A stretch of 5,745 bases of DNA, from positions 1 through 5,745 of the forward strand of contig JAUXDE010000106.1 in the NCBI GenBank assembly GCA_030618495.1. Direction: 5' to 3'. The position numbers were made by a program, and so were the translations under genes. The stretch is from Clostridia bacterium. GTDB lineage: Bacteria > UBA6262 > WVXT01 > JAUXBS01. Shown here in pieces: positions 1 to 5,745 of this stretch (position 1 is the first letter of the stretch; each line of letters begins with the position of its first letter). The notes under the pieces were generated by a model. The model was not told where the DNA came from. It saw only the letters and a program-made list of their open reading frames with translations, and did no database searches.

Positions 1-14
1 TATTTATTTTTTAC

Positions 15-43
15 TTGACATTATACTTTTAAGGGTATATAAT
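15..43 (+). promoter_or_regulatory. sigma70-type promoter of the hipBST operon
   Basis: The -35 box TTGACA (15-20) and the -10 box TATAAT (38-43) both match the sigma70 consensus at every base, and the spacer is exactly 17 bp. Transcription would be expected to start near position 50, giving a leader of about 25 nt before the hipB ATG. An AAGGAG ribosome binding site lies at 60-65, 10 nt before that ATG. So strong a promoter fits a toxin-antitoxin operon held down by its own repressor. The assignment rests on consensus match only. Confidence 0.88.
22..39. promoter_or_regulatory. candidate HipB operator inside the promoter spacer
   Basis: An inverted repeat TATAC (22-26), eight bases, GTATA (35-39) fills the spacer between the -35 and -10 boxes and overlaps the first two bases of the -10 box. 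The geometry equals that of the E. coli hipBA operators (TATCC-N8-GGATA, established knowledge), with one base changed in each half-site. A HipB dimer bound here would exclude RNA polymerase. The inverted repeat is seen directly; binding by this HipB is inferred. Confidence 0.6.
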
Positions 44-68
44 ATTCAAGAGATTAGAGAAGGAGTAA

Positions 69-84
69 TATTATCATGATAATA
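69..84. promoter_or_regulatory. perfect 16-bp palindrome over the hipB start codon
   Basis: TATTATCATGATAATA is its own reverse complement and is centred on the AT of the hipB ATG (76-78). As DNA it could be a second HipB site (TATC-AT-GATA core), 46 bp centre to centre from the spacer repeat. As RNA it could fold into a six-pair A-U stem with the AUG in a CAUG tetraloop, four bases after the AAGGAG site. Either reading would affect hipB expression. The palindrome is certain; its function is inferred. Confidence 0.5.
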
Positions 85-276
85 GGAGAAAAGGTAAAAC
101 AATTGAGAAGAAAAACGAATCTTACTCAAGTTGAATTTGCCCGGAGAGCCGGCATTGGTCTTCGCTTTATTAGAAAACTTGAGCAGAAAAAACCTACTGT
201 CAGGCTTGATAAAGTCAATCAGGTTCTTGATTTCCTGGGATATCATTTAGAGGTTATTAAGAATGAGAGAAAATAA
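76..276 (+). CDS. hipB: HipB-type antitoxin / autorepressor (XRE-family HTH)
   Basis: This 66-residue protein is almost entirely one XRE/Cro-type helix-turn-helix domain. It starts GEKVKQLRRKTNLTQ, the HTH spans about residues 17-37 (TQVEFARRAG then IGLRFIRKLEQ), and the closing helix contains PTVRLDKVNQVLDFLG (40-55). The FIRxLEQ-KPTVRLDK pattern is typical of the small regulators paired with HipA kinases (y4mF-like group). Expected role: dimeric DNA-binding protein that represses its own operon and helps contain the kinase. It is shorter than E. coli K-12 HipB (88 residues). The ATG at 76 is chosen because AAGGAG lies 10 nt upstream and the protein begins right at the conserved domain. The 3' end overlaps hipS by 14 nt. 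Codon use is strongly AT-rich. Family is confident; the operator contacts are inferred. Confidence 0.9.
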   Translation: MIIGEKVKQLRRKTNLTQVEFARRAGIGLRFIRKLEQKKPTVRLDKVNQVLDFLGYHLEVIKNERK

Positions 277-589
277 ATACAGGACAGCGGTTGTTTTATT
301 TAAGAATGAAGAAGCAGGAGTATTGAGAGAAACAGAGAATGGGTATATGTTTGAATACAGCGCAGAATTTATAAGGAAAAACATAGCTATTTCCGCTTCA
401 CTGCCTGCCGGTAAGGAATGTTATAGAAGCCAACGATTATTCTCATTTTTTAAGGGGCTTATTCCGGAAGGCTGGTATTTTAATTTGGTGTGCGCTACGT
501 TGAAGATTGACAAACATGATACTTTTGGTATTCTGCTTTCTACATGCAAGGATAATATCGGCGCAGTATCAATAAAGGAAATCAAATGA
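263..589 (+). CDS. hipS: HipS-like protein (separate HipA N-terminal subdomain)
   Basis: This 108-residue protein matches the N-terminal 'couple_hipA' domain of HipA and nothing more. The order is a short beta start (TAVVLFKNEEAGVLRE, 8-23), FEYSAEFI (30-37), ISASLPAGKECY (43-54), LFSFFKGLIPEGW (59-71) and DTFGILLSTCKDNIGAVSI (86-104). In classical HipA this segment is fused to the kinase; here it ends and the kinase starts in another frame. In the E. coli O127 HipBST system, HipS of about this size is the antitoxin, and as I recall a Trp of HipS reaches the HipT active site. Trp71 after PEG is the natural counterpart. The start overlaps hipB and has a weak AGAGG at 249-253; the stop overlaps the hipT start as ATGA. 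Antitoxin function is inferred by analogy. Confidence 0.85.
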   Translation: MRENKYRTAVVLFKNEEAGVLRETENGYMFEYSAEFIRKNIAISASLPAGKECYRSQRLFSFFKGLIPEGWYFNLVCATLKIDKHDTFGILLSTCKDNIGAVSIKEIK

Positions 590-1500
590 AAAAATGTTTT
601 TCTTGCGGGGAAAAAATAGAGGAAGAAAAGACAATTCATGAACATTGTCTGAAAAAACTCTTTGGAATTGAATATTTGCCGGCAGTGAATCTAAGTTTAT
701 CGGAAGTGACTATTAAAGCGCAGGAAGCTGCGGGAAAGTTGTCCATATCCGGGGTGCAACCCAAGCTGTCTATGAGATTGAATCTTGAGAAGAAGGAGTT
801 GGAATCCGTTGGCCAGGGGGGGGAATACATACTGAAACCCCAGGGGGCAACTTTTCCGGATATACCGCAAAATGAAAATACTTGTATGATTATCGCATCA
901 AAGGTCGGAATATTAACTCCGCCTCATACTCTTATCAGGTTAAAGGATGATACACTGGCTTATATTGTGAAAAGGTTTGACAGGAAAAACGGAGAAAGAA
1001 TTCACCAGGAGGATTTCCTGCAGATTTTAGACAAGGAAGACAGGTATGACGGTTCTTTTGAACAAATTGGAAGGAGAGTAAAAGAGTTGTCGGAGGTTCC
1101 CGGTTTGGATGTTCAATACTTCTATACAAGAGTTCTTTTTTTCTTTCTGATAGGCAACGGCGACGCTCACCTTAAGAACTTTTCAGTACTGTACGATAAT
1201 GACGGGAATGCCAGGCTTTCCCCCGTATACGATATTGTTTCATCTAAGTTGGTAATACCGAATGAGGATGATACTGCCTTAGCATTGAACGGCAAAAAAA
1301 ATGACATTAATGCCCGGGATTTCCATTCTTTGATGAACTATTTGCAGATTAAAGACAAGAGAATAAACAAGGAATTACTGGAAAAAATAGACACCATTAA
1401 AGATACGGTAAAAAATTCAATCATGGAAGATAGCAGGCGGAATAACCTTCTTGAGATTATAGAAAAAAGATACAATAGAGTAAGAGATTTACTGAGCTAA
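586..1500 (+). CDS. hipT: HipT-like Ser/Thr kinase toxin (HipA C-terminal core)
   Basis: A 304-residue kinase core of the HipA family without the N-terminal subdomain (E. coli HipA is 440 residues, O127 HipT about 335). Visible elements: a Cys/His-rich start (C4-x2-C7, H18, H20, C21); Gly-rich loop LSISGVQPKLS (52-62) with Ser53 and Ser55 matching the SIS autophosphorylation motif of HipT; YILKP (81-85) with the ATP-binding Lys84; IVKRFDR (127-133); catalytic loop GNGDAHLKNF (190-199) with Asp193; and metal-binding SPVYDIVS (212-219) with Asp216. All key residues are present, so the kinase should be active. Known relatives phosphorylate aminoacyl-tRNA synthetases (GltX for HipA, TrpS for HipT); the target here cannot be read from sequence. 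AAAGGAA (574-580) precedes the ATG, which overlaps the hipS stop. An 8-G run (816-823) and an 8-A run (1294-1301) interrupt the gene. Confidence 0.9.
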   Translation: MKKCFSCGEKIEEEKTIHEHCLKKLFGIEYLPAVNLSLSEVTIKAQEAAGKLSISGVQPKLSMRLNLEKKELESVGQGGEYILKPQGATFPDIPQNENTCMIIASKVGILTPPHTLIRLKDDTLAYIVKRFDRKNGERIHQEDFLQILDKEDRYDGSFEQIGRRVKELSEVPGLDVQYFYTRVLFFFLIGNGDAHLKNFSVLYDNDGNARLSPVYDIVSSKLVIPNEDDTALALNGKKNDINARDFHSLMNYLQIKDKRINKELLEKIDTIKDTVKNSIMEDSRRNNLLEIIEKRYNRVRDLLS

Positions 1501-3467
1501 TGAAAACCTATTCTAAATTTATTATTCTAATAATTATTGTTTCTGTTCTTGTTTACGCAAATTCCGTAAGGAACGGATTTGTCTTTGATGATAAATTCAT
1601 CATCCAGAAGAATGATGTAATAAGAGACATGTCCAACATTTCCCGTATATTCAAATCAACTTACTGGCCCCAGGTCCAGGGAGAACCCAACAAGGGGCTG
1701 TACAGGCCGTTGACGGTGCTGTCCTATGCCGTAAATTACAGTATTGGCGGATTAAACCCTGCCGGCTATCATGTTATTAACATTTTAACACACACATTTA
1801 ACGGAGTACTCCTATTCATCATAATGTTATTTGTATTAAAGGAAGACAACAATGCGGAATTGATTGCTCTTGCAGTGGCGCTGCTCTTCGTTTCACACCC
1901 GGTGAACACCGAAGCGGTATCCGGCGTTGTCGGCAGGGCGGATACGATGGCAACGTTGTTTGTCCTTCTTTCATTCCTGTTTTATATACGGATAAGGCCT
2001 GCCGCGCCGCGGCGGGCTCCCATTCAACAGGCTCAGGGCAGGCATAGAGGTAAACAGGCGCCCGGGACAAAAGCCGCGGGCCTGTCTAAAACCGTTAACC
2101 TTACGCAAGACAGGGTGAGTCTAAAATACTATATAATGTCACTTGCTTTTTTTGCCGCGGGCCTGCTGACAAAGGAGATAGCCGTAACACTGCCCGGTAT
2201 GATTATCCTGTACGACATGTCCTTTGCGGGAAAAGCCGGATTTAAACTAAAAAATAATTTAAGGTATTACGCGGGATATCTTGCCGTTGCCGCATCATAC
2301 ATGATGATAAGGTTCAGTGTTGTCGGTTCCGTGGGGCCCACGGCCATCAAGCAGGTCATGCAAACACATGGCCTGGCGGTAAGGTTTTTTACGGTGGCAA
2401 AGGTTTTCGCGAGTTACATTAAACTGATGTTTTATCCTCTGAATCTCTATTGCGACTATAACAGCTCCTTCCCCTACGCGCTGTCCGTAACGGAGCCGGG
2501 AGTTATCATATCCATTATTCTATTATTTGCGGTTCTGTTGTTGTTTGTTGTTTCCTATAGGAAAAGAAAACAGGTTTTCTTTTCCCTGGGCTGGTTCCTG
2601 GCTGCCATTTTCCCAGTAAGCCAGATTATACCTATAGGAGCCATAATGGCTGAAAGGTTCCTTTACCTGCCGGTCATAGGGTTCTGCATGCTGATGGGGA
2701 TATGCGTATCGGAGATTATCAAGAAGAAGAAAGCGCCTGTCTTCATGGTTTTTATCGCGTTCATCGTCCTGTTCTTCTCGGCAAGGGCCATCAGGCGCAA
2801 CCTTGACTGGTACAGTGACTATAACCTCTGGACGAATACCGTCAATGCGAAACCGGAAGTCGGCAGGGCGTACTATGAACTTGGTACCGCAGCCCTGAAG
2901 GAAAAAAAGTACGATGAAACGATTGAAGCGATGGAGAAATGCATTGAACTCAGCAGGAAGGTGACGGACAACGACAGGAAGCGTTATGCCCTTCTCCCTG
3001 AAACTTACTTACACTGGGTGTGGATGAACCTGGGCCTTGCCTACCAGAAAAAAGATAGGATTGACAATGCCATCTACGCGTATAAAAAATCAATGGAGGT
3101 AAAGCCGGATTATGCCGCGGCGTACAATAATCTCGGGAACGTTTACCTGGAAAAGGGCATGGTTGACGAGGCAATCCTGGAATTCAGGCACTGTATCGCA
3201 ATAGGGCCAAATGTACCCGAGGGGCACTACAATCTCGGTATTGCCTACTCCAGGAAGGGCAACGATGACAGGGCGCTGGAACTGTACAAGAAAGCCGCCG
3301 GGATAGGTCCGGGCTATGCAGAGGCGTGGAATGCGGCAGGCATTATTGAGTACAACAGGGGTAACTACCAAAGAGCGGCGGAGTTATTCAAGAAGGCATT
3401 TGAAGCCAACCCGAATTTCACCGCGGCTAAGAATAACTATGATTTAAGCATCAGGCAACGGAACTAA
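1500..3467 (+). CDS. TMTC-like polytopic membrane protein (GT-C type) with C-terminal TPRs
   Basis: A 655-residue integral membrane protein. The first helix (about 7-20) leads to NGFVFDDKFI (25-34), whose Asp30-Asp31 pair in the first external loop fits the GT-C acidic motif. About ten further hydrophobic segments follow up to residue 428. Diagnostic patches resemble eukaryotic TMTC O-mannosyltransferases: VVGRADTMATLF (143-154), LLTKEIAVTLP (222-232), FYPLNLYCDY (311-320, DUF1736-like) and MAERFLYLPVIGF (383-395). Five TPR units follow at about 455-488, 503-537, 538-571, 572-605 and 606-639. By topology of the family, the TPRs should face the non-cytoplasmic side. Likely role: lipid-linked sugar transfer to proteins; donor and acceptor are unknown. 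An odd basic, GC-rich stretch (about 165-200) sits between membrane segments and seems to derive from an inserted repeat. The ATG shares one base with the hipT stop and lacks a good ribosome binding site, suggesting coupled translation. Family confident, activity not. Confidence 0.82.
   Translation: MKTYSKFIILIIIVSVLVYANSVRNGFVFDDKFIIQKNDVIRDMSNISRIFKSTYWPQVQGEPNKGLYRPLTVLSYAVNYSIGGLNPAGYHVINILTHTFNGVLLFIIMLFVLKEDNNAELIALAVALLFVSHPVNTEAVSGVVGRADTMATLFVLLSFLFYIRIRPAAPRRAPIQQAQGRHRGKQAPGTKAAGLSKTVNLTQDRVSLKYYIMSLAFFAAGLLTKEIAVTLPGMIILYDMSFAGKAGFKLKNNLRYYAGYLAVAASYMMIRFSVVGSVGPTAIKQVMQTHGLAVRFFTVAKVFASYIKLMFYPLNLYCDYNSSFPYALSVTEPGVIISIILLFAVLLLFVVSYRKRKQVFFSLGWFLAAIFPVSQIIPIGAIMAERFLYLPVIGFCMLMGICVSEIIKKKKAPVFMVFIAFIVLFFSARAIRRNLDWYSDYNLWTNTVNAKPEVGRAYYELGTAALKEKKYDETIEAMEKCIELSRKVTDNDRKRYALLPETYLHWVWMNLGLAYQKKDRIDNAIYAYKKSMEVKPDYAAAYNNLGNVYLEKGMVDEAILEFRHCIAIGPNVPEGHYNLGIAYSRKGNDDRALELYKKAAGIGPGYAEAWNAAGIIEYNRGNYQRAAELFKKAFEANPNFTAAKNNYDLSIRQRN
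1997..2085. repeat. GC-rich palindromic repeat embedded in the TMTC-like gene
   Basis: About 62 of these 89 bases are G or C (hand count), far above the flanks. Bases 1997-2017 form an imperfect palindrome around GCCGCGCCGCGGC. GCCTGCC (1997-2003) is repeated inverted as GGCAGGC (2037-2043), bounding a 47-bp unit. Inside it, the minus strand of 2019-2037 reads CCTGAGCCTGTTGAATGGG, close to a CCTGAGCCTGTCGAAGGG-like interspersed repeat that I recall from environmental bacterial genomes, where it often yields 'PEPVE' in spurious translations. A second imperfect hairpin pairs ACAGGC (2054-2059) with GCCTGT (2080-2085). The host reading frame stays open, encoding a basic Pro/Ala/Gln/Gly-rich segment. 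Structure is seen directly; identity as a mobile repeat is inferred. Confidence 0.6.
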
Positions 3468-3470
3468 AAA

Positions 3471-5420
3471 ATGACTCAACCGGATACAACTAAAGATCTA
3501 TTTGAAAAACTTAATGAGCAGCAAAAGGAAGCTGTCCGGCATATAAACGGCCAATTGCTTATCCTTGCGGGCGCGGGTTCGGGCAAGACCAGGGTTATCA
3601 CCAACCGCATAGCTTACATGGTGAGCCAGGGTATTTCACCGTTCAATATCCTTGCCGTTACCTTTACCAATAAAGCTGCGGACGAGATGCGTAACCGCGT
3701 GAAAACCCTTACGGGCGCAAAGGGGCAGGGTGTCACCATCTCCACCTTTCATTCATTCTGCGCGAAGGTGCTTCGTTCGGACATAGAGAAGATAGGCGGC
3801 AGCAGGTACTTCACGATATACAACGATAATGACCAGGAGGATGTAATCAAGCAGTGCATGAAAGAACTTGATATTGACAGCAAGAGGTACACTCCTTCCA
3901 CTTTCAAATGGGCAATCAACAGGGCAAAGGACAGTCTCCTGGACCCCGGGGAGTACGCCAGCCAGCACCTGCCGAATGAAGGGAGCATCGAAAATCTGGT
4001 GATGAAAGTTTATAAACTATACCAGAAAAAGGTAGATGACAGTTCGGGTGTTGATTTCGGGGACCTGCTCCTTAAGACCGTTAAACTATTAAGAACGAAT
4101 GAAGCAGTAAGGGAGAAATACCAAAAACAGTTCACCTACGTCATGGTGGACGAATACCAGGATACGAACTACGCCCAGTACATTCTTATTAAGATACTTG
4201 CCCGGAAGCACGGCAATATTTGTGTGGTGGGAGACGATGACCAGAACATATACACGTGGCGAGGGGCGGATATAAACAACATACTGGGTTTTGAAAAGGA
4301 CTATGACAACGTGAAGGTGATTAAACTTGAACAGAACTACCGTTCTACGAAAAACATCCTGGACATTGCCTGGAATGTTGTTAAAAACAACCTGAACAGG
4401 AAGGAGAAGAAACTCTGGACCTCGAGGGAACAGGGTTCCCAGGTGCAGTACGAACAGCTTAACAGGGAGACCGACGAGGCGTATCTTGTGGTTTCGGAGA
4501 TAGACCGGCTCCTGGAAGAGGAGGAATACAACCTCAGCGATTTTGCCGTATTCTACCGCACCAATGCACAGTCGCGCGTACTGGAGGACGCCCTGCGCAG
4601 GGCGCGCATGAACTACAAGATTGTCGGCAATGTGAGGTTCTACGACAGGAAGGAAATCAAGGATATACTTGGATACCTTCGTGTTATAGTCAACACTGCG
4701 GATTCAATAAGCCTTAAAAGAATCATAAACTCGCCTGCCCGGGGGATAGGCAAGACAACGATTGAGCGTGTTGAGGGGTATGCCCGGAAACATGACATAT
4801 CGTTGTTTGAAGCTTTGAAGAAGTACGGGATGATAAAGGAGATAAGACCGGCCTCAGGAAAAGCGATACAGAAGTTTGTTGACCTCATGAACTCCTTCAG
4901 GGCAGAGAAAAAAGGCATGGAGGCAGGGGGGCTTGCAAAGGACGTTATTGAGAAGACGGGATACAGGAAGGGGCTGGAGGAGGAAGGAACCACGGAGGCC
5001 GCGAGCAGGCTTGAGAACATCAAGGAGCTGGTTTCCGCAATCAGCGATTTTGAGGAGGAGTCCGGGAATAAAAGCGTTGAATCCTTTCTTGAAAGGGCTT
5101 CGCTTGTTTCAGGGGTGGATGCATGGAAGCCTGAGGAGGATTACCTCACGCTCATGACCCTGCACCTTGCAAAGGGGCTGGAGTTTCCCGTCGTGTTCAT
5201 GACGGGCCTTGAGGAGGGGCTTTTCCCGCACGTGACGGGTTTTGACGACCCGGCGGAACTCGAAGAGGAAAGACGCCTGTGTTATGTTGGCATAACCAGG
5301 GCAAAGGACAGGCTGTACCTGACTTCCGCGTCTGAAAGGAAACTTTACGGGCAGTCGCGCTGGAACATGCCGTCAAGGTTCATAAGGGAGGCTGGACTGG
5401 CTATCAGCGATGATGAATAA
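3471..5420 (+). CDS. uvrD: UvrD/PcrA-like superfamily 1 DNA helicase, short C-terminus
   Basis: A 649-residue ATP-dependent 3'-5' DNA helicase of the UvrD/PcrA/Rep group, a cytoplasmic enzyme of excision repair, recombination control and replication restart. All SF1A motifs are present: Q motif LNEQQKEAV (14-22), Walker A AGAGSGKT (33-40), Ia VTFTNKAADEM (63-73), Ib STFHSFCAKVLR (91-102), II YVMVDEYQDTN (223-233), III VVGDDDQNIYTWRGAD (252-267), IV LEQNYRS (286-292), V TLHLAKGLEFPVVF (563-576), and VI RRLCYVGITRAKDRLYL (601-617). Arg610 in motif VI is the expected ATP-contacting arginine. The protein ends shortly after WNMPSRFI (631-638), so it lacks the roughly 70-100 residue tail of UvrD/PcrA that carries the Tudor-like, RNA polymerase-contacting fold. 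The stop abuts a terminator, so this is the natural end. It starts 3 nt after the preceding stop. GC content is higher than in the hip genes. UvrD, PcrA and Rep orthology cannot be separated here. Confidence 0.93.
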   Translation: MTQPDTTKDLFEKLNEQQKEAVRHINGQLLILAGAGSGKTRVITNRIAYMVSQGISPFNILAVTFTNKAADEMRNRVKTLTGAKGQGVTISTFHSFCAKVLRSDIEKIGGSRYFTIYNDNDQEDVIKQCMKELDIDSKRYTPSTFKWAINRAKDSLLDPGEYASQHLPNEGSIENLVMKVYKLYQKKVDDSSGVDFGDLLLKTVKLLRTNEAVREKYQKQFTYVMVDEYQDTNYAQYILIKILARKHGNICVVGDDDQNIYTWRGADINNILGFEKDYDNVKVIKLEQNYRSTKNILDIAWNVVKNNLNRKEKKLWTSREQGSQVQYEQLNRETDEAYLVVSEIDRLLEEEEYNLSDFAVFYRTNAQSRVLEDALRRARMNYKIVGNVRFYDRKEIKDILGYLRVIVNTADSISLKRIINSPARGIGKTTIERVEGYARKHDISLFEALKKYGMIKEIRPASGKAIQKFVDLMNSFRAEKKGMEAGGLAKDVIEKTGYRKGLEEEGTTEAASRLENIKELVSAISDFEEESGNKSVESFLERASLVSGVDAWKPEEDYLTLMTLHLAKGLEFPVVFMTGLEEGLFPHVTGFDDPAELEEERRLCYVGITRAKDRLYLTSASERKLYGQSRWNMPSRFIREAGLAISDDE

Positions 5421-5486
5421 AAAAAGGAATGTTTTATTTGTTTAAAGCATCCCTTTTTTAGAAACAAATAGAAACGTTCCTTTTTT
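5419..5486 (-). terminator. long inverted-repeat terminator for the convergent - strand gene
   Basis: Bases 5420-5443 pair with 5462-5486 over about 24 base pairs, with one G-U pair (5430/5476) and one bulged base (5471); the loop is 5444-5461. Read on the - strand, the hairpin is followed by seven U residues (complement of the A run 5419-5425). It begins about 12 bases after the stop of the - strand gene. The same hairpin, with T6 at 5481-5486, could also act as a back-up stop for + strand transcription. Confidence 0.75.
5421..5459 (+). terminator. rho-independent terminator of the hip-TMTC-helicase operon
   Basis: Bases 5426-5435 (GGAATGTTTT) pair with 5444-5453 (AAAGCATCCC) across an 8-base loop (5436-5443), with one A/C mismatch and one G-U pair. 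The stem is extended by a flanking A tract against T6 at 5454-5459, which is also the U-tract. It starts at the base after the helicase stop codon. Confidence 0.8.
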
Positions 5487-5497
5487 ACCCTTTTTGA

Positions 5498-5745
5498 TTA
5501 TTCGATACTAACGGTTACTGTCGGTTTATCCAGTGATGCTCCGCTCCCGCTGATAACCACTAAATCGGTCACGTCAAAGATGAAGTTTATTGAAGTCTGA
5601 ACACTATCCTCTATTATAAACGCTGCCGATAAGGTGTTATCGGTAGTCTTCCACACGTAAGGGTTGTTAGCAGCGTAGCCGGTCAGGCTTCCCTCAACAG
5701 TTGTGGTACCAACTACAACCTCGCCGGTTATTTCATCCCCTATTT
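5498..5745 (-). CDS. C-terminal end of an unrecognised beta-rich protein (partial)
   Basis: On the - strand a frame is open from the window edge to a TAA at 5498-5500, giving the last 81 residues of a protein whose start lies beyond base 5745. I do not recognise it. The visible part begins IGDEITGEVVVGTTTVEGS, continues with AANNPYVWKTTDNT and FIIEDSVQTSINFIFDVTD, and ends GASLDKPTVTVSIE. Alternating hydrophobic residues with many Thr, Val, Ser, Gly and Asn, and no Cys, suggest a beta-sandwich of the kind found in secreted or surface proteins. No LPXTG, PEP-CTERM or terminal membrane helix is visible. Support for coding: an uninterrupted 82-codon frame, plausible composition, and a terminator just past its stop. 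It is convergent with the helicase, with 77 bp between stop codons. Function unknown. Confidence 0.65.
   Translation of the reverse strand, partial: IGDEITGEVVVGTTTVEGSLTGYAANNPYVWKTTDNTLSAAFIIEDSVQTSINFIFDVTDLVVISGSGASLDKPTVTVSIE

What the first reader, a model, noticed from the sequence alone, without database searches (positions are those of the whole stretch)
76..1500. Complete tripartite HipBST-type toxin-antitoxin module with split HipA
Three overlapping genes encode a HipB-like HTH, a stand-alone HipA N-subdomain (HipS, 108 residues) and a kinase core (HipT, 304 residues). HipT keeps Lys84, Asp193 and Asp216 and has the SIS motif (Ser53, Ser55) in its Gly-rich loop; HipS keeps a Trp (71) at the position where I recall E. 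coli O127 HipS contacting HipT. In that system HipS, not HipB, is the main antitoxin. Gene order and overlaps make this a coherent module rather than a broken hipA.
Basis: partly seen in the sequence, partly recalled or inferred. Interest (0 to 1): 0.7.

Follow-up and report, generated by a model that had tools for sequence, protein, structure and literature searches.

The report
HipBST toxin-antitoxin module, zinc-site subtype
This is a real three-gene bacterial self-poisoning switch (hipBST: repressor, antidote, kinase toxin) of a known kind, belonging to a widespread branch whose toxin carries an apparently undescribed zinc-site-like head and whose promoter carries an apparently undescribed array of repressor-binding sites.

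Summary
Profiles, PDB sequence searches, a confident AlphaFold model (pLDDT 95.7) and Foldseek place HipS and HipT with the solved HipBST complexes of Legionella and E. coli O127. In 95 of 104 related loci from many phyla hipA is split in the same way, so this is not a broken hipA. The module is a member of a known kind.

(1) HipT residues 4-21 form CxxC-X10-HxxC in the N-terminal mini-domain that the O127 structure paper calls 'of unknown significance'. Of 95 split HipTs, 64 have all of C7/H18/C21, 27 none, 4 are mixed. I infer a zinc site. (2) A HipB operator, TATACCC-N4-GGGTATA, recurs in arrays spaced 40-42 bp upstream of hipB across phyla; in the window one copy lies inside a perfect sigma-70 promoter. 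Neither feature appeared in the papers I could search.

Toxicity, neutralisation by HipS, zinc binding and HipB-operator binding are inferred; the kinase target is unknown.

The parts
15..43 (+). sigma-70 promoter of the operon: TTGACA 15-20, 17-nt spacer, TATAAT 38-43
   Evidence: 12 of 12 consensus matches; a consensus match, not a mapped start
22..39 (.). putative HipB operator TATACTTTTAAGGGTATA (TATAC-N8-GTATA) inside the promoter spacer
   Evidence: 0 expected by chance in the window; one other site in the genome, within a coding frame; conserved phased array in relatives and four copies in the congener
76..276 (+). hipB, 66-aa HTH repressor; recognition helix GLRFIRKLE
   Evidence: TIGR03070 74.4 bits, PF01381; Arg30 and Arg33 kept in 66 and 67 of 67 operator-bearing relatives
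263..589 (+). hipS, 108-aa stand-alone HipA N-subdomain 1, putative antitoxin
   Evidence: PF13657 79.7 bits; model pLDDT 90.8, top Foldseek hits HipS of Legionella and O127
464..475 (+). HipS PEGW motif, residues 68-71 (Glu69, Trp71)
   Evidence: aligned with O127 Glu63/Trp65; Trp in 75 of 95 split modules
586..1500 (+). hipT, 304-aa atypical Ser/Thr kinase, putative toxin
   Evidence: PF07804 164.8 bits; PDB 8ezr_B 5e-44; model pLDDT 95.7; Foldseek 7wcf E 2e-27
595..648 (+). HipT mini-domain CxxC-X10-HxxC (Cys4, Cys7, His18, Cys21), predicted zinc site
   Evidence: C7/H18/C21 all present in 64, all absent in 27, mixed in 4 of 95 relatives; two short strands then a helix, pLDDT about 95
742..765 (+). 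HipT Gly-rich loop SISGVQPK, residues 53-60
   Evidence: alignment; flexible in the model, residues 52-55 pLDDT below 50
835..837 (+). HipT Lys84
   Evidence: invariant in 71 HipTs
1162..1164 (+). HipT catalytic Asp193
   Evidence: invariant in 71 HipTs
1231..1233 (+). HipT Mg-binding Asp216
   Evidence: invariant in 71 HipTs

Best explanation
This is an intact, self-regulated hipBST toxin-antitoxin operon. HipT is an atypical Ser/Thr kinase that stops growth by phosphorylating a cellular protein, most plausibly an aminoacyl-tRNA synthetase. HipS, the detached N-subdomain 1 of HipA, sits over the kinase N-lobe and neutralises it, with Glu69 and Trp71 placed at the Gly-rich loop, which carries two potentially autophosphorylated serines. 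HipB is a small repressor whose dimers bind a phased series of TATACCC-N4-GGGTATA operators, one of them inside the promoter spacer, so that HipB, probably with HipT and HipS, shuts off its own promoter. The module belongs to a large clade whose HipT begins with a CxxC-X(n)-HxxC mini-domain that probably holds a structural zinc ion. Shown here by computation: gene identity, motifs, fold, operator array, cross-phylum conservation. Inferred: kinase toxicity, neutralisation by HipS, autorepression, zinc binding, target class.
For: Family matches; nearest solved structures are HipT/HipS of Legionella and O127; confident models and Foldseek; same split three-gene order in 95 of 104 loci; invariant catalytic residues; perfect promoter; operator 2.03 per locus upstream against 0.016 in shuffles, 102 of 118 successive copies 40-42 bp apart; HipB recognition-helix arginines kept with the operator; experiments on relatives show HipS neutralises and HipB does not (PMC6581861; PMC10653801).
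Against: No experiment on this module or, as far as I found, on any CCHC HipT. HipB could contribute to neutralisation here. Zinc geometry could not be measured. The operator consensus was drawn from the same loci in which it was counted. Some HipTs (Vibrio) were not toxic in E. coli.
Confidence: 0.82

Rival explanations
1. A decaying or frameshift-split hipA that has lost function.
For: HipS and HipT together correspond to one HipA protein.
Against: 95 of 104 related loci have the same split; both parts keep their invariant residues; promoter and operator are intact; the congener copy is almost identical and open.
Confidence: 0.02
2. A kinase toxin of the same architecture but working on a target other than TrpS or GltX, as in Legionella.
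For: This HipT is nearer by score to Legionella HipT, whose toxicity is relieved by neither TrpS nor GltX (PMC10653801).
Against: The S-psi-S loop and HipS Trp are shared with O127 HipBST, which targets TrpS. TrpS and GltX with the usual KMSKS and KLSKR motifs are present in this genome, but those motifs are near universal and not informative.
Confidence: 0.45
3. HipB is the main antitoxin, as in hipBA, and HipS only assists.
For: HipB comes first in the operon and binds HipT in studied systems.
Against: The 66-aa HipB ends 8 residues after the HTH domain, without the long tail recalled for E. coli HipB; in every hipBST tested, HipS neutralises and HipB alone does not.
Confidence: 0.06
4. The CxxC/HxxC residues are only structural or redox-active and bind no metal.
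For: The mini-domain exists without these residues in Legionella and O127 HipT, and a few close relatives of the window lack it.
Against: The three variable ligands come and go together (64 all, 27 none, 4 mixed), at zinc-knuckle spacing, with a strand-strand-helix model.
Confidence: 0.2

Closest known systems
hipBST of Legionella pneumophila (Lpg2368-2370; PDB 7vkb, 7wcf, 8ezr)
   Same: Gene order, split hipA, HipS and HipT folds, highest sequence score (154 bits; profile 381 bits); small HipB; several 18-bp operators, one overlapping the promoter.
   Different: S-psi-Q loop and no Trp at the HipS contact; mini-domain lacks the Cys/His ligands; operators have another sequence and 53-bp gaps.
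hipBST of E. coli O127:H6 (PDB 7ab3, 7ab4, 7ab5)
   Same: Gene order, overlaps, S-psi-S loop, HipS Trp at the same place, kinase motifs.
   Different: More distant in sequence (84 bits; profile 164 bits); mini-domain without Cys7/His18/Cys21; HipB 107 aa instead of 66.
hipBA of E. coli K-12 and Shewanella
   Same: Kinase core, HTH repressor gene first; operator with 5-nt arms around 8 nt (TATCC-N8-GGATA, recalled, not looked up).
   Different: HipA is one protein and HipB its antitoxin; arms here are TATAC/GTATA.
hipJS and hipIN modules (Gerdes et al. 2021)
   Same: Short kinases with a HipS-like antitoxin (PMC8262856).
   Different: There the antitoxin gene lies downstream of the kinase and no hipB is described as part of them; here hipB-hipS-hipT.

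Membership tests
hipBST tripartite toxin-antitoxin family | Three-gene operon in the order hipB, hipS, hipT with short overlaps | tested here: met
   76-276, 263-589, 586-1500; overlaps 14 and 4 nt
hipBST tripartite toxin-antitoxin family | HipT is a HipA core kinase lacking N-subdomain 1, with Gly-rich loop, catalytic and Mg-binding motifs | tested here: met
   PF07804; invariant Lys84, Asp193, Asp216; fold
hipBST tripartite toxin-antitoxin family | HipS is a stand-alone N-subdomain 1 | tested here: met
   PF13657/TIGR03071; Foldseek to HipS chains
hipBST tripartite toxin-antitoxin family | HipT groups with clade III HipT kinases | tested here: inconclusive
   Nearest solved relatives are the two HipTs, and a Legionella HipT is in the tree, but O127 HipT and the published clade set were not placed on it
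hipBST tripartite toxin-antitoxin family | HipT toxic; HipS, not HipB, neutralises it | not testable with these tools
   needs expression tests
hipBA family | One-piece HipA kinase that contains N-subdomain 1 | tested here: not met
   N-subdomain and kinase are separate ORFs
zinc-binding knuckle-plus-helix domain (HipT mini-domain) | Co-conserved Cys/His ligands at CxxC and HxxC spacing | tested here: met
   64 all, 27 none, 4 mixed of 95
zinc-binding knuckle-plus-helix domain (HipT mini-domain) | Bound zinc with tetrahedral geometry | not testable with these tools
   model coordinates and metal content not available

The most novel reading that the evidence does not exclude
[quoted passage not shown] It may tune kinase activation or HipS/HipB binding in response to metal or thiol stress, in a clade that shares one HipB operator code across many phyla.
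Probability: 0.3. Interest if true: 0.6.

Novelty: new variant of a known kind. Interest (0 to 1): 0.42.

Why it matters
Both structurally characterised HipTs (E. coli O127 and Legionella) lack the Cys/His ligands, while most relatives found here, in Bacteroidota, Bacillota, Spirochaetota, Elusimicrobiota and others, have them. That gives a testable meaning to a domain left unexplained. The shared operator array offers a sequence signature for finding and comparing these modules and for testing how HipB, HipS and HipT control their own promoter.

Tried and rejected
Broken hipA: rejected. The second genome-wide TATAC-N8-GTATA site as another HipB target: it lies within a coding frame, so probably chance. 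A 16-bp palindrome over the hipB start codon (TATTATCATGATAATA) seen in the window: not kept in the congener, treated as chance. The odd stretch 1995-2095 of the downstream gene as a genome-wide repeat: only one copy found by DNA search. Target prediction from TrpS and GltX: the expected motifs are present but near universal, so uninformative. Defence-system models: only weak matches to the candidate family PDC-M03. No joint HipS-HipT-HipB model was attempted, since the structure tool takes single chains.

Full report
What is there. The window is the first 5,745 bases of contig C81 of a 1.69-Mb, 179-contig assembly, 98% complete. Three overlapping ORFs at 76-276, 263-589 and 586-1500 match couple_hipB (TIGR03070, 74.4 bits, cut-off 71.65), couple_hipA (TIGR03071, 82.4 bits; PF13657, 79.7 bits) and HipA_C (PF07804, 164.8 bits). 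The overlaps (14 and 4 nt) resemble those reported for E. coli O127 (16 and 1 nt; PMC6581861) and Legionella (4 and 4 nt; PMC9325769). Shine-Dalgarno-like AGGAG and AAGGA precede hipB and hipT.

Fold and relatives. By sequence, HipT's best solved relatives are Legionella HipT (5.3e-44) and O127 HipT (1.1e-22). A profile of 71 relatives gives 381 and 164 bits for the two. AlphaFold gives pLDDT 95.7 for HipT, with only residues 52-55, in the Gly-rich loop, forming a stretch below 50, and 90.8 for HipS. Foldseek ranks the Legionella and O127 HipT and HipS chains first, ahead of HipA. Of 104 related loci analysed from genome and viral contigs, 95 have separate HipS and HipT, nearly always with HipB upstream, and 6 are one-piece HipA. 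The retrieval was seeded with this kind of HipT, so these are not unbiased frequencies. The split is old and kept, not damage.

Distribution. The genome has no other HipA_C protein. The one congener available carries the module almost unchanged (hipB 1, hipS 0, hipT 4 differing codons). Four genomes of the same order lack it, which suggests gain in this genus or loss in the sister family; this is inference. On a tree of kinase cores the nearest outside relatives are MAGs labelled Omnitrophota and Elusimicrobiota, about 53-54% identical.

Mini-domain. HipT starts MKKCFSCGEKIEEEKTIHEHC. Cys4, Cys7, His18 and Cys21 align with Cys/Cys/His/Cys in 64 of 95 split HipTs. The ligands C7, H18 and C21 are all present in 64, all absent in 27 and mixed in 4, which is the pattern expected of a metal site rather than of independent residues, although shared descent inflates such counts. 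The model shows two short strands followed by a helix at residues 19-26, which holds Cys21, with His18 just before it, as in a zinc knuckle plus helix. Legionella and O127 HipT keep the first Cys only (alignments). The O127 structure paper calls residues 1-41 a mini-domain of unknown significance (PMC10627512). Earlier authors had aligned residues 4-28 of the Legionella protein with the RING-type ligase FANCL, which the structure paper rejected (PMC9325769); a degenerate zinc-domain origin would account for that old alignment, but this is speculation. Five close relatives of the window (L019, L020, L021, L022, L023) lack the full motif. Gain and loss cannot be told apart without a root and without O127 HipT on the tree.

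HipS-HipT match. HipS Trp71 (O127 Trp65, wedged into the Gly-rich-loop cavity) is Trp in 75 of 95 split modules. All 64 CCHC modules have Trp, while modules with an S-psi-Q loop never do. This fits a contact between the two sites, but the S-psi-Q modules form one clade, so shared descent may explain it.

Promoter and operator. A 12-of-12 sigma-70 promoter (TTGACA 15-20, TATAAT 38-43) precedes hipB. Its spacer holds TATACTTTTAAGGGTATA (22-39), of the form TATAC-N8-GTATA: none expected by chance in the window and only one other in the genome, inside a coding frame. The congener, whose contig extends further upstream, has four such sites at 54, 96, 137 and 168 bp before hipB; the window is cut by the contig end. 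Across relatives the consensus TATACCC-N4-GGGTATA (at least 11 of 14) occurs 2.03 times per locus within 400 bp upstream of hipB, against 0.016 in base-shuffled sequence, and 102 of 118 successive copies are 40-42 bp apart, about four helical turns. The consensus was drawn from these data, but palindrome enrichment at 6- and 8-nt spacers was seen beforehand without it, and the spacing was not used to define it. Sites were found in 57 of 62 CCHC loci with enough upstream sequence and in 0 of 16 loci of the S-psi-Q-like clade. In operator-bearing loci HipB recognition-helix Arg30 and Arg33 are kept in 66 and 67 of 67, but in few of the others. In Legionella, HipB binds three different 18-bp sites separated by 53-bp gaps and can recruit HipT and HipS (PMC10653801). 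I propose the same kind of autoregulation here with a different code. A text search for HipB, operator and GGGTATA found nothing, and HipT/HipS with zinc found nothing relevant. The library holds open-licence papers only, so priority is not established.

Function. The kinase core is intact. By analogy with tested systems HipT should be toxic and HipS should neutralise it. The target is open: O127 HipT hits TrpS, while Legionella HipT is rescued by neither TrpS nor GltX. TrpS and GltX of this genome carry the usual KMSKS and KLSKR motifs, which does not discriminate.

Verdict. The module itself is a member of a known kind. Its clade differs from the characterised members in the CCHC mini-domain and the operator array, hence 'new variant of a known kind', with the zinc site still inferred.

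Noticed in passing
window 1500-3467: Membrane-plus-TPR protein whose ATG overlaps the hipT stop by one base, so it may be co-transcribed with hipBST. Its paralogues are very numerous: 89 matches in this genome and 85 in the congener, against 15-27 in same-order genomes.
   Followed up: partly
window 1995-2095: Low-complexity insert-like stretch (RPAAPRRAPIQQAQGRHRGKQAPGTKAAG) inside the TPR-protein gene; single copy by DNA search in this genome.
   Followed up: partly
L003 347-715 (-), congener G001: HTH_Tnp_1 transposase fragment upstream of the operator array; the window's contig breaks at the matching place, perhaps because of a repeat.
   Followed up: partly
L006/L013 (G048:C28:4633-4975): A HipT remnant with in-frame stops in another phylum: a decayed copy 54-58% identical to this HipT.
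   Followed up: no
window 3471-5420: UvrD/PcrA-type helicase, 847 bits to TIGR01073 but under its cut-off of 911; 649 aa, it lacks the last ~95 positions of the model.
   Followed up: no
window 5498-5743 (-): Open-ended frame on the minus strand at the window's end with no Pfam match.
   Followed up: no
L095-L107 (viral contigs): 13 viral contigs carry HipT relatives, most with hipB and hipS, so the module travels on phages or prophages.
   Followed up: partly
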